From NCBI RefSeq assembly GCF_000012985.1, contig NC_007645.1, positions 4,548,581 to 4,612,580 of the forward strand: a stretch of 64,000 nucleotides of DNA. The letters run 5' to 3'. Both the position numbers and the translations under genes were made by a program. Source of the DNA: Hahella chejuensis KCTC 2396. GTDB taxonomy: Bacteria > Pseudomonadota > Gammaproteobacteria > Pseudomonadales > Oleiphilaceae. Shown piece after piece: positions 1 to 64,000 of this stretch (the first letter of the stretch is position 1; every line of letters starts with the position of its first letter). Below the pieces are notes generated by a model. That model was not told the DNA's origin, ran no database searches, and was given only the letters and a program-made list of their open reading frames with translations.

Positions 1-1527
<1,527 letters not shown>

Positions 1528-1581
1528 TCCGTCATCTGGAGCGCGCTCGCGGCGAGACAATCTCGCCCGAGCGGCGTCGGA

Positions 1582-1953
1582 ATGTATCTACTCATGAGAA
1601 AACCGATAACCGCCATTGCAAACGTCTTGGCGCTGCTCGTCGCCAGCGTGATGACATTCGCCCGCGCCGCGGACAACCAGAGCGCAACGCAACTAAGCAA
1701 TCTGGTACGGCAGGATTGCGGCTCCTGCCATGGCCTTACCTTGAAAGGAGGTCTGGGACCTTCCTTGCGCCCTGAACGCATGCAGGCCTTAGGGGTGGAC
1801 GCCATTCGCCTCATCATCGCCGACGGCAAACCGGAAACCGCCATGCCGCCCTGGCGCGATCTGCTGACGGAACAGGATATTCGCCGCATCGCTCAAGACC
1901 TGATGAGCGGCGCTTACATCGGCGAGCACAGTAGCACTGAGGAAAGCCCATGA
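1582..1953 (+). CDS. nirC: Cytochrome c55x NirC
   Basis: Small periplasmic monoheme c-type cytochrome of the nir cluster, thought in this family to pass electrons to NirS or to act in heme d1 maturation. The 123-residue product has a signal peptide ending near ARA-AD (residue 30), one heme site CGSCH (C46, C49, H50) and a probable axial Met in ETAMPPW. Start choice is uncertain: ATG at 1582 or the in-frame ATG at 1594 (MRKPITA), which gives a more typical signal peptide; neither has a strong ribosome site. The stop overlaps the nirF start (ATGA), indicating translational coupling. Confidence 0.9.
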   Translation: MYLLMRKPITAIANVLALLVASVMTFARAADNQSATQLSNLVRQDCGSCHGLTLKGGLGPSLRPERMQALGVDAIRLIIADGKPETAMPPWRDLLTEQDIRRIAQDLMSGAYIGEHSSTEESP

Positions 1954-3197
1954 AAGAAAAGATCCCGCCCCTGCAGTTATGCAAATGCCTTGCTCTGCTG
2001 CTGATTATCCTGGGACTCAGCGCCTGCGCCCACTTCAACGCTCACGATAATGATGACAGGTATCAAGGCGGCACCGGGGACCTTGGACTGATTATCGAAC
2101 GAACCGAAGGCAGCGTCCTGCTGGTCAACACCAGTCAGCGCCAGGTGATCAAACGCATCCAGGGTCTTGGCGATCTGTCCCACGCCTCCATTGTCTACTC
2201 CCGCGATCAGCGATATGGTTATGTGTTCGGTCGCGACGGCGGCCTCAGCAAAGTGGATCTGTTGCGCGGAGAAGTAGTCAAACGCGTCATTCAGGCCGGC
2301 AACAGCATCGGCGGCGCCATCAGTCAGGACGGAGCCTATGTGGCGGTGTCCAACTATGACCCTGGCGGGGTGAATATATTCGATAGTGAAGACCTGGATT
2401 TAGTGGCGAGCATTCCCGCCACACGAGTCACCCAAGAGCGCGCGGAGAAGGGATCTAAAACTGTTGGTCTGGTGGACGCGCCCAATAACCGATTTGTCGT
2501 CAGTCTGTTCGACAGCGATGAAATCTGGATATTGGATATGGCGGACAATGACCCTGCGTCCGGTTTACAGCCGAAGATCACCAGGTTCACACAGATCGGC
2601 CGCCAGCCTTACGACGCGCTGATTACCCCCGAAGGCCGCTATTATCTCGCCGGGCTATTTGGCGACAACGGCATGGCCAAACTCGATTTATGGCGGCCGC
2701 AGGCGGGAGTGCAACGCATCATGCCCGCCTACGGTCCAGGAGAGCAGCGCTTGCCGGTCTATAAAATGCCTCATCTGGAAGGCTGGACCCAGGCCGGCCG
2801 TTATCTGTTCGCGCCTGGCGTGGGTCACCACGAAGTCATCGTGATCGATGCCTATGACTGGCGCATCGTGCGCCGCATTCCCACATACAGCCAACCGGTG
2901 TTCGTGATGGCGCAGCCGGACGCGCGCAGAGTCTGGGTCAACTTCGCCCATCCGGATAACGACCGGGTGCAGGTCATCGATGTGGAAAGCCTGCAGGTCG
3001 TCAACACCATTGAAGCCGGCAAAGCCGTGCTGCATATGGCCTTCACGCCGAAAGGCGACCAACTCTGGATTTCTCTGCGCGACGACAATCGGGTGGATAT
3101 TTACGATCCGTACAGCATGCAGCGGAGCGGCAGCCTGCCCGCCACACACCCCAGCGGCATATTTTTCACCGACAGAGCTAACAGGATCGGCTTATGA
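1950..3197 (+). CDS. nirF: Heme d1 biosynthesis protein NirF (lipoprotein)
   Basis: NirF is a periplasmic beta-propeller protein needed for late steps of heme d1 synthesis. It is related to the d1 domain of NirS and NirN but has no heme c domain. The 415-residue product begins with a hydrophobic segment ending in the lipobox LSAC (Cys26), so it is probably an outer- or inner-membrane-anchored lipoprotein, as known for Pseudomonas NirF. Propeller repeats run through the rest, such as LSHASIVYSRD near the N-terminus and the YDPYSMQ blade near the end. It starts in the ATGA overlap with nirC, and its own stop overlaps the start of nirD. Confidence 0.93.
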   Translation: MKEKIPPLQLCKCLALLLIILGLSACAHFNAHDNDDRYQGGTGDLGLIIERTEGSVLLVNTSQRQVIKRIQGLGDLSHASIVYSRDQRYGYVFGRDGGLSKVDLLRGEVVKRVIQAGNSIGGAISQDGAYVAVSNYDPGGVNIFDSEDLDLVASIPATRVTQERAEKGSKTVGLVDAPNNRFVVSLFDSDEIWILDMADNDPASGLQPKITRFTQIGRQPYDALITPEGRYYLAGLFGDNGMAKLDLWRPQAGVQRIMPAYGPGEQRLPVYKMPHLEGWTQAGRYLFAPGVGHHEVIVIDAYDWRIVRRIPTYSQPVFVMAQPDARRVWVNFAHPDNDRVQVIDVESLQVVNTIEAGKAVLHMAFTPKGDQLWISLRDDNRVDIYDPYSMQRSGSLPATHPSGIFFTDRANRIGL

Positions 3198-3700
3198 GCG
3201 CCCTCACCTATCCAGCTTCCACACTTGCGACATCAACAAGCGTTATTGAACTCAGCGCGTTGGAGAAAGCCATTCTGAGCAACTATCAGAAAGGCTTCCC
3301 GTTGACGCCACGGCCCTTCTTTACGCTGGCGAGCCAGCTTGGCTGCACGGAAGACGAGGTGCTGTCCTGCCTGCAGCGCTTACAGCAAAACGGCGTCATC
3401 TCCCGCATCGGTCCGGTGTTTAACCACCGGCGCGCTGGCGCCAGCACCCTGGCGGCCCTGCGCGCGCCTTCAGAGCAGCTGCAGGACATCGCTGAGCTGA
3501 TCAGCGCCTATGACGAGGTGAATCATAACTATCTGCGTGAGCACGACCTGAATCTCTGGTTCGTCGTCACCGCGCCGGATGCAGATCATCTGGACGCGGT
3601 GATACGCAACATGGAGACAGCGACGGGATTGAAGGTCTGGCGATTTCCCATGGTCAGGCCCTACCACATCGACCTGGGCTTTCGTCCGGATTTCGATTAA
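3194..3700 (+). CDS. nirD: Siroheme decarboxylase subunit NirD (AsnC-like)
   Basis: Member of the NirD/L/G/H set, homologous to Lrp/AsnC regulators, which removes two acetate carboxyls from siroheme to give 12,18-didecarboxysiroheme, an early step of heme d1 synthesis in the cytoplasm. The 168-residue protein has an N-terminal helix-turn-helix-like part (LTPRPFFTLASQLGCTEDEV) followed by an AsnC-type ligand-binding fold with HNYLREHDLNLWFVVTAP. The HNY-RDH-LNLWFV pattern is shared with nirG in this operon, so D and G pair together. Start ATG overlaps the nirF stop by four bases. Confidence 0.9.
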   Translation: MSALTYPASTLATSTSVIELSALEKAILSNYQKGFPLTPRPFFTLASQLGCTEDEVLSCLQRLQQNGVISRIGPVFNHRRAGASTLAALRAPSEQLQDIAELISAYDEVNHNYLREHDLNLWFVVTAPDADHLDAVIRNMETATGLKVWRFPMVRPYHIDLGFRPDFD

Positions 3701-3727
3701 CGCGGACCGAACACAGGAGCGCGCGCG

Positions 3728-4279
3728 ATGTATGCCGAACCAAGCCATTCCCTTGAACGCGAGTGGGCGCTGGAGAGACTGAGAACGGCGTTGCAGGAGG
3801 GCCTGCCGCTATCGCCCCGTCCCTATTTGATCCTCGCGGAGCAAAGCGGACTCAGTGAACAGGAGGTGATTGACGCGCTGCGCACCTGGGAACAATCGCA
3901 CCTCACCCGTCGTTTCGGCATTGTCATTAATCACCACAAAATAGGCTACACCAGTAACGCCATGGTGGTGTGGCGGGTGGCGGAGGAAGAGGTGAACCGT
4001 CTCGGCGCCGAAATCAGTCGTACGGGCCTGGTGTCGCTCTGCTATCAGCGCAAGCCTCACGGACCGGAGTGGCCCTATAACCTGTATTGCATGCTGCACG
4101 GGAAATCCCGTGAAGAAGTGCTGCGAAGACTGCAGCGCCTGAAGGCCCAGTGCGGTCTGCAGGAAACGCCCTGCGCCGTGCTGTTCAGCCTGCGTCAATA
4201 CAAACAATGCGGCGGTCGCTACGTCCATAAAAGTCCACACGTCAGGGCGAAGGAGGTTCTATGTCCCCCCGGTCAATAA
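3728..4279 (+). CDS. nirL: Siroheme decarboxylase subunit NirL (AsnC-like)
   Basis: Second AsnC-like subunit of the siroheme decarboxylase. The 183-residue product shares with NirH the segments LPLSPRPYLILAEQ, RRFGIVINHHKIGYTSNAMVVW and PEWPYNLYCMLHGKSREE, so L and H form one subgroup of the four paralogues. A ribosome site (AGGAG) lies just before ATG 3728, and a 27-base gap separates it from nirD. The C-terminus is longer than in NirH and has a short basic Lys/Arg/His-rich tail. It overlaps the start of nirG by 19 bases. Confidence 0.9.
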   Translation: MYAEPSHSLEREWALERLRTALQEGLPLSPRPYLILAEQSGLSEQEVIDALRTWEQSHLTRRFGIVINHHKIGYTSNAMVVWRVAEEEVNRLGAEISRTGLVSLCYQRKPHGPEWPYNLYCMLHGKSREEVLRRLQRLKAQCGLQETPCAVLFSLRQYKQCGGRYVHKSPHVRAKEVLCPPGQ

Positions 4280-4770
4280 CTCCCCGCAACGCACAGTACG
4301 CTGAGCGCGACGCCAGCGACTATCAACTGGACGCGGTGGATCGTCGTCTCATCAACAGGCTGCAAAGCGGCTTTCCCATCTGCGACGAGCCTTACGCCGC
4401 TGTGGCCAGTGAATTGGATATGGGCGAAACGGAATTACTGGAGCGACTGCAACGTTTACTGCAAACCGGCTATCTGACTCGATTCGGGCCGTTTTACCAC
4501 GCCGAGCGCCTGGGAGGCGGATTGACGCTGGCGGCGATGCAGGTCGCCCCCGAAGACGTCGAACGTGTAACCATGGCGATCAACCGTCACCCTGAGGTCG
4601 CCCATAACTACGAACGCGATCACGCGTTAAACCTCTGGTTTGTGGTCGCCACGGAAAAGCCGGAGGACGTCTACGCCGTACTCGCCGCCATCGCATCGGA
4701 ATCCGGATACCCGGTTTACAACCTGCCGAAACAGAGGGAGTTTTATGTTGGCCTTCACTTCCAAGCCTGA
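4261..4770 (+). CDS. nirG: Siroheme decarboxylase subunit NirG (AsnC-like)
   Basis: Third AsnC-like subunit, 169 residues, closest to NirD of this operon. It has LDAVDRRLINRLQSGFPICD at the start of its helix-turn-helix part and HNYERDHALNLWFVVATEKP in the ligand-binding half. It starts inside the end of nirL and its end overlaps the nirH start by 26 bases, so the four decarboxylase genes are a tightly coupled block. The four subunits are separate genes here, as in Pseudomonas, not fused as in Paracoccus NirDL. Confidence 0.9.
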   Translation: MSPRSITPRNAQYAERDASDYQLDAVDRRLINRLQSGFPICDEPYAAVASELDMGETELLERLQRLLQTGYLTRFGPFYHAERLGGGLTLAAMQVAPEDVERVTMAINRHPEVAHNYERDHALNLWFVVATEKPEDVYAVLAAIASESGYPVYNLPKQREFYVGLHFQA

Positions 4771-5278
4771 ACCTGGCCTGAGCGACGTCCCGGAGGCGCT
4801 GGCGCCGCTTGATCGCGAACTTATTCTGCTGACTCAGGAAGGGTTGCCGCTGGTCCCGCGGCCTTTCGACGCCCTGGCGCAGACCCTGGGAGTATCAGCG
4901 GACGAGGTCAAAGCCCGCTTTGAACGCATGCTCGCCAATGGCTGCATCCGCCGTATCGGCGCCGCGCCCAACCATTACCGCCTGGGATATCGCGCCAACG
5001 CCATGACAGTATGGGACGTGGATGACGCCCGTGTTATGGACCTGGGCGCACGGATCGGCGCGCTGCCCTATGTCAGCCATTGTTATCTGCGTCCGAGAAA
5101 GCCGCCGCAATGGCCTTACAACCTGTTCGCCATGATTCACGGTAAAACCCGCGCGGACCTGGACGGTTATTTACAGGCGATGACCGCCATTTTGGGCGAC
5201 GCCCGCCAGGCCAGCGATCAATTGCTCAGCACCCGTATTCTGAAAAAAACCGGTATGCGCTTCCGTGGAGGACAATAA
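4745..5278 (+). CDS. nirH: Siroheme decarboxylase subunit NirH (AsnC-like)
   Basis: Fourth AsnC-like siroheme decarboxylase subunit, paired by sequence with NirL: LPLVPRPFDALAQTLGVS, RRIGAAPNHYRLGYRANAM and PPQWPYNLFAMIHGKTRAD. The open frame extends upstream to 4640, but the ATG at 4745 (MLAFTSKPEPG) is chosen. It gives 177 residues, in line with the paralogues, avoids a long overlap with nirG, and is preceded by GAGGGAG. The stop TAA shares one base with the nirJ start ATG. Confidence 0.88.
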   Translation: MLAFTSKPEPGLSDVPEALAPLDRELILLTQEGLPLVPRPFDALAQTLGVSADEVKARFERMLANGCIRRIGAAPNHYRLGYRANAMTVWDVDDARVMDLGARIGALPYVSHCYLRPRKPPQWPYNLFAMIHGKTRADLDGYLQAMTAILGDARQASDQLLSTRILKKTGMRFRGGQ

Positions 5279-6435
5279 TGTTCAGGATCAGTCATTACAT
5301 GCGCGCCCTCGTCCATGAGGAAACCTTCAAACCGCGCCCCAAACCCTCAGCTCCCGTGGTGATCTGGAATCTGATTCGACGCTGTAATCTGACCTGCCGC
5401 CACTGTTACTCCATCTCCGCGGATATCGATTTCCCCGGCGAGCTGACGACCGCACAGGTGTTCGACACTCTGGAGGACCTTAAACAGATGGGCGCGCCAG
5501 CGGTGATTCTGTCCGGCGGCGAACCCCTGTTGCGCAAAGATATATTTCTGATCGGCGCTTACGCCAAGTCCCTGGGACTTTATGTGGGGCTCTCCAGTAA
5601 CGGCACCCTGATGAATCGCGACACCGCCGCCGCGATCAGCGATACCGGCTTCGACTATGTCGGCGTCAGCATCGATGGGACGGAGGCCACCCACGATGAG
5701 TTCCGACAGATGCCCGGCGGCTTCAAAGCCGCGCTGGCCGGCGTGGCGCACTGTAAAGCGGCGGGAGTGAAAGTAGGGCTGCGTTTCACTCTGACGGAAA
5801 ACAACGCCGGACAACTGCCCGCCATGCTCGACCTGATGCGGGAGCGGGACATCGACAAGTTTTACCTGTCTCACCTCAACTACGCCGGACGTGGATTGCG
5901 CCACCGAAAACGCGATGCGTTTCATCAAACCACCCGAGACGCCATGTTGTTGTTATTCGAACGCGCCCATGAAGACGTTCTCGCCGGGAAGAGTAACGAA
6001 TACGCTACCGGCAACAACGACGCCGACGGTCCATTCCTGTTGCAATGGGCGGCGCAGCGCTACCCGCACAGACTTCAGGAACTGCAAGCGCGACTGGCGC
6101 ACTGGGGCGGCAACGCCTCAGGAGTGGGCATCGCCAACATCGACAACACTGGAGAAGTGCATCCGGATACGTTCTGGTGGAACCACAATCTGGGCAACGT
6201 CAAAGAACGGCCTTTCTCCACCATCTGGCGCGACACTGAAGACGCCTTCATGCAGGGACTACGCGCACAGCCACGCCCCCTGCACGGACGCTGTGGAGAC
6301 TGCGCCGCGCGCCACATTTGCAACGGCAACACCCGTGTGCGCGCCTTTACGCAAAGCGGCGGCGACTTCTGGGCGGAGGACCCGGGCTGCTATCTGACGG
6401 AGGCGGAAATCCACTCAAGCGCATATGCACACTGA
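5278..6435 (+). CDS. nirJ: Heme d1 biosynthesis radical SAM protein NirJ
   Basis: Radical SAM enzyme that acts on didecarboxysiroheme and removes propionate side chains on the way to the d1 dioxo groups. The 385-residue cytoplasmic protein has the SAM cluster motif CNLTCRHC (C36, C40, C43), a GGEP motif (SGGEPLLR) for SAM binding, and a C-terminal auxiliary-cluster (SPASM-like) region CGDCAARHICNGN...DPGC. It is translationally coupled to nirH. In P. aeruginosa nirE follows nirJ, but here nirN follows directly. Confidence 0.94.
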   Translation: MFRISHYMRALVHEETFKPRPKPSAPVVIWNLIRRCNLTCRHCYSISADIDFPGELTTAQVFDTLEDLKQMGAPAVILSGGEPLLRKDIFLIGAYAKSLGLYVGLSSNGTLMNRDTAAAISDTGFDYVGVSIDGTEATHDEFRQMPGGFKAALAGVAHCKAAGVKVGLRFTLTENNAGQLPAMLDLMRERDIDKFYLSHLNYAGRGLRHRKRDAFHQTTRDAMLLLFERAHEDVLAGKSNEYATGNNDADGPFLLQWAAQRYPHRLQELQARLAHWGGNASGVGIANIDNTGEVHPDTFWWNHNLGNVKERPFSTIWRDTEDAFMQGLRAQPRPLHGRCGDCAARHICNGNTRVRAFTQSGGDFWAEDPGCYLTEAEIHSSAYAH

Positions 6436-6453
6436 TTATCACAGGAAGTCTCA

Positions 6454-7965
6454 ATGAAGTTATCGCCCTCGCTCCTATTCGCCACGCTGACTCTGAGCGC
6501 TTTCACAACACCAGCCTCAGCAGCGGACAGCACTTCAAACAACGCCGCCAGCGACACGGAAGCGCTGTATCAAACGCATTGCGCCGCCTGCCATCACCCC
6601 CAGCGCCTAGGCGGCCTTGGCCCGGCGCTATTGCCGGAAAGCCTGGGACGGATACGGCCCAAGCAGGCGCAGGAGGTCATACTGCACGGGAGAGCGGCGA
6701 CGCAGATGCCTGCGTTTGCAGATCGCATCACTGATAATCAGGCTTCGCAGCTGGCGGCGTATCTGTTTCAACCCGCTGCGGTAACGCCGCAATGGACGGA
6801 TGAGGATATCCGCGCCTCCCATATCATCCACTTTCCCAAGTCCGGTCTGGGTGATAAGCCTGTATTCGACGCTGATCTGATGAATCTGTTTATCGTGGTG
6901 GAAAGCGGCGACCATCACGCCACCTTGCTGGACGGCGACGCCTTTAAGCCCATTCATCGCTTTAAAACCCGTTACGCCTTGCACGGCGGCCCCAAGTTTT
7001 CACCGGACGGGCGCTATGTGTACTTCGCATCCCGAGACGGCTGGATCAGTCAGTTCGATATTTATAATCTGAAAACCGTGGCGGAAATCCGGGTCGGTCT
7101 GAACACCCGCAATCTGGCGTTATCCGCCGACGGGAAATGGGTAATGGTCGCCAATTATCTGCCGCAGAATCTGGTGCTGCTGAATGCGGATCGACTCAGC
7201 CCGTTGAAAACCTTCCCCGTCAGCAACCGCGAACAGGGTTCGAGGGTAAGCGCAGTGTATACAGCGCCCCAGCGCAACAGCTTTATCGCCGCCATGAAAG
7301 ACATCCGCGAACTGTGGGAAATCCGCTACGATCAACCGGCGTTTCCGGTGCGCAAGATCACAACGGAGGACTATCTGGATGATTTCTTTTTTGATCAGGA
7401 CTACCGACATTTGATCGGCGCTTCCCGCAGTGGGGAAAGCGGTCAGGTTATCGATCTGGAGTCCGGCGCGACCATCGCCACCCTGAACCTCCCCGGCATG
7501 CCGCACTTGGGATCAGGCATCAGTTGGGAAACAGAGCAAGGTCCCTTGATGATGACGCCGCACCTCAAAGAAGGCGCACTGTCCATCATCAACATGAAAG
7601 ACTGGAGCCTGGTGAAAACCCTCCCTACTCTGGGCCCGGGATTTTTCACCCGCAGTCATGACGGGTCGCCCTACATCTGGGTGGACGTCTTCTTCGGACC
7701 GAACAAGGACAAACTCCACGTCATCGACAAAGAGACGCTGGAAATTATCGCCACCCTCGCCCCGGAACCCGGTAAAACCGCCGCCCACGTAGAATTCACC
7801 AAAGACGGCCGCTTCGCGCTGGTAAGCTTATGGGAGGACAATGGAGCCTTGATCGTCTATGACGCGTTAACGCTGAAGGAAGTCACCCGACTGCCCATGT
7901 CCAAGCCGTCGGGTAAGTACAATGTGTACAACAAAACCCACTATGTGCGGGGGACGAGTCATTGA
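6454..7965 (+). CDS. nirN: NirN, c-type cytochrome/d1-type heme d1 maturation protein
   Basis: NirS paralogue with an N-terminal cytochrome c domain and a C-terminal d1-type propeller. Family work shows it is a periplasmic dihydro-heme d1 dehydrogenase that makes the last double bond of heme d1 and helps deliver it to NirS. The 503-residue product has a signal peptide (cleavage near ASA-AD, residue 24), the heme motif CAACH (C43, C46, H47) and the propeller, ending PSGKYNVYNKTHYV, clearly parallel to the NirS end. A ribosome site AGGAAG precedes ATG. It closes the nir operon. Confidence 0.92.
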   Translation: MKLSPSLLFATLTLSAFTTPASAADSTSNNAASDTEALYQTHCAACHHPQRLGGLGPALLPESLGRIRPKQAQEVILHGRAATQMPAFADRITDNQASQLAAYLFQPAAVTPQWTDEDIRASHIIHFPKSGLGDKPVFDADLMNLFIVVESGDHHATLLDGDAFKPIHRFKTRYALHGGPKFSPDGRYVYFASRDGWISQFDIYNLKTVAEIRVGLNTRNLALSADGKWVMVANYLPQNLVLLNADRLSPLKTFPVSNREQGSRVSAVYTAPQRNSFIAAMKDIRELWEIRYDQPAFPVRKITTEDYLDDFFFDQDYRHLIGASRSGESGQVIDLESGATIATLNLPGMPHLGSGISWETEQGPLMMTPHLKEGALSIINMKDWSLVKTLPTLGPGFFTRSHDGSPYIWVDVFFGPNKDKLHVIDKETLEIIATLAPEPGKTAAHVEFTKDGRFALVSLWEDNGALIVYDALTLKEVTRLPMSKPSGKYNVYNKTHYVRGTSH

Positions 7966-7997
7966 CAGCAACTCGTCCGACGCCCCCTTGGCGGCGC

Positions 7998-8435
7998 TCA
8001 ATTAGTCAGCGCCACCTTCAACAGATATTCGTATAGATCCGCATAGCCTGAAGGCTTCCAGGTCTCGTCCAGATGATCCCAAAAACACAGCTCAGACTGA
8101 CAAACGCCGTCCCGCACATCGAAACCGAAAAAGTCCCCGTTACTGTTCTCTGAAATCAATACTCGCCCGGCGCGAAGATGAGCGAATTCGGCGTTGATAT
8201 CAATCAGATTCCACTCGCTGCCTGCCTCCAGAGAAAAGACATTGCCGAAGGCGAAATAGCCGCCGCCGTATTGCAGCAAAAAGTTTTTGTACTCCTGCGG
8301 CAGCCTGACCTCCAACAACCGCTCCGCACGGGCGAGGCTATCCTGATCCGGAGCGTCGTCCGGCTGAAAATCAAACCAGAAAGGATGCGCGCTCTTCGCG
8401 TCACAGACATACTTCTTAAAATCTTCAAAATTCAT
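7998..8435 (-). CDS. SMI1/KNR4 (SUKH-1) family protein
   Basis: A 145-residue protein with the SUKH layout: an N-terminal helix with LARAERLLEVRLPQEYKNFL, then the glycine turn YGGGYFAFGNVFSL, and a C-terminal strand region with FFGFDV and VCFWDHLDE-like segments. SUKH proteins are best known as immunity proteins that neutralise nuclease and deaminase toxins of polymorphic and contact-dependent systems, and act in the cytoplasm. No toxin is encoded beside it on the same strand, so an immunity role is inference. It faces the end of nirN. Confidence 0.75.
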   Translation of the reverse strand: MNFEDFKKYVCDAKSAHPFWFDFQPDDAPDQDSLARAERLLEVRLPQEYKNFLLQYGGGYFAFGNVFSLEAGSEWNLIDINAEFAHLRAGRVLISENSNGDFFGFDVRDGVCQSELCFWDHLDETWKPSGYADLYEYLLKVALTN

Positions 8436-8705
8436 TGTTTTTATTCCTTTGAAGTCATGAAAAGAATGCCACTGATCATATCTCAGGCTTCACGACAAAG
8501 CACCTGGCTCCAAATAACGCCTTCGCGCCTCAGCTTCCGTTGACTTTCGGCTCGCTATTGAAGTCGTAAGGACATTCACAATGGACGGATGCGCGGCAGT
8601 TGATAACCTTTTGCTATTAATCAGCGCTGGCAATCCCACATTTGACCACACTCTCACATCGACTTAGATTGAAAGATTGTATGACTGTACTCAAGCGTGT
8701 GAAAA

Positions 8706-9071
8706 ATGAACCATACCGCCATCAATTTAAAAGAAAAATTCTCCAAGTTCAGTGAATGCTGGTCGCCGCGGGTGATTGCGGAGATGAACGACTATCAGTT
8801 CAAGGTAGTTAAGATCCAGGGTGAGTTTGTCTGGCATCGCCATGAGGACACGGATGAGGTGTTTATGGTGATCGAAGGTGAGATGTGTATTGAGTTCCGG
8901 GATGGAAAAGTAAAGCTGGAGGCGGGTGAATTGTTCGTCATACCGGCGGGCGTGGAGCATAAGCCTTTCGCAGAGAACGAGTGCCGGGCCATGCTGATTG
9001 AGCCCAGAGGCGTGGCGAATACCGGCGACGCCGGCGGAGAACGAACGGCGGAGGATAATGTCTGGGTTTGA
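8706..9071 (+). CDS. Cupin domain protein
   Basis: A 121-residue single-domain cupin. Motif 1 is seen as [18 protein letters not shown] (the two His and the Glu are probable metal ligands) and motif 2 as [14 protein letters not shown] (last metal His). Proteins of this size and pattern are small cytoplasmic metal-binding cupins of varied, usually unknown function; no substrate can be named. It has its own upstream gap and precedes the DUF2971 gene by 58 bases on the same strand, so the two may be co-transcribed. Confidence 0.85.
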
Positions 9072-9129
9072 CCCGGACTGCAATCTCACTTAATCCATTG
9101 CAACGAAAACAAAGACTAAAGCGAGCGCC

Positions 9130-10014
9130 ATGATTCAGGACATCACCGCCAAGTTGTACTCAGACATTCCCGTCGACACCCTGTACCACTACACCACCTT
9201 CTCAGGCCTGCTGGGCATAGTGGAAAGCGGCAAACTGTGGGCCAGCGATATCCGCTATATGAACGATTCCGCCGAGCTCAAACATACCGCCGACCTGATC
9301 GGCGCCGAGGTGGATCGCCGCATCGCCGAAAGCCACCCCAAACCCGGCCTGCTGCACCAGTTCCGGGACTGGATCGCTCATCGCATCACCAACGGACACA
9401 TGCTGTTTGGCGCCTCGTTTCGCTCCCATGGAAATCTGTTGAGTCAATGGCGCGGATACAGCTCAATGGGTAAAGGCGTTAGTGTAGGCTTCCCCGCAGC
9501 GCATATTCTGGAGTGCGCCGCGCAACAGTCATTTCAGGTAGGCAAATGCATCTACAGCCACCAGGAACAAACTACGCTCATTCGCCAAGTGATGGATGTC
9601 GTAGAGGCGCTGGCGGAACAACACGGCGAACACGCAGGCCCCACGCAATTTCCGCCATCACAGTCTTACCATGGCGTGTTTGCAATGATCGAGTCGGACC
9701 TGTTGCGCATCGCCGCGATATTGAAACACCCGTCTTTTCAGGAAGAGGAGGAGTGGCGCATCGTCTCCCCCGGCGTAACGGACTACCTGAATTCACCAGT
9801 AAAATTCCGGGAAGGCGCCTCCATGCTGGTGCCCTACTTCGAGTTCAATCTGACTACCCCCAGCAGCGACAACCACTATCTTGAACACATTTTTCTCGGA
9901 CCAACGCCGAATATAAATCTGTCCATGAACTCACTGGACATGTTCCTGACCAAACACCGCCTGAGCCCGAAACATGGCATCACCTATTGCCAGATTCCCT
10001 ATCGGCAGCGGTGA
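9130..10014 (+). CDS. DUF2971 family protein
   Basis: A 294-residue cytoplasmic protein with hallmarks of DUF2971: YHYTTFSGLLGIVESGKLW near residues 19-37, the signature MNDSAELKH, an SQWRGYS-GKGVSVGF segment, and an acidic EEEEWRIV near residue 209. The family is uncharacterised and common in accessory and defence-rich regions. The YHYT...GLLGI start resembles the HxT-NL-I start of DarT-like ADP-ribosyltransferases, and the conserved Glu-Trp-Arg could hold a catalytic Glu; this is inference only. No transmembrane segment or signal peptide is seen. Confidence 0.75.
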   Translation: MIQDITAKLYSDIPVDTLYHYTTFSGLLGIVESGKLWASDIRYMNDSAELKHTADLIGAEVDRRIAESHPKPGLLHQFRDWIAHRITNGHMLFGASFRSHGNLLSQWRGYSSMGKGVSVGFPAAHILECAAQQSFQVGKCIYSHQEQTTLIRQVMDVVEALAEQHGEHAGPTQFPPSQSYHGVFAMIESDLLRIAAILKHPSFQEEEEWRIVSPGVTDYLNSPVKFREGASMLVPYFEFNLTTPSSDNHYLEHIFLGPTPNINLSMNSLDMFLTKHRLSPKHGITYCQIPYRQR

Positions 10015-10036
10015 TTGGCAATTCATTCTGGCGCAT

Positions 10037-10444
10037 TTAGTACTGCTTACACTTAAACAACAGCATACTGTCGTATAAGTAGCTGTTTTGGGGATAGGTT
10101 ATTAGCTCAATTCGGGCCTGTTTTTCATCAGAATTAAGCGCACTGGGAGAGCGCACTATCAAGCCTGTAGGCAAATGCAGTTCAGTATAGAAACTACGCT
10201 GCGTCTTTCCATTGCTATTTACTGTAGCGGCGGACACCAGCCAGAACTCATAACCGGCTTCACTGTGAAGTTTAACGTGGCCATCCTGGGTTCCTTGTAC
10301 GCCATCGAGCACCGCCTCCTTGCTGAACACGTTGTCATCATTAAACCCTTTGATATTTTCTGCTGTCGCTGAGCACAATATGTCTCCCCTCGCCATGAAA
10401 GACATTGCGATTAACGCCAAAGCTCCTAGATATCTGAACCGCAT
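10037..10444 (-). CDS. Small secreted protein of unknown function
   Basis: Unrecognised 135-residue protein with a clear signal peptide (RYLGALALIAMSFMARG-D, cleavage near residue 20). It has one Cys soon after cleavage (ILCSAT) and one near the C-terminus (FKCKQY), which could form a disulfide in the periplasm. Its start lies inside the end of the upstream membrane protein gene (19-base overlap), so it is the third gene of a coupled cassette. Its base composition is closer to the host than that of its two upstream partners. Function unknown; a periplasmic helper or second immunity factor is possible. Confidence 0.65.
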   Translation of the reverse strand: MRFRYLGALALIAMSFMARGDILCSATAENIKGFNDDNVFSKEAVLDGVQGTQDGHVKLHSEAGYEFWLVSAATVNSNGKTQRSFYTELHLPTGLIVRSPSALNSDEKQARIELITYPQNSYLYDSMLLFKCKQY

Positions 10445-10857
10445 GCTGAAATATCCTTCTTGAATACCAACTTTGTTGATCTATAACCAGACTCACTCTC
10501 GTCAATGCATTCTACATAACCTTTTCCCTTGATACTAAGTATCATCGCCCTTTCTGAAAACTCACCTAACAACACAACGACAAAAGCAAAAAGAAAGAAA
10601 AATATTCCGCACATTTTCACATTTAAAGAATCGTTATATTTTCTAAAAAAGACATCCACGAAAAATAGCAAAACAAAAAAGAATGGAAGAAAAAGAAGAT
10701 ACATATTCGTAGAAAAAACTATAACTTCAAACCCCTCTTCGATTTTCTCAAAGTACCTAAAGCAGGAAAAAACATAGTAAAACGGGAAAAACAATGAGAC
10801 CCCCGTCAAAAATAGAAAACTTTGTCTTTTAGATAGATTTATATTAGTAAAAAACAT
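10426..10857 (-). CDS. Small integral membrane protein, candidate immunity protein
   Basis: Unrecognised 143-residue protein, very A+T rich, with three strongly hydrophobic segments (about residues 13-32, 43-70 and 82-102) and a polar C-terminal tail containing two Cys (YVECIDESE, DISACGSD). A good ribosome site AGGAAAGG precedes the ATG. It overlaps the upstream gene by 14 bases and the downstream gene by 19. A small multi-pass protein coupled to a protein with a hydrophobic hairpin is the arrangement of pore-forming bacteriocins with their inner-membrane immunity proteins; that reading is inference. Confidence 0.6.
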   Translation of the reverse strand: MFFTNINLSKRQSFLFLTGVSLFFPFYYVFSCFRYFEKIEEGFEVIVFSTNMYLLFLPFFFVLLFFVDVFFRKYNDSLNVKMCGIFFFLFAFVVVLLGEFSERAMILSIKGKGYVECIDESESGYRSTKLVFKKDISACGSDI

Positions 10858-11614
10858 CCTTTCCTAAAGGAACCCCATTCTTGGCTTGCCATACAAATAT
10901 ACTTTCAAATTTTGATAAAATTCGATCTAGAACTCCTACGGTATTATCGTAACTATCGTCGATAAGCTTAACTAGCGCATCTGTTAAGCCGAATTCATCG
11001 TCAATATGCTCTAAAAAAATCGACACAGCTACTCCAACTACTACCGCAGCTAAGAGCGGACCAGCAGCTATTGTTGTTAGAGTACCTATAGTTACAGCCG
11101 CAGCAGAAGCGAATACACTAGAAATCCCTAATTTAACAAGATCAGATGCAATAGTACCAATTAGTCTAGAAAGCGTACGCTGCTCATCAACCAAATACTT
11201 TATAACACTTATGGGGACTGTAAGCACAACTGTAAGTTTGGCTCCCTGAACGATACTTTTCTCAACCCCAAGACGCCCAATAGCCATAGATATAATTGTT
11301 GGGTTGCTTGACAAGTATTTTGTTCCTTTAATTACTTCTCTGAAACCAGCATACCCCTTTATTATTATATAGCGTTCTCCATTAATCACCTTCTCTACCG
11401 CTCGCCCTTTAGCACCCAGCTCTGAAAACACTTTCTTTACTGTAATTAAATCATTAGTAGGAGCAACGAAGCCTGCCGCAGTTTTCACATTATCTATTGT
11501 AACGCCTGAATTTATTTTTTCCGCAATTTCTCGAAACTCACCAACTGTCATCACATACAACTCGTGAGTATTGCTCTTTGCTTTTTCCAAAAATAAGCTT
11601 TTATTATCCGCCAT
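10844..11614 (-). CDS. Putative pore-forming effector with hydrophobic hairpin
   Basis: Unrecognised 256-residue protein without signal peptide. Residues 1-120 are mixed polar, including GERYIIIKGYAGFREVIKGT. An amphipathic segment follows (124-141), then a long hydrophobic alanine/valine/glycine-rich hairpin (about 163-201) with a break at AAGP. The end is charged and helical (HIDDEFGLTDALVKLIDD). A buried hairpin inside an otherwise soluble helical protein recalls colicin-type pore-forming domains. It is the first gene of a three-gene overlapping cassette. The DNA is far more A+T rich than the flanks, suggesting recent transfer. The toxin role is inferred, not shown. Confidence 0.55.
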   Translation of the reverse strand: MADNKSLFLEKAKSNTHELYVMTVGEFREIAEKINSGVTIDNVKTAAGFVAPTNDLITVKKVFSELGAKGRAVEKVINGERYIIIKGYAGFREVIKGTKYLSSNPTIISMAIGRLGVEKSIVQGAKLTVVLTVPISVIKYLVDEQRTLSRLIGTIASDLVKLGISSVFASAAAVTIGTLTTIAAGPLLAAVVVGVAVSIFLEHIDDEFGLTDALVKLIDDSYDNTVGVLDRILSKFESIFVWQAKNGVPLGKDVFY

Positions 11615-11843
11615 CGCTCACCCCAGCCTAGTTATCAATATTCAGAAAGGCAGACAGTATCACAAAACAAAACCAGCAAAACACAAGAATAATTATAAAT
11701 TCAAAACAAATACAACCAAAAAGGCTACCCCGTTTCTTTTAAATGAATAATCTTAGGCTCTTTTGGGTTCAGCTACATAAAGCACAATCAGCATCTAATA
11801 ATTACCCAGCTTTTATTGTTATCCAGGTACCGATATAGGCATT

Positions 11844-12233
11844 CTATGCCGCATATTTGATGCTTGGGTGATTAAAGTATTTTTTTACCCTCGCAGGTTT
11901 CTTTTGCAACATACACATATATGATCGGTTTTTCTTTTTGAGATCCCCTTTCTTTCTCGCCGGCTTACCACCGTGAACTCCCGCTTTTAAGTCACAATTC
12001 AAGTATTCGTCCGGGTTCAATTCCGGGGAATAGGCGGATAAATAGAACACTTCAATATGGTCCCGGTTCTCCTCAAGCCAAGCTTTCACCACCTTGGCGC
12101 GATGGACTCTCAAATTGTCCAGTATCAGGAAGACCTTGTGTCTGGCGTCTTTGATCAACCGCTTCATGACCCCTGTCAACCGGTCCGAGCCCGAAGGGCT
12201 GAAGTGATTGCGCTTGTTATGGCTACACTTCAC
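11844..12233 (-). pseudogene. IS630-family transposase remnant (C-terminal part)
   Basis: The frame encodes the last third of an IS630/Tc1-type DDE transposase: KVFLILDNLRVHRAKVVKAW (second catalytic Asp region), then FYLSAYSPELNPDEYLNCDLK (third catalytic acid) and a basic tail ending HPSIKYAA. Full-length relatives have about 340 residues; only about 110 are transposase-like here. The first 15-20 codons (MKCSHNKRNHFSPSG) do not look like transposase, so the element is truncated at its 5' end near base 12180. Terminal inverted repeats were not found. It is presumably inactive. Confidence 0.8.
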
Positions 12234-12646
12234 TGTTTTGTACCTTTTGATGATGTTTTCCGCCTCTTCTCTTCCTTCAAAAGCTCATCGAAGCTTATTC
12301 CAAACCTTTGCTCCATTTTCTCTAGGCATAGAGCAAGTGCCCGGAGAATATGAAGGTTATTTGCTCCAAAAGCATAATAAGCAGACTGGTACCTTTCTTC
12401 GCCTAAGATACAGCTAGCCATCTCACCCGATGAGGATTCTGTAAAGGGAAATTTGCCGCGGTATTTTTCTTTCACACCATTCTTGTTAATGAACGTTACA
12501 GGATATCGAAAATCTCGACCTTCGCCTTCCCACACTCCTCTTGGCCCAAAATTTTGAATATTGCCGTTATAGCACTCTCTTCCAATCGTATACTCAAGAT
12601 CATGAAGTAAGCCAAAAAAAGCAAGGGATCGTTTTTTCTTTGTCAT
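12230..12646 (-). CDS. Hypothetical protein next to HNH nuclease gene
   Basis: Unrecognised 138-residue soluble protein, basic at both ends (MTKKKRS, KEEKRRKTSSKGTKQ). Visible segments are FGLLHDLEYTIGRECYNGNI near the N-terminus and SAYYAFGANNLHILRALALC near the C-terminus. It lies 93 bases downstream of the HNH gene on the same strand and could be its partner. Its stop codon sits exactly where the IS630 remnant frame begins, so the original C-terminus may have been lost when the element inserted or recombined. Confidence 0.5.
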   Translation of the reverse strand: MTKKKRSLAFFGLLHDLEYTIGRECYNGNIQNFGPRGVWEGEGRDFRYPVTFINKNGVKEKYRGKFPFTESSSGEMASCILGEERYQSAYYAFGANNLHILRALALCLEKMEQRFGISFDELLKEEKRRKTSSKGTKQ

Positions 12647-12739
12647 TACGCGATTTCCTCTTTGTATCTATAAGGCCCAGCCCACACGCCAGCCTGGAGC
12701 TGCGAAGCAGCGGGAAACCGGTCACCGAGCAGGTGATCG

Positions 12740-13450
12740 TTAAAAGTGCTTTTCATCTATAATATCCATCACCGGTCTATTTCCGCGCTGAGAATTGCAG
12801 TGCAGGCACGCCGTGACAAGATTATCAAGAGAGTTATCGCCACCTTTTGAAACTGGCTGCACGTGATCCAGTGTCGCGGTAAATCTCGTGAGTTGTTTGG
12901 AGCAATAACGGCACTTGTAGTCATCGCGATCAAATACTTTGAAGCGGTTTTCTCTGACATTGTAAAAGTCCAGCTCTTTTCTCAAATCTCTTTCTGACTT
13001 TGGCACCTCTTTAGCGATGGCCTTCTTCGCCTCTTGGCAGAGCTCAATTTCTTCAGGAAGATGTACCTTATACAAGGTGCCTTCTCTTGTAGTGCCACCA
13101 GCTTTTGAAATTGCCCCTTTCTCTTCAAGGCCATTCAGAGCTTTTTGCACAGCGCCATAGCTCAAGCCATCAGATTGACCGCTCGATGAAGTGATAACAC
13201 CGGAACTCATGCCCCGAACGCTAGCCCTTGTGTATTGAGTACCTTCGCCCAATACAGATTTTCTGAATAGATGCCAGTAAACAGCAGCTTCGTATGGATA
13301 CAGCGCGGGCTGCAAATAATCAATTACAGAACACACGATTTCAGGCAACTCAAAGAAATCAAAATTCTCCGCGAAAGCCTGATCGTCTGCAGAGGCAGTT
13401 TCTGCCTCTAACTCATCAAGTAGTGCCCTTATTTCTTCTATCTTGCTCAC
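12740..13450 (-). CDS. Winged-helix/HNH endonuclease fusion protein
   Basis: Soluble 236-residue protein ending in an HNH nuclease domain: DRDDYKCRYCSKQLTRFTAT, then LDHVQPVSKGGDNSLDNLV (catalytic His) and ACLHCNSQRGNRP; the two CxxC pairs bind zinc. The middle (YPYEAAVYWHLFRKS ... SYGAVQKALNGLEEKGAI ... TLYKVHLP) looks like a winged-helix DNA-binding domain. GTG at 13450 is chosen because AGGAGG lies four bases upstream; the frame is open to 13507, but those extra codons look non-coding. It may be a restriction, homing or defence nuclease; the target is unknown. Confidence 0.8.
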   Translation of the reverse strand: MSKIEEIRALLDELEAETASADDQAFAENFDFFELPEIVCSVIDYLQPALYPYEAAVYWHLFRKSVLGEGTQYTRASVRGMSSGVITSSSGQSDGLSYGAVQKALNGLEEKGAISKAGGTTREGTLYKVHLPEEIELCQEAKKAIAKEVPKSERDLRKELDFYNVRENRFKVFDRDDYKCRYCSKQLTRFTATLDHVQPVSKGGDNSLDNLVTACLHCNSQRGNRPVMDIIDEKHF

Positions 13451-13640
13451 ATGCCCTCCTGAACTCTTAACATTTGTGTATTGCGCATGCGCGTTTTTCA
13501 AGACCAAGAATTTGAAGATAACTCCTCCAGCCCACAGCCCACTGACTCCAATGAAAAATTTAAACTACTTCAGTTATGAAAAAACCGTGGATGCTAGTAG
13601 ACGCCTTTGTGGCGCCTATCAATAGCGATAAAAAAACTAA

Positions 13641-14291
13641 TCAAACAAACCTCTCAGCAATCACAAGCGCGCTCTCTCGATTTTTGCGATCAAGTTTGAG
13701 TAGCGTTGTCAGGTAGTCTCTGTGCCGTTGTTCGCGGCAGAGTGTTGGCGGCATTTCCAGCAGGTCTTTCTTGGTGAGTTCTTCGCCATCGTATTCCGGC
13801 CTGGAAGCCTCGAAGCAGGACGCCTCAATGTCGTCGAATACCGTCATTTCCACTGGGTCAGCCAAGGCGATATTGAGACTGGGCAGTAGTCGTTTGCGCA
13901 GTTTTAAAATAGTCAGGTACAGGGCGCTGAAGATAATAAATTCATTCATCTCCGCCTGATCGTCGCTGGCGTCGTATTCTTCTTCGAAGGGCTCCCAGTC
14001 AATCAGTTCGTAGCGGATCATATCCAAGAGTTCGTCGCCACGAGTGCGGTCGTTATCAAGGTATTCCGCCACATTGGACAGGTAGCCGCGAACGGAAGCG
14101 CGCTCAGCGATGGCGTCGCCACAGGCGAAATTCAGATACCAGCTCTCCTGCTCCTGGCCGATGGCGATCCAATCGAGTCTGTCCGGATCGCTCCAAAGCG
14201 CTCTCATGCGTTCATTGACAGGAAGCGCCTTGGAAAAGGCGTCGCTGTATAAAACGTACATGGCGTCTAGGATATCTTCGTAGGTTTTCAC
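13641..14291 (-). CDS. Hypothetical acidic protein
   Basis: Unrecognised 216-residue soluble, strongly acidic protein. It has no signal peptide or membrane segment. Stretches such as DWEPFEEEYDASDDQAEMNE are very acidic, and the centre (IIFSALYLTILKLRKRLL) is helical. Codon use and composition look like the host chromosome, unlike the A+T-rich genes before it. It lies alone between the HNH gene and fadE on the same strand. No function can be assigned. Confidence 0.6.
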   Translation of the reverse strand: MKTYEDILDAMYVLYSDAFSKALPVNERMRALWSDPDRLDWIAIGQEQESWYLNFACGDAIAERASVRGYLSNVAEYLDNDRTRGDELLDMIRYELIDWEPFEEEYDASDDQAEMNEFIIFSALYLTILKLRKRLLPSLNIALADPVEMTVFDDIEASCFEASRPEYDGEELTKKDLLEMPPTLCREQRHRDYLTTLLKLDRKNRESALVIAERFV

Positions 14292-14467
14292 GAGCGGTTC
14301 TCTTTCGGGTTAGCGTTGAGCGATAGTATTCATAACAAACCCGGCCGCCATATCCAAGCAGGTATCGATGTTTGGGTTATATTTCAGAATCAGGCGCCCT
14401 TGAACATAGCAGACGCCGCTCAAGCGGCGGGGCCAGCGCGAGTTTGCCGGCCCCACAGGAGGAAACG

Positions 14468-16897
14468 TCAATCGGATTGCGTGATAGGCAGCTCACCCGG
14501 ATTGAAGTGATCCACCTGAATAGCGTCGTCCACCGCTTCCTCCGCTTCACGGTATCGCTCCGCCTCATCCGTGGTGAGGATTTTCTTGTTCACCGCCGCT
14601 TCCAGCATCGTGTGCAGATCTTCGTCATGAATGTCCCCGGCTTTGACGGCCTTCTTGAGACGTTTCTCCACATTGGCCACGCCTACTTTTTTCAGGAAGG
14701 CGTTTTCGATGCGTCCAACCGGGTCATCCGGGCGGGTGTTCCGATATACGCCATCCACCAGCCTGTCGCGGGCGTCGGAAGGCTGTAGCAGCATTTCGGC
14801 GATCTCACGGCAAGTCGCGTCATCGGGGCGCTCATAGTGACGCCCAAGCGGAAACACCAGTGGCCTCAACAATACGCCCAGCGCCTTCACCGGGTAATTG
14901 CGCAGGACTTCATGCAACGCATTCTGGATTTCAGATTGGCAATAGTGCATCGCCCAATGCATCAGAGGCAGGTCGGACTTCGGACAGCCGTCGTCATGGA
15001 AGCGCTTCAGCACGCTGGAGCCCAGATAGAGGTAACTCAAACAGTCCCCTAAGCGGCCAGAAATCATTTCCCGACGCTTGAGCTCGCCCCCCAAAGTGGC
15101 GAGGGTTACGTCGCTCACCAGGCCGAATGCTGCAGCCAGACGCGACATATGACGGAAATAGGTTCGGGTTTCCCGCGCCATCTCCGGCGCGGACGCCAGA
15201 CTACTTCCAGTCAGCCCCAACACCAAAGACCGGGCCGTAAGCTGCAGGTTGCGGCGGATGTGTTTGAAGAAGATATGGTCAAACTCATCCAACGCCTTTT
15301 CTTTATTCGGATTCTGGGCCGCCTCCATTTCCTGTAACAGGTAGGGATGGGCGCGAATCGCGCCCTGCCCGAAGATCATCAGGCTGCGAGTCAGAATATT
15401 CGCACCCTCCACCGTGATGCTGATGGGAATCGCCTGATATACCCGCGCGATGTAATTGCGAGGCCCCTTGATCACGCCCCGCCCTGCATGCACATCCATG
15501 GCCGCGCCGACCACAGCGCGCATTTTTTCCGTGTTGTGGTATTTCAGAATCGCCGAAGGCACCGCCGGCTTTTCGTGGTTATCCAGCAGGCCCGCCGTCA
15601 TCACTCTGGCGCTGTCCATCAAATAGGTGAGGCCGCCAATCCTCGCCAATGCTTCCTGCACCCCTTCGAAGTATCCCACTGGCAGGTTGAACTGCTCACG
15701 GATGCGGGCATAGGCCCCGCTGGTGAGGCAGGACAGCTTGCCCGCCCCTGCGCTCAACGCCGGCAGAGAAATGGCGCGTCCCACGGACAGGCAATTCATC
15801 AGCATCGCCCAGCCTTTGCCGATGTATTTCTCGCCGCCGATCAGGAAATCCATGGGAATAAAAACATCCTCGCCCCAAGTCGGCCCGTTCATGAATACCG
15901 TGTTGAGGGGCAAATGGCGCGCGCCGGTTTGCACGCCGGGGGTGCTGGTGGGAATCAGCGCGCAGGACACGCCCCGCTCAACTTCATCGCCAATCAGATG
16001 ATCCGGATCGTAGACTTTAAAGGCCAGGCCCAGCACCGTCGCCACCGGCGCCAGGGTGATGTAGCGCTTGTTCCAGCTCAGGCGCAAGCCGATGACTTCT
16101 TTGCCTTCCCATTCGCCTTTGCAGACAACGCCTTTATCAGTAATGGCGCCAGCGTCGGAGCCTGCTCGCGGAGAAGTCAGTGCGAAGCAGGGAATTTCTT
16201 CTCCTTTGGCGAGGCGCGGCAAATAGTAATCTTTCTGCTCCTCCGTTCCATAGTGCAACAACAGCTCCCCCGGCCCCAGCGAGTTGGGCACCATGACGGT
16301 CACCGCGCCTGTAATACTGCGGGTGGCGACTTTCATCACCGCGGTGGAGTGAGCCAGCGCCGAGAGTTCCAGCCCCCCATATTTTTTGGGGATGATCATG
16401 CCGAAAAAGCCGTTTTCCTTGATGAACTCCCATGTGGCTGAACTCAAATCGTAGCGCTGGTGGGTGATTTCCCAATCGTTGAGCATCTCGCATAACTGCT
16501 CCACAGGGCCATCGATAAAGGCTTTGTCTTCCTTTGTCAGGGTGGGCTTGCCCATGGCGAGCAATTTGTTCCAATCCGGCATGCCAGTGAACAAATCGCC
16601 GTCCCAGCTAACGGTGCCCGCCTCAATCGCTTCTTTCTCAGTATCGGAAATGCCGGGCAGCGTCTTTCCCACCCAGGCGAGAATCGGCGCGGTGATGTAA
16701 CGCCGCCGGATGGAAGAGGAGTTAAGCAGCACCGCCACCGCAATGAATAATCCCCAAACAACCAACAAGCCCGCAAAACCGGGATCAGTGAATGAGAAGG
16801 CCAAAGCGGCGATGGTGAAAAGTACTGTCCAGGACAACGCGCCGGCGCCGAGATAAGCTAGCGCCAACGCCGCCAATAACAGAAGCAATACGGTCAT
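14468..16897 (-). CDS. fadE: Acyl-CoA dehydrogenase FadE
   Basis: First enzyme of fatty-acid beta-oxidation, oxidising acyl-CoA to trans-2-enoyl-CoA with FAD. The 809-residue length fits the long membrane-associated FadE type (E. coli about 814). The N-terminus has hydrophobic segments (MTVLLLLLAALALAYLGAG and a further one near residues 30-58). The dehydrogenase core shows IPKKYGGLELSALAHS, ALTSPRAGSDAGAI and TVEGANILTRSLMIFGQGA, and the family C-terminal extension follows. The start at 16897 is set by AAGGAGGAG just upstream; an in-frame ATG at 16927 is less likely. It is monocistronic and divergent from the hydrolase gene. Confidence 0.93.
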   Translation of the reverse strand: MTVLLLLLAALALAYLGAGALSWTVLFTIAALAFSFTDPGFAGLLVVWGLFIAVAVLLNSSSIRRRYITAPILAWVGKTLPGISDTEKEAIEAGTVSWDGDLFTGMPDWNKLLAMGKPTLTKEDKAFIDGPVEQLCEMLNDWEITHQRYDLSSATWEFIKENGFFGMIIPKKYGGLELSALAHSTAVMKVATRSITGAVTVMVPNSLGPGELLLHYGTEEQKDYYLPRLAKGEEIPCFALTSPRAGSDAGAITDKGVVCKGEWEGKEVIGLRLSWNKRYITLAPVATVLGLAFKVYDPDHLIGDEVERGVSCALIPTSTPGVQTGARHLPLNTVFMNGPTWGEDVFIPMDFLIGGEKYIGKGWAMLMNCLSVGRAISLPALSAGAGKLSCLTSGAYARIREQFNLPVGYFEGVQEALARIGGLTYLMDSARVMTAGLLDNHEKPAVPSAILKYHNTEKMRAVVGAAMDVHAGRGVIKGPRNYIARVYQAIPISITVEGANILTRSLMIFGQGAIRAHPYLLQEMEAAQNPNKEKALDEFDHIFFKHIRRNLQLTARSLVLGLTGSSLASAPEMARETRTYFRHMSRLAAAFGLVSDVTLATLGGELKRREMISGRLGDCLSYLYLGSSVLKRFHDDGCPKSDLPLMHWAMHYCQSEIQNALHEVLRNYPVKALGVLLRPLVFPLGRHYERPDDATCREIAEMLLQPSDARDRLVDGVYRNTRPDDPVGRIENAFLKKVGVANVEKRLKKAVKAGDIHDEDLHTMLEAAVNKKILTTDEAERYREAEEAVDDAIQVDHFNPGELPITQSD

Positions 16898-17217
16898 GTT
16901 CTCCTCCTTGGAGTGTTGCGAACTCAACCAAGGACTGAACGCTGGTGGAGGCCGTCATCTCTCCGCCATGAGAACGATGTTTATGCCGTTCATAGCGCGT
17001 TCAACCGCGTCCTCAGACCTGGAAATAATTCGGAAATTCATTTAAAAACCTGCACTTCCGACTAAATCCTATGTATTAATTACCGTAACACGTAATACGC
17101 GGGGGATAATGTTTTACCTATCAATCTTTCCTTACAGATAGGTAATATACGCGGAAATTTCATGGATAGAACCTGTGAACAAATAAATATAAAACATTGC
17201 TGAAATACGAGGTAATT
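16898..17217. other. Divergent intergenic region fadE / alpha-beta hydrolase
   Basis: No gene is seen in this 320-base gap. It is A+T rich and must carry the promoters of fadE (leftward) and of the hydrolase (rightward). It contains a perfect 9-base inverted repeat, TTACCTATC and GATAGGTAA (17114-17145), listed separately. No confident -35/-10 pair was identified. Confidence 0.6.
17114..17145. promoter_or_regulatory. Inverted repeat, candidate operator upstream of hydrolase
   Basis: TTACCTATC (17114-17122) and GATAGGTAA (17137-17145) are exact reverse complements separated by 14 bases, 73 bases before the hydrolase start. The size and symmetry suit a dimeric regulator such as a TetR-type protein, or a stem-loop in the 5' leader. 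The regulator is unknown. Confidence 0.5.
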
Positions 17218-18009
17218 ATGCAGTCTCTGACTGGATACAAGATTAGCGGCGACGGTCAGCCCATATTGCTACTGCACAGCTCCATGAGCTCCAAGGCGCA
17301 ATGGAAAATGCTCACCAGCCAGCTGCAGGATAACTATAGAACGCTTGCGGTGGATTTGTGGGGATACGGCGAAGCGCCCTATCCGACCCACTTGGCGGAG
17401 CATTTCAGTCTGCAGGATGAGGTCGAACGCGTCGTCGCCGTATTGGCGCAAACAGTGGGGAACTCAGCGCCGGTGCACGTGGTTGGCCACTCCTACGGGG
17501 CGGCGACTGCATTGAGATTCGCAACCCAGCATTCTGAGCGCGTTCTCAGCCTGACCATTTACGAGCCTGTCGCCTTCCATCTGTTATCCCGTGAGGAACC
17601 CGCCTTTCTGGAAATTGCGGAAGTGGTGAAGAAGTTAGAGGAAACCATCGCGCAAAACGACGAGATGGGGGCTACTCAGCAGTTTATTGATTATTGGTCC
17701 GGCCCTGGCGCATTCAAACGCTACCCTGCGGATATTCGCAACGCCCTGAGCGGACAAATCCGGAAAGTGGCGCTGGATTTCAAAGCGTTGATCGAGGAAC
17801 CCACTCGCCTGGAGGACTACGCCGACTTTACCTTCTCCACCTACCTGATGGCGGGAGAACAAAGCCCCCTCTCTTCTCGGCGCATCAGCGAGCGGTTACG
17901 GGAAAGCCTGCCCAATCTGGAATTCAAACAAACGCCCTGGGGACATATGGCCCCTATCACTCATGTCGCAGACATCAATGAGCTGATTCTGGCGCGTTTT
18001 ATGGACTAA
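17218..18009 (+). CDS. Alpha/beta hydrolase
   Basis: A 263-residue alpha/beta-fold hydrolase. The oxyanion region is ILLLHSSMSS, the nucleophile elbow is GHSYG (VVGHSYGAA, Ser about residue 93), and a late His in PWGHMAPITH is the probable catalytic base. The cap region is helical. Substrate unknown; such proteins are esterases, lactonases or C-C hydrolases. ATG 17218 is preferred because GAGG lies at the right distance; an in-frame ATG at 17197 has no ribosome site. It stands alone and ends at a strong terminator. Confidence 0.85.
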   Translation: MQSLTGYKISGDGQPILLLHSSMSSKAQWKMLTSQLQDNYRTLAVDLWGYGEAPYPTHLAEHFSLQDEVERVVAVLAQTVGNSAPVHVVGHSYGAATALRFATQHSERVLSLTIYEPVAFHLLSREEPAFLEIAEVVKKLEETIAQNDEMGATQQFIDYWSGPGAFKRYPADIRNALSGQIRKVALDFKALIEEPTRLEDYADFTFSTYLMAGEQSPLSSRRISERLRESLPNLEFKQTPWGHMAPITHVADINELILARFMD

Positions 18010-18044
18010 GCGGTTACAGGTATCGGATTCTTTTGGGGACACAA

Positions 18045-18072
18045 AAAAATCCCCGCCTCAGCGGGGATTTTT
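18045..18072. terminator. Bidirectional intrinsic terminator
   Basis: Perfect 12-bp stem AAAAATCCCCGC / GCGGGGATTTTT with a CTCA loop. The A- and T-tracts on both sides let it end the hydrolase transcript rightward and the metalloprotease transcript leftward. Confidence 0.9.
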
Positions 18073-18097
18073 CTAACAAATCAGAGTCAGGTGAGTC

Positions 18098-19303
18098 TTA
18101 TTGGCCTGCGCTGGTGATAATCCAACGCTGGTTGTTCGCCCCTACCCAATCCCACTGACGCAGTCTTGCGCCGTTATAGGTTCCGCCTGCTGCGTCCACA
18201 TCCAACGCCTTGCCGCTGTGTACGGCAATCAGACGATAAGTTCCATCCGTGTTCTTGAACGCCTGCCACTTCTGGTTGTTGCTGTTGTTACAGGTCCATT
18301 GACCAGCGTATGCGCCGTTGTATTGGCTGGCGCCGAACAGATCCAGACACTTGCCGCTGTTGACGGATTTGATCTGATGAACGCCGTTGCCCAGATGAAT
18401 GAACTGCCAGCGCTGGTTGTTGCCGCCGTGACAGCTCCACTGGATGACGGATGCGCCATCGCGACGATCGCCGCCGTAGACATCCGCGCATTTGCCGGAG
18501 TTCTTGGCTTTCATGGTGTAAATATTGGAAGCGCCGTTATTGTCGCCGCCATTATTGTTGTCGCCCCCGTCTGGGTTGCCTCCACCGACTTTCGTCGGCA
18601 TGAAGCCCGCCATTTCAGTTCGCACATTATTGATTGCGCGCGCTGCGTCCGCTTCGGTGGAGTAGCCTGCCGCCACGCCGCATGGAAGGCCATTGCATTG
18701 CAGATTCGGGTTGGAGAACTTAGGAACCTTCGGCGCGTTAAATAACCACTCATAGGTCATGATGGTGCCGAAAACACCGTCAACGCCATGCCCAACGCCG
18801 TAACGATAGCGCGAGCCGCTTTGGTCGCCCTGACGTCGGGAGTGATTCAGACCCATGGTGTGCCCAAGCTCGTGCGCCATAGTCGTCGGTCCGCAGCTCG
18901 GCCCCACCACCCCGTACGACCAGTTGCGATCCACTGCAACATAGGCCACGCCACAGGAACCGGTACGATGGAGTTGGGTTACATAGTCCGCGCCCACTTC
19001 CTGACGCTTTTGATTAACCCAGGAGTCCACTCTCAGGTTGCCCAACACTTCCGTCATGTTGGAACCGGTTTCTTCATGAGCGTATGCGCCAACCAGACGC
19101 AACTGAACGTCAACCTGGCTGTTGACGAACATGGTGTTCACCTGGCTGACCCAGTTACGGATAGCCGTGTTCACGTCGCCTTTGAAGTAATTGGAAGTAT
19201 AAGAATCATACACCACCATCAAATCGACGGTGGCGGCATGGGAAGTGGAAGCGGCGGTCGCAAGCACGCCTGCGGCCAGAATTTTTTTGAGGCTGTTTTT
19301 CAT
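18098..19303 (-). CDS. Secreted zinc metalloprotease with ricin-type lectin domain
   Basis: Reprolysin-like metzincin. The 401-residue precursor has a signal peptide (cleavage near SHA-AT, residue 23), a catalytic domain with the zinc motif HELGHTMGLNH (His144, Glu145, His148, His154) and the Met-turn GTIMTYEW, then an Asp/Gly/Asn-rich linker. A C-terminal beta-trefoil (about 262-400) carries three ricin-B repeats marked by NNQRWQF, NNQKWQA and NNQRWII. It is probably secreted and targeted to glycans by the lectin part. No N-terminal prodomain is present. It is a paralogue of the protease at 20214-21689. Confidence 0.9.
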   Translation of the reverse strand: MKNSLKKILAAGVLATAASTSHAATVDLMVVYDSYTSNYFKGDVNTAIRNWVSQVNTMFVNSQVDVQLRLVGAYAHEETGSNMTEVLGNLRVDSWVNQKRQEVGADYVTQLHRTGSCGVAYVAVDRNWSYGVVGPSCGPTTMAHELGHTMGLNHSRRQGDQSGSRYRYGVGHGVDGVFGTIMTYEWLFNAPKVPKFSNPNLQCNGLPCGVAAGYSTEADAARAINNVRTEMAGFMPTKVGGGNPDGGDNNNGGDNNGASNIYTMKAKNSGKCADVYGGDRRDGASVIQWSCHGGNNQRWQFIHLGNGVHQIKSVNSGKCLDLFGASQYNGAYAGQWTCNNSNNQKWQAFKNTDGTYRLIAVHSGKALDVDAAGGTYNGARLRQWDWVGANNQRWIITSAGQ

Positions 19304-19766
19304 TTTTTATACCAACTTTCCTGCTCCATTTATGGGAGTATTCCGATAACGTACATCGTTAATTATCCGGACAAAGCATCCGCCGCGTGGAAAACGGGAA
19401 ATGGATCACAGACGATAGTTCGAAAGAACGTCAACGGCGCGGAAAATTTAACATTGGACAACTAATTCCACCATCGCCTAAACCAGCTAGTACTTAGAGC
19501 CTACACAAACCACAATCAATTGATTTAAAACATAATTATAAATATCACCCCATATAGGCCAATTAACTAAAGCGTTACAAAAAGTGAATATGGTCGTTAA
19601 ACTGAGCAGGCAGTCACAAATAATAAGTATTCACCGCTTTCCAGTTAAAACTTTGACTTTTATCGCCAAGCTAATATGTTGTTTTAAAATAGGCGTCAGA
19701 AGCCGCTATCGCAGATCAATGGCGGCGACCTGTTCACGTCCCTATGGATAAACGGCGGCAATCAAT
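19304..19766. other. Intergenic region without recognisable gene
   Basis: This 463-base A+T-rich stretch lies upstream of the metalloprotease on the minus strand and before the small frameshifted gene on the plus strand. I see no coding pattern, tRNA or long repeat. It presumably holds the protease promoter. Only a short GTTC-GAAA-GAAC hairpin near 19420 is visible. Confidence 0.5.
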
Positions 19767-20170
19767 ATGTTTGATTTTTTAAACGCAAAGGCGCAAACAA
19801 GAAGCCAGTAAAAAAGAGTGAAGCCGAGCATCTCGACACCCGTTCTCTTCAACAACCCGTTTGGCTGAATACCGGCGAAGGCAATCCATTTGACGCGCCG
19901 ATTCTGGATATTCGCTGCATCACTTTAAACATGATCGCCACCACCAAAGAAAAGTGGATTGCGGAAAACTATGTAGCCAGCCGATCTGACAACGGCGCGC
20001 AGTACATTGATCAAGAAATCTATGGAAGCAAAGCAATCCCGTGCGATATTCGCTACCCTCATGGCGGAGAGAAGCTGGAAGGAGTTGTATCGAAAGCTGA
20101 GACCATGGATGAGAAATGGCGACAAGCATTAGAAACCCTCCGCCACCAAAATCCCCCGGCCGCTCGCTAA
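19767..20170 (+). pseudogene. Small protein gene interrupted by a -1 frameshift at a T-run
   Basis: ATG 19767 reads MFDFLN and then stops at 19809. A shift of -1 at TTTAAAC (19778-19784) opens a 128-codon frame to TAA 20168. The joined product of about 134 residues reads RKGANKKPVKKSEAE, then PVWLNTGEGNPFDAPILDIR, CDIRYPHGGEKLEGVVSK and a charged C-terminus, with codon use like a real gene. It is either a single-base loss in a T-run (pseudogene or phase-variable gene) or true frameshifting. The protein family is not recognised. It has no signal peptide. Confidence 0.6.
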
Positions 20171-20213
20171 AGCGCGCCGGGGGGACAGGTTCAGCATCTG
20201 CAAAGAATGGCGC

Positions 20214-21689
20214 TTATTTCACGCGCTTCAGATACCAGCGCTGATTATCGCCGCCAACCCAATCCCACTGATGGATAGCCATACCGCTGGCGGTTGAGAT
20301 TTCTTTTACGTCAAGCACTTTGCCGCTTACGCCGGACACCAGACGGAAGGCGCCGTCGCCGTTGTCCACCGCTTTCCATTGCTGAGCGGCGCCGCCATGA
20401 CAGGACCACTGCTGAACCGTCGCGCCGTTGCTTCTGCTTGCATTGGAAACATCCAGACATTTGCCGCTATGCGTCGCTTTGATTTCATAGTAGCCGTCTT
20501 TGATATGAGTGAAGTTCCAACGCTGGTTATTGCCTTGGTGACAGCTCCACTGAATGACAGGAGTACCGGCCTCCTGCTTGCCGCCATATACATCTGCGCA
20601 CTTGCCAGAGTGTTTGGCCTGCAGCATGTATACGCCGTTATCAACCGGTTGTGCGCCATTCTGGCCGCCGCCGCTGCTCTTCTTGACGATAATCGAAGAC
20701 GTGCTGTCATTCACGCCGGATAGCGGGAATCCAGAGACATCTGAGGTATATACTGTTTTGGCGCCGCCGAAGTTGTCGTGCTGATATAACTCCAGCACCA
20801 TACCGGAAGGCACGCGAGCGGAAGACAGGTCGTCATTGCGTACGCCGCGGGAGGTCAAATCGCTCAGACGATATTGGCCTTCGCCCAAAGCTGCGCTGTA
20901 ACCCGCGTAGTTGTAATGCTGGAATACAGACACTTTGTCGCCGGAAGTGTTACCGCCATCGGTTTTAGTCGGTTTGAACGCAGCAATCTCATTACGCACA
21001 TTGTTGATGGCCTGGGCCGCATCCGCCTCTTGCGACTGCCCCGCAGGCACCCCGCAGGGAAGCCCGTTGCACTGCACTCGTGGATTGGAAAATTTAGCCA
21101 CTTTCGGCGCATTGAACAGCCATTCATAAGTCATAATGGTGCCAAAAACACCGTCAACGCCATGACCAAGACCGTAACGATAACGCGAACCGCTTTGATC
21201 GCCTTGACGACGGGAGTGGTTAAGGCCCATGGTGTGACCGACTTCGTGGGCGAATACCTGAGGGCCGCAGTCAGGACCAGTGACGCTGAACGCCCAATCC
21301 TTATGTACGGCGACATACGCAACGCCGCAAGAACCGGTTTTATGTACTTGCGTTACGTAATCCGCACCGACTTCCTCACGCTTCTGAATAACCCAACTAT
21401 CCACCCGAAGATTGCCCAGCACTTCTCCCATGCTGGAGCCGCTTTCTTCATGGGGGAAAGCGCCGACCAAACGCAGCTGTACGTCTATCTGACTGTTTTG
21501 ATACATAGCGTTAACCTGATCCACCCAGCTACGAATAGCTGTCGTCGGCTCGCCGCCAAAGCGTCCTGCGGAATAGGCGTCGTACACTACCATGATATCC
21601 ACCGTCACAGCCTGCGCGCCCAGGGGAGCAGCCGCCAGAGTCAAGCAGGACAACCATTTAGACATACTTCCGGTTAATTTCCTTTTCAT
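20214..21689 (-). CDS. Secreted metalloprotease with beta/gamma-crystallin and ricin domains
   Basis: A 491-residue paralogue of the protease at 18098-19303. A signal peptide (cleavage near AQA-VT) leads to a metzincin domain with HEVGHTMGLNH (His148, Glu149, His152, His158) and GTIMTYEW. A beta/gamma-crystallin domain follows at about residues 250-340 (VSVFQHYNYAGYSAALGEG and LELYQHDNFGGAKTVY are its two Greek-key motifs). A C-terminal ricin-B trefoil (about 350-490) has NNQRWNF, AAQQWKA and DNQRWYL. Crystallin domains of this type often bind calcium. No prodomain is present, but a separate prodomain-like protein is encoded 80 bases upstream. Confidence 0.9.
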   Translation of the reverse strand: MKRKLTGSMSKWLSCLTLAAAPLGAQAVTVDIMVVYDAYSAGRFGGEPTTAIRSWVDQVNAMYQNSQIDVQLRLVGAFPHEESGSSMGEVLGNLRVDSWVIQKREEVGADYVTQVHKTGSCGVAYVAVHKDWAFSVTGPDCGPQVFAHEVGHTMGLNHSRRQGDQSGSRYRYGLGHGVDGVFGTIMTYEWLFNAPKVAKFSNPRVQCNGLPCGVPAGQSQEADAAQAINNVRNEIAAFKPTKTDGGNTSGDKVSVFQHYNYAGYSAALGEGQYRLSDLTSRGVRNDDLSSARVPSGMVLELYQHDNFGGAKTVYTSDVSGFPLSGVNDSTSSIIVKKSSGGGQNGAQPVDNGVYMLQAKHSGKCADVYGGKQEAGTPVIQWSCHQGNNQRWNFTHIKDGYYEIKATHSGKCLDVSNASRSNGATVQQWSCHGGAAQQWKAVDNGDGAFRLVSGVSGKVLDVKEISTASGMAIHQWDWVGGDNQRWYLKRVK

Positions 21690-21769
21690 CGTTATAACTC
21701 TCTCTGTCTGTTTTTATTAGCCAGCCACTGTGCGACCTGGCCTCCTACCCCGGGCGCTAATGCTTATCC

Positions 21770-22594
21770 TTACTGAGCAATAGGCCCGTCGGTGCTCTGA
21801 TCTGGAGCAGTCGATCCTTCATCCACTTTATTGGCGTCCGCCAGCTCGGGGACCTCTATGTGCAGGTCCTCCCCTTTGAACAAGGTGCCGCTGTTGACAA
21901 TCCATCCCTTGTCGCCGCGCGCTTCCACCACATACAGACCTTCCGGCGTGGTGACGCCGCCGTATGTGAGGTTCTCGCCGCGGGTAAAAGAAACCTGGTT
22001 ATCCTGTTCGAAATCCTTCAAACGCCCATACCAGGTGACATTGCCGTCGCCGTGTGACTCCACCCGCTCCACCACCATCTGATAGGTCGCGTTCTGGGGC
22101 AGCACAGGCACCTCCATTTCATCTCCCGGCATCAGGGATTCCAGCTTCATCGGGTTGAAACGAATGAATTCCCGGCCATCGAAACGATCCGCGTCGCTAA
22201 GCTCCAATTGGTCGGCGATACTGTCGTCGCTCTTCCAGGCGGAGGGTTCCCACATGGCGCGTACGACTTCTTCCTGATCAAAGGCGCGCCCGTCCCGGCG
22301 GGCTTCGATTTCCGTCATACGGAATTCGATGGAGGGATATTCTTCGTTGTTCATGGCGTACTCAGGGAGTTCCGGCTCAGAACCCTTCGATGCGCCTGAC
22401 GCCGTTTTAGAGGCGGTTTGTTGCGAGGATTGCACAGATTGCGCAGGTTCCGTCGTGGAGGAGTTCTTAGCGCCGGCGGCGGCCTGTTGCTCCTGCGCCA
22501 TCGTCGCGCTTTCTCCGCCTGGCATGAATTGGTAGGTCACAGCGCATAAACCGCCGATTACCGCGCCCCAAACTAATAGTTGTGTTTTTTTCAT
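21770..22594 (-). CDS. Secreted prodomain-like protein upstream of metalloprotease
   Basis: Unnamed 274-residue exported protein. An N-terminal hydrophobic segment (QLLVWGAVIGGLCAVTYQF) is followed by a Ser/Gln/Ala-rich low-complexity linker to about residue 75. A folded part then has FDGREFIRFNPMKLESLMPG, YQMVVERVESHGDGNVTWYG, LTYGGVTTPEGLYVVEARG and GWIVN. This pattern resembles the N-terminal prodomain of some bacterial metzincin proteases, here as a separate gene directly upstream of one that lacks it. It could act in trans as inhibitor or folding helper; this is inference. The last residues are acidic. Confidence 0.6.
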   Translation of the reverse strand: MKKTQLLVWGAVIGGLCAVTYQFMPGGESATMAQEQQAAAGAKNSSTTEPAQSVQSSQQTASKTASGASKGSEPELPEYAMNNEEYPSIEFRMTEIEARRDGRAFDQEEVVRAMWEPSAWKSDDSIADQLELSDADRFDGREFIRFNPMKLESLMPGDEMEVPVLPQNATYQMVVERVESHGDGNVTWYGRLKDFEQDNQVSFTRGENLTYGGVTTPEGLYVVEARGDKGWIVNSGTLFKGEDLHIEVPELADANKVDEGSTAPDQSTDGPIAQ

Positions 22595-22624
22595 TGTCGA
22601 TTGACTCCTGATCAGTGCGCACAG

Positions 22625-22674
22625 CCTGTACCCGAAATAACGACGCCTCCCCGTCGGGAGGCTTGGGGTACAGG
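22625..22674 (-). promoter_or_regulatory. Two-part stem-loop in the leader of the protease operon
   Basis: Outer arms CCTGTACCC (22625-22633) and GGGTACAGG (22666-22674) pair exactly. Inside them GCCTCCC (22645-22651) and GGGAGGC (22656-22662) pair around CGTC. Read on the minus strand it is a compact RNA with one asymmetric internal loop, ending 31 bases before the gene start. There is no T-run, so it is not a simple terminator. Confidence 0.5.
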
Positions 22675-22724
22675 ACCAAAAATCTTTTAAATCAAAACTT
22701 TGCGACGTGCGTCACACCTATATT

Positions 22725-22742
22725 TATGAAAGCGCTTTCATA
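22725..22742. promoter_or_regulatory. 18-bp perfect palindrome, LacI/GalR-type operator candidate
   Basis: TATGAAAGCGCTTTCATA is perfectly symmetric with a central CG pair and fits the TGNAANCGNTTNCA pattern bound by LacI/GalR-family repressors. It lies 131 bases upstream of the prodomain-like gene. No LacI-family gene is in the window. Confidence 0.55.
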
Positions 22743-22954
22743 TCATGATTCAAAGCAGGCAGATGACCTAAGTGAACGGGGGAATGCACTCGGAAATCTG
22801 CCGCAAGAACACATAACAACACTCGCGCAGTCGGGACGCCGTCGTGATACGGAAGAACTTATCACTGGTCAGAGAGGATGAATATCACCCAAATAAGCTA
22901 GGACTTGTAGGCGAACCTCATTGGCCTAGACCTTACGAGTGAAGACAGATAAGG

Positions 22955-23260
22955 TCAGCGAAGGTTACCAGCTACCGGGATGAGCCAGATGACAGGACGC
23001 TCCGCCTCCACGTCATCAGGATTGATATGAAATGGCGCTTTACCCATGGCGAGATTGAGCGAGTCCCGCAACCCCACCCCAGGTCCCAAACAGGATAATG
23101 GCGACAATGATCAGACTGATCGCCGGGTCAAGCCACAACCGGCAATAAAAGAATAGCGCTCAATAAGGAAGCCAGACGTTCCCCGGCGAAAGCCGTAAGT
23201 GCGTCGGGAAGTCGGCGTACGCCTCGCCAAATAGGAAGCGCCACTCGATACAAGCTAATC
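22955..23260 (-). pseudogene. Cation diffusion facilitator (CDF) pseudogene remnant
   Basis: Pieces of a CDF-type metal efflux protein can be read in shifting frames on the minus strand: GASYLARRTPTSRRTYGFRR (about 23242-23181), LASLLSAILLL (about 23170-23140), RLWLDPAISLIIVAIILFGT (about 23145-23085) and LRDSLNLAMGKAPFHINPDD (23071 down). The last frame stops at 22955. CDF proteins have these segments in this order (YGFRR motif, then WLDP...S at the start of a transmembrane helix), but with more sequence between them. Multiple indels and missing ends mean it is non-functional. Confidence 0.75.
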
Positions 23261-23363
23261 CAACTCTTTGCCGACTGTTGGCAGACGCTTGCATAACAAA
23301 GAAACATAGCTCGTAAGTGGCTATTTTCGAGAGGAGAGGAAGACAGATCTTTTGGAAAGGACA

Positions 23364-23393
23364 CAAAAAACCCCGCATCTTGCGATGCAGGGC
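23364..23393 (-). terminator. Terminator of tRNA-Glu copy 1
   Basis: On the minus strand CCCTGCATC, loop GCAA, GATGCGGGG, then a run of six T. It lies 9 bases after the tRNA 3' end. Confidence 0.85.
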
Positions 23394-23402
23394 TTCAGAA
23401 AA

Positions 23403-23478
23403 TGGCGTCCCCTAGGGGATTCGAACCCCTGTTACCGCCGTGAAAGGGCGGTGTCCTAGGCCTCTAGACGAAGGGGAC
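23403..23478 (-). tRNA. tRNA-Glu (anticodon TTC), copy 1
   Basis: Read on the minus strand, a 76-base tRNA including encoded CCA. Acceptor GTCCCCT pairs with AGGGGAC, the anticodon arm CCGCC-CTTTCAC-GGCGG gives TTC (Glu), and the T arm is CAGGGG-TTCGAAT-CCCCTA. It is identical to the copy at 23792-23867. Confidence 0.97.
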
Positions 23479-23506
23479 GGAACACCATCTCGGTGAGATG
23501 GCGCGC

Positions 23507-23535
23507 ATTCTATGGAAGCCGCTCACACATGTCAA
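23507..23535 (-). promoter_or_regulatory. Sigma-70 promoter of tRNA-Glu copy 1
   Basis: On the minus strand TTGACA (23530-23535), a 17-base spacer and TAGAAT (23507-23512), just before the tRNA. A leader hairpin CCATCTC-ACC-GAGATGG lies between promoter and tRNA. Confidence 0.85.
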
Positions 23536-23752
23536 ACCCTAATCGTAGCATTAGCATGGCAATGATATTGGCATGTTAATAATCAGGCGCACGGATGGGC
23601 CTGCGCGGCGGCTAGCCGCGGGATTAATAACAAGCGCGAATGTTGTATAGCAACCTTAATGATTAACAAAAAATGGGTTTCGCTATAGCAAAATAGAATT
23701 AGCGTATGAGAGGAAACTTCAGAAGAAAAAAGCAGGCCTTTTGAAAGGGCGC

Positions 23753-23784
23753 AAAAAAGCCCCGCACCTTGCGATGCGGGGCTT
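23753..23784 (-). terminator. Terminator of tRNA-Glu copy 2
   Basis: On the minus strand AGCCCCGCATC, loop GCAA, GGTGCGGGGCT followed by a T-run, directly after the tRNA. The stem is stronger than that of copy 1. Confidence 0.88.
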
Positions 23785-23791
23785 CAGAAAA

Positions 23792-23867
23792 TGGCGTCCC
23801 CTAGGGGATTCGAACCCCTGTTACCGCCGTGAAAGGGCGGTGTCCTAGGCCTCTAGACGAAGGGGAC
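23792..23867 (-). tRNA. tRNA-Glu (anticodon TTC), copy 2
   Basis: 76-base tRNA on the minus strand, including CCA, identical to copy 1. It has its own promoter and terminator, so the two copies are independent transcription units. Confidence 0.97.
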
Positions 23868-23895
23868 GGAACACCATCTCGGTGAGATGGCGCGC

Positions 23896-23924
23896 ATTCT
23901 ATGGAAGCCACCCATACCTGTCAA
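23896..23924 (-). promoter_or_regulatory. Sigma-70 promoter of tRNA-Glu copy 2
   Basis: TTGACA (23919-23924) and TAGAAT (23896-23901) on the minus strand, with a 17-base spacer, the same arrangement as for copy 1. Confidence 0.85.
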
Positions 23925-24114
23925 ACACTAATTTCTAATTTTTTCATGAGGGGGCGATTTTATTTCACTTTTCGGTCATATCCCTGTTCTTCTGTGCGAA
24001 CAGCCTCCCATTGCAGCGACAGGGGCGGGTAAATTTACGCAGCCGTAGCGGCATTTAGTCTACACTTCAATTAGGTTTCCCTGTTTTCTGACGTACCCGC
24101 TTTGGGAGCGATGA

Positions 24115-25326
24115 ATGACCGTTGAGCAGATTCTTCTGGCGCGCCAGCCAATCGTTAACGCAACAAAAGAGATAGTAGCTTATGAACTGTTGTTTCGTTC
24201 AAATGAGCAGCCTGCTGAATTCGACGGCAACGCGGCCACCTCTCAAGTTTTGCTCAACGCCTTTACAGAAATACCTATCGCAGAGGTAACCGGCGGCGCG
24301 AAAGCGTTTGTAAACTTCACTGAAACGCTATTAATGCATCCGCCACCCTTCTCGAAAGAGCTTCTGGTCATTGAGATACTTGAGACCATTGAGCTAACCG
24401 ATGAGATCGTGACGGCGATCATCCGCCTCGGCAAAAATGGCTTCACTCTCGCCCTTGACGACTATATCCCAGACACCAAGTACGATGAGCTTTTGCCGTA
24501 TGTTTCTATCGTTAAGCTCGAAATTCCGGCTATTCCCAAGGAAAGGCTGGAGCAGACGGTCAAGCATCTAAAAGGACTGAATATCACTCTGCTGGCGGAA
24601 AAAGTGGAGACCCATGAGGAGTTTGAATATTGCCGCGACTTGGGATGCGACCTGTTTCAAGGGTATTTCTTCAGCAAACCGGAAATCGTCACCGGACGCA
24701 AACTGGCGCATAACCGAATGGCGGTGATGGAGTTGATCGCCAAAGTGCAAAACCCCGCGTTATCCATAGACCAGATCATCAAAACCATCACCAGCGACCC
24801 TTCTTTAAGCGTAAAGCTGCTGCAGCTGGTCAACTCCGCCGCCTACCGGCGTCCGCGCACGATTGAATCCATTCATATGGCGGTCATGCTGCTGGGCATC
24901 AGCCGCATTAAATCCTGGGCGACGCTGCTGGCTCTGTCCAATATAGAGGACAAACCCAAAGCGCTGATCACCATTGCGTTGATACGGGCCCGCATGTGCG
25001 AGCTGATCGCACAAACGATGGAACCCAAAGCCGCCGATCTTTACTTCACTGTCGGTTTGTTTTCCTGCCTGGAGGCTTTTTTTGACATGCCCATGGAAGA
25101 GATCCTCAACAAGCTCCCTCTCTCCGAGAGAGTCAGTGACGCGCTGGTCAAGATGAAGGGCAAGCCGGGATTGGCGTTACACACCACTTTACAATACGAA
25201 CGCTGCAAGCTGGACATTATCCATTGGAACCTGCTGGAAAAGATGAGCCTCACTGGGGGGGAAATCAGCGCAGCCTACCGACAGGCGATTTTTTGGGCCA
25301 GCGAACAATCTGTATTCCGATCCTGA
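24115..25326 (+). CDS. EAL-HDOD signalling protein
   Basis: A 403-residue cytoplasmic protein with an N-terminal EAL-type domain (about 1-200) and a C-terminal HDOD domain (about 205-390). The EAL signature is changed to ELL (VAYELLFR), as is usual for this YuxH-type group. NFTETLL, LALDDYIPD, EKVETHEEF and QGYFFSKP mark the rest of the fold, so c-di-GMP hydrolysis is doubtful and ligand binding or protein interaction more likely. HDOD shows SDPSLSVKLLQLVNSAAY. It stands alone, with tatD 89 bases downstream on the same strand. Confidence 0.88.
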   Translation: MTVEQILLARQPIVNATKEIVAYELLFRSNEQPAEFDGNAATSQVLLNAFTEIPIAEVTGGAKAFVNFTETLLMHPPPFSKELLVIEILETIELTDEIVTAIIRLGKNGFTLALDDYIPDTKYDELLPYVSIVKLEIPAIPKERLEQTVKHLKGLNITLLAEKVETHEEFEYCRDLGCDLFQGYFFSKPEIVTGRKLAHNRMAVMELIAKVQNPALSIDQIIKTITSDPSLSVKLLQLVNSAAYRRPRTIESIHMAVMLLGISRIKSWATLLALSNIEDKPKALITIALIRARMCELIAQTMEPKAADLYFTVGLFSCLEAFFDMPMEEILNKLPLSERVSDALVKMKGKPGLALHTTLQYERCKLDIIHWNLLEKMSLTGGEISAAYRQAIFWASEQSVFRS

Positions 25327-25415
25327 ACAGCCCTGCCCCAAGCCATTTTCATACATGGAAAAATCCTCCGTCGGCGCTTAATATGGGCGCTTTGATCTGA
25401 AGGATTTCATTAAGC

Positions 25416-26198
25416 ATGTTTGATATCGGCGTCAACTTGACCAATGGCCGCTATAAAGGAAAGTTACAGCAATTACTGGACGACAGCCGCAACCACGGCG
25501 TTGCGGGAATGGTCGCCATTGGAACCAGCGTCAAAGAAAGCCTCGCCTCAGCAAAGATCGCCGCAGATCACCCTGGTTATGTCTTCGCCACCGCAGGCGT
25601 GCATCCTCACGACGCGAAAACCCTGGATCAGGAGGGCCTGAAAACCCTGAAGTCCCTGCTCCAGCAGCCGCATGTGGTCGCCTTGGGTGAAATGGGACTG
25701 GATTTTAATCGCAACTTTTCCACCCCCGAAGACCAAGAGTGGGCATTTACTGCTCAGCTTGATTTAAATCGCGATTTCCAGAAACCGCTTTATCTCCATG
25801 AAAGAGACGCATACACACGACAAATGGAGATACTTAAGGCGCACCGGAGTTGCTTCGAGCACGGCGTTACGCATTGTTTCACAGGAACCCGAGAGGCGCT
25901 CTTTGGTTATCTCGACCTGGGACTGCACATTGGCGTCACGGGCTGGATATGCGATGAACGCAGAGCAGGCGATCTGGTGAATTTGGTAAAAGAGATTCCC
26001 CGCGACAGGCTGCTCGTTGAAACAGACAGCCCGTTTCTTATGCCAAGAAGCATTAAACTGCGTCCACGCAATAACACCAATTTCCCATGGTTTGTACGGG
26101 AAGTGATTCGTATAGTGGCGCTGTATCGCGGCGAGACAGAAGAAGACGTACGCAACTACACGGCGGAAAACGCCCGCCGCCTGTTCCAAACAGGTTAA
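25416..26198 (+). CDS. tatD: TatD family metal-dependent deoxyribonuclease
   Basis: A 260-residue TIM-barrel hydrolase of the TatD family; members are 3'-5' DNA/RNA exonucleases acting in repair and RNA quality control. The start MFDIGVNLTN is typical of true TatD. Metal-site motifs are AGVHPHDAK, ALGEMGLDFNR (Glu), LYLHERDA (His), THCFTG (His) and LLVETDSPFLMP (Asp). ATG 25416 has a weak purine-rich upstream site (GAAGGA). Despite the gene name, it has no role in Tat export. Confidence 0.9.
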   Translation: MFDIGVNLTNGRYKGKLQQLLDDSRNHGVAGMVAIGTSVKESLASAKIAADHPGYVFATAGVHPHDAKTLDQEGLKTLKSLLQQPHVVALGEMGLDFNRNFSTPEDQEWAFTAQLDLNRDFQKPLYLHERDAYTRQMEILKAHRSCFEHGVTHCFTGTREALFGYLDLGLHIGVTGWICDERRAGDLVNLVKEIPRDRLLVETDSPFLMPRSIKLRPRNNTNFPWFVREVIRIVALYRGETEEDVRNYTAENARRLFQTG

Positions 26199-26244
26199 GC
26201 GACGGGAGTTGTTCACCGTGCGATTCCGCGTTAGCGGGAACTCA

Positions 26245-26619
26245 TCAGGATCGGATATCGATAACGGTGCCCAACGCCTCGTTAGCGGTACGATCAAACT
26301 GCCGGGTTGTCTGCGCAGCGCTCTCACGGGGAGGCGGTGATTGATCCTCTTCCGTTTCCGCCAAATTCGCCGTAGAAGCGGCGTTTTCAGCGGCGCCTTG
26401 AGTTTGCTCTGTCTCAGTCGCAGCGTTAATCTGCTGACTGTTGGCCAGACTCAATTCCCGGCCCTCCTGAGAAAGCTCCACCTCAACGGCGGGAGTATCC
26501 CGGGCCTGGGTTTGCGCATTATCGACATTCTGACGGGTTTGCTCACGCTCTCGCGTCCGTCCTGCATCAAGTTGCTGCAGAGAACCGGTCGCCAAACTGT
26601 TTACAGTATTATCAGCCAT
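26245..26619 (-). CDS. Hypothetical disordered protein
   Basis: Unrecognised 124-residue protein rich in Gln, Thr, Ala, Glu and Asn, with no hydrophobic segment and probably largely disordered. A VELSQEGREL motif lies mid-protein and the end is NEALGTVIDIRS. Short LSxEGR-type motifs occur in small motility-associated proteins of this class, but that link is weak. ATG 26619 is chosen because GGAGGT lies eight bases upstream; the frame continues to 26676. It converges on tatD. Confidence 0.65.
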   Translation of the reverse strand: MADNTVNSLATGSLQQLDAGRTREREQTRQNVDNAQTQARDTPAVEVELSQEGRELSLANSQQINAATETEQTQGAAENAASTANLAETEEDQSPPPRESAAQTTRQFDRTANEALGTVIDIRS

Positions 26620-26851
26620 AGAACGCACCTCCATCTCTAAGTATTGCACAGAGTGATCATATTTTGAACAGATCAATTACAACCTGGGCCAATAAACCGA
26701 TTTTGCCTTGTTTGACGCTTTGCGCGAGGTGGAAAGCTAGGCTAAGTTTATAATGTTTAATATATTCCAATGCTGCCGGTCTATTGCGCCATGAAAAGAC
26801 TTTGAGCTGCTTTTTTACCTACATGAAAGAAGAAAAGAGCACCCGCGAATA

Positions 26852-29272
26852 ATGAGTAACCTGTTTCGCAAAGTCTGGAATTTTCGCGAGACCTCTCCGC
26901 TTTCTTTTCGCATGTTGGGCTACATCCTTGTGTGTAGCTCCCTGTTTACGCTGTTCGCCACAGGCATCCAGGTGTATGCGGACTACCGGAAAGACGTTTC
27001 GTTGGTCGATCAGCGCATGAACCTGATCGAAACCAGTTACCAGTCCTCTCTGGCGCGCAGCCTGTGGTCTCTCGACCAAAAACTGCTGCGCGTGCAAATG
27101 CAGGGCATATTAAACCTTCCCGACATCGTGCACCTGCACCTGCAAATTTATCCAGACTCGGAAATTGAGATGGGCGAGATCCCACCGCGGATTCCCACCA
27201 TCAAGCACAAAATCAAACTACAGCACTCTTCCGACGATCTTTACGAACTGGGAGAGCTGACCATTACCGCAAGCCTTGACGATATCTACCGTCAGCTGCG
27301 TCAGCGCATCTTCGTCATCATGACGACTCAGGCGTTCAAGACTTTTTTCATTTCCGTGCTGATTTTATGGATATTTCAGTATTTGGTGACTCGCCATCTG
27401 TCCAAAATGGCCAACTACGCCCGCGGTCTCAATATCCATCAATTAGACACGCCTTTAGCCCTGGACCGTTCATACAAGAGCAGCCAACCGCCGGATGAGC
27501 TACAACGAGTCACGGACGCCATTAACGAAATGCGCCTCACCCTTCTCAACGACATAGAGAAGCAGAAGCAGGACGCAGCGGAGATTCGCAAGCTGTCGCT
27601 GGCCATAGAACAAAGTCCCTCTTCCGTGCTGATCTGCGACAAGCGCTGGAAGATCACCTACGCCAACCAGAAATTCAGCCAGCTGACCGGACACAATCTG
27701 AACTCCATCATTGGCAAGCATCCCAAAACCCTGACGCATATCAGTCCGGATGAGTCTCAGAACGAGCAGCTCTGGCACAATATAGAGATTCAGGTGGAGC
27801 GCGCTGGCATGTGGCAAGGGGAAATGCACAGCACCCGCCACGGCGGCGAAAAGTTTTGGGAGCAAGTGGTGATCACCCCCATCCGGGACACCGATGGCGA
27901 GTCGTCACAGTATCTGATTCTGGGCGAAGACATCAGCGTCCGGAAACGTTACGAGCAACAATTGCTGCGACAAGCCAATTACGACCTGCTTACCGGCCTG
28001 CCAAACCGCATGCTGGCGCTGGATCGCCTCAAATTGGCGCTGGCGCAATCGCGCCGGGATAAATCCCAGGTTGGCTTGATGTTCCTGGATCTTGATAACT
28101 TCAAACATATCAACGACACGCTTGGCCACGATAACGGCGACACGCTGTTGATCGAGGCCTCGCGCCGAATCGCGTCCTCTCTGCGCGGCAACAGTACGGT
28201 GGCCCGTTTGGGAGGAGACGAGTTCCTGATCATTCTGCCGTCGCTGGAATCCCCTGAGGATTCTGAACTGGTGGCCGCGCGCATTCTGCAGGCGTTCTCT
28301 TCGCCATTCCTGCTCAACAATCAGGAAATATTCGTCAGCACCAGCATCGGCATCGCCATTTATCCAACGGATAGCGAAAACTCCAGCACCTTGCTACAAC
28401 AGGCTGACGCAGCGATGTATCAGGCCAAGCACAAAGGCAAGAGCGCCTACCACCGCTTCACTCCGGACCTCAACCAGCAGTCCAGAGAACGTCTCAAACT
28501 GGAAACGCAATTGCGTAAAGCAATTGAACAAGACGAATTACTGCTGTATTACCAGCCCATTGTAGAAACCGCCAACGGCCAGTTGGTTGGCGCAGAAGCG
28601 TTGATCCGCTGGGACAATCCCTTGCTGGGGCTGGTGGCGCCGGACAAATTCATTCCACTGGCGGAGGAAACAGGCCTGATCACCTCCATCGGCGAGTGGG
28701 TGCTGCATACCGCTTGTCGCGACGTCAAAAAATGGCATGAGGATACGGGACTGAAGCTGACGATCGCCGTCAACGTCTCTCCACGCCAGTTCCGCGACGT
28801 CAAATTCATCGATACGGTGATGAAAGCGTTGGAGGTCAACGATCTGGCGGGCGAGTATCTGGAATTGGAAATCACGGAAAGACTGCTGCTGGATGACTCT
28901 ATCGAAACCTTTGAAATACTGCACAAGCTGGATGCAATGGGCGTGAAACTGTCCGTAGACGACTTCGGCACCGGCTATTCGGCGCTCAGTTACCTGAAGA
29001 GTTACCCATTCGACTCTCTCAAAATTGACCGTTCCTTCGTCAAGGATGTAAACACCGAAGCGGAGGACGCGGCGCTGGTGACGGCGATCATCACTATGGC
29101 TCACAGCCTGGGTCTCAAGGTCATAGGCGAAGGTGTGGAAGATGTCGCGCAAATGCAATTCTTACGCGCCAAAGGTTGCGACTACGCACAGGGTTATTAT
29201 TACAACCGGCCAGTGGCGGAGAGCGACTTCTGCAATTGGATATCGGAAAACCGGCGCGCCTACGCCACGTAA
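26852..29272 (+). CDS. Membrane GGDEF-EAL protein with PAS domain
   Basis: An 806-residue c-di-GMP signalling protein. One N-terminal helix (about 20-40), a periplasmic sensor part and a second helix (about 155-175) are followed by a HAMP-like linker. A PAS domain (about 245-365) comes next, then GGDEF (LTGLPNRMLALDRL, ARLGGDEFLI) and EAL (VGAEALIRWDNP, DDFGTGYSAL, GVEDVAQM). Both catalytic signatures are intact, so it could make or break c-di-GMP. The RxxD inhibitory site before GGDEF is replaced by RGNS, suggesting no product inhibition there. It is divergent from the disordered-protein gene. Confidence 0.92.
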   Translation: MSNLFRKVWNFRETSPLSFRMLGYILVCSSLFTLFATGIQVYADYRKDVSLVDQRMNLIETSYQSSLARSLWSLDQKLLRVQMQGILNLPDIVHLHLQIYPDSEIEMGEIPPRIPTIKHKIKLQHSSDDLYELGELTITASLDDIYRQLRQRIFVIMTTQAFKTFFISVLILWIFQYLVTRHLSKMANYARGLNIHQLDTPLALDRSYKSSQPPDELQRVTDAINEMRLTLLNDIEKQKQDAAEIRKLSLAIEQSPSSVLICDKRWKITYANQKFSQLTGHNLNSIIGKHPKTLTHISPDESQNEQLWHNIEIQVERAGMWQGEMHSTRHGGEKFWEQVVITPIRDTDGESSQYLILGEDISVRKRYEQQLLRQANYDLLTGLPNRMLALDRLKLALAQSRRDKSQVGLMFLDLDNFKHINDTLGHDNGDTLLIEASRRIASSLRGNSTVARLGGDEFLIILPSLESPEDSELVAARILQAFSSPFLLNNQEIFVSTSIGIAIYPTDSENSSTLLQQADAAMYQAKHKGKSAYHRFTPDLNQQSRERLKLETQLRKAIEQDELLLYYQPIVETANGQLVGAEALIRWDNPLLGLVAPDKFIPLAEETGLITSIGEWVLHTACRDVKKWHEDTGLKLTIAVNVSPRQFRDVKFIDTVMKALEVNDLAGEYLELEITERLLLDDSIETFEILHKLDAMGVKLSVDDFGTGYSALSYLKSYPFDSLKIDRSFVKDVNTEAEDAALVTAIITMAHSLGLKVIGEGVEDVAQMQFLRAKGCDYAQGYYYNRPVAESDFCNWISENRRAYAT

Positions 29273-29377
29273 ACGCCCCTTGTGCTCAGAGGCGCCAGTC
29301 GTCATCATGAGCCATACTTGAGGGGCATATCATCACCCCGACTTTTAGTCACCGGAAAACAAGCATCCAAGGCAGGT

Positions 29378-30580
29378 ATGACAGGAAAACTTATTCTGGT
29401 GTTGAACAGTGGAAGTTCCTCACTCAAGTTCGCTATTATCGACCCCGAGCAAGATGCTCCTCTACTCATCGGCATCGCCGAACGCCTGGGCTCCGCCAAC
29501 GCCGATTTTCGTATGCGCTGGCGTAACGAAGAAGACAAACGCCAACCTTGCCCCGACGCAGACCATGCACGCGTCATCGACCAACTGTTCCAAGCTATGC
29601 ATGAGCATGGCGTCGACGCCACAGACCTGACGGGCGTCGGACACCGAGTTGTGCATGGCGGCGAGACCTTTCGCGATTCGGCCACCATTGACGAGCAGGT
29701 TATCGCCAAAATTGAGCAGTGCGCCAAGCTTGCGCCCTTACATAACCCCGTCAACTTGCTGGGCATCAAAGCGATTGCGCGAAAATACCCGGACTTATCC
29801 CAAGTGGCGGTATTCGACACCTCTTTTCATCAAACCCTGCCGGATTACGCATATACCTACGCCCTCCCCTACGAACTGTATCGGGCGCACGGAGTAAGAC
29901 GCTATGGATTTCACGGCTCCAGCCATCGTTTTGTCGCAGGACGCGCAGCCGACCTGCTTGGCAAGCCGCTAAAGGACTGTAATTTTATCAGTGTCCATCT
30001 CGGAAATGGCTGCAGCGCCACAGCCATTAAAGGCGGCGTCTCGGTCGACACCAGCATGGGACTGACGCCATTGGAAGGCTTGGTGATGGGTTCCCGCTGC
30101 GGCGATCTCGATCCTGGCCTGATTCTGCATTTGACGCAAACATTGAATTACACGCCTGATCAACTATCGCACATGCTCAACAAGGAGAGCGGACTGCTTG
30201 GCGTCTCAGAAGTCAGCAATGATATGCGTGAGCTGCTGCGTCTTAGTGAAGAAGGTCATCATCAGGCCGCCCTGGCGATCGAAATTTTCTGCTACCGGCT
30301 GGCGAAAATGATCGCTGGCTACTATCTGGCGACAGCGCCGCTGGACGCCGTTATTTTCACTGGGGGCATAGGCGAAAATGCTGCGCCGATACGCGCCAGG
30401 GCATGCGCCTGGCTCAAGCCCCTGGGCGTCTACATGGATGAAGAGGCGAACCGCCGCCACGGAGAGGAAAACCAGAGACGCATATCCAAGGACGACTCGC
30501 TGAATATCATGGTCGTTCCCACCAACGAGGAGCTTCTTATCGCCCGGGACACCCTGGCGTTGATTAGGCGCCGTAAATAA
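29378..30580 (+). CDS. ackA: Acetate kinase AckA
   Basis: Interconverts acetate + ATP and acetyl phosphate + ADP. The 400-residue cytoplasmic protein has the ASKHA motifs LVLNSGSSSLKFAI, GHRVVHGGE, FDTSFHQTLP (substrate-site residues), YGFHGSSHRFV, HLGNGCSATAIKGG and FTGGIGENA. ATG 29378 (MTGKLILVLN) is chosen for its AGG-rich upstream site and family length; the open frame starts at 29282. pta follows 50 bases later, making the ackA-pta acetate pathway. Confidence 0.96.
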   Translation: MTGKLILVLNSGSSSLKFAIIDPEQDAPLLIGIAERLGSANADFRMRWRNEEDKRQPCPDADHARVIDQLFQAMHEHGVDATDLTGVGHRVVHGGETFRDSATIDEQVIAKIEQCAKLAPLHNPVNLLGIKAIARKYPDLSQVAVFDTSFHQTLPDYAYTYALPYELYRAHGVRRYGFHGSSHRFVAGRAADLLGKPLKDCNFISVHLGNGCSATAIKGGVSVDTSMGLTPLEGLVMGSRCGDLDPGLILHLTQTLNYTPDQLSHMLNKESGLLGVSEVSNDMRELLRLSEEGHHQAALAIEIFCYRLAKMIAGYYLATAPLDAVIFTGGIGENAAPIRARACAWLKPLGVYMDEEANRRHGEENQRRISKDDSLNIMVVPTNEELLIARDTLALIRRRK

Positions 30581-30630
30581 TCGCAGTAGACGTCATCTTA
30601 TTTTCACCGCCCTAACCAAGAGGAATCATC

Positions 30631-32778
30631 GTGGCCAAAGTTCTCTTTATCGCCCCCGCCTCCGTGTCGGTAGGCTTGACCTCCGTCTGCCTTGGCTTAA
30701 TCAGGGCCTACGACAGCGTAGGGCTGCGCGTCGCGTTCTTCAAACCATTCGCACAACCCCGCGATAATCATCATGAAACGGATCGCTCAATCATATTCAC
30801 CCGGGAAAAAATGGGCTTAACCGTCCCGGACCCAATGTCCTTGCGCCACGCCCACAACCTGATGAGCCAGCAGCAAACGCCCCTGCTGATGGAACAAACC
30901 ATCGCGCTATTTCACAAAGTGGATACGGAGGCGGATGTCGTCATCGTTGAAGGCGTCGCGCCCCCACCCGGCGATGACTATTCCGCCCGTCTGAATGTCG
31001 AAGTGGCGCGCAACCTGGACGCCGAAGTCATCCTGGTCGCCGCCCCTGACGGCATGCCCCCACAAGACCTGGATGATCACCTTTCTCTCGCCTCCCGACT
31101 GTTTGCAGACCCGTCCGATCCTGATGTCGTCGGTTGCGTGCTTAATAAAGTGCACGCCCCCCATGGCGACGAGCCGCCCTTTAGCGACGACGCCGATGAA
31201 GACAAGACTTCAGCCGAAAGGCATGACTATGGAAAAGAGTGCAAAGTATTCCGTCAATCTCATTTTCGCCTCATCGCCAGCATTCCCTGGCGCGCCGACC
31301 TGGTAGCGCCCAGAACCTCAGACATTGTTGAGGAGTTGGAAGCGGAGTATTTGAACGAAGGCAAATCCAAGCAGCGCAGGGTGCTCCATACGACCGTGTG
31401 CGCCCGCACCATACCCAATATGGTTAACCGCCTGAAACCGGGCGCCTTGATCATCACGCCAGGAGATCGTGAAGATATTTTCGTCACCAGTTGCGCCGCC
31501 GCCCTGACCGGCGTTCCCTTGGCGGGCCTATTGCTGACTGGCGGCTTGAAGCCGGACCCGCGCACGCTGAAGTTATGCCAGTCGGCCCTGGATACCGGCC
31601 TTCCCGTTCTGAGCACCCGTAAGGACACCTATGTCACCGCCAGCATGGTGTCGCGCATGGATACCGAAGTGCCGCTGGACGACATGGAGCGTATCGAGTC
31701 CGTTATCGCCAGCGTGTCCGCCCATATTGACCCTGAATGGCTCAAGCAATCCGTGAGCCTGCCGCGCAAGCCCCGCATGTCGCCGGCGGCGTTCCGCTAT
31801 CAATTATCGAAGCGGGCGAAGGAAGCCAATAAGACCATTATTCTTCCCGAAGGAAATGAACCGCGAACCATACAGGCCGCCACCATTTGCCATGACCGCG
31901 GCATTGCAAAATGTATTCTGGTAGGCAAGCGTCAGGAAATTCTGGCCGTCGCTGAGGCTCAGGGCGTGCAATTGCCAGACGCCATTCAGATCATCGAACC
32001 GGATCAAGTCAGGGAGAAGTATATTTCTCCCATGGTGGAGTTACGCAGGCACAAAGGATTGACGCCACAAATGGCGGAGGCGCAACTGGAAGATAATGTT
32101 GTGCTCGCCACCATGATGCTGGCGCTTGGCGAAGTGGACGGACTGGTATCCGGCGCCGTACACACCACCGCCAATACCGTGCGCCCCGCCCTGCAACTTA
32201 TCAAAGCCCGCAAAGGATGCCGTATTGTCTCCTCGGTATTCTTCATGTGCCTGCCGGAACAGGTGCTGGTTTATGGCGATTGCGCTATCAATCCGGACCC
32301 GGATGCGGAAGAACTCGCAGATATTGCGCTGCAATGCGCGGATTCTGCCGTCCTCTTCGGGATCGAGCCCCGTGTGGCGATGCTCAGCTACAGTACTGGC
32401 GACTCTGGAACTGGCAGCGATGTGGACAAAGTCCGCGCAGCGACCAAACTCGCCCATGAGAAACGCCCGGACTTATTGTTGGATGGACCATTGCAGTATG
32501 ACGCCGCCGCGATCGAAGACGTCGCCAAAACCAAAGCTCCCGACAGTAAAGTAGCGGGTAAGGCGACGGTATTTGTGTTCCCAGATCTGAATACCGGCAA
32601 CACCACCTACAAAGCAGTGCAACGTAGCGCAAATGTCATCAGTATGGGCCCGATGTTACAGGGCTTGAAGAAGCCTGTTAATGACTTGTCCCGCGGCGCA
32701 CTGGTGGAGGACATCGTCTACACTATTGCGCTGACGGCTGTGCAGGCGACTCAGAATACGGAAGTGTTGGAAAGCTAG
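30631..32778 (+). CDS. pta: Phosphate acetyltransferase Pta
   Basis: Interconverts acetyl-CoA + phosphate and acetyl phosphate + CoA. The 715-residue long-form enzyme has an N-terminal dethiobiotin-synthetase-like domain (about 1-230, FIAPASVSVGLTSV), a DRTGG domain (about 240-350, LIITPGDREDIFV) and the catalytic PTA domain (about 390-710, TIILPEGNEPRTIQA, VSGAVHTTANTVRPALQLI, YSTGDSGTGSDVDKV). Starts at GTG 30631 after AGAGGA. Co-transcribed with ackA; the long form is often regulated by pyruvate or NADH. Confidence 0.96.
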   Translation: MAKVLFIAPASVSVGLTSVCLGLIRAYDSVGLRVAFFKPFAQPRDNHHETDRSIIFTREKMGLTVPDPMSLRHAHNLMSQQQTPLLMEQTIALFHKVDTEADVVIVEGVAPPPGDDYSARLNVEVARNLDAEVILVAAPDGMPPQDLDDHLSLASRLFADPSDPDVVGCVLNKVHAPHGDEPPFSDDADEDKTSAERHDYGKECKVFRQSHFRLIASIPWRADLVAPRTSDIVEELEAEYLNEGKSKQRRVLHTTVCARTIPNMVNRLKPGALIITPGDREDIFVTSCAAALTGVPLAGLLLTGGLKPDPRTLKLCQSALDTGLPVLSTRKDTYVTASMVSRMDTEVPLDDMERIESVIASVSAHIDPEWLKQSVSLPRKPRMSPAAFRYQLSKRAKEANKTIILPEGNEPRTIQAATICHDRGIAKCILVGKRQEILAVAEAQGVQLPDAIQIIEPDQVREKYISPMVELRRHKGLTPQMAEAQLEDNVVLATMMLALGEVDGLVSGAVHTTANTVRPALQLIKARKGCRIVSSVFFMCLPEQVLVYGDCAINPDPDAEELADIALQCADSAVLFGIEPRVAMLSYSTGDSGTGSDVDKVRAATKLAHEKRPDLLLDGPLQYDAAAIEDVAKTKAPDSKVAGKATVFVFPDLNTGNTTYKAVQRSANVISMGPMLQGLKKPVNDLSRGALVEDIVYTIALTAVQATQNTEVLES

Positions 32779-32784
32779 GATTAT

Positions 32785-32806
32785 CGCCGCCGGAACCCCG
32801 GCGGCG
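32785..32806 (+). terminator. Probable terminator after pta
   Basis: CGCCGCCGG and CCGGCGGCG form a perfect 9-bp stem with an AACC loop, but only three T follow, so its strength is uncertain. It lies between pta and the convergent der gene. Confidence 0.55.
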
Positions 32807-32826
32807 TTTATACGCAAGAAACGGTA

Positions 32827-34245
32827 TTAGCGGGACTTTTTGCGTTTCTGCTTATGCTTGAGCTTCTTAACGTGCTTCATCAAGCGCTCTTTTTTCTTCT
32901 GTTGTCGCGGCGACAGCTTATTCTTTTTGCCTGCAAAGGGGTTCTCGCCGCTACGGAACTCAAAACGTATCGGCGTACCGACCACTTTTAAAACTTTGCG
33001 GAAAGTGTTCTCCAGATAGCGCTTATAGCTGTTTGGCAGAGCGTCAGTCTGGTTGCCATGCACAATTATCAGAGGAGGATTCGAGCCGCCTTGGTGCGCA
33101 TAACGCAACTTGATGCGGCGTCCATTCACCATTGGAGGCTGATGCTGGGAAACAGCGTCCTCCAGCAGGGTGGTCAACTGATTGGTGGACCACTTCGCCA
33201 TGGCGCTGTCGAAGCACTCATGCACAGACTCGTACAAATGCCCGACGCCAGTGCCGTGCAACGCAGAGATAAAATGGATCTGGGCGTACTCCACAAACCC
33301 CATGCGTCGATCGATCTCGCGCCGCACCTCGTCCTTGTCGTCCTGGGACATACCGTCCCACTTATTGATCGCCAGAACCAGAGCGCGTCCGGCTTCAATA
33401 GCGAAACCGAGCAAATGCAAATCCTGGTCAACAATGCCTTCGCGGGCGTCCAGGACCAACACAACCACATGCGCGTCCTTGATCGCCTGCAAGGTCTTCA
33501 CTATGGAGAATTTTTCCACCGCTTCGCTGACATTTTTACGCCGGCGCACCCCTGCCGTGTCAATCAGAGTATAACGCTCGCCCAATCGCTCATACGGGAT
33601 ATAGACAGAATCCCGGGTAGTGCCGGGCTGGTCGAACACCACAACGCGATCTTCACCCAACAAGCGATTCACCAGCGTTGATTTACCAACGTTGGGACGG
33701 CCTATGATGCCGATACGTATACCGGAATCATCTTCGCCTTCCAGCGGCTCTTGCTCTGGAAACGGCTCTAACGCTTTTTCCAGCAATGAACGCACGCCGC
33801 GGTTATGCGCAGCAGCGGTGTACATGTACTCCTGAAAGCCCATCGCAAAAAAGTCCGCCGCCGCCACTTCCGGCTGCATGCCATCAATTTTGTTCACCAC
33901 TAAAATGGTGGGCTTGCCGCGTACGCGCAGTTCTTTGGCGATCATTTCGTCAGCGGGCGTAACGCCTGCTTGCGCGTCCACCACAAACAACACTACATCC
34001 GCCTCGTTCATGGCGGTGAATGACTGCCCCGCCATGGCCGCGTCTATGCCTTGCTCTTCCCCGGTAATCCCCCCGGTATCAACGACAATATAGTGCTTGC
34101 CTTCCAACTCGCCTTCGCCGTATTTACGGTCGCGGGTCAGGCCCGGCAGGTTAGCGACGATAGCGTCACGACTGCGGGTCATGCGATTAAACAGCGTGGA
34201 CTTGCCAACATTTGGCCGCCCCACGAGGGCGATTACCGGTTTCAT
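32827..34245 (-). CDS. der: Ribosome-associated GTPase Der (EngA)
   Basis: Essential GTPase for 50S subunit assembly. The 472-residue protein has two G domains, each with GRPNVGKST (about residues 9 and 182) and matching DTGG / DTAG and NKID / NKWD motifs, then a KH-like domain and a very basic C-terminal tail ([20 protein letters not shown]) for RNA binding. Last gene of the hisS-yfgM-bamB-der order. Confidence 0.97.
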
Positions 34246-34318
34246 GATCGCGGATATCTCTAAATAATACGGTTACAACTTATACAAGAAACGCGACTTA
34301 AACCGTCGCGCGTCCAAA

Positions 34319-35473
34319 TCACTTAATGTCCCAGACGCTCAAGTCGCCGTCACTGCCCAGAATAATCAGATGATTACCATAAATCAGCGGAGCGGCGTGT
34401 ATGGGCTCGCCAGCAGGATGAATCCGCGCCAGCATGCGGCCATCTACTTGCGACAATATATGCACGTAGCCTTCCAAATCGCCCACCGCCAAGTAATTCC
34501 CCCAAACAACAGGAGAAGACAGCTCACGGTAGGACAAATCAGACTGACGCCAGATTTCCTTTTTGGAATTTCTGTCTATGGCGACCACATCTCCTTCGGT
34601 CGTGGAAACATAGATATTGGTGAATCCAATGCCTGGCGTCACATAGCTGGACATAGGCATGGACCATTCTTCCTTGCCATTCATCGGACTCAGACGCGAC
34701 AGCTGGCCCTGATAAGAGACAGCGAACAGTGCGCCGTCCTGCACCAATACATCGCCGTCAATATCCACGAGACGCTCAAGCTCAGTACGCCCTTTCGGCG
34801 TAGCAACACGTTGCTCCCAGTATAGCTGACCATCGTCGACGCTGACGGCGACAACGGAGCCGTTCGCCATACCGGAAATGACGCCGTCCTGCAACAATAC
34901 CGGCTTCGAGGAGCCCCGTAGAGTCAATGCAGGTTCATTGCTGGCGAATTCCCATAACTTCTTGCCATCTTCTACGTCATAGGCGGCTAATTTACCATCC
35001 AGTGTCTGCACAATGGCCTTGCCTGAACCGGACACAGCCGGCGCCAGCACTTCACTGGAAGTGGACGCGCGCCACAGAACTTCCCCATTGTCCCGATTTA
35101 ACGCCAACAGCTCACCGTCCAGGGTGGCGACAAAAATTCTACGATAGTCGCCTCCCACGCCGCCGACCAAAGGCTCATCCAGGTCGATATCCCAAAGGCG
35201 TTTTCCGCTCTCCAGCTCCATCGCATAGACTTCGCCGTCAATGTCGTTAGCGTATACTTTGTCATCAACGACAAAAGGCGCGAATTTCAAAAACTGCTCA
35301 TCCTGTCCATCGCCGATGGAGCGAGACCATAAGCGCTTCAGCTCTATTTCCGGCGTGAAGGATTTCAGCTCAGCGGGATCAGGACGCACATCGTCGCTGC
35401 CACATCCGCTCAATAACCCTGCCATAACGAAAAAAAGCGCCCCTAACGGGCGCCATTGAATTCGGAACTTCAT
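34319..35473 (-). CDS. bamB: Outer membrane assembly lipoprotein BamB
   Basis: Subunit of the BAM complex that inserts outer-membrane beta-barrel proteins. The 384-residue protein has a lipoprotein signal (VMAGLLSGCGSD, Cys about 24) followed by a PQQ-type beta-propeller with repeats such as VYAMELESGKRLWDID, LALNRDNGEVLWRAS and LAAYDVEDGKKLWEFA. It starts 8 bases after the yfgM stop. Confidence 0.95.
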   Translation of the reverse strand: MKFRIQWRPLGALFFVMAGLLSGCGSDDVRPDPAELKSFTPEIELKRLWSRSIGDGQDEQFLKFAPFVVDDKVYANDIDGEVYAMELESGKRLWDIDLDEPLVGGVGGDYRRIFVATLDGELLALNRDNGEVLWRASTSSEVLAPAVSGSGKAIVQTLDGKLAAYDVEDGKKLWEFASNEPALTLRGSSKPVLLQDGVISGMANGSVVAVSVDDGQLYWEQRVATPKGRTELERLVDIDGDVLVQDGALFAVSYQGQLSRLSPMNGKEEWSMPMSSYVTPGIGFTNIYVSTTEGDVVAIDRNSKKEIWRQSDLSYRELSSPVVWGNYLAVGDLEGYVHILSQVDGRMLARIHPAGEPIHAAPLIYGNHLIILGSDGDLSVWDIK

Positions 35474-35480
35474 GATAGAT

Positions 35481-36134
35481 TTATACGTCCGCCAAATCGT
35501 TCAACTTAATCTGCAATAGCTCAGTCGGCAACTCATGCTCTTTTGCGTCAGCCAGCGCCTGTTCATAGGCGGCTTTAGCTTCTGCGCGACTCCCCTTCAT
35601 CTTCAGAATGTCTCCGGCGAGCTCTTGGAAGTGAGAGTAAAAAACGTCGCCCTTCTGTGCTTTCAGGGCCGCCAACGCATCATCAAATTTCTGCTGCGCC
35701 GCCAGTACGCGCGCCAGGCGCAAAGACACTACGCGCTTGAGCGCCTCGTCTTCAGTTTCTGACGCCACCGCTTTCAGTGCCGTTTCCGCACCAGCGAAAT
35801 CCTTTTTCGCTACCGCTTGCTGCGCTTCATACAGCTTTGCATAGAGCGCGTAAGTGGTGCCCGGAAACTTGGACTGTAGCTCTGTCGCCAGGAAAGTAAT
35901 GTTAGCCTGAGATTTTTCGTCATCAGCCATTTGCGCAGCGCCAGCAGCCTGCACCAGCTCCTGATACATCTGCGACGCTTCTTCTTTCTTCTGCAGTTCG
36001 TTCTGGTTATAGGCCTTCCAGCCAAAAATCGCAGCCAGAGCCAAGCCGATGCCAATCAAAAGCGCATTGCCGTTTTCCTTCCACCAGTTTTTTATGGCGG
36101 CGATTTGTTCTTCTTCTGTGCGCAATGAATCCAC
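35481..36134 (-). CDS. yfgM: YfgM-like tetratricopeptide membrane protein
   Basis: Inner-membrane protein thought to link the SecYEG translocon to periplasmic chaperones. The 217-residue product has a short cytoplasmic N-terminus (EEEQIAAIKNWWKENG), one transmembrane segment (ALLIGIGLALAAIFGWKAY) and a periplasmic TPR-like domain (KFDDALAALKAQKGDVFYSH). GTG 36134 is chosen because GAGGAG lies seven bases upstream; a TTG at 36152 is less likely. It sits between hisS and bamB as in other gammaproteobacteria. Confidence 0.88.
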   Translation of the reverse strand: MDSLRTEEEQIAAIKNWWKENGNALLIGIGLALAAIFGWKAYNQNELQKKEEASQMYQELVQAAGAAQMADDEKSQANITFLATELQSKFPGTTYALYAKLYEAQQAVAKKDFAGAETALKAVASETEDEALKRVVSLRLARVLAAQQKFDDALAALKAQKGDVFYSHFQELAGDILKMKGSRAEAKAAYEQALADAKEHELPTELLQIKLNDLADV

Positions 36135-36171
36135 TTGTTTTCTCCTCAACAATAAGCATCAATAACTGTTA

Positions 36172-37446
36172 TTAAATCATTTGCGGCGCGCGCTGGATAA
36201 ACTCTTCCAGCGCCAGCGTTTTTTGCGCCTGATCGGTGCGTAGAGGTTTAATCGTCACTTCCCGCTGGCTGACTTCGCTCTCTCCCAACAGAAGCGCAAA
36301 CGCCGCCGAGCTTTTATCCGCCTTTTTCATCTGAGCTTTAAAGCTACCGCCGCCGCAATTCATCACGACACGGACATTCTGCTGCAGATCCCTCAATTGT
36401 TCCGCCACTTCAAAAGCATAAGCTTCCGCACCTTCACCTAGCGCTGCGATGAAGAAATCTGCGCGGTCCTGCAGACTGGCGGGGGTAAGGTTAAGCGTTT
36501 CCAACATCAGCACCAGACGCTCCACGCCCATCGCGAACCCAACTCCCGGCGTACCTTTGCCGCCCAGCTGCGCAACCAGACCATCATAACGACCGCCGGC
36601 GCAAACAGTGCCTTGCGCGCCGAGAGAGTCAGTAATCCACTCAAAAACAGTCTTGCCGTAATAATCCAATCCACGAACCAGTTTCGGATTGACGGTATAG
36701 CTCAAGCCTGCCTTATCGAGAAATGCGCGAAGTCCGGCAAAGTGCTGTGCGGACTCGGCATCCAAAAAGTCATTGAACAGTGGAGCGCCCTGAAGAATTT
36801 CCTGAGTCTTGGCGTCTTTACTATCCAGTATCCGCAATGGATTTGTAGAAAGCCTGCGCCGGCTGTCCTCGTCCAGTTGGTCCTCATACTGACCCAAGTA
36901 GTTGACCAACGCACGCCGATATTCCGCCCGCGCCTCAGCGCTGCCGATAGAGTTGATGTGCAGTTGGACATGGTCAGAAAGCCCCAACTTCTTCCATAGG
37001 CGCGCGGTCATAATGATCAGTTCGGCGTCAATATCTGGTCCATTAAAGCCGAAACATTCCACACCGATTTGATGAAACTGACGATAACGGCCTTTTTGAG
37101 GCCTTTCATGACGGAACATGGGGCCGCTATACCAAAGGCGGCGAGTCTGGTTGAACAATAACCCGTGCTCTTCTCCAGCGCGTACGCACCCTGCAGTTCC
37201 CTCTGGCCGCAAGGTCAGGCTGTCGCCATTGCGGTCCTCAAAGGTGTACATCTCTTTTTCGACGATATCCGTCACTTCACCTATGGAGCGTTTAAATAAA
37301 TCTGTCTGCTCCACAATCGGCATTCTGATTTCTTCAATGCCATATTGCTCAAACAGGCAACGCGCCGTGTCTTCCAGATAACGCCAGATAGGCGTTTGTT
37401 CCGGCAGCACATCGTTCATGCCCCGAATAGCCTGAATACGCGCCAA
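36172..37446 (-). CDS. hisS: Histidyl-tRNA synthetase
   Basis: Class II aminoacyl-tRNA synthetase charging tRNA-His. The 424-residue protein shows [12 protein letters not shown] near the start, motif 2 ([39 protein letters not shown]), the His-specific [15 protein letters not shown] and [11 protein letters not shown], and motif 3 ([13 protein letters not shown]). A C-terminal anticodon domain follows. It lies between ispG and yfgM. Confidence 0.97.
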
Positions 37447-37564
37447 AATATTACCTCTAACTAAAGTAGTTCCTGATTGTCGGATATTAACGCCCCGACA
37501 ATGTTCAAATTCGTTCTACTGACTGAAGGCCCACCCTTCAGTTGCAACATCAAGGGCGTGATAT

Positions 37565-38677
37565 TTACCCTTTTGCGATCAGCGCGTCCAGCTCTTCTTG
37601 CTTGGCCGCCGCTTTGCTGCGGATCAGCGACTCAAAACGCTCAACCAGCTCATCATTATTCAGCTTATGGTCCGGCTTGCCGCCCACATAAATCAGGTTG
37701 GAAGGAGAGCCTCCAGTCAAACCTACATCAGCCTCTTTCGCTTCCCCTGGCCCATTCACTACACAACCGATGACTGCAACGTCCAACGGCGTGTTGATGT
37801 CCTCCAGCCGGCGTTCAAGCTCATTCATAGTCTTGATCACGTCAAAGTTCTGTCTGGAGCAACTGGGGCAAGCAATGAAGTTAATTCCCTTGGAGCGCAG
37901 CTTAAGGCTCTTGAGAATATCGTAGCCCACCCGAATTTCTTCCACTGGATCCGCCGCCAATGACACACGAATCGTATCGCCAATACCATCCATCAGAAGC
38001 ATTCCCAGACCAATGGCTGATTTGACTGCGCCGGAACGGAATCCGCCCGCCTCAGTAATGCCTAGATGGAGCGGTTGCTCAATCTGGTCTGCAATCTGGC
38101 GATAAGCGGCCACGGTCATGAAAACATCAGACGCCTTTAAACTCACCTTAAAGTTCTGAAAGTCGTGGCGATCAAGAATATCGATATGGCGCATCGCAGA
38201 CTCCACCAGGGCTTCCGGAGTAGGCTCGCCATATTTTTTCTGTAAGTCTTTCTCCAACGACCCTGCGTTAACCCCAATCCGAATGGGGATTCCTTTGTCT
38301 TTAGCGGCGCTGATGACCGCTTGCACACGGTCTTCCCGGCCAATATTGCCCGGATTGATACGGAGACAATCCACACCAACCTCCGCAACCCTCAGCGCTA
38401 TTTTGTAGTCAAAATGAATATCCGCCACCAAAGGCAATGTGACTCTTTGCTTGATGGCTGCAAAAGCCTCCGCGGCGTCCATAGTTGGGACTGACACTCG
38501 AACAATATCCGCCCCGGCTTGCTGTAGCGTCTCAATCTGCGCTACGGTCGCATCAACATCGCAGGTCTCAGTGTTAGTCATAGACTGAACTGCGATAGGC
38601 GCATCTCCACCAACCGGCACAGCGCCGACCATAATCTGGCGCGAACGTCGCCTTTTTATCGGTGACTCAAAATGCAT
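37565..38677 (-). CDS. ispG: 4-hydroxy-3-methylbut-2-enyl diphosphate synthase IspG
   Basis: [4Fe-4S] enzyme of the MEP isoprenoid pathway that converts MEcPP to HMBPP. The 370-residue protein has a TIM barrel ([27 protein letters not shown]) and the C-terminal cluster site [13 protein letters not shown] plus [12 protein letters not shown], giving the three Cys ligands. It depends on iron-sulfur assembly, notable because the isc operon here is incomplete. It lies 12 bases after rodZ. Confidence 0.96.
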
Positions 38678-38689
38678 ATAAACAGAACC

Positions 38690-39682
38690 TCAACGTTCCA
38701 AGGTCATTTCAACACGGTTATTGCGCACTCGGTACTGCCCGAAATCCAGAGGCTTGCCATTCACCTCTAGTTTCACAGCGTCCACGGCGCCAATAATAAA
38801 ACGCAAAGGGTACTCCCCTTGAAAATCAACCACATCGCCCTGGCGGTATAAGCCCACAACGCGGTTGTTGCTCTTGTCTCTCAAATCAAACCAGCAGTCC
38901 CCAACAAATGTCGCCCGAACAGCTACTTTACCTATCGCAGCTTGAGGCGCAGGCTGCTCCGACGCTGATGAAGGAGCCGGCTCTACCGAAACAGGGTCCT
39001 CAGTCACCGGAGGAGGCTGCTCACTAGCCGAAGTCTCAGCAGTGCCGGTGTCTTCTGGTTGGAGTAAATCTTCGGGGGACGGCTCTTGACCCTCTTCTTC
39101 GAGTGTTGAGCCATCCAGCAGCATTGGTTCAGACTCTACGGCGGAGGAGTCTTTTTCAGCAACTGGAGCAGGCGGCTCAATTGCGTCACTGCTTCCGCCA
39201 GGAACAACCACTACCTCGCTTGGAATTTCCGGTTCCTGCATCGTCGTTCCAGTACTCCCTGTTGAGACTATATCGCGCCCCGAGAGGAAGTAGTAAATAA
39301 GCCCCGCCGCTACCGCCAAAGCCAGCAGTATCAGCCACAATCCACCGCCGCTCTTGGGCTTCTCTTCATAGGAGGGCGTAGGAGCCGCTCTTTCTTCGGT
39401 GAAACCAGCGTCTCCCAAAGACAGCTCTTGCTCCAGATCCTCGATCACCCTGTCTTCAGACAAATTGACCAAACGAGCGTATGCCCTGACATACCCTTTC
39501 AAAAACACTAATCCAGGCAACTGACCATGCTCGCCATCCTCGATGGCTTTCACATAACGAGGAATAACATGCAGCCGTTCGGCTGTTTCCGGGATGCTCC
39601 AGCCCAAATTCTCCCGGGCCTGACGCAATCGGCTGCCCGGTCGGTCATTAGCGGCGGGGTTGGATGCGGCCTCGGACGACAT
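38690..39682 (-). CDS. rodZ: Cytoskeletal protein RodZ
   Basis: Bitopic inner-membrane protein that links MreB to the cell-wall machinery. The 330-residue protein has an N-terminal helix-turn-helix (LRQARENLGWSIPETAERLH) and one transmembrane helix (LWLILLALAVAAGLIYYF, about 115-132). A long acidic Pro/Ser/Glu-rich periplasmic linker follows, then a C-terminal beta domain (VRATFVGDCWFDLRD). It starts one base after the pilF stop. Confidence 0.93.
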   Translation of the reverse strand: MSSEAASNPAANDRPGSRLRQARENLGWSIPETAERLHVIPRYVKAIEDGEHGQLPGLVFLKGYVRAYARLVNLSEDRVIEDLEQELSLGDAGFTEERAAPTPSYEEKPKSGGGLWLILLALAVAAGLIYYFLSGRDIVSTGSTGTTMQEPEIPSEVVVVPGGSSDAIEPPAPVAEKDSSAVESEPMLLDGSTLEEEGQEPSPEDLLQPEDTGTAETSASEQPPPVTEDPVSVEPAPSSASEQPAPQAAIGKVAVRATFVGDCWFDLRDKSNNRVVGLYRQGDVVDFQGEYPLRFIIGAVDAVKLEVNGKPLDFGQYRVRNNRVEMTLER

Positions 39683-39683
39683 A

Positions 39684-40472
39684 TCAACTACTTCCTTTCA
39701 TCGTTTTATATTCAGCGGAGTTGGGAAACATGTTCTTAAGCAACAACATCAAAGATGCTTCCTCATTCAAATCCTTCTTCTCCCTGGCGATTTTAATTCC
39801 CAACGCCAAGCTGGCCGGGGAGTGCGAAGCCCCGCCTCTGCGCACTGCCTCCCAGAATGCGCCATATAGTTTATCTGCTTTTACTAACTCGCGTTTTTCA
39901 AAGTATAAGGAGGACAAAGCCAACACGGCGTTGGGCTGCTCATGTCTTAGCGTTAACGACTTTTCATACGCTTTGATCGATTGGTCGATATCTCCCAGCC
40001 TTAAGCGTATCAAGCCTATATTACTAAAAACTTGAGCACGCCCTTCATAGCTCACATCGCCAGAGGCTTTTTCAAACTGCTCCACAGCTTCCTTAAATCG
40101 GCCTTGCTCATACAGGTAAGCCGCATAATAGGTACGCCCCCTAGTGAAACTGGCATCTGATCGAAGTGCGGACTTAAACTGCTTTTCCGCCAAGAAAGGC
40201 TCTTTTTGGCGCTGATAAACCAATCCCATCGCAGCCAATGCCTCAGCATTATTAGGCTTTATCTCAAGTGCTCGTTGAAGTTTCAGTAAAGCGCTTTCCA
40301 TATCTCCCTGCTGAAAATAAGCCAGTCCGAGCTGGACATATTGTTGAGCGGCCTTCTCTTCCGACGCCTTTTTGGTATAGGGTCCAGTTACAGTAGTTAC
40401 GCACCCTGCAACAGCTCCAGATATTAGGACTAACATTACTGCTGCTTTAAAAGTGCGCTTGAGGTTTTCCAT
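39684..40472 (-). CDS. pilF: Type IV pilus biogenesis lipoprotein PilF/PilW
   Basis: Outer-membrane lipoprotein (pilotin) that assembles the PilQ secretin. The 262-residue product starts MENLKRTFKAAVMLVLIS, with a lipobox GAVAGC, and then has TPR repeats: EKAAQQYVQLGLAYFQQGD, NAEALAAMGLVYQRQKEP, TYYAAYLYEQGRFKEAVEQF and YEKSLTLRHEQPNAVLALS. The open frame extends to 40559, but ATG 40472 is preferred because it puts the lipoprotein signal at the N-terminus. Neighbours rlmN, rodZ and ispG are as in Pseudomonas. Confidence 0.9.
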   Translation of the reverse strand: MENLKRTFKAAVMLVLISGAVAGCVTTVTGPYTKKASEEKAAQQYVQLGLAYFQQGDMESALLKLQRALEIKPNNAEALAAMGLVYQRQKEPFLAEKQFKSALRSDASFTRGRTYYAAYLYEQGRFKEAVEQFEKASGDVSYEGRAQVFSNIGLIRLRLGDIDQSIKAYEKSLTLRHEQPNAVLALSSLYFEKRELVKADKLYGAFWEAVRRGGASHSPASLALGIKIAREKKDLNEEASLMLLLKNMFPNSAEYKTMKGSS

Positions 40473-40571
40473 TTTTCTCAATTTAACTACCAATGCCAGC
40501 GTTATTTTCAATGTTATAAACAGCCTTGCTTTATTCAGGAATCTGAATACTACGCCCATTCATCCGTTCGT

Positions 40572-41708
40572 TTAAACGGAAGCTCTGCCGTCAGGGGAAA
40601 CATTAATGTTTTGCAGAGGAATATACTTCTGACTTCTCCGCGTCCTGTCTTCAACGCGCCCTACCAATTGACCACAAGCTGCGTCAATATCATCGCCGCG
40701 CGTAGTTCGAACGGTGGCGACATAGCCCGCGTCGCTCAGCACTTTCTGGAACCTTAATGTCGCGTTTCGGGAGGGACGCTCATAACCGCTATTAGGGAAC
40801 GGGTTAAATGGAATCAGGTTAATTTTGCATGGTAAGTCGCGCAGCAAGTCGCGCAACTCATGTGCGTGTGTTTCGCTGTCGTTTACGCCGGCAATCAATG
40901 TGTATTCAACAGTAATGCGACGTTTGTCGGAAAGTTTACCCAGATAACGATGACAAGCCGCCAACAACTCTTCTATCGGATACTTTTTATTGACCGGAAC
41001 CAGAACATCTCGCAACGAATTATTCGGCGCATGCAGGGAAATCGCGAGGGAAACATCGGTAACGTCGCCCAGCTTGTCAAGAGCTGGAACAAGCCCGGAA
41101 GTGCTGACGGTCAAGCGACGCTTGGAAATGCCGAAGCCAAAATCATCCATCATGACATCGCAGGCGCGCACGACGTTGTCGAAATTCAATAAAGGTTCGC
41201 CCATTCCCATAAAGACAATGTTCGTAACATAGCGCTCTTTGGACAAGTCATAATCGCCAAAAGATCTCGCCGCGATCCATAACTGACCGATTATCTCGGC
41301 GGAACTCAAGTTACGATTAAACCCCTGCTTTCCAGTTGAGCAGAAACTACAGTCCAGGGAACACCCTATCTGAGAGGAAACGCACAATGTACCCCGACCA
41401 TTGTCCGGGATATAAACGGTTTCAATACTATTACCGCCGGCCAGCCGCATAACCCACTTGCGGGTGCCGTCGGCAGAAATATCTTCATATATAACTTCAG
41501 GCACGGACACTTCAGCTACTTCTTTCAGCTTTTCCCGTAACGCCTTACTCATATTCGTCATGAGGTCAAAGTCAGACACGCCAAGGTGGTACATCCACTT
41601 CATTAGTTGAGTGGCGCGGAATTTTTTCTCTCCCAGTGACTCGAAAAAAGTTTCGAGATCGGAGCGATTCATTCCCAATAGGTTTATTTTAGCGCTGGAG
41701 CCTGACAT
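40572..41708 (-). CDS. rlmN: Dual-specificity RNA methyltransferase RlmN
   Basis: Radical SAM enzyme that methylates C2 of A2503 in 23S rRNA and of A37 in some tRNAs. The 378-residue protein has the cluster motif in [14 protein letters not shown], the GEP-like [12 protein letters not shown] and the methyl-carrying Cys in [12 protein letters not shown]. Family length and neighbours (ndk, pilF) agree. Confidence 0.96.
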
Positions 41709-41778
41709 GCTTTACCTCTTAAAAAGAGTGCAGCGATAGTGCTGCACTCAATTAATTGCCTCGACTGATAAATTTATA

Positions 41779-42207
41779 TCAGCTGCGTGGGCAGATTTCG
41801 TTCTCGCTGAAGAAGTATGCTACTTCGCGCTCAGCAGACGCCGCAGAGTCGGATCCGTGAACTGCGTTCGCGTCAATAGAAGAAGCGAAGTCTGCGCGAA
41901 TAGTGCCTGGCTCAGCTTCTTTAGGGTTGGTCGCGCCCATCAGTTGACGGTTCAGAGCGATGGCGTTTTCACCTTCCAGCGCTTGAACAACAACCGGACC
42001 GGAAGTCATGAATGCAACCAGATCGGGGAAGAATCCGCGCTCTTTGTGTTCAGCATAAAAGCCTTCAGCCTGCTCTTGCGACAGGTGCAGCATTTTTGCA
42101 GCCACAATACGCAGACCGGCTTTCTCAAAACGCGAATAAATTTCGCCGATTACATTTTTAGCCACTGCGTCAGGCTTGATGATTGACAGCGTACGTTCTA
42201 CGGCCAT
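41779..42207 (-). CDS. ndk: Nucleoside diphosphate kinase
   Basis: Transfers the gamma phosphate of ATP to other NDPs. The 142-residue protein starts [15 protein letters not shown], has [19 protein letters not shown] and the phospho-His motif [11 protein letters not shown] 42207 follows GGAGAGC; the open frame to 42342 is too long for the family. In Pseudomonas the isc operon ends just upstream of ndk; here ndk follows iscS after 249 bases. Confidence 0.97.
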
Positions 42208-42456
42208 CGATATGCTCTCCAAAATCAGGGTTATAACAACTTTAGGTTTATATTCTGAACAGGCGATTATACGCATGTTCCAGGGAAAGTTACACTCCGC
42301 TCCCACCATGAAAACAACGCCCGCGACGTAAGTAACGAGCAAGCGGCATTCGCGACAGCGGGCGCCTGACGCCTTCAGTCTCTGATTGCATCAGGCGCAC
42401 ATTTAATTTTTGTTAACGAGAATAAAAAATGTCCTCTGTTTAGGCCCATTGAGACA

Positions 42457-43638
42457 TCAATCGCCCGACTTCGCCCTCCATGCGGGAGACAGCTCACGCA
42501 ACTTATTCACTGCGGTTATAATGACATCCGCTGCGACATTGACATCCTCTTCTTCAGTAAAGCGCCCCATAGAAATACGCAAGGAGCTGAGCGCCAACTC
42601 ATCCGGCACGCCAATTCCCCTTAACACATAGGAGGGCTCCAAGGATGCGGATGTGCAAGCAGAGCCAGTTGAAACAGCAAGATCTCGCATCGCCATCAGC
42701 AACGACTCGCCGTCGACATACCCGAAACTGATATTCAACGTACCCGGCAACCTATTAGCCTCTGAACCATTCAAGTAGATTTCCGGCAATACAGAGAGCG
42801 CGCGCCACAATCTATCTCGCAGCTCCGTCAATCGATCGGATTCCTCTGCCAAACCCTGACCAGCTATCTCAAAGGCGGCTCCCATCCCAACGATCTGGTG
42901 AGTTGGAAGCGTACCGGAGCGCATACCCCGCTCATGGCCGCCACCGTGAATTTGAGCGTCTACGCCAACAAACGGATTCCTTCGAACGTAAAGCGCCCCT
43001 ATGCCTTTAGGCCCATATATTTTGTGCGCACAACAAGACAACAAGTCGACTGGCATGGTCTTCATATCGACAGCCAACTTGCCCACGGACTGCGCTGCAT
43101 CCACATGAAAAAAAGCTTGATGCCCACGCAACAGCTCACCAATCGCCTGAATATCGTTAACGCTACCCAGTTCATTGTTGGCATGCATTAGAGAAACGAG
43201 AATTGTATCGTCGCGCAATGCATCTTTAACTGACTGTAAGCTGATCACCCCATCCCTGCCTGGCTTCAGATAAGTCACTTCGTAACCTTGTCTTTCCAGG
43301 TAAGCGCAGGGGTCCAGCACAGCTTTGTGCTCTATCGCGCTGGTAATAATATGGCGGCCTTTTTCAGCATAGCGACTCGCCACGCCTTTGATGGCGAGGT
43401 TATCCGCTTCTGTCGCGCCGGAAGTCCAGACTATCTCTCGAGGGTCGGCGCCAATCAGATCCGCCACTTGGCGACGCCCTTTTTCCACCATCTCTTCTGC
43501 ACGCCAGCCGTAAATATGCGAACGAGACGCCGGGTTGGCGAAGACCCCATCCAGCGTCAGGCAATGGCTCATCGCCTCAGCGACCCTCGGATCCACAGGC
43601 GTGGTGGCGGCGTAGTCGAGATATATAGGTTTCTTCAT
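42457..43638 (-). CDS. iscS: Cysteine desulfurase IscS with truncated C-terminus
   Basis: PLP enzyme that takes sulfur from cysteine for iron-sulfur clusters and tRNA thiolation. The 393-residue protein shows [32 protein letters not shown] (PLP Lys) and the catalytic Cys loop [18 protein letters not shown]. It ends [11 protein letters not shown]. The usual longer tail is missing, but IDVS can be read one frame over beyond the stop, so a late frameshift probably cut it. The usual downstream iscU, iscA, hscB, hscA and fdx are absent. Confidence 0.93.
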
Positions 43639-43712
43639 TATTTCAATTATCCCTATCCAGGTACTTCAGCGCTCCCCGCGCCTGCTTTATCAATGACACG
43701 AGCGAAATCAGG

Positions 43713-44198
43713 TTAGCCGATATCGACCAAAGAAATTCCTGCTTCGCCCGCTCGTTTTCTTTCAGTCTGCCTCTCAGCAATTTCCTGCACCGCCCGACTG
43801 GCGACCAGCTCTTCGAGACTGATACTACTGAGATAATCATGAATACGTTCGCTGAGGTCCTGCCATAAATGATGGGTCAAACAAATTTCGCCCCCCTGAC
43901 AGTCCCCTTTTCGCCCACATCTCGTTGCATCAATAGATTCGTTAACCGCCTCAATGATTTCAGCCACCGCCGTCTCACCGAGCGGGCGCGCCAACTTATA
44001 ACCACCGCCAGGCCCCCTCACACTGGACACCAGACGGCTACGCCTCAGTTTGGCGAACAATTGCTCAAGATATGAAAGCGAGATGCCCTGACGCGCCGAG
44101 ATATCCGCCAGACTGACAGGGCCGCTATTACCGTGCAGCGCCAAATCCAGCATGGCGGTCACCGCATAGCGGCCTTTGGTGGTCAAGCGCATGATCAA
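43713..44198 (-). CDS. iscR: Iron-sulfur cluster regulator IscR
   Basis: Rrf2-family repressor that senses cellular iron-sulfur status through a [2Fe-2S] cluster. The 161-residue protein has a winged helix ([38 protein letters not shown]) and the cluster ligands [19 protein letters not shown] (three Cys plus His). The start is ATG 44198 or the in-frame ATG two codons on. A palindrome sits directly upstream over the ribosome site. Confidence 0.95.
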
Positions 44199-44200
44199 AC

Positions 44201-44217
44201 CCCTAAATAATTTAGGG
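44201..44217 (-). promoter_or_regulatory. Palindrome over the iscR ribosome site
   Basis: CCCTAAA-TAA-TTTAGGG is a perfect 7-bp inverted repeat directly before the iscR start. On the minus strand its inner arm includes the AGGGG ribosome site, so it could act as a repressor site or as a hairpin hiding the site. Confidence 0.5.
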
Positions 44218-44270
44218 CATTATGAAATGACCCTGCAAACTGATCAAGTATTAGGAATTAAACCAGCTAA

Positions 44271-45032
44271 CTACTTATCTTCGCGAACGCACTCAAAGTC
44301 CTCACTCTTCAGAGGAGGCAGCTCACCATTGCGATATTCCACATCCAACTTGTGCAGACATTTGCACATAGACTCCAGACGATCATCCACCGCCTGCATA
44401 TGATCCAGCATCGCGCGAATGGAGCGCGCCACCGGATCAGGCATCTCCTCGCTCAATCCATATGCGTCAAAGCCCATTTTCTCTTCCATGGCTTTACGGC
44501 GACCTGCTTCCGGCTCCGCTTTCTTGACAATCACCCGTCCTGGAATGCCCACCACTGTCGCATTAGCCGGCACTTCCTTGGTCACCACAGCATTGGAGCC
44601 CACTTTTGAGTTATCCCCCACCGTGAACGGCCCCAAAATTTTGGCGCCAGCGCCGACAACCACGCCATTTCCCAGCGTAGGATGACGTTTGCCTGCATTC
44701 CAACTGGTGCCGCCAAGGGTTACTCCCTGGTACAAGGTGACGTCGTCGCCAATTTCCGCCGTCTCTCCGATCACTACCCCCATACCATGATCAATGAAAA
44801 AGCGGCGACCGATTTTCGCGCCCGGATGTATTTCGATCCCTGTCATCCAGCGACTCAAAGAGGAAAGAAAGCGCGCCAGCCACTTCAATCCCTTTTTCCA
44901 CAACCAGTGACTCACGCGGTGCGCCAGCAACGCATGCAGACCGGGGTAGCAAGTCAGCACCTCAAAGGCGTTTCTGGCCGCCGGGTCCCGGTGAAAGACA
45001 CTTCTTATGTCCTCTTTTAACTGTGCTAACAT
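44271..45032 (-). CDS. cysE: Serine O-acetyltransferase CysE
   Basis: Makes O-acetylserine for cysteine synthesis. The 253-residue protein has an N-terminal helical domain ([19 protein letters not shown]) and a left-handed beta-helix of hexapeptide repeats ([55 protein letters not shown]). Supplies cysteine to IscS, which fits its place before iscR-iscS. Confidence 0.95.
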
Positions 45033-45044
45033 GATTCGCCCCGA

Positions 45045-45824
45045 TTATTTCTTTTGCCAAGTTCCCGCCATTTTCTGCGTGGACCTTAGAATGCCCCGCA
45101 GAATGTTGATTTCCATCTTATCCAAACGCGCACGCTGGTATAGCCGCCGCAACCGCGACATCAATTGTCTGGGATTTTCCGGATCATGGAATTCGATATC
45201 GACCAGCGTTTGCTCCAGATGAGCCAGATAGCGCTCAATCTCGTCCGCTGTCGCCGCCTCAACATCCCACCCCGCATCCCCGGGACCGTCCAATCTCTGG
45301 ATATATGATTGATTCTCTTCGTTTTCAAGCAGCCACCGCATGTGAAGCTCATAACAAATCACTTGCGCAGCCATCGCAACATTCAAAGATGAATAGTCTG
45401 GATTTGAAGGAATATGCACATGCAAATGACAGCGTTGCAGCTCGTCATTGGTAAGGCCCCGCTCTTCACGCCCAAATACAATCGCCACATCGCCTCTGGT
45501 CGTCGCCACGCGATCGTAAACATCATCCGCCAGGTCACGAGGATTTCTTACAGGCCAGGGGATACTTCGACCTCTTGCGCTGGTTCCCACCACCAACACG
45601 CAACCGTCTATCGCCTCTTCCAAACTCGCGACCACTTGAGCGCTCCCCAGAACATCCAAAGCTCCAGATGCGCGACTTGTTGCATCATCATCTGGAAATC
45701 GATCCGGCTCCACCAGAACCAATCGAGACAGCCGCATGTTTTTCATCACACGGGCTGTAGCGCCGATATTACCGGGATGAGAGGTGTTGACCAGCACAAT
45801 ACGGACGTTTTCCAGCATTCTCAC
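45045..45824 (-). CDS. trmJ: tRNA 2'-O-methyltransferase TrmJ
   Basis: SPOUT-family enzyme that methylates the ribose of C/U32 in tRNAs. The 259-residue protein has the knotted catalytic domain (VLVNTSHPGNIGATARVMKN, GTSARGRSIPWP, IVFGREERGLTNDEL, LNVAMAAQVICYEL) and a C-terminal extension with a predicted helix. Precedes cysE as in other gammaproteobacteria. Confidence 0.95.
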   Translation of the reverse strand: MRMLENVRIVLVNTSHPGNIGATARVMKNMRLSRLVLVEPDRFPDDDATSRASGALDVLGSAQVVASLEEAIDGCVLVVGTSARGRSIPWPVRNPRDLADDVYDRVATTRGDVAIVFGREERGLTNDELQRCHLHVHIPSNPDYSSLNVAMAAQVICYELHMRWLLENEENQSYIQRLDGPGDAGWDVEAATADEIERYLAHLEQTLVDIEFHDPENPRQLMSRLRRLYQRARLDKMEINILRGILRSTQKMAGTWQKK

Positions 45825-46036
45825 ACCTTTTTAAAAGTGCGCAATGGTAGCAGAATTGCACGCAAATGCCTCCCCCTACCAAGACTGAAACATCGCCATA
45901 GTCCCGCTTTCTGGCGCGTCCCGCGACCTTTTCTATAATTTAACCCGTAAGTAGATTTCTGGGTGTGTTTACATGACGGAGTTGCTATCATTAGCGCCCT
46001 TTTTAAAACCGTTCTTTACAAAGTAGTGATCAAACC

Positions 46037-46834
46037 ATGCAGCCAATGATTAATATTGCCTTGCGCGCAATTCGCTCGTCCAATGAGCAAATCAACATGA
46101 TTCTTGAGCGTGAAGAGTTATCTTTTACCGATCCGGAAAAGCTAAAGAGAGTCATTGCACGCGTTGACGCCGCTTTCTACGACAACCTGTCCCGCGCCCT
46201 GCAACGGGCCTACCCTACCCACCAAATCAACAAAAAAGGCGATTTGAAAGGCGCACCGAAAGGCGTCAGCTGGCACATCATGCCTGTTCACAACACCGCC
46301 AGCCTCGTACGCGGCCTGTCCGACTGGTGCTTTTCACTGGTTTGCAAAAAAAACGATCAGACTGAACACGCCATCATCATCTTCCCTATAACCGGAGACG
46401 AATACACGGCAAGCCGAGGCGGCGGGGCCTCTTTGAACGGTAAACGCATTCGCGTTTCCGGCACTAAAGAGCTGGAGTTATCCATGCTATCCACCAATAT
46501 TCTGGAAGGCGTTGGCAAAAGAGAAGAGCCTGCAACACTGTTAGAGGCTTATGCAGAGCTGGACAAGAGCTGTTTCGGCGTCAGAAGCGCACATTGTATT
46601 CCGCAAGAGTTGGCCTACCTGGCCGCAGGAAAAATCGACGTCGCCATATTGAACAACATCAGCCCACTTGAAACGGCAGCTGGACTGCTTATCGCCAAGG
46701 AAGCCGGAGCCCTGCATAGCGATGTCCGCGGAAATCCTTTAAATGAGAGAAGCCGTTCCCTTATTTGCTGCAATCCAAAAATGCTCAAGCCCGTTTCTCA
46801 AAAGGCCCACAAACTGGCTGAGTTGCTGAAGTAG
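46037..46834 (+). CDS. suhB: SuhB/inositol-monophosphatase homologue with lost active site
   Basis: Positioned and built like SuhB (265 residues, start MQPMINIALRAIRS, EYTASRGGGASLNGKRIRVS, LAYLAAGKIDV, TAAGLLIAKEAGA). All metal motifs of the phosphatase are lost. The GEE site reads NKKG (about 65-68), DPLDGTTN reads MPVHNTAS (82-89) and the late WDxAAG reads LETAAG (211-216). It therefore probably cannot hydrolyse inositol phosphate. In E. coli SuhB also acts, without catalysis, in rRNA antitermination with Nus factors; that role could explain retention. ATG 46037 has a poor ribosome site. Confidence 0.85.
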   Translation: MQPMINIALRAIRSSNEQINMILEREELSFTDPEKLKRVIARVDAAFYDNLSRALQRAYPTHQINKKGDLKGAPKGVSWHIMPVHNTASLVRGLSDWCFSLVCKKNDQTEHAIIIFPITGDEYTASRGGGASLNGKRIRVSGTKELELSMLSTNILEGVGKREEPATLLEAYAELDKSCFGVRSAHCIPQELAYLAAGKIDVAILNNISPLETAAGLLIAKEAGALHSDVRGNPLNERSRSLICCNPKMLKPVSQKAHKLAELLK

Positions 46835-46876
46835 TCGCCCCCCCCCCAAAGCCTTAACCCCCAATTAGAGCTCACA

Positions 46877-46904
46877 AAAAAGCCGGTCATGCGACCGGCT
46901 TTTT
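46877..46904. terminator. Bidirectional terminator between suhB and secF
   Basis: AAAAAGCCGGTC / GACCGGCTTTTT form a perfect 12-bp stem with an ATGC loop, with A- and T-tracts on both sides; it serves both convergent genes. Confidence 0.92.
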
Positions 46905-46945
46905 ATTTGGCCGCTTATGCAGCCTACGTCAAGAAGAAAACTACC

Positions 46946-47869
46946 TTAGGGACGCTCATCCAGCTCCGCGCCCTCTCCCTCTTTTACAGGGATCATCAAA
47001 TCTTCTTTGCTGATATTCATGATCAACAGCAGGTTACTCGCAACATATATAGACGAGTATGTCCCAACAATAATGCCGATGATCAGCGCAGTAGAAAACC
47101 CTTTAAGCGCCGGCCCGCCAAACAGAAATAGCGCCACCAGCACCAACAAAGTGGTTAAGCCGGTAACAATGGTGCGGGACAAGGTTTGCGTTAAAGATAT
47201 ATTGATAATTTCAATTGGGGTTTCTTCACGCAGGCGGCGAAAGTTTTCACGCACGCGGTCACTTACAACAATGGTATCGTTCAATGAGTAACCAATCACC
47301 GCCAACACCGCCGCCAGCACATTCAGATCGAAGTCCCACTGAAACAGCGAGAACATCCCCACTGTGATGATGACATCGTGCACCAAGGCCATCACCGCGC
47401 CAACAGAAAACTTAAACTGAAAGCGGAAGGCGATATAGAGCATGATCACACCCAGCGCCAACAGCAATCCCAAGCCGCCCTGCTCTCGCAACTCTTCACC
47501 AACCTGTGAACCAACGAACTCAGAACGGCTCAAAGTCACCTGCTCCCCATTCGCCGACAAAGCGCCCACTACCTCAGTACCGATGGATTCGCTGTGCTCC
47601 TGCTGCAAACGCACCAGAATACTGGTGTCAGAACCAAACTTCTGTACGACGAAGTTTTCGTACTTGTGAGCCTCAAGCTGATGCCGCACATCATTGATTT
47701 GCGGCGCTTTGGCGTACTCCACCTCCACCAGCGTGCCGCCAGTGAAATCCAACCCGAAGGACAAGCCGCGAGTGGCGATGGACACGATGGATATAATGAT
47801 CATTATCACAGACAAAGCCAGCGCAGGCTTCGCTATGCCCATAAAGTTATAAACTTTTTCATCAGACAT
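46946..47869 (-). CDS. secF: Protein translocase subunit SecF
   Basis: With SecD uses the proton gradient to pull proteins through SecYEG. The 307-residue protein has six transmembrane helices and the SecF signature GLSFGLDFTGGTLVEVEYA, with VIGYSLNDTIVVSDRVRENF in the helical bundle. It starts 12 bases after secD, in the conserved order yajC-secD-secF. Confidence 0.96.
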   Translation of the reverse strand: MSDEKVYNFMGIAKPALALSVIMIIISIVSIATRGLSFGLDFTGGTLVEVEYAKAPQINDVRHQLEAHKYENFVVQKFGSDTSILVRLQQEHSESIGTEVVGALSANGEQVTLSRSEFVGSQVGEELREQGGLGLLLALGVIMLYIAFRFQFKFSVGAVMALVHDVIITVGMFSLFQWDFDLNVLAAVLAVIGYSLNDTIVVSDRVRENFRRLREETPIEIINISLTQTLSRTIVTGLTTLLVLVALFLFGGPALKGFSTALIIGIIVGTYSSIYVASNLLLIMNISKEDLMIPVKEGEGAELDERP

Positions 47870-47881
47870 AGTTATGCCTCC

Positions 47882-49744
47882 TTAACCTTGCTTGACGCCG
47901 CCAATGGACAAACTCCCGACATTGCGACCGCCGTATATCATATTGACTACCGCGCGAGTCACGGTAATGGCGGTAAACATGGAGGTCAGAATACCGATAG
48001 ACAGCGTCACTGCGAAACCTTTAACCGGGCCAGTGCCGATCGCGAACAGGATCAACGCCGCAATCAATGTCGTCACGTTGGCGTCAAAAATAGACACGAA
48101 TGCGCGATCGTAACCTGCATGAATCGCCGACTGAGGCGGCAGACCATTACGCAATTCCTCACGAATCCGCTCGTAGATCAACACGTTGGCGTCAACCGCC
48201 ATCCCCACCGTCAATACAATACCGGCGATACCCGGCAGAGTCAGCGTGGCCGACATTAAGGACATAACTGCTATTAGAATAAAGACGTTAGCCGCCAAAG
48301 CAATGTTGGCGACAATTCCGAACACGCGGTAGTACACGATCATAAACAGCATGACCAGCACAAAACCAATAGCGACGGAAGTGGCGCCGTCTTTGATATT
48401 CTCAAGCCCCAGACTAGGCCCGACGGTACGCTCCTCGACAAAATAGATGGGCGCCGCCAATGCGCCGGAACGCAACAATAAAGCCAATTCCTTGGCTTCG
48501 AACACCGAGTCAAGCCCCGTTATACGGAAACTGTTTCCTAACGGCGACTGGATAGTGGCGAGACTGATGATTTTCTTTTCTACATAACGGCGCTTCTTGG
48601 GCTGACCGTTCGTAGACTTGGCGTCTACTTCTTCTTTGTACTCAACAAAGAGTACGCCCATGTTGCGCTGCACAGCATCCTTGGTGACATGGAACATTTT
48701 GTTGCCGCCCAGGGAGTCCAGCTTGATGTTTACTTCAGGGCGACCATTCTCATCAAAGGATTGCTGCGCATTGGCGACGCTGCCGCCAGTAATAATAATG
48801 TCGCGCTCCAGACTTGCCGTACGGGGCTCGGAACGGAATTCAAACTTTTCAATCGATCCTGCCGAAGCGTCTGGTCGCGCCTCAAGACGGAACTCCAGGT
48901 TAGCGGTAGACCCCAGAATACGCTTGGCTTCGGCCGTGTCTTGCACGCCTGGCAACTCCACAACGATACGTCCCCGCCCTTGACGCTGAACCAAAGGTTC
49001 GGCGACGCCCAGTTCGTTGACCCGGTTACGCAGGGTGCTCAAATTCTGGGAAATGGCGTAGTCTTCGATTTCTTTCGCCCGACTTTCCAGCAGGGTCAGC
49101 TTCACCATAAACAAGCCGCTCTCTTCAGCGCTTTCCGCCAAAAAGTCGTCAAACTCACGGCGCGCCAGAGACAAGGCGCTATCACGGTCATCTTCGTCCC
49201 GGAAGCCTACGGAAATCTGCCTGGGAGTCAGAATATCCACCGACTTATAACGCAACCCTTCTTCTCTCAACTTGGTCTTAATATCGCCTTGGGTAATTTC
49301 CATTGTCGTGGCGACCGCTTTCGCCAAATCCACCTCCATAAGGAAGTGAACCCCTCCACGCAGGTCCAACCCCAGCTTCATCGGGGCGGCGCCCAAATTG
49401 GATAACCATGCGGGCGTTGTCGGAGCCAGGTTCAACGCCACAACATAGTCATTGCCGAGAGCGCTCTTGACGTGAGGCTGAGCGTCCAACTGAGTGTCGT
49501 TGTCCGCAAAGCGGATGATGATGTTCTTCTCGCCGACTTTCGCTTCGCCGTATGCAATGCCCGCTTCATCCAGGGCGTCTTTGGCTTTTTTCAACACGCT
49601 CTCGTCAACCTCAATGGAGCCGCGAGATCCGCTTATCTGCAAAGCGTAGTCATCAGGATATAAATTCGGTAAGGCGTAAATAAAGCCCATCATCAGCACT
49701 ATGACAACGAGCAGATTTTTCCAAAGTGGGTATTTGTTGAGCAT
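47882..49744 (-). CDS. secD: Protein translocase subunit SecD
   Basis: RND-type partner of SecF, 620 residues. One N-terminal transmembrane helix (NLLVVIVLMMGFIYALPNLY) is followed by a large periplasmic domain with LGLDLRGGVHFLMEVD, VQRQGRGRIVVELPGVQDT and the head domain. Five more helices follow (GIVLTVGMAVDANVLIYERI is the essential Asp region). Sits between yajC and secF. Confidence 0.96.
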   Translation of the reverse strand: MLNKYPLWKNLLVVIVLMMGFIYALPNLYPDDYALQISGSRGSIEVDESVLKKAKDALDEAGIAYGEAKVGEKNIIIRFADNDTQLDAQPHVKSALGNDYVVALNLAPTTPAWLSNLGAAPMKLGLDLRGGVHFLMEVDLAKAVATTMEITQGDIKTKLREEGLRYKSVDILTPRQISVGFRDEDDRDSALSLARREFDDFLAESAEESGLFMVKLTLLESRAKEIEDYAISQNLSTLRNRVNELGVAEPLVQRQGRGRIVVELPGVQDTAEAKRILGSTANLEFRLEARPDASAGSIEKFEFRSEPRTASLERDIIITGGSVANAQQSFDENGRPEVNIKLDSLGGNKMFHVTKDAVQRNMGVLFVEYKEEVDAKSTNGQPKKRRYVEKKIISLATIQSPLGNSFRITGLDSVFEAKELALLLRSGALAAPIYFVEERTVGPSLGLENIKDGATSVAIGFVLVMLFMIVYYRVFGIVANIALAANVFILIAVMSLMSATLTLPGIAGIVLTVGMAVDANVLIYERIREELRNGLPPQSAIHAGYDRAFVSIFDANVTTLIAALILFAIGTGPVKGFAVTLSIGILTSMFTAITVTRAVVNMIYGGRNVGSLSIGGVKQG

Positions 49745-49854
49745 GCCGTAAAAGGCTCCCTATTGTTTATCTCTATGCCGGGGGAGAGGCGCGCCATGCA
49801 GGCGTTCGCAGGATGGAACGCCTGACGCAGGCCCGGCGCGCATGCGCGGCCGTC

Positions 49855-50223
49855 TTAGATATCTTTCAAAGTGCCTTTGGGCAACGCTGCGGTCACCGCC
49901 ATTTTCTGCACTTTGATTTCCACTTTGTCAGCAATCTCAACTACCAGGAAGTCGTCCTTCACACGCACGATTTTTCCAGCAATGCCACCGTTGACCAGCA
50001 CTTCGTCGTTCTTGTTCAAGCCGCTCAAAAGCTCTCTGTGCTCTTTGGCCCGCTTGCTCTGGGGACGCCATACCAGAAAGTAAAAAATCAGCACAAAACC
50101 GCCGAGGAAAAGGATCTGCATCACCGCACTCGGCCCTTGCGGACCTGGAGCCGGCTCAGCTGCAGCAATAGCAGGCATCAGCAGGGCGAAAAGCGTGCCT
50201 AACAGCACATGTAGCTTACGCAT
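49855..50223 (-). CDS. yajC: Sec translocase accessory protein YajC
   Basis: Small membrane protein of the SecDF-YajC complex. The 122-residue product has an N-terminal hydrophobic stretch (HVLLGTLFALLMPAIAAAEP), a transmembrane helix (AVMQILFLGGFVLIFYFLVWRP) and a cytoplasmic domain (LNKNDEVLVNGGIAGKIVRV). ATG 50223 follows a TTGGAG ribosome site; a TTG at 50238 is unlikely. Starts 37 bases after the tgt stop. Confidence 0.94.
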   Translation of the reverse strand: MRKLHVLLGTLFALLMPAIAAAEPAPGPQGPSAVMQILFLGGFVLIFYFLVWRPQSKRAKEHRELLSGLNKNDEVLVNGGIAGKIVRVKDDFLVVEIADKVEIKVQKMAVTAALPKGTLKDI

Positions 50224-50259
50224 AAGAAATAACTCCAAAATATGCTTATAACACTTTGA

Positions 50260-51420
<1,161 letters not shown>

Positions 51421-52476
51421 TTAATTTGCTCCGGCGTCTTCAAGGCCGGACTGGCGACGGTGCAAAAACATGGCGTCGCCATAGCTGAAAAAGCGATAAC
51501 GTTGCTCAATCGCCTCTTGATAGGCGGCGAGGATATGCTCTCTGCCGGCGAAAGCCGACACCAGCATCAATAGTGTGGACTTAGGCAAATGAAAGTTGGT
51601 CACCAACGCGTCGACGGTGACAAATTCATATCCCGGATAGATAAATATACTGGTGTCGCCAGCATAAGGCTCAATAGAGCCGGATCGACTCGCCGTCTCC
51701 AGCGCCCTGACCGCTGTGGTGCCCACCGCCACGACGCGCCCTCCGGCGGCTTTTACCTGTCGCACCCGTTCGCACACATCCGCGCTGACTTCCAGATATT
51801 CAGAGTGCATCTGATGATCTTGCACTACATCCACCCGCACCGGCTGGAACGTGCCTGCGCCAACGTGCAAAGTGACAAACGCCGTCTCGACGCCTTTTTG
51901 CGACATGGCCAGCAACAACGCCTCATCAAAATGCAAACCTGCGGTGGGGGCCGCCACCGCGCCCGGCTGGCGACTGTATACAGTTTGATAGCGCTCCCGA
52001 TCACTCAGGTCGTCTTCACGGTCTATATAAGGAGGCAACGGCATATGCCCGCACCTTTCCAGTAATTCACTGACGCTTCCTCCCTGGCTTACCCGCAGAC
52101 GAAACAGGTCGCCTTCCCGTTCCACCATCGTCAGTACATAATTCTCTTCTATCAGGATCTCGACGCCGGGTTTGGGCGCTTTACTGGCCCTGACGTGAGC
52201 AAGCATTTCCGTCATGGATACGACTCGTTCGACCATCACTTCGACTTTGCCGCCGCTGCGTTTTTGACCGAACAGACGAGCAGGAATAACACGGGTATCG
52301 TTGAAGACCAGCAAATCGCCAGGATTAACCATGCCCAGCAAGTCCTTGAAGCCGCGATGGTTTATCTCTCCAGTCTCCGCATCCAGGCACAGTAAGCGGC
52401 TGGAGGAACGCTCAGCCAGCGGACGCCGGGCGATCAACTCCGGCGGCAGTTCAAAATCAAAATCGTCAACGCGCAT
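51421..52476 (-). CDS. queA: S-adenosylmethionine:tRNA ribosyltransferase-isomerase QueA
   Basis: Adds the epoxycyclopentane ring to preQ1 in tRNA during queuosine synthesis. The 351-residue protein has [46 protein letters not shown] and [20 protein letters not shown] 52476 is chosen; the preceding TTG (52479) is also in frame. Followed by tgt. Confidence 0.96.
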
Positions 52477-52598
52477 CAAGGAATTCTGCTTCAGTTTTGG
52501 GGGCGCATAGGTTAGCGGAAATGCCCGCCACTCGCCAGCTTCGAGCGTTTTTATAGCGTCGGGTCAGAACGGCGCAAGAAAATACTTAACAAAAACTG

Positions 52599-52626
52599 TT
52601 GACGAGCAATCAAAAGCCCGTATAAT
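52599..52626 (+). promoter_or_regulatory. Sigma-70 promoter of tRNA-Leu
   Basis: TTGACG (52599-52604), a 16-base spacer and TATAAT (52621-52626), followed by a GC-rich discriminator (CGCGGCCC) typical of stringently controlled stable-RNA promoters. Confidence 0.9.
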
Positions 52627-52663
52627 CGCGGCCCTAGTTAGCCACTCACAGGCTGACATGGTT

Positions 52664-52748
52664 GCCGGGATGGCGGAACTGGTAGACGCGCACGACTCAA
52701 ACTCGTGTTCCTTCGGGAGTGAGAGTTCGATTCTCTCTCCCGGCACCA
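52664..52748 (+). tRNA. tRNA-Leu (anticodon CAA)
   Basis: An 85-base class II tRNA with encoded CCA. Acceptor GCCGGGA pairs with TCCCGGC, the anticodon arm CACGA-CTCAAAC-TCGTG gives CAA, the variable arm is TTCCTTCGGGA-like, and the T arm is GAGAG-TTCGATT-CTCTC. Confidence 0.96.
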
Positions 52749-52825
52749 ACTTTCTTCTCTTTTCTAATTTCTCACCCTATTTATCCTTATTAAATTTTCT
52801 TCACGCGAAGCGTTTGCGTCTTTAG

Positions 52826-53152
52826 CTATTTACTTTCTCCGCACGCCTGTATCGCGCTGACAATCACTTCCGTATGCGAGCTGTTGGGTCTGCCCTGTTC
52901 CGCGAAGTAACGAATGTCGTCCAACGTCAGCTCTTTATCGACCCGTTTGACGACACAGGAACAATAGTCCGCTACCGCCTCCGTTCCTTCTCCCTGTCCA
53001 CTATGTGCGCTGATACAGCCATTGGACATATTGGAGAGATAATTATTTTTCATTTCCAGCCATGGCGGCGCTGCGCCATCTATGGCGATAGCGGATGCGA
53101 CGCCGCTGCAAAGAAACACACCACATATAGCCAATGAAGAAATCATTCTCAT
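52826..53152 (-). CDS. Small periplasmic protein of unknown function
   Basis: Unrecognised 108-residue protein with a signal peptide (SLAICGVFLCSGVASAIA, cleavage near residue 23). The mature part has four Cys (SNGCISAH, DYCSCVVKR, IQACGES) that could pair as disulfides, and a helical centre (DKELTLDDIRYFAEQGRPN). It lies alone between tRNA-Leu and flgL. Small secreted proteins of this kind are common and mostly uncharacterised. Confidence 0.7.
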   Translation of the reverse strand: MRMISSLAICGVFLCSGVASAIAIDGAAPPWLEMKNNYLSNMSNGCISAHSGQGEGTEAVADYCSCVVKRVDKELTLDDIRYFAEQGRPNSSHTEVIVSAIQACGESK

Positions 53153-53242
53153 AGAGGAGCCTCTTTAACTGCGATCAATCCTGACTATAAGAATAGACGT
53201 GTTTGAGGAGAGCGACGGCGATTCATTTGATCGCCGTCCAGC

Positions 53243-54481
53243 TTAGAGCAAATCGAACAACGACAGACTGGTGACTCGTGAATAGGATTGTTGGGCGGCC
53301 TGCAGCACAAAATTCTGCAGGGTCAGATTGCTGACCGCCTCTGCGTAATCAAGGTCCTGCAGTTCAGACAGCACTTCTTTGGTCAACACCTCAACATCCT
53401 CATGTAGCTGCTTGGTGTCGTCGATGGTGTTCAATCGGGCGCCAAGTCGCGAGCGCGTCTCCAGCAATTTGGTTTCCGCATTAGTGAAATTCGCCAGGGT
53501 GGAATCCAATAGATCGGTCAATGTCTGACGACCCGCCGGGGTATCCTGATAATCCTCCAGTCCCTCCGCCAGACGCTCCACCGTGGTCAGAAGACCCTGC
53601 TTTTCTGAAGACTGCACAAAGAAGGTGTCGCCGGGTTGAGGCGAACCGATAATTTCAAATTGCACGCCTTGCACCTGAATGGGCTGCCCAGTGGCATAGC
53701 GCTGATTATTCAAAACGGGCTTACCATCAGAGCGTTGAACTATGGAGTAGTTGGGAGCTGGTGGAACCACATCAGTTTCATCATTGAATACGACAACCAT
53801 ATCTTCTGGATAAAAAGCGTCATATAACTCCTGATCAATCATCTGCCCTTGCGTAATGATCGCGGGCGGTTCCGCCGTGTTGCGGGGACTCGCCTGCGTA
53901 TAGAAAGTGTTATTCGCGCTTTTGATATTGACGAAGACTTCCTTGCCGTTATCGCCCGCGGCCACGGACACATTGGCGTCAATCTGCATGAAACGTCGCC
54001 CTTCGTCCCCCACATACCGATACGCCCCCGCCGCATTCAACTGGAACGGCTCCTGCTTACCCTGAAATCCTGCAAAAATATATTCTCCACTGGGGTCCTT
54101 GGTGTTGAGCATGCCGACCAACTGGCTAAGCCGTTGCTGCACTTCTGCGGCAATGAACTTTTTATCGTCCGCATTCTGAGAGCCGTCGCCCGCCTGTACT
54201 GTCAGCTCACGTAAGCGTTGAATCACTTCGCCGACGCCGTCCAGAAGACCGTCTTCCAGGCTCAGACGGTTTTCCGCCAGATTGATATTGCTCTTGTACT
54301 GATCGATCAACGACAGCTCTTGATTTATCTGCAGTATCCGCGTCGACGCCACCGGGTCATCCGCCGGCGTCAACACCCTACGCCCACTGGAAATTTGCAG
54401 CTGTGTCTTCTGCAGCTGGCTGGTCACATCCAGAATATTGTCCAGTCCGCGATTAAACAGTTGTTGGGTTGAGATACGCAT
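53243..54481 (-). CDS. flgL: Flagellar hook-filament junction protein FlgL
   Basis: HAP3, which sits between hook and filament. The 412-residue protein has the D0/D1 coiled-coil ends (MRISTQQLFNRGLDNILDV at the start, TLQNFVLQAAQQSYSRVTSL at the end). The central domain includes YIFAGFQGKQEPFQ and IIGSPQPGDTFFVQSSEKQG. It ends the flgD-to-flgL series, 23 bases after flgK. Confidence 0.93.
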   Translation of the reverse strand: MRISTQQLFNRGLDNILDVTSQLQKTQLQISSGRRVLTPADDPVASTRILQINQELSLIDQYKSNINLAENRLSLEDGLLDGVGEVIQRLRELTVQAGDGSQNADDKKFIAAEVQQRLSQLVGMLNTKDPSGEYIFAGFQGKQEPFQLNAAGAYRYVGDEGRRFMQIDANVSVAAGDNGKEVFVNIKSANNTFYTQASPRNTAEPPAIITQGQMIDQELYDAFYPEDMVVVFNDETDVVPPAPNYSIVQRSDGKPVLNNQRYATGQPIQVQGVQFEIIGSPQPGDTFFVQSSEKQGLLTTVERLAEGLEDYQDTPAGRQTLTDLLDSTLANFTNAETKLLETRSRLGARLNTIDDTKQLHEDVEVLTKEVLSELQDLDYAEAVSNLTLQNFVLQAAQQSYSRVTSLSLFDLL

Positions 54482-54503
54482 GGTTACATCCTCGGGTTAC
54501 CCA

Positions 54504-57182
54504 TCAGGCGAAAGTGTTCAACAGTGTGTCGAACAATTGTCGGGCGATGGACACCACTTGCGCAGACGCATTGTAGGCCGCCTGAAACTGAATCAGACGA
54601 CCCGCCTCTTCATCCAGACTGACGCCGGAAACCTCCTGCCAGCGATTCTCCGACTGCCGCAGCAGGGACTGGGCCGACTCCGTATCCAGTTGCGCCTGGC
54701 TGGCGGTGGAGCCGACCACTTCGACCAACTGGGAATAGGCCTCGTTGTATGTGCTGATATTGCCGCCGATGGTCCCTTCCGTTTCCAGTCCCACCATTTT
54801 CAATGCATTGCGGTTATCGGAGACGCCGTTTTCGTTGTACTCGATGGTGAAAGTATCCCCTTGACTGGGCGTGCCGCTAATACTGGCCTGATAGCCCCGG
54901 AACGAACTCTGCGCCACCGGCGCGGGCAAGAATATATTGTTGTTGTCCGCGGTGAGGCGTACGCCGTCATCCAACTGCACGTCAACGAAACCGCCAACGC
55001 TGGTTCCGCTACCGCCGGCGATGGTGGTCGCAACGGTATCATTGGCTGTAGCGATATCCACGGAATCCGTCGCGTCTCCTGTCACTTCAACGGTAATGTC
55101 CTTGCCAGTCAATGCGCGGACAGTCAGCGTACCGCCGTCACTCCAGGCAACGACGCCTGCGTCCTGGAGGTTTGAGTTGCTGTTGATCAGCTCCACGTAA
55201 TCGTCGGGCGTAAAGGAGCCGCCAACTGGCGCCGTCAGCGTTTCTCCGTTGATGGTCAATCCCGGCGCCGTACCGCCGCCATCATCCACAAAGTTGGAAA
55301 TCTCCACTTCCGTATATGCGCTGGCGGACACGCCGTTGCGGCTATTGAGAGCCGAAGCGATTTCCTCTGCGCTGGCGTTGGCGGCGATGTTGATCGGTGA
55401 CTGAGTGGTGACAATGCCAGTCTCCAGGTCGCGATTTTTAATTGTCACGGTCTGTGCGCCGTAGCCATTCGCATAAGGACCGGGAGACGCCACGGGCGCC
55501 GGAACCTGAGCAACGCTTACCCCCTCAGCGCTGACCGCTGTTTGTCCCTCGTCCGCTGTAAAAATCGTATTGGTTACGCCGGCGATATATCTCTGGTTAT
55601 TGAGAGGCGGATCAAGTGGAACCGGGTTACCCGGGTCGCTGTTGTCCAGCACTTCATAATAAGTGTCGGTAAGAAAGCGAATGAGTATCGGCGGCGTCAG
55701 TTCCCCAGGAACCGCAAAAGTCGGCAGCAACGCATCATTGGAGCTGCGCTTGACCGCCAGTAGTTCACCAGGACTGATTACCGCATTACCCACATTGCCC
55801 AGGTCCGACTCAGTGCGAATCGGCGACGCCAACGCGATCTCCTCCACCCGCGTCACTGACATATCAATGTCTCTGGCGCCATAGCGGGTAGGCGTCACCA
55901 GAAAGCTGTCGCCGGTTTGAAAGCTGCCTGACTCGAAGTTGATCCGTAATCCATCAAACTCGAAAGTGGCGGGAAACAAACCCGGTAGTCGACCTCTGGT
56001 GACTGTGGCCCCGGTCAGCGTATCCACCACCAGGATGTCGTTATCGGAAGGGCCGGTAAATTGGATTTGATAATCTTTGGTAGTCAACGCGGACGTGTCG
56101 ATAATCTCCACGCTGATCTCCCTATCATTGGGCAACGCGTTGCCTTCGTTTGCGGTGACCCGCTGACGGGCATTGTTTTCGGAATTGATGTCCTCAAAAA
56201 AGTTACCGCCGAGCCGGTTTTCCAGGTCCATGCCCAGTTGATGCTGCTCGTTGATGGTATCCGCCATCACCACCGCAATTCTACCCAGCGCGTTAAACGA
56301 CGGCTGCAGAATCTGGTCCCGAAACAGCAACGCGCCGCCTAACTCGCCACCAGTTATTTCCGAGGTAATAATATTGGTTCCAGAGCCGCCGCTTTCCGTC
56401 AACGCCACCTCCTGGCGCGTTGGGTCCGTGTTGCTGACCTGCAATCCCATTGAGTTGGCGTGAGAGCCGATAACCAGAGATTGTCCTTTACCTACCAGAA
56501 TATTGAGCTGGCCGTCCGTCTGTTCGACCACCGTGACTGAAACAATTTCCGACAACTCGCGAATCATCTGGTCGCGCTTATCAAGCAAATCGTTAACGTC
56601 TTTCCCCTGAGTCGATCCTCGGGCGGAAACGATGGCCTGGTTCACCTGGGCGATACCGCTGGCCAGACTGTTGGCCTCCGTAATCAACGAGCGCATGTCC
56701 TGATCAATATTGTTCAGCTGTGAGTCAAGACGATTAAACAAAACATTGAAACGGTTAATAAGCCCTTCCGCCTGGGTCAGCACCAACTGCCGCTCAGGGA
56801 TAGACGAAGGATCGTCCGCTGCGCCCTGCAACGCCTGGAAGAAAGCGCTCATGCCAGGCGACAATCCGGTGGTGGGGTCCGCCAGCAAACTGTCGATCTG
56901 GCTGACGTTGGCGCGCACCTTGTCGATTTCGCTAAACATGGAGGTGTCCGAGCGCAACTGCGAGACCAGGAACTGATTCGTCATGCGGGAAATATCCGCA
57001 ACGCCCACCCCGGTCCCCAGATACCCCGCCCCGATGAACTGAGACGGCGTCGCTTCAAACTCCACCCGCTGACGGCTATAGCCTTCAGTGTTGGCGTTGG
57101 AGACGTTGTTGCCGGTAGTGGCCAGCGCAGTCTGGCTGGCTTTGAGTCCGGTGAGTCCTATGTTGATGACGTTAGTGCTCAT
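54504..57182 (-). CDS. flgK: Flagellar hook-associated protein FlgK, enlarged
   Basis: HAP1, the first hook-filament junction protein. The ends are typical (NIGLTGLKASQTALATTGNN at the start, FQAAYNASAQVVSIARQLFD at the end), but at 892 residues it is far longer than E. coli FlgK (about 547). The extra part includes a repeat-like insertion (about residues 560-770) with YGAQTVTIKN, NASAEEIASALNSRNGVSA and VELINSNSNL, which resembles a segment of FlgE in this window. Other indels flank it. Confidence 0.93.
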   Translation of the reverse strand: MSTNVINIGLTGLKASQTALATTGNNVSNANTEGYSRQRVEFEATPSQFIGAGYLGTGVGVADISRMTNQFLVSQLRSDTSMFSEIDKVRANVSQIDSLLADPTTGLSPGMSAFFQALQGAADDPSSIPERQLVLTQAEGLINRFNVLFNRLDSQLNNIDQDMRSLITEANSLASGIAQVNQAIVSARGSTQGKDVNDLLDKRDQMIRELSEIVSVTVVEQTDGQLNILVGKGQSLVIGSHANSMGLQVSNTDPTRQEVALTESGGSGTNIITSEITGGELGGALLFRDQILQPSFNALGRIAVVMADTINEQHQLGMDLENRLGGNFFEDINSENNARQRVTANEGNALPNDREISVEIIDTSALTTKDYQIQFTGPSDNDILVVDTLTGATVTRGRLPGLFPATFEFDGLRINFESGSFQTGDSFLVTPTRYGARDIDMSVTRVEEIALASPIRTESDLGNVGNAVISPGELLAVKRSSNDALLPTFAVPGELTPPILIRFLTDTYYEVLDNSDPGNPVPLDPPLNNQRYIAGVTNTIFTADEGQTAVSAEGVSVAQVPAPVASPGPYANGYGAQTVTIKNRDLETGIVTTQSPINIAANASAEEIASALNSRNGVSASAYTEVEISNFVDDGGGTAPGLTINGETLTAPVGGSFTPDDYVELINSNSNLQDAGVVAWSDGGTLTVRALTGKDITVEVTGDATDSVDIATANDTVATTIAGGSGTSVGGFVDVQLDDGVRLTADNNNIFLPAPVAQSSFRGYQASISGTPSQGDTFTIEYNENGVSDNRNALKMVGLETEGTIGGNISTYNEAYSQLVEVVGSTASQAQLDTESAQSLLRQSENRWQEVSGVSLDEEAGRLIQFQAAYNASAQVVSIARQLFDTLLNTFA

Positions 57183-57193
57183 GACGGGAGTCC

Positions 57194-58282
57194 TCAGCCT
57201 TGATCATCCGGGCGGACGCTTTGCAGGTACGCGCCGTTCATAATGCGCTGAATCTTCGACGCATAATTCGGATCAGTGGCGTACCCGGCTTTTTGCAGTT
57301 CCCGCAGGTATGCTTCCGGCTCCGCCACCTGCTTCAACGCCTGTTGATAACGGGGCTGCCCCTGCAGGAAGTTGAGATAATCCGTAAAGCTTTCTTCATA
57401 AGAGCCATAGACGCGGAACGACGCCCGCTCCTTCACCATGGCCCCTTCTCTGTACTCTGTCGTCGTCACCCAGGCGACCGGACCTTTCCAGCGCTGATCC
57501 GCTTTAATGCCAAACAGGTTGTAACTGGGCTCGCCTTCCTCAGTGAAAATCATGCGCCGCCCCCAGCCAGTCTCCAGCGCCGATTGCGCCAACAGGACGC
57601 CCGGCTCCACGCCTAATCCGTCGGACGCCTTACGCGCTGACGCCAGCAGGCTGTTCACGAAGTGTTGCGGGCTCTCGAATGAAACAGGGGCGGCCTCTTT
57701 CTGGACTTCGCCATCATCGCTGACGACTGCCTGCGCCGGCTCCACCGCTGCAATGACCTCTTTCGCCTCTGAGTCCACAAAGGCGGAGCGCGACATTTGC
57801 TCCGAGTAATAGGCCACCTGCTCCAGCGCCTGAGTCTCTTCTTCCGTCAATCCCGGCGCTTGCGCGAGACTTTCTTCCGCCTGCGCATAATTGAGCGTCA
57901 TCGCTTCCAGCGACCGGGGGTACTCAGTGATGTCTTTGTAGCCGCCTTTTCTTGGCTCGCCGCTTTCCCTGGCCAGCAGTTGTTTGGTCAACGCATCCGC
58001 CAATCCAAAGCTCTTATGTTTGGACAGGGTCAAACTCAGCTGGTGGTCGAACATGTCCTGATAAACATTGGAGGCGGAGTCGTGAAAGGGATTGCCCTGT
58101 TCAAACACGGCGTTGACCTGTCGCATGGATTTCAGCATCAGGTTGACCATGATGGACTCAAACTGCTTCGACACCGCGCTGATCGCCTCCGACTTGTCCA
58201 TGCTGGGCGATTTCAGTCGCTGCAGCGCGTTCAGGTCGGTATAGACATGAGCCTGGTCGAGGGCGCGATTGTTGATGGTCAT
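57194..58282 (-). CDS. flgJ: Flagellar rod assembly protein/muramidase FlgJ
   Basis: Rod-capping protein with a peptidoglycan hydrolase domain. The 362-residue protein has an N-terminal rod-binding part (FESIMVNLMLKSMRQVNAVF), a variable acidic linker, and a C-terminal glucosaminidase domain (LLAQSALETGWGRRMIF, PSYNLFGIKADQRWKGPV, YGSYEESFTDYLNFL) that opens the cell wall for the rod. Confidence 0.94.
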   Translation of the reverse strand: MTINNRALDQAHVYTDLNALQRLKSPSMDKSEAISAVSKQFESIMVNLMLKSMRQVNAVFEQGNPFHDSASNVYQDMFDHQLSLTLSKHKSFGLADALTKQLLARESGEPRKGGYKDITEYPRSLEAMTLNYAQAEESLAQAPGLTEEETQALEQVAYYSEQMSRSAFVDSEAKEVIAAVEPAQAVVSDDGEVQKEAAPVSFESPQHFVNSLLASARKASDGLGVEPGVLLAQSALETGWGRRMIFTEEGEPSYNLFGIKADQRWKGPVAWVTTTEYREGAMVKERASFRVYGSYEESFTDYLNFLQGQPRYQQALKQVAEPEAYLRELQKAGYATDPNYASKIQRIMNGAYLQSVRPDDQG

Positions 58283-58310
58283 ACTTTTGCCTTAAAACAC
58301 GATTGCCGTC

Positions 58311-59447
58311 TTAGATCACTATGAGTTCCGCTTTCAGCGCTCCGGCCTGCTTCAGAGCCTCCAGCACCGCCATCACATCGCCTGGCGCCGCCCCGACCTG
58401 ATTCACCGCGCGCACAATGTCATTCAGAGTCGCCGCAGGGCCGAACTTGAACATACGGCTGGGCTCCTGCTCCACATTCACATCTGTCTGGGGAACGACG
58501 ACCGTATCGCCTCCCGCCAGCGCATTGGGCTGACTGACGCCGAAGTCTTCAGTGATGGTGACGGTCAGATTGCCGTGGGTTACCGCCGCCGGCAGCACTT
58601 TCACATTCTGCCCCACCACTATTGTCCCGGTGCGGGAGTTGATCACTATCTTCGCGGCCTCTTGTCCGGGCTCCACCTCCAGATTTTCCAGAATAGAGAG
58701 AAAGCCCACCCGCTGCGACGCCTCACGGGGAGCCATCACTCGAATACTGGCGGCGTCCACCGCTTGCGCCAGACCGGGACCTAACAAGTCATTGATGCGA
58801 TCCTGCACGCGCTTGGCGGTAGTAAAATCCGGCGAACTTAGATTCAGCGTCAAGGTATCGCCATGACTGAAGCTACTGGGAACAGCGCGCTCAACCGTGG
58901 CTCCGTTGGGGATACGTCCCACACTGGGCACATTCACTGTGATGCTGGAGCCATCCGCGCCGCCCGCGCCAAACCCGCCTACCACCAGGTTACCCTGCGC
59001 CACCGCATAGGTTTTACCGTCCGCGCCTTTCAGGTTGGTCATCAGCAAGCTGCCGCCGCGCAGGCTCTTCGCGTTGCCGACGGAAGAGACGGTGATATCG
59101 ATTTTCTGTCCCGGTTTAGAAAACGCAGGCAGATCCGCATGCACGGAGACCGCCGCCACATTTTTCAGTTTCGGATCGGTCCCGGCGGGGATAGTGATGC
59201 CAAAACGGTTCATCATGTTGCGGAAGGTCTGATCGGTGAACGGCGCTTTGTCGCCGGTGCCGTCCAACCCCACCACCAGACCATATCCCACGATCTGGTT
59301 ACTGCGCACGCCTTCCACGGTGGCGATGTCTTTAATCCTTTCCGCACCGGCCATCGCAGCGAAACACAGCAGCCCCAGCGCAAACAGCGCGCGCGACACT
59401 CTCTGTAAAGGATGGATCGCATTGGTTTTATCGGATACTTCATGCAT
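58311..59447 (-). CDS. flgI: Flagellar P-ring protein FlgI
   Basis: Periplasmic P-ring subunit. The chosen start MHEVSDKT (59447) gives 378 residues with a signal peptide cut near AGA-ER; alternatives are ATG 59480 and an open frame to 59540, none with a clear ribosome site. Mature hallmarks are [38 protein letters not shown] and [19 protein letters not shown]. Between flgH and flgJ. Confidence 0.94.
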
Positions 59448-59497
59448 AGTTGGATACCGCTGGTTAAAGACAGACGTCATCGTTTCAAAATCAGGCG

Positions 59498-60181
59498 TTA
59501 TAGAGGGAACCATTCGCTGTTGAAAAACCGCTGCAGCCAACCGGCGCGATTCACGTCGCCGAAGGCGCCGGCGCCGCTATAGGCGAAGCGGGCGTCCGCA
59601 ATCTTGCTGGATAGAATAGTGTTATCCACGCCAATGTCTTGCGGCCGCACCAGACCACTAACGCGGAGGTATTCATCCCCTTCCGTCAGGGTCAGCCATT
59701 TTTCACCACGAATCCGCAAGACGCCGTTGGGCAAGACATCCGAGATAGTGACGCTGATGCTGCCGCTCAGGCTGTTGCTCTGGTCCGCATCCGCCTCGCC
59801 GGAGAAATCCCGCTCAAAGTTCTGGTCTGTCAACAGACTGAGGTTATGGGCGGAAATCGCCGTTCCCAAAATCGTCGCCTCATTAAAGGAGTTTTCGGAG
59901 TCTTTCTTCATGGAGGTGCCCGTGCTCTTGGAAGACTGCGTACTTTCCTGCAACACCACGGTCAACACATCCCCTACTTGATGCGCCGTGCGATCGCCAA
60001 ACAGGGAGAAATTCTGCGCGCTGGAATAAATGGAGCCATCCACCGGCGCAGGCTGCATCAGCGTCTGCGGAGGCACTGGCGCGAAGGCGGGATCACCCGG
60101 GCGCACCTGTTCACGGCTGATCGGACTGCAACCGCTCAGCAAGGTAACCATGATTAGTGAGATCAGCGTTAGAGTTTTCAC
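59498..60181 (-). CDS. flgH: Flagellar L-ring lipoprotein FlgH
   Basis: Outer-membrane L-ring subunit. The 227-residue protein has a lipoprotein signal ([13 protein letters not shown]), then [37 protein letters not shown] and [23 protein letters not shown] 60181 is preferred because GGGGAGGG lies just upstream; the frame is open to ATG 60214. Confidence 0.94.
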
Positions 60182-60217
60182 GCCTGGCCCTCCCCGATTA
60201 AATCGACAGCTCATTAA

Positions 60218-61003
60218 TTAAAGATTCTGAGTGATGTACTGCAGCATCTGATCCGCAGTGGTCACTACTTTCGCGTTCATCTCGTAGGCGCGCTGGGTGG
60301 TGATCATGTTCACCATTTCCTCCACAATCTCTACGTTGGAGGTTTCCACCATGCCCTGCTCAACGGTTCCCAGCCCCGCCAGCCCGGGCGTGCCTTCCTG
60401 GGGGTCGCCGCTGGCGGCGGTCTCCCGGAACAGGTTATTGCCGATCGCTTCCAACCCAGCCGGGTTGATGAAATCCACCGTGTTGATGTTGCCAACCTGA
60501 GTCGGCGTAGCAGTGCCCGCCACGGTGACGCTGACCACGCCATCGGTGCTGATGGTCAGGTGCAAGGCGCCGTCCGGAACGGTAATGCCGGGCTCAAGGG
60601 GGAAGCCATTGGCGGTGACCACATCGCCGTCAGAATTCAGGTGAAACTGACCGTCCCGGGTATAAGAGATCGTGCCGTCCGGCATCAGAATCTGGAAAAA
60701 TCCCCGGCCATTGATAGCGATATCCAAAGGCTGCTCAGTGACTTCCAGATTGCCTTCGCTAAAGACTTTCTGAGTGCCCACCACGCGCACCCCTGTCCCC
60801 AATTGCAAACCAGAAGGCAGTTGCGTGTCTTGAGAACTCTGGCCGCCCGGCTGCCGCTTGATCTGATACAGCAGGTCCTGGAACACGGCGCGATCACGCT
60901 TGAAGCCGGTCGTATTAACGTTCGCCAGGTTATTGGAAATGGTTTTTAGAGCAGTATCCTGGGCCGCGAGCCCGGTTTTACTCACCCACAACGCACCATG
61001 CAT
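60218..61003 (-). CDS. flgG: Flagellar distal rod protein FlgG
   Basis: Distal rod subunit, 261 residues. N-terminal MHGALWVSKTGLAAQDTALK and SNNLANVNTTGFKRDRAVFQ, C-terminal EEMVNMITTQRAYEMNAKVV. ATG 61003 follows AGGAGAA; the open frame begins at 61036. Confidence 0.96.
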   Translation of the reverse strand: MHGALWVSKTGLAAQDTALKTISNNLANVNTTGFKRDRAVFQDLLYQIKRQPGGQSSQDTQLPSGLQLGTGVRVVGTQKVFSEGNLEVTEQPLDIAINGRGFFQILMPDGTISYTRDGQFHLNSDGDVVTANGFPLEPGITVPDGALHLTISTDGVVSVTVAGTATPTQVGNINTVDFINPAGLEAIGNNLFRETAASGDPQEGTPGLAGLGTVEQGMVETSNVEIVEEMVNMITTQRAYEMNAKVVTTADQMLQYITQNL

Positions 61004-61108
61004 GACAAATTCTCCTATGCAGGTCGGACAACACAATAAATGGGTTTCAACCTATACCCGGATAGACTCCGGGCCGCATGGCGGAAAATTGCCGCTCATG
61101 CGGGATTA

Positions 61109-61855
61109 CTAGGATATTTGCAATAAGCGTGCCGCAGCTTCGGAGTTATCATCCGCAGCGCGCATAACTTTGACTTGAAGTTCGAATTGGCGGGATAGAG
61201 AGAGGATTTCCGTCATTTCTTCAACGGCGTTGACATTGGAAGACTCCAGATAGCCGGACTCCAGACGCACCAGCCCATCAGGAAGCGCCGGACCGGGAAC
61301 GTCCGGCTTCAGATGAATCAGGCCATCGACGCCTTTTTCAAGGTCTTCGGCGGGAGGGTTAACCAGACGGATACGATCCACTTCCTGTATTTCATCCGGA
61401 TTGCCGCCCAAGGGCACGATAGAAATCGTGCCGTCTACGCCAATGTTAAGCTTGGCGGCAGGCGGCACGGCGATAGGCCCGCCATTGCCGAGCACCGGCA
61501 ATCCGGAGCCGGTGCGCAACACGCCATTCACATCCAACAGCAGCTCCCCTTCCCGGGTATAAGCTTCGCCGCCATCCGGCGCCTGCACAGCGATCCAGCC
61601 ATTGCCGGCGACGGCGACGTCCAAGTCGCGCCCGGTCTGCATCAGCGATCCCATTTCGAAGTCCGTCGCCGGCCTTTCCGTCATCGCGTAGGCGCGGCTG
61701 GGGTAGTGTTCGCCAAACACAGGCATACTGCGCGCCTGCATAAAGTCAGACTTGAACCCCGTGGTGTTGGCGTTAGCCAGGTTGTTGGCGTGGCCGCGCT
61801 GAGACAGCATGTTCTGTTTGGCGCCGCTCATGGCGATGTATAAGGCTTTATCCAT
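61109..61855 (-). CDS. flgF: Flagellar proximal rod protein FlgF
   Basis: Proximal rod subunit, 248 residues, with the rod/hook ends: ALYIAMSGAKQNMLSQRGHA, NNLANANTTGFKSDFMQARS and VEEMTEILSLSRQFELQVKV. Follows flgE by 61 bases; no sigma-54 site was seen in that gap. Confidence 0.95.
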   Translation of the reverse strand: MDKALYIAMSGAKQNMLSQRGHANNLANANTTGFKSDFMQARSMPVFGEHYPSRAYAMTERPATDFEMGSLMQTGRDLDVAVAGNGWIAVQAPDGGEAYTREGELLLDVNGVLRTGSGLPVLGNGGPIAVPPAAKLNIGVDGTISIVPLGGNPDEIQEVDRIRLVNPPAEDLEKGVDGLIHLKPDVPGPALPDGLVRLESGYLESSNVNAVEEMTEILSLSRQFELQVKVMRAADDNSEAAARLLQIS

Positions 61856-61916
61856 GACTACCTCTCGAATTCCGCCTGATTGCGTTGGTTACCTTTCTCA
61901 CTCTTTTACTCATCCA

Positions 61917-63872
61917 TTAACGCAGGTTGATGATGGTCTGAGTGATGGCGTTGGCGGTCTCAATGGTTTTTGCATTGGCCTGATAGTTACGCTGGGCGAT
62001 GATCAGTCCCACCAACTGCTCGGACAAATCCACGTTGGAGTCTTCCAGAGAACTGGAGCGAATAGCTCCGAGGGATGCAGTGCCGGGAGATCCGATGACC
62101 GGGTTGCCGGAATTGAATGTCTCCACCCAAGTGGTTTCTCCAACCGGCGCCAATCCTTGAATATCATTGAAGTTCGCCAATGCGACCTGCCCCAGCACTT
62201 TGGACTCGCCGTTGGTGTAACGGGCGAAAATCACCCCGCCGTCATCCACGTCCAACCCAATCAGACGCCCAGTGGTGAAGCCATTTTGCTGCAAGTCGTT
62301 AACCGCAAACGCACTGCCATACTGAGTCGTCGTACCAAGGTCTACAAAGAAGTTGGAGCTGGTGGGAGGATCAGGAATCGGCAGGGTTCCGCCATCCGCC
62401 ACATTCAGCGGCCCCTCCGCGCCGTTCGGCGTACCGTCAGGCGCCAGCGGCGTCCAGTTGGAAATCAGCACATCGTCAGACAGCACTTCATTGATCGAGC
62501 CATCCTGATCGAACACCAGGCTGTAGGACGCGCGGGTGGGCGTACCGCCGGTCACCAGCGGGTCGCCTATGTCCTGCCCATCGATCAAGGCATACATGGT
62601 CCACAGGTTATCAGGCGTGGTCGCCGTTTGCGGCTCTTTCACGAAAAACGTCGTCAGTACGTGGGAGTTGCCCAAGCTGTCGTAAATCGTAGTTGAAGTC
62701 GCATGGTTATAGGTGTTTTCGTCCGCCGGATCGAACACGTTATTAACGAAAGGCGTGCCGGTAAAGGTGGCGAACAGATCCGTCGTGCCGCTGGCCACAG
62801 TGACGCCATCCTGTATGGTCAGGTTGACGCCGCCGCCAACGACCACATCCGTCAAAGCCGTGCTCAGCGTTTGCGACGTGGCCGCCGCGTCGTCGCCCTG
62901 CACCAAAAACTGGTCGCCGGCTGCGCCATTGAAGCTGAAGCTGAGGTCATTGCCGCGGTTATCGATAACCACCAGATCCGTACCGTCCAACACAGCGCGT
63001 ACGCCAATCAATGAGGAGGAAGAGTTGATGGCGTCGCCCAGGTCAGTCAGGTTGGTGTAGCCGTCGAATAGCACGCCGTTGATAAACACCTGCATAGTGC
63101 CGGAGGCGTTGTTGAAGCCAGCCGCAGTGATCGTGGCGCGAGTGCTGGCGGCCGCGTCGATGTTGTCTACGTTGTTGAATAGCGCCGCTATTTCGTTGGC
63201 GGAGCTGTTCGCCGGAATGGTCACCGTTGAGGTTGAGCCGTCAGCCTGGGTCACGGTAATCGTCTGCGCCGCATAGCCATTGGCTCCGTTCGTGCCAGCG
63301 GCGGTGGCGTCCACCGCCTGTCCAATCAGCAGCCCATCTGATGTCAGCGAGTCGCCACGCTCCAGCAGCACCGGCTCGGACGCGTCCAGGTTCAGGTTAG
63401 CGTCCACCCTTGTGGTTCTGTCCGGCGCCAGGCTGGTGTCGTCTATCACCAGATCACCGAGCACTCCGCTGACGACGCCACTGTCATTGGCGACAAACCC
63501 CTGCAGGTGCATGCCGGAGCTGTTCACCACATTACCTTCCTTGTCGATGCCGAAAGCGCCGGCGCGACTATAGCGGCGATCGCCATTGTTGGTGTCGAGA
63601 ATAAAGAAGCCTTCGCCGTTGATGGCGAGGTCCAGGCCATTCTCAGTAAAGGAAAGATTGCCCTGCGCAAATTCTTGCCGCACCTTTTGCACCCGCACGC
63701 CATCCCCAACCGGGTTGGTGCCCAGGCTCAAAAAGCTGTTGGCGTATAGATCGCCAAACTCCGCACGCGACCGCTTAAAGCCGGTTGTGCTGGCGTTGGC
63801 GATATTGTTGCCGGTCACCTCCAGGTCGACCGACGCTGCTCTGATTCCTGTTAACGCGATATTAAACGGCAT
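61917..63872 (-). CDS. flgE: Flagellar hook protein FlgE, enlarged
   Basis: Hook subunit. The ends are typical (FNIALTGIRAASVDLEVTGN at the start, EQLVGLIIAQRNYQANAKTI at the end), with SYTRAGAF-like and TIYDSLGNSHVLTTFF segments between. At 651 residues it is well above common sizes. The extra part (about 200-330) has GYAAQTITVTQADGSTSTV, NSSANEIAALFNNV and NLTDLGDAINSSSSLIGVRA, resembling the insertion in FlgK. Confidence 0.94.
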   Translation of the reverse strand: MPFNIALTGIRAASVDLEVTGNNIANASTTGFKRSRAEFGDLYANSFLSLGTNPVGDGVRVQKVRQEFAQGNLSFTENGLDLAINGEGFFILDTNNGDRRYSRAGAFGIDKEGNVVNSSGMHLQGFVANDSGVVSGVLGDLVIDDTSLAPDRTTRVDANLNLDASEPVLLERGDSLTSDGLLIGQAVDATAAGTNGANGYAAQTITVTQADGSTSTVTIPANSSANEIAALFNNVDNIDAAASTRATITAAGFNNASGTMQVFINGVLFDGYTNLTDLGDAINSSSSLIGVRAVLDGTDLVVIDNRGNDLSFSFNGAAGDQFLVQGDDAAATSQTLSTALTDVVVGGGVNLTIQDGVTVASGTTDLFATFTGTPFVNNVFDPADENTYNHATSTTIYDSLGNSHVLTTFFVKEPQTATTPDNLWTMYALIDGQDIGDPLVTGGTPTRASYSLVFDQDGSINEVLSDDVLISNWTPLAPDGTPNGAEGPLNVADGGTLPIPDPPTSSNFFVDLGTTTQYGSAFAVNDLQQNGFTTGRLIGLDVDDGGVIFARYTNGESKVLGQVALANFNDIQGLAPVGETTWVETFNSGNPVIGSPGTASLGAIRSSSLEDSNVDLSEQLVGLIIAQRNYQANAKTIETANAITQTIINLR

Positions 63873-63889
63873 ACCACACCTCGCACATG

Positions 63890-64000
63890 CTAACTGATCT
63901 GTTTGATATCGCTTAATCCGACCGAGCCAAGCCCGGCCAGATTCAATGTGACGCCGCCGTCACGCGCGATTGATACACTATCCACATTGGCCGCCAGATA
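63890..64000 (-). CDS. flgD: Flagellar hook-capping protein FlgD (5' end outside window)
   Basis: The last 36 codons are present, reading ANVDSVSIARDGGVTLNLAG, then LGSVGLSDIKQIS and a TAG stop (63890-63892). This is the typical C-terminus of FlgD, the cap that guides hook assembly. The start lies beyond base 64000. It is 17 bases upstream of flgE. Confidence 0.88.
   Translation of the reverse strand, partial: YLAANVDSVSIARDGGVTLNLAGLGSVGLSDIKQIS

Follow-up and report, generated by a model that had tools for sequence, protein, structure and literature searches.

SuhB of Hahella chejuensis and many related bacteria has lost its catalytic site and is probably kept as a Nus factor

SuhB of E. 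coli, like that of P. aeruginosa, is both a Nus factor and an inositol-1-monophosphatase. Two papers on the E. coli protein place it in the rRNA antitermination complex and report that its inositol monophosphatase (IMPase) activity is unnecessary to relieve the effects of suhB mutation (PMC6614801, PMC4807359). The original prediction for the gene studied here held that E. coli SuhB supports its rRNA role without catalysis. According to the former paper, binding to the second acidic repeat (AR2) of NusA needs K251 and L254, and the double change KL251/254AA lowers the affinity for AR2 more than thousandfold (PMC6614801). Whether this role depends on the enzyme activity is a question addressed chiefly in E. 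coli. Pseudoenzymes, the catalytically dead members of enzyme families, are kept for binding; in the literature that we searched, with subscription papers largely outside its coverage and others accessible in part, we found no report of a natural SuhB lacking the catalytic site and none linking SuhB with the term pseudoenzyme.

The DNA analyzed here, referred to as the window, is a stretch of 64,000 nucleotides from a single 7,215,267-base contig of Hahella chejuensis KCTC 2396. On its forward strand (46037..46834) lies an open reading frame of 265 amino acids that matches the IMPase family PF00459 (E 7.6e-24) and whose best PDB match is the P. aeruginosa ‘Nus factor SuhB’ (E 3.1e-41). The protein shares 27.4% of its residues with E. 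coli SuhB and 35.2% with the SuhB of G197 (family f20), which we take to be a Pseudomonas genome. The gene is divergent to trmJ (45045..45824, reverse strand), the marker of the suhB locus, which adjoins suhB in E. coli as well. Beyond trmJ, also on the reverse strand, are a gene (44271..45032) present in many loci of the order, presumably cysE-like to judge from its sequence, and iscS and iscR (42457..44198), both annotated beside E. coli suhB. The other side of suhB is occupied by what we take to be secF and secD (46946..49744, reverse strand), named, like some other neighbors, from their sequences.

Throughout, residues are numbered as in E. coli SuhB, and a SuhB is called dead if its metal quartet (E67, D84, D87, and D212) is broken and active if the quartet is intact. 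In a hand-chosen sample of 80 genomes of the order, trmJ and suhB diverge at all 43 dead loci and at 30 of the 37 active ones, and for six of the seven active loci not scored in this way the stretch read contained no trmJ. A search of public loci gave trmJ together with secF in all 80 Hahella/Marinobacter-type loci examined (the best 80 of 256 confirmed), the nearest named loci to the window gene among them being those of Hahella species. The window gene is a suhB orthologue by position. Its product scores 106.9 bits against the NCBIfam equivalog PRK10757, for which the cut-off is 332; by the NCBIfam rule it is not an equivalog, and we class it as a diverged orthologue.

Alignment with E. coli SuhB reveals that all four metal ligands required of an IMPase are changed, the quartet reading K/M/H/E. 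The frame, strand, and altered strings are as the original prediction described them, and its claim that every metal motif is lost agrees with this alignment: NKKG (46229..46240) replaces the GEE metal motif (E67K, with E68 deleted), MPVHNTAS (46280..46303) replaces DPLDGTTN (D84M, D87H, G88N), and LETAAG (46667..46684) replaces WDxAAG (W211L, D212E). The residues K34, D38, R184, and E205 are changed as well. Loss of the catalytic site extends to the relatives: E67, D84, and D87 are missing from seven of seven genomes of the genus and from all 80 public loci (the best 80 of 256), most of them from these two genera, Hahella and Marinobacter, yet the whole quartet is present in E. coli SuhB and in 37 of the 80 order genomes, which excludes chance or alignment error. 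As a control, A. baumannii SuhB carries GEE, DPLDGT, and WD. We infer from the missing active-site residues that the window protein has lost its phosphatase activity.

The catalytic site was broken in different ways in different lineages. Among the 43 dead proteins of the order sample none of the quartet remains in nine, one residue in 27, and two in seven, and R184, a residue studied in E. coli, is absent from every dead SuhB. Weak or altered phosphatase activity through another metal arrangement might be argued from the seven proteins that keep two quartet residues and from D44 and T89, the pocket residues examined that are kept in the window protein (the pocket being assigned partly by analogy with human IMPA1). 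However, T89 is kept in only one of the 43, the window protein itself, which has none of the four metal ligands and lacks E68, and we regard such residual activity as very improbable. Position 67 is Arg or Lys in 22 of the 43 dead proteins, spread over seven families (Lys in the window), and a further sample adds Arg for its members of f26 and f44; in most Marinobacter-type loci it is Leu, Met, or Ala, with Arg or Lys in four of 80 (the best 80 of 256). Arg or Lys at this position is possibly a replacement, in some lineages, for the charge of the lost metal.

The gene is nevertheless kept by purifying selection and is not decaying, as the original prediction had proposed. The dN/dS between the window suhB and that of Hahella sp. 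HN01 is 0.019, and across relatives, a comparison that the prediction had suggested, nine of ten computable pairs of dead genes give 0.015 to 0.072, values like those of trmJ and secF and of three active pairs. The AlphaFold model of the window protein has an intact PF00459 fold (pLDDT 91.7), and the solved chains closest to it are, in order, P. aeruginosa SuhB, 6ib8 (SuhB with NusA AR2), E. coli SuhB, and 6tqn (the rrn antitermination complex). A decaying gene, a sequencing error, or a misassembly could account for lost motifs, and suhB matches in two adjoining pieces, reflecting either a broken gene or a sequence error, do exist in two genomes of other orders (G439:C6:105760-106540 and G527:C18:19652-20375). 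Such an explanation is barely credible for the window gene and was rejected, being contradicted by the low dN/dS and by frames that are open in seven of seven members of the genus and, at 257 to 268 amino acids, in 80 of 80 public loci (the best 80 of 256). We consider it likely that the product of the window suhB has ceased to act as a phosphatase and persists in the role of a structural Nus factor.

The original prediction treated the SuhB homologue as a single pseudo-phosphatase. The lost motifs support that description, and the single-gene view gives way to a branch of the order plus further, separate losses. The quartet is broken in 43 and intact in 37 of the 80 order genomes, a set that covers 40 of 47 family codes and oversamples dead families; counts over related genomes are not independent, and the public loci, retrieved with a query built from dead sequences, describe the Hahella/Marinobacter clade and give no frequency. 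In f1, f6, f7, f36, f37, and f38 all positional suhB genes read are dead. Beyond the 80-genome set, f25, f28, f31, and f43 have intact quartets, f12 yielded a fragment that retains the first three ligands, f3 gave no suhB match, and f45 was unread. Thirty further rows comprised one repeat (G344), four other IMPases left unscored (three from f15, one from f6), and 25 SuhB proteins, 15 dead and ten active; f26 is dead in four of four. As read from these alignments, dead SuhB characterizes an entire branch of the order and is not one odd gene. A match to E. coli SuhB was obtained in 185 of the 187 genomes searched in the class, three of which belong to the order. Motifs were read solely for the 15 weakest matches outside the window's genome, at least seven of which had neither trmJ nor secF in the stretch, and these 15 include three dead genes adjoining trmJ or secF (G506, G413, and G399).

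Several families hold both states. Family f44 has one active genus (g115, three of three) and two dead genera (g47, four of four; g66, five of five), f39 has the dead genus g81 (four of four) among five active genera, and f15 has one dead and one active genome, the active one being 82% complete. In f8, a single genus, g132, contains an active SuhB (G362, L352) and a dead one (G344, L129/L179), whose gene runs off its contig. The g132 pair has the look of a young loss of the site.

A FastTree tree of the neighboring genes, built after removal of the four of 81 rows with fewer than 200 filled columns, places the dead proteins in eight clades, or in five once forks below 0.95 are collapsed. A quick IQ-TREE tree of 68 rows, from which nine more rows with fewer than 600 filled columns had been dropped, requires five changes of state. 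In an AU test on the same rows, a single clade of all 35 dead rows was not rejected (p 0.18), and without f39 g81 the tree holding the dead rows together was 24 log units better; f8 G344, f44 g47 and g66, f26, and f15 are absent from the IQ-TREE and AU rows. One loss for the group of f1, f6, f7, f36, f37, and f38 is likewise not rejected. Given the AU result and the better constrained tree, we make no claim of separate losses inside this main group and have set that possibility aside. Repeated loss is claimed because families, and one genus, contain both active and dead SuhB; provided that each family is a natural group and that a lost site is never regained, there would have been at least five losses in the order.

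Comparison with other PF00459 proteins suggests what has been kept. The window's genome encodes three of these elsewhere (L001, L002, and the CysQ-like L003), all with intact quartets, so that the search for an intact IMPase suggested in the original prediction had a positive outcome. They belong to the same family as the window protein, but they lie at other loci, and paralogues as a group lack the columns typical of SuhB, for which reason we rejected the idea of an active SuhB hidden elsewhere in the genome. Ten catalytic columns are kept in 0 to 49% of dead SuhB proteins versus 69 to 100% of 45 paralogues. Conversely, dead SuhB retains M1, P3, R10, R13, H113, E124, R139, R141, K/R248, and K/R251, residues that few paralogues have (the C-termini of paralogues are less certainly aligned); H113 and E124 are missing from E. 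coli SuhB itself. The four N-terminal residues M1, P3, R10, and R13 (46037..46075 in the window) are kept in dead and active SuhB alike. Arg at 139 and 141 (the R-x-R at 46445..46453) is found in a fraction of 1.00 of the dead SuhB proteins aligned there, versus 0.24 and 0.16 in paralogues.

Residue 251, the contact residue for NusA AR2 in E. coli, is Lys in the window protein, within a conserved C-terminal NPKMLK (46772..46789). It is Lys or Arg in 42 of 42 dead SuhB proteins that reach the column, in 36 of 38 active ones, and in all 80 Hahella/Marinobacter-type loci (the best 80 of 256), versus two of 31 paralogues from dead-SuhB genomes. A basic 251 is also present in 13 of 15 further dead SuhB proteins of the order, both exceptions belonging to f39 g81, and in two of the three dead genes outside the order. 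Residue 254, one of the two changed in the AR2-binding mutant, is Ser in the window protein and Leu in E. coli. The window SuhB resembles its E. coli and P. aeruginosa counterparts in fold, length, N- and C-terminal signature columns, and the basic 251, and differs from them in its metal ligands, in the loss of E68 and R184, and in S254. To judge from these columns, catalysis and the remaining SuhB features dissociate in both directions, as seen in dead SuhB versus active paralogues. Separately, two proteins, L206 (G038) and L209 (G028), have the opposite combination of an intact quartet with a non-basic residue at 251 (Gly and Leu, respectively).

A remodeled pocket with a different activity or another ligand, the rRNA role being incidental or lost, would fit the wide variation of pocket residues among lineages of dead SuhB. 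It would also fit their lower mean identity to E. coli SuhB (31.9% versus 51.0% for active proteins), a distance which suggests that the kept function may have shifted. Against this stand the different ways in which the site was broken and the lack, among the columns shared by the 43 dead proteins, of any new conserved pocket set; the columns common to them are nearly all those of active SuhB. We therefore regard a new activity as unlikely.

Dead-SuhB genomes are richer in PF00459 proteins, with a mean of 2.81 per genome (43 genomes) versus 1.86 in active-SuhB genomes (37; Mann-Whitney p 7e-6, uncorrected for kinship), and 29 of 31 paralogues checked in dead-SuhB genomes have an intact quartet. 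These data could be read as favoring a regulatory role for dead SuhB, in which it would pair with an active IMPase paralogue of its own cell to form a mixed dimer. However, in five of the 43 genomes the dead SuhB is the sole PF00459 match, namely in four genomes that are 99 to 100% complete (G388, G225, G338, and G055) and in G344, where the gene is cut by the contig end, so a paralogue partner cannot be general. The paralogues also lack the SuhB columns, and a mixed dimer seems to us quite improbable. Taken together, the higher count and the five exceptions suggest that the enzyme activity may have passed to a paralogue in many lineages, though not in all. Two non-SuhB IMPase paralogues have themselves lost quartet residues (L215 in G054, DDEG; L217 in G110, EADD), and in a genome of the window's genus another PF00459 match contains an in-frame TGA (G005:C44:22887-23516).

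Returning to retention as a Nus factor, we envisage a dead protein that retains the fold of SuhB and probably still dimerizes, and that would bind NusA AR2 by means of a C-terminal helix carrying the basic residue 251. It would associate with RNA polymerase at boxA/boxC in the rRNA leader and spacer and help NusB/NusE-S10 and other factors to remain bound, supporting Rho-resistant, folding-competent rRNA synthesis with neither metal nor substrate required. Arg or Lys at 67 may hold the emptied pocket together by standing in for the charge of the lost metal. The proposed binding to NusA and RNA polymerase and the rRNA role itself are read across from E. coli. The prediction that the rRNA role and the enzyme activity may have been separated here by nature is supported by positional orthology, purifying selection, the IMPases elsewhere, and the 251 column, with the antitermination role still inferred. 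As in pseudoenzymes generally, catalytic residues are lost and the rest is under purifying selection; unlike in those, the non-catalytic role is already known from an active relative, and the enzyme half alone would have been lost.

What these sequences most likely reflect is a SuhB of which the Nus-factor half alone remains, a form that is common in one gammaproteobacterial branch and has been reached several times. It appears fairly likely that, across the branch and in several separate lineages, SuhB became a purely structural rRNA transcription factor, that the Nus role and not the enzyme keeps suhB (some such cells have no other protein of the inositol-phosphatase family), that the change of Glu67 to Arg or Lys is a convergent closing of the metal site, and that the columns common to dead and active SuhB but not to paralogues mark the antitermination surface. 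These proteins would constitute a natural experiment, performed more than once, in which the gene has lost the site but not the strong selection that acts on it, and the comparison yields a short list of non-catalytic residues as a candidate transcription interface. The label ‘inositol monophosphatase’ on these suhB genes is probably wrong.

The expected partners are permissive for this role. NusA with two C-terminal repeats was found in 34 of 35 genomes (22 of 23 with dead and 12 of 12 with active SuhB) and in 25 of 28 genomes of a second set, four of which are common to the first. The 16S-23S spacer of the window's genome contains a boxA-like AGCTCTTTAACAATTT with one mismatch; with 0.39 boxA-like matches (up to two mismatches) expected by chance, the count alone is not beyond chance, and no such site was found at the second, partial 16S match of that genome. 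In the rRNA operon leader of this genome (L233:1330-1390), a boxA-like stretch and, after it, a boxC-like TTGTTGTGGGCGC were read by eye. The SuhB proteins of f39 g81 (L181, L362, L368, and L372) are among the most diverged of all. Two of these four genomes are among the exceptions to the two-repeat pattern, a single C-terminal repeat being detectable in their NusA; the others have a weak second repeat, and residue 251 is Ser or Gln in two of the four, not the same two, possibly reflecting decay of the SuhB-NusA contact in this genus.
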